The notes under the pieces: model-generated | Database searches by the model: none | What the model was told of the DNA's origin: nothing | What the model saw: the letters and a program-made list of their open reading frames with translations, nothing else | NCBI GenBank assembly: GCA_003551785.1 | Contig: PUNP01000595.1 | Coordinates: 1-5,273, forward strand | Source: Candidatus Brocadiaceae bacterium | GTDB lineage: Bacteria > Planctomycetota > Brocadiia > SM23-32 | Direction: 5' to 3' | Length of the DNA stretch: 5,273 bases | Shown: positions 1 through 5,273 of the stretch, piece by piece | Layout of the letters: every line of letters starts with the position of its first letter | How positions within the stretch are numbered: the stretch's first letter is position 1 | Position numbers and translations under genes: made by a program

Positions 1-709
1 CATGCGGAGTGGTCACCGGCGTGAAGGAGCCTTTTCCGCTCGTCCGCGTCGGCACAAGCCAGGGAAAGATGCAGCCGTCGTCCGGCCTCGGATCGGGATA
101 GGTGAACTGTTCCCGTGTGAGTATGTTGAGCATCAGCTTGTGCCATAGCGAGGCTTCCTGGTCGTGGGGCAGGACCAGGGTGGTCAGTGGCCCCCCGCCA
201 CGCAGCCCAACGCGATAGCCGGTGCCACCGGCCGGACCAGTGAGTTGCATGGTGAGCAGGGCGAGGCCGGCGCAATGGGGACACATCTCCTCGCCCACGC
301 CACGCTTTACGAAGTGATCGGTGTTCTGTTTCAGGCCCTGTTCGCCGGGAGCCTCGATGAGGAGACCTGCGACCGAGACCGTTTTGGCCTGTTCCATCGG
401 ATCCAGGTCCTGCATGAAGCGGGGACCGTCGCTGAACAGTTCGAATGTTCCGGCATACGGGGCGAACCGCGCCTGCAGGTCGTCCTTCGATGGCAGTTCC
501 ATCCACATCTGCAGCCACTGCTTGCGGCTGGCCGGAGCGCTGGCGGTCTGCAGCAACCCGATCAGGAACTGCCAGGCCGACCCCTGAAAATCCGCGCGGG
601 GCAGTGCAAGGTCAACGAGTTCCGGGTTGGCCACAGCCGCGGGCGGGCCGTATTCCACCCCGCCATCGCGCCGCCGAAACGGCAGCCAGGGGTCGTTAAT
701 CAGGTTCAT
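1..709 (-). CDS. casA: CasA/Cse1 (Cas8e), large subunit of type I-E Cascade, N-terminal part
   Basis: This is the large subunit of type I-E Cascade, which reads the PAM and helps open target DNA before recruiting Cas3. The window holds the first 236 codons, and the gene runs off the left edge. The product begins MNLINDPWLPFRRRDGG, matching the characteristic Cse1 opening (MNLLIDNWIPVR in E. coli). Further family signatures are LALPRADFQ (35-42), DHFVKRG (131-137) where E. coli Cse1 has its PAM-sensing L1 loop, CPHCAGLALL (143-152) and GYRVGLRGGGPLTT (164-177). The start is fixed by the family N-terminus and by a 4-base ATGA overlap with the upstream small gene, which suggests translational coupling. 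The reading frame is intact throughout the visible part. Normal length is about 500 residues, so roughly half is missing here. The assignment is secure from the sequence; the reading of the L1 region is family knowledge. Confidence 0.95.
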   Translation of the reverse strand, partial: MNLINDPWLPFRRRDGGVEYGPPAAVANPELVDLALPRADFQGSAWQFLIGLLQTASAPASRKQWLQMWMELPSKDDLQARFAPYAGTFELFSDGPRFMQDLDPMEQAKTVSVAGLLIEAPGEQGLKQNTDHFVKRGVGEEMCPHCAGLALLTMQLTGPAGGTGYRVGLRGGGPLTTLVLPHDQEASLWHKLMLNILTREQFTYPDPRPDDGCIFPWLVPTRTSGKGSFTPVTTPH

Positions 710-915
710 TTGGCGTTTCTCCCGTAATCTTGCCGAAGCTGAGCCAGGCGTTTGTCTCGGCGGGCGACTCGGCCATCCGGGTTGACCAGGCGGAGGCACT
801 CCGGCGGAAGGTCATACTCATCGGCAATCTTGCGCCTGAGGGTTTCCAGTCGGCAGTCCCCGCGGGTTGAGCGACACTGCACCTTGGCTGTGCGTGGGTG
901 GTTCTCTCTCGGCAT
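706..915 (-). CDS. Small 69-residue protein co-translated with casA; weak ubiquitin-like (beta-grasp) resemblance
   Basis: This is not a recognised Cas family. The ATG at 915-913 has a good ribosome binding site (GAGGGGA at 928-922, 6 bases upstream), and the stop overlaps the casA start as ATGA. It is therefore likely the first gene of the Cascade operon, about 29 bases after the predicted transcription start. The product is basic and soluble with no membrane segment. Residues 23-44 (LETLRRKIADEYDLPPEC, then LRLV) line up without gaps, and with the same numbering, on ubiquitin 23-44. The shared residues are E24, K29, I30, D32, P37, P38, R42 and L43, with conservative pairs at 23, 26, 27, 36, 39 and 44. 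The N-terminus is polar where ubiquitin has beta1, and there is no C-terminal Gly-Gly, so it is not an obvious conjugation tag. It could instead be an unrelated small nucleic-acid-binding protein. That the gene is real is fairly likely; its function is unknown. Confidence 0.7.
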   Translation of the reverse strand: MPRENHPRTAKVQCRSTRGDCRLETLRRKIADEYDLPPECLRLVNPDGRVARRDKRLAQLRQDYGRNAK

Positions 916-921
916 CTCTTT

Positions 922-928
922 TCCCCTC
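922..928 (-). promoter_or_regulatory. Ribosome binding site of the small gene
   Basis: GAGGGGA on the minus strand lies 6 bases before the ATG at 915. It decides between two overlapping frames. The competing ATG at 938-936, in another frame (stop at 696), has no comparable site and overlaps casA more deeply. Confidence 0.65.
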
Positions 929-950
929 GAAATTCCATGGGCTCACTCAG

Positions 951-979
951 AGCGTAACCACCTCCCGCATCGAAGTCAA
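951..979 (-). promoter_or_regulatory. Predicted sigma70 promoter of the small gene-casA (Cascade) operon
   Basis: The minus strand has TTGACT (979-974; consensus TTGACA) and TACGCT (956-951; consensus TATAAT, weak) separated by exactly 17 bases. Transcription would start near 944, leaving about 29 untranslated bases before the small gene. The first -35 base (979) is also the first base of the AAG PAM of the pseudo-spacer target. Cascade bound there would sit against RNA polymerase. The -35 is strong and the -10 is only fair. Confidence 0.65.
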
Positions 980-1013
980 AGGTTAGTGGGATTGTAGAGG
1001 CGCCTATGCATCC
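979..1013 (+). promoter_or_regulatory. Self-target (operator) of the CreR guide: AAG PAM plus partial protospacer
   Basis: AAG at 979-981 is the best-known type I-E PAM and stands directly 5' of the site. The first 14 bases, GTTAGTGGGATTGT (982-995), match the first 14 bases of the pseudo-spacer, GTTAGCGGGATGGT (1062-1075), except at positions 6 and 12. In Cascade every sixth guide base is flipped out and does not pair, so the effective seed match is complete. Beyond position 14 the match ends (mismatches at 15, 16 and 18 onward). Such a short R-loop is expected to allow binding but not Cas3 cutting. The full 32-base footprint lies just upstream of the -35 of the casA-side promoter and just upstream of the -10 of the presumed creR promoter. 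Confidence 0.82.
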
Positions 1014-1017
1014 GAAA

Positions 1018-1033
1018 TGCTACACTGCCCGCG
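1018..1033 (+). promoter_or_regulatory. Predicted extended -10 promoter of creR
   Basis: TG at 1018-1019, one base, then TACACT (1021-1026; four of six consensus positions) form an extended -10 element. No good -35 is seen at 16-18 bases upstream, which extended -10 promoters tolerate. Transcription would start near 1032-1033, the first base of the first pseudo-repeat, so the RNA would have almost no leader. The self-target site covers this promoter's upstream region, so feedback on creR itself is plausible. Confidence 0.5.
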
Positions 1034-1061
1034 CGTTCCTCGCCTTTGCGAGGCTGAACCC
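1033..1061 (+). repeat. Degenerate type I-E CRISPR repeat 1 (upstream pseudo-repeat)
   Basis: It follows the type I-E pattern G-N-G-TTCC...AACC with a 6-base-pair stem, CCTCGC (1038-1043) and GCGAGG (1048-1053), around the loop CTTT. Compared with the usual CCCCGC/GCGGGG stem, T1040 and A1051 are a compensating pair, so pairing is kept. Aligned to the second copy, 22 positions are identical, with five substitutions and two single-base gaps. It would supply the 5' handle of the guide. Confidence 0.85.
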
Positions 1062-1075
1062 GTTAGCGGGATGGT

Positions 1076-3811
1076 TTATCCGTGAGGGTTGTGACGTTCC
1101 CCGCCGTTTGCGGGGAAAACCACGCCAAAATCCGCGTCATACGTAGCTTCATCGTGTTCATCCGGTTTCCAGAGCTGCGTGTCGCGGAGAAAGCGGTGCA
1201 TTTCCCGCAGGCGGTCCGCCTGCGTTTCCAGTGCCTGTGGCAGGGGCGGCAGTCGGCGTGCCTGACTTTCCCGCAGCTGTACCGTGCTCATGGCCCATGG
1301 GTGTCGCTCGTGCTCGTGCAGCGGTAACAGGCGGCCATCAGTCTCCTTCACCAGGGCGACAGAAATGGTCTTCTCGTTACTGAGTCGTGTACCCAGTTCC
1401 TGGTCGTCGTCCCAACCGGCTCCGTCGAGCTGGATCTGGTATCCCTGTTCCGGCTGGAGTGCATTGAAGCGGGCCACCGACCGGGCGACGTTCTGCTCGG
1501 CGTAGTCCTTGTAGTGAGTGTCCTGGAGGCCTTCCGGGAGCACGTGGGTGTCGCCGTGGACGGCCTCGAGGAGGGTCCGCGCCCGCTCGGGAAGGCGGAT
1601 GGCCCCTTCTTCGCGCAGGATGCGGCAGGTATTCCAGAGCTGTGCGGTGTCGGGGTAGACGTAGCCGGTGCCGCGCAATGGCGGTGGCAGCCAGTCCGGA
1701 TCCGGGGAGTCGGTCCATTCCGGAGCCAGCACGTGGAGGGTTGGGGCCGCGCGATCCTCTCCGGCCGGAGCGTGATCCACACGGTTGCCCCGGGTATCGC
1801 GCCGGTGTCGTTGGAGCCGGCCGGCGCGCTGGATGACGAGGTCGATCGGGGCCAGGTCGGTGACCAGGACATCGAAATCCAGGTCCAGGCTTTGTTCGAC
1901 CACTTGCGTGGCGACCAGCACCTGGCCCTGCCTGTCTGCGGCCGTGGAGTCGGAGCCGAAGCGCTGCAGGGCAGCGTTTTCGATGCGCTGGCGATCCGCC
2001 ATCGTGAAGCGGGCATGGAACAGCATGGCCTGTTCCGGCGACGCGAGTTGTTCGCTCACCTGCTGGTAGGCCGCGATGGCATCGTCCACGGTATTGCGGA
2101 TCCAGCATGCGCAGCGGCCTTCGCGGGCGGCATCGAGTACGAGGTCCAGGGCCTCTTCGGTGGTGTGGACGAATTCCACCGGCAGGTTGCGACCACTGAA
2201 GTGGCTGGCTGCCAGCGGTGTTTCGTCGACTTCAGCGCCCTGCACGTGGGTGGCCAGCGGAAAGCTGTCGTTGTTCAGGGTTCCAGCGGTGTTTTCACCG
2301 CGGCCTTGCTGCCAGGCACCAACGAGGTCCTCCCGCAAGATCCTCGGCATGGTGGCGGAGAGCAGGATGGCCGACCCGCCCTGTCGCGCGTGGGCGTCCA
2401 GCAAGGCCTTGAGCAGATGGCTGGTATAGGTGTCGTAGGCATGGACTTCGTCGACGATCAGCACCTTCCTGGCGAGCCCGAGCAGGCGGAGGGGCTGATG
2501 CTTGCGCGGGAGGACAGCGAGCAGGGCCTGGTCGATGGTGCCCACGCCCACCTCGGCCAGCAAGGCCTTCTTGCGGTTGTCGGCGAGCCACGCGCGGCAG
2601 GCGCTGCCTGCGCTGTCTTCGGTGCGTGTGTAAGGGGCATCGTAGCTGGTGGAGAGAACAACGGATTGCCGGAAGGCTTCGTTCAGGTCCCGTGCGCCGT
2701 GTGCAAGGATCAGTGAGGGCTCGGCATCAGGCGAATAGAGACGGCGATAGTAGCCACCCAGGCGCCGGTACATGGCGTTGGAAGTCGCCATGGTGGGCAG
2801 GCCGAAGTAGAGGCCCTCGTGCTGACATTCTGCGAGCAGACGGTGCGCCAGGGTCAGGGCGGCTTCGGTTTTGCCGGCACCGGAAATATCCTCCAGAAGA
2901 AACAACTGAGGAGCTTCGGCGAGCGGTACCGTCTCGGCCCAGGCCTGGAGGGGAGTGGGCCGGAATCCGAAGGCCGACGTAAAGCCGGGGTAGGAAACCG
3001 GGTGTGGGTGATGAAGGAGGCCCGTTTCTGCCAGGGCCCGGCGGGCTCGTGGCAGGGCCGTTTCATCCCAGTATTGTTCCAGCGGTGCCGGTTCGGCCTG
3101 ATAGGCAAAGATATCCGCATTCGAACCCAGCCAGTCGGCGAGCACGGCCAGGCCGGCGATCTGCCAGCTTGCGGGCGCCAGAACCTCTTTGCGCCATGCT
3201 TCGTCACCGAGCAGTTCGCTAGGCCATGCGGGCTGCAGCAGGCCTTCCGTAGCTCGCGCAAAGGCTGCCAGGGCTCGCAGATCCTCCTCCAGGAAGGCCG
3301 CGTTGAGCGGTGCGCCGCCACGCTGGACCGGCTTGCCGTGGTGTCCGAAGAAACAGCCCATCCACAGGCTCAATGCGTCTTCCTCGTCCATCAAGTCCAG
3401 CCTCGATGCCCCGGCTTGCTGGCGTTCATGCAACCTTGGGATCAGCAGCTTTTCATACCAGGCCTGCGCCCCGAGACTGTCGTGCCTTTCCCTGTAAGGC
3501 AGCGCGGCAGGCTGAACCAGGAACGGAAGTGGTGGGCTAGCGAGCCCCTGAAAGGAACGGGCGAACTTTCCCAGATCGTGAAGGGCGAGGGAGTAAACGA
3601 AGAAAGAAACCAGCGTCTCCGCATCCATGTGCAGGCTGTCCGCCAGCAACTTGGTTCGGACCGGAGAAGCGTGCAGCAGCACGTGGCCAACTGCTGCAAC
3701 GTCCAGGGCGTGAAACGGTAACAGGTGACAGGGGGCGTCTCTTGCAAACTTGTTGTCGGCTTTACCCCAATATCGAAAGAAGGCAGGAATATCTGACGCA
3801 TTGGTGGCCAT
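1076..3811 (-). CDS. cas3: Cas3, HD nuclease-helicase of type I-E CRISPR-Cas
   Basis: Cas3 is recruited by target-bound Cascade to nick, unwind and degrade the foreign strand. The product is 911 residues (E. coli: 888). HD nuclease signatures are YWGKA (14-18), CHLLPFH (28-34), LHDLGKF (H78, D79), GHHGK (156-160) and ADWLGSN (225-231). Helicase motifs are SGAGKT (Walker A, 310-315), DEVH (454-457), SAT (485-487), ATQVVEQSLDLDFD (634-647) and QRAGRLQRHRR (661-671). The C-terminal domain ends YDADFGVVF and then a short tail. The start at 3811 (MATNASDIPAFFRYWGK) fits the family; MEQSPGK from 3832 is a possible alternative, and neither has a strong ribosome site. The frame extends open to 4108, but that part is antisense to the helicase gene and not Cas3-like. 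All visible catalytic motifs are intact. It lies upstream of the Cascade genes with a 160-base gap to the next gene. Its last 16 codons overlap creR in antisense. Confidence 0.97.
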   Translation of the reverse strand: MATNASDIPAFFRYWGKADNKFARDAPCHLLPFHALDVAAVGHVLLHASPVRTKLLADSLHMDAETLVSFFVYSLALHDLGKFARSFQGLASPPLPFLVQPAALPYRERHDSLGAQAWYEKLLIPRLHERQQAGASRLDLMDEEDALSLWMGCFFGHHGKPVQRGGAPLNAAFLEEDLRALAAFARATEGLLQPAWPSELLGDEAWRKEVLAPASWQIAGLAVLADWLGSNADIFAYQAEPAPLEQYWDETALPRARRALAETGLLHHPHPVSYPGFTSAFGFRPTPLQAWAETVPLAEAPQLFLLEDISGAGKTEAALTLAHRLLAECQHEGLYFGLPTMATSNAMYRRLGGYYRRLYSPDAEPSLILAHGARDLNEAFRQSVVLSTSYDAPYTRTEDSAGSACRAWLADNRKKALLAEVGVGTIDQALLAVLPRKHQPLRLLGLARKVLIVDEVHAYDTYTSHLLKALLDAHARQGGSAILLSATMPRILREDLVGAWQQGRGENTAGTLNNDSFPLATHVQGAEVDETPLAASHFSGRNLPVEFVHTTEEALDLVLDAAREGRCACWIRNTVDDAIAAYQQVSEQLASPEQAMLFHARFTMADRQRIENAALQRFGSDSTAADRQGQVLVATQVVEQSLDLDFDVLVTDLAPIDLVIQRAGRLQRHRRDTRGNRVDHAPAGEDRAAPTLHVLAPEWTDSPDPDWLPPPLRGTGYVYPDTAQLWNTCRILREEGAIRLPERARTLLEAVHGDTHVLPEGLQDTHYKDYAEQNVARSVARFNALQPEQGYQIQLDGAGWDDDQELGTRLSNEKTISVALVKETDGRLLPLHEHERHPWAMSTVQLRESQARRLPPLPQALETQADRLREMHRFLRDTQLWKPDEHDEATYDADFGVVFPANGGERHNPHG
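1094..1122 (+). repeat. Type I-E CRISPR repeat 2 (downstream pseudo-repeat), inside the cas3 3' end
   Basis: It has an 8-base-pair stem, TTCCCCGC (1097-1104) and GCGGGGAA (1110-1117), around the loop CGTTT, followed by AACC at the same offset as in copy 1. The stem core is the canonical type I-E one. It lies antisense to Cas3 residues 898-906, so the DNA encodes both a Cas6e-type hairpin and the Cas3 tail. Confidence 0.85.
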
Positions 3812-3884
3812 TTTTCCGGGACTTTGTTCCATAAGCCTTGTTCGTCGCCCGATTTTTCGCCACCTTGCCACCCTTGCACCGGAT

Positions 3885-3890
3885 ATTCTA
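3885..3890 (-). promoter_or_regulatory. Possible -10 element for cas3
   Basis: TAGAAT on the minus strand (five of six consensus bases) lies about 75 bases before the cas3 start. No convincing -35 hexamer is seen 16-18 bases upstream. Between it and the gene is a short imperfect tandem motif (CACCTTGC, then CACCCTTGC, around 3861-3878). No match to the creR guide seed was seen here, so cas3 may escape direct CreR repression at its own start. Confidence 0.3.
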
Positions 3891-3917
3891 TCCGCGAAGT
3901 GAAATCGTTTTGGCGGG

Positions 3918-5040
3918 ATGAGTCTCCAGGCGACCCGGGTCGACACGTTTCTGCGTGGGCTGATCCAGCTCGGGCCGGACGTGAGCGCACTGGTGGGCCG
4001 CGCCGAGGCCTTGGTGACCCGTGTGGCCGGCGGTCTCGCGCACTGGGCGCGGCAGATCGAGATCGAGCCCTTCCTGCTGCGGGTGGTAGGCACCGCCGGT
4101 TCCGGCAAGACGCAGCTCGCGCTGAAGGAGTTTGAGGCGACGATCGAGGCGGGCGGTCGACCTCTTTATGTCTGCTTCAATCGCCCACTCGCGGACCACT
4201 TCGCGCAGATCGCGCCGCGCGGCGGCGTGGCCGCCACCCTGCACATGCTCTGCGACCGATTCCTGCGCGAGCACGGCATCACCCCGGACTTTCACCGGCC
4301 GCAGGCGTTCGACCGACTGGTGGAGGAGGCGGCGGCGCTGCCGATCCGCCCGGACTGGCAGTTCGATAGTGTGATCGTCGACGAGGGCCAGGACTTCCGC
4401 GGGGAATGGCGGGACCTGGTGTTCTGCCACGCACACGAGAACGCCCGCATCCTCTGGCTCGAGGACCCGATGCAGAACCTCTACGACCTGCCGGAGGTGC
4501 CGCTGCCGGGCTGGGTGCGCCTGCGCGCGAACAGAAACTACCGCAGCCCGCGGGGCGTGGTGCAACTCCTCTCGGAACTGCTGCCCGAAGGGCAGGCGAT
4601 CGAGCCCGCCGGCCCGTTTCTCGAGGCCGATGTCGAGGTGCTGACCTACGCCGACGGCGCCGGTCTGGCCGCGGAGGTGAAGGAGGGTCTCCGCCAATGC
4701 CAGGCCGCCGGCTACCGGCCCGAGGACATCGCGATCGTGAGCTTCCGCGCTGTTCCCCTACACCCAGCTTGGCCGGCATACCCTGCGCACGTTCACCGGC
4801 GAGTACGACCTGCTCGGGGATTCGCAGTACAGCGACGGCAGGGTATTGCTGGAGACGGTCTACCGCTTCAAGGGACAGGCGGCGCCGGCGATCATCTTTG
4901 CCGAACTCGACTTCGAAACGCTGGACGACAAGACCCTGCGCAAGCTCTTCGTGGGGATGACCCGGGCGCGGCTGAAGCTGATCCTGGTGGTGTCCGAGCG
5001 GGCGGCGAGGGTGCTCCAGGGGGCGCTGCGAGGGAACTAG
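3918..5040 (+). pseudogene. Broken UvrD-like DNA helicase: 5'-truncated and frameshifted
   Basis: This is the remnant of a superfamily 1 ATP-dependent helicase. The first frame reads from ATG 3918 through VVGTAGSGKTQLAL (Walker A, 4083 onward), VIVDEGQDF (Walker B, near 4371-4397), WLEDPMQNLY and NRNYRSP to AIVSFR at 4748. The family then continues one frame over: ALFPYTQLGRHTLRTFTGEYD (from 4747), YRFKGQ (4861-4878) and FVGMTRAR (4948-4971), ending at TAG 5038-5040. The shift needs one extra base or a loss of 2 (mod 3) bases near 4746-4750. From family knowledge, intact members carry about 200 N-terminal residues with a NERD nuclease-related domain before the segment that starts here. That region is absent, the frame is closed by TGA at 3900-3902, and GGCGGG is too close to the ATG to be a good ribosome site. 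The first frame stays open to the window end only because of high GC. A sequencing error could explain the frameshift but not the 5' loss. Confidence 0.8.
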
Positions 5041-5166
5041 CAGGCCGATCGAATGACCTATGGCGGCTCTCGACGACGAAACCCGGCGGCATCCATGTTC
5101 ACGAGGAGGGCCCGAGACGAGCACCCGACGCCTCGGCGCGGTCCCCGTCGATCAGGCGTTCGATCC

Positions 5167-5273
5167 TTATTCCCGCAATCGCTCGGTCAGCAGGCGGAAT
5201 TCCTGTCGAATTTCCTCGTTCTGGAACTCGGCCGTGTCCGGCACCTGCAGGTCGGAGAGGGTGTCGAAGGTAC
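5167..5273 (-). CDS. C-terminal end of an unidentified protein
   Basis: The last 34 codons of a gene enter from the right edge and end in TAA at 5169-5167. The tail reads TFDTLSDLQVPDTAEFQNEE and then IRQEFRLLTERLRE, charged and probably helical, which looks like genuine coding sequence. No family is recognised. It converges with the helicase remnant, with 126 bases between them in which no terminator hairpin or RNA gene was found. Confidence 0.5.
   Translation of the reverse strand, partial: TFDTLSDLQVPDTAEFQNEEIRQEFRLLTERLRE

Follow-up and report, generated by a model that had tools for sequence, protein, structure and literature searches.

A type I-E CRISPR-Cas locus from a Candidatus Brocadiaceae bacterium carries, between cas3 and casA, a two-repeat mini-CRISPR whose guide partly matches promoter-like sequence ahead of casA, and we interpret it as a probable CreR-type autorepressor, in which the guide would restrain its own effector genes (probability about 0.87). 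The locus is filed with CreR on the basis of its architecture and of covariation between guide and site, with the processing of the guide RNA and the repression itself being predicted. Self-control by a cas-repressing RNA is already published, and this locus adds a member, not a mechanism. Its significance lies in a type I-E system that can be recognised from sequence alone as carrying a guide that co-evolves with its own effector's promoter, and in a pairing profile that, over many natural pairs, mirrors the structure of Cascade.

Regulatory mini-arrays whose spacers have partial complementarity to cas promoters are reportedly described by Shmakov et al. (2023, Nucleic Acids Research), and the original paper on CreR, the cas-regulating RNAs of mini-CRISPRs, is said to be that of Liu et al. 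(2023, Cell Host Microbe). In the tracr-L autorepression of type II-A systems, effector and built-in guide repress the cas promoter, there by means of Cas9 and the long form of tracrRNA, whereas Cascade and a mini-array would act here. Passages from two reviews (PMC12737573, PMC12948488) present cas-repressing CreR RNAs as published, as generally uncoupled from a toxin gene and as relieved by crRNA competition or by loss of Cascade to anti-CRISPRs. Like the CreR of those passages, the present locus combines a mini-CRISPR within a cas locus, PAM-flanked partial complementarity to a (here putative) cas promoter and a type I effector, and complementarity is maintained in relatives despite sequence change; unlike it, a small gene stands between promoter and casA, pairing reaches position 14 and repression is predicted. 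Haloarchaeal CreA, in the corresponding passages of PMC8501985, requires just guide positions 1-5 and 7-11, with 6 and 12 dispensable. Our locus resembles this CreA of CreTA in its two degenerate repeats and in that seed with its two dispensable positions, and differs from it in that CreA represses an RNA toxin, whereas the site here is the promoter ahead of casA (PMC8501985, same passages).

The mini-array and its match ahead of casA

The window, that is, the whole 5,273-nt stretch of DNA analysed, was assigned to subtype I-E by profile searches (TIGR02547, E 4.6e-67; Cas3e model, E 3.2e-205), and the mini-array lies inside the cas locus, between cas3 and casA (Table 1). Searches with cas3 used positions 1076-3829. 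A helicase-like gene at 3918-5042 (+) matched a NERD+UvrD model (E 3.1e-11) and looks frameshifted, because its apparent C-terminal part (4846-5040) lies in a different frame.

Table 1. Annotated features of the window, in order of position.
Feature	Position	Strand	Remarks
casA/cse1 (cas8e)	2..709	-	family profile search; cut by window end
small gene, 69 aa	706..915	-	between promoter and casA; stop overlaps casA start (ATGA)
putative weak -10-like box, TACGCT	951..956	-	17 nt after the -35 box; consensus only
putative -35 box, TTGACT	974..979	-	reads towards small gene and casA; consensus only
AAG PAM of site	979..981	+	directly before protospacer
paired part of site	982..995	+	12/14 matches; full 32-nt protospacer 982-1013
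putative extended -10 of guide gene, TGCTACACT	1018..1026	+	proposed by eye
repeat 1, degenerate, I-E	1033..1061	+	would yield 8-nt handle CTGAACCC
guide, 32 nt	1062..1093	+	between both repeats
cas3, subtype I-E	1076..3811	-	start uncertain; frame open to 4108
repeat 2	1094..1122	+	antisense to cas3 3' end

The mini-CRISPR (1033-1122, +) has the form of a crRNA-like gene, with a spacer flanked by CRISPR-like repeats. The GTTCC blocks of its two repeats are spaced 61 nt apart, which is the period of a I-E array (29 + 32), and the stem is intact, a T-A pair in the CCTCGC/GCGAGG stem of repeat 1 replacing the C-G pair of repeat 2. An Rfam search at E up to 1 returned no match within 690-1200. 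The earlier note had claimed that guide positions 1-5, 7-11, 13 and 14 match 982-995 after an AAG, and recomputation reproduced this pairing exactly, with mismatches at positions 6 and 12; against the full protospacer, 16 of 32 positions match. This 12/14 match is unique in the window besides the guide itself, the next best places reaching 10/14. Chance would produce at least 12/14 at the two AAG sites in 921-1032 with a probability of about 6e-6, in agreement with the improbability that had been claimed for a chance match with a PAM, and across all 121 AAG sites of the window on both strands with a probability of about 4e-4. When the guide was shuffled 4000 times with its dinucleotides preserved, 0.1% of the shuffles reached 12/14 at an AAG site, in 921-1032 and in the whole window alike, a conservative test because shuffles of 32 nt preserve much of the original order.

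Two repeats around a 32-nt spacer have the look of an array remnant, as expected if the array served ordinary immunity and its spacer merely happened to resemble the promoter. Against that reading stand the figure of about 6e-6 for the promoter region, the covariation of guide and site presented below, and a search of viral contigs with one pattern, guide positions 1-20 with 6 and 12 left free, which gave no exact match; of the readings that we weighed it is the least credible, with next to no weight.

The PAM was also said to touch the -35 box of the promoter for the small gene and casA, and the AAG does share one base with the putative TTGACT (974-979, -). A generic scan called no promoter in 700-1200, and the promoter therefore rests on consensus and on relatives. 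Under the autorepressor reading, transcription of the mini-array would run away from casA, and Cas6e would cut the product for loading into Cascade, which would recognise the AAG and pair with the site through the twelve matching guide positions. A short R-loop would then keep Cascade on the -35 box and on the upstream boundary of the promoter that serves the small gene and casA; the promoter of the guide gene itself would probably be covered as well, and RNA polymerase would be blocked. The chromosome would be left uncut, as published work on E. coli suggests (PMC5904413), because the pairing is probably too short for interference. Free Cascade would in this way limit its own synthesis, and relief could come from competition by ordinary crRNAs or from loss of Cascade to anti-CRISPRs. 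Binding of Cascade at the cas promoter without cleavage, the role that the earlier note had proposed for the guide, is the best reading of the locus; covariation favours it, and repression would be its expected consequence.

Covariation in a relative and the small gene

A genome-contig scan with cas3 returned a single locus, in Arhodomonas aquaeolei, where cas3 and casA abut and the intergenic region, the small gene and the guide with its mini-array are all absent; the repeats of the Arhodomonas array terminate in CTGAACCG. Within the order, cas3 matched in 5 of 54 genomes, including G390 (locus L018), at 55% identity. L018 holds the whole layout: repeat 2 lies inside the cas3 tail, the guide is directed away from casA, casA is overlapped by a gene homologous to the small one (56 aa) and the site adjoins TTGACT. 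No regular CRISPR array was found in the 13,122-base stretch of G390 surrounding the cas locus.

In L018, next to an ATG PAM, guide and site match at positions 1-5, 7-11 and 13-16, and the mismatches are again those at 6 and 12. Compared with the window, positions 1, 3, 4, 9 and 11 differ in guide and site alike, and the sole other difference within 1-14 is at position 12, in the guide only, leaving 8/14 letters of the guide and 9/14 of the site in common. Changes at paired positions are thus always matched by the partner, and the unmatched change falls at an unpaired position. Independent drift of guide and site in relatives had been set in advance as the observation that would count against the proposal; what we found is five paired positions that changed together. 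The covariation argument assumes that the two guides are homologous, as the shared layout suggests.

The small gene had no NCBIfam or PADLOC match, only sub-threshold Pfam hits and no match in viral contigs. Among the 54 genomes of the order it was found in G390 itself only, and the 369 genomes of the class gave 7 weak hits (best E 1.8e-4) that were taken as chance; a large protein database held five related proteins besides the L018 homologue. Over 52 aligned codons of the window and L018, 26 amino acids are common, 19 of which are encoded by different codons, and codon differences number 41 at the third position and 23 and 17 at the others. We conclude that the gene is coding because of these synonymous changes and because third positions differ most. 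Its structure model, of low confidence (pLDDT 65), weakly resembles ubiquitin-like folds (best E 0.012), and its sequence profile finds ubiquitin weakly, with single-copy chains at E 0.12 or worse and lower E values only for multi-copy chains, in which no single stretch passes. The short relatives leave no room for the first hairpin, and the resemblance is a lead only.

As a coding gene of no known family that comes first behind the putatively repressed promoter, the small gene could be the toxin of a CreTA/CrePA-type pair, silenced by the guide, harmful on loss of Cascade and merely accompanied by casA in its regulation. However, the gene overlaps the casA start (ATGA) in both the window and L018, which argues against a toxin because such overlap is expected of an operon member; several other guide-bearing loci have no homologue of the small gene between promoter and casA, and the lack of a PADLOC match also speaks against it. 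We consider a toxin pair very unlikely and prefer the autorepressor of the effector genes.

Short ORFs of another kind stand between site and casA, immediately ahead of casA, in other guide-bearing loci (L023, L080, L081, L109); they are mutually similar by eye, with an F-I-R-F/I start followed by a basic, hydrophobic stretch, and are perhaps another leader-protein family.

Guide and site pairs in other type I-E loci

To extend the comparison, casA loci were collected with TIGR02547 at E up to 1e-3, some of them below the family cut-off. Among 369 genomes from the class 36 contributed loci, as did 33 among 398 from the phylum, 32 among 390 from one order and, in smaller orders, 14 of 85, 6 of 20, 2 of 2, 1 of 2 and 1 of 4 genomes. 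These sets overlap, and with G390 and the window they amount to about 115 genomes. The scan looked for a stemmed handle and, after it, a guide that agrees at 9 or 10 of its 10 seed positions (1-5 and 7-11) with a site that has a PAM and lies no more than 250 nt away; positions 6, 12 and 13 onward did not enter the search. Hits in the 123 loci numbered 32, of which 19 were full 10/10 matches, whereas reversed target sequence yielded 10, with one full match; 28 guide/site pairs remained after curation, most of the I-E loci scanned having given none. Non-cognate combinations of guide and site matched at a mean of 3.05/10 positions (240 combinations).

Two earlier scans also entered the curation. 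In 93 loci the first gave 44 real and 15 control hits (14 versus 1 at a repeat score of at least 22 and 10/10), the 14 including one locus twice (L040 and L114) and a further locus with the identical guide (L033); rows were dropped as palindromes, arrays, distant from casA or poor in PAM, among them L105, L067, L036, L046, L054, L076, L090 and the second hits of L023 and L109. The second, in 30 loci, gave 13 real and 4 control hits (2 versus 0 at the same thresholds), of which L139, L137, L133, L128, L136, L122 and L124 were kept. From the 123-locus scan we dropped L024, L036, L046, L074 and L141 as chance (handle 6/8 or, for L046, distance from casA and an AGG) and L040 and L114 as duplicates, and added L029, L081 and L128 from the earlier scans, which gives the 28. 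Rows were selected by hand, with awareness of our interest in positions 6 and 12, though not according to the bases there. L080 and L081 are similar to each other and come from one genome, and L049 and L103 have 8/10 seed letters in common. The genome with L080 and L081 (G367) has a third casA copy, L022, with similar guides at two of the three, and is perhaps a mixed assembly.

PAMs among the 28 pairs were AAG (n = 24), AAA (n = 2), ATG (n = 1) and AAT (n = 1), and guide and site lie on one strand in all but L029. Beyond the seed, matches number 26 at position 13, 24 at 14, 16 at 15, 15 at 16 and 11 at 17, and the matching fraction averages 0.22 over positions 18-32, so that background is reached from about position 18. 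Position 6 matches in 5/28 pairs and position 12 in 7/28, the unconstrained expectation being 7. This profile is predicted by the flipping out of every sixth base in Cascade (passages of PMC5904413 and PMC8501985), and the rate at position 6 compares with 45% in E. coli off-target sites according to part of PMC5904413. The mismatches at 6 and 12 that the earlier note had pointed out are present in the window, but its suggestion that they are tuned was not supported, since match rates so near chance require no tuning. The data do not show selected mismatch, and both positions look unconstrained, with mismatch apparently neither favoured nor opposed. Within positions 1-14, L080 and L081 are identical except in the site at 6 and in the guide at 12.

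With promoters called by consensus only, the best -35/-10 pair starts at most 2 bases from the PAM start in 13/28 sites, whereas 300 mononucleotide shuffles averaged 2.8 such sites and never exceeded 8, and the PAM stands apart from it in 15/28; overlap of PAM and -35 box is common rather than universal. The strand scanned in L029 and L136 differs from the casA strand, and neither is among the 13. The site sits between two divergent transcription units, and the guide is directed away from casA in 27/28 pairs (the exception being L136), as would suit a guide that chiefly regulates its own divergent promoter, with the effect on casA a by-product. That reading is set against the 13 coincidences, which were scored on the casA-reading strand only, and we judge it slightly less probable again than the toxin pair; restraint of the effector genes remains the reading that we favour.

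The scan was also applied to 11 plasmid or viral loci (10 of 40 casA-bearing plasmid records and one viral contig) and gave 7 real hits versus 1 control hit. L148, L151 and L154 were kept, L148 for its two full matches despite a handle of only 6/8, and L149, L155 and the second L151 row were dropped. The plausible pairs are on plasmids of Pseudoalteromonas sp. NC201, Roseomonas marmotae and Azospirillum argentinense, and in the latter two the guide runs in the direction of casA, unlike in most other loci. Three plasmids of Vibrionaceae (L145-L147), with cas3 adjoining or almost adjoining casA, had no guide/site pair, and L001, arranged in this way too, shows no guide either; a guide seems to accompany a separate promoter ahead of casA.

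A/T at site positions 6 and 12

Among the initial 17 pairs, the site carried A or T at these two positions in 33/34 cases, compared with 140/238 at the other positions of 1-16 and 159/272 at 17-32. The pattern was noticed after the fact, and 15 later sites were then examined (11 from the second and 123-locus scans and 4 from the plasmid scan), in which A/T occupied 25/30 against 130/210 (Fisher p 0.024, within-site permutation p 0.014; p 0.06 against positions 17-32). With the two-site plasmid counted once, the later sites gave a Fisher p of 0.055 and a permutation p of 0.026. Across all 32 sites, A/T was found at 58/64 of positions 6 and 12 versus 270/448 elsewhere in 1-16 (p 5e-7), or 52/58 versus 246/406 once look-alikes were removed (p 7e-6). 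Four sites depart from the pattern, L128 and L154 at 6 as well as 12, L029 at 6 alone and L127 at 12 alone. The preference is strong in the first set and weaker in the later sites.

One tentative explanation, which we place just short of even odds, is that the flipped-out pairs at 6 and 12 of I-E autorepressor sites are selected as A-T because opening them would cost energy that RNA pairing does not repay. A promoter-based cause is also possible, for example contacts to A/T bases upstream, set at a constant spacing from the -35 box, although the neighbouring positions 5, 7, 11 and 13 show no A/T richness (17, 15, 19 and 19 of 28, respectively). Searches of open-licence papers turned up neither the A/T pattern nor this locus, and we present the pattern provisionally as a new observation. 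If the preference holds, the energetics of R-loop opening are written into natural autorepressors, which suggests a design rule for repression by Cascade. A G/C bias at guide positions 6 and 12 was dropped as a candidate, the first 17 pairs giving 10/34 A/T (p 0.005) and the next 11 giving 13/22 (p 1.0).

On the Pseudoalteromonas sp. NC201 plasmid (L148), one guide corresponds to two tandem AAG-flanked sites (1082 and 1120), 38 nt apart, and both are mismatched at positions 6 and 12.
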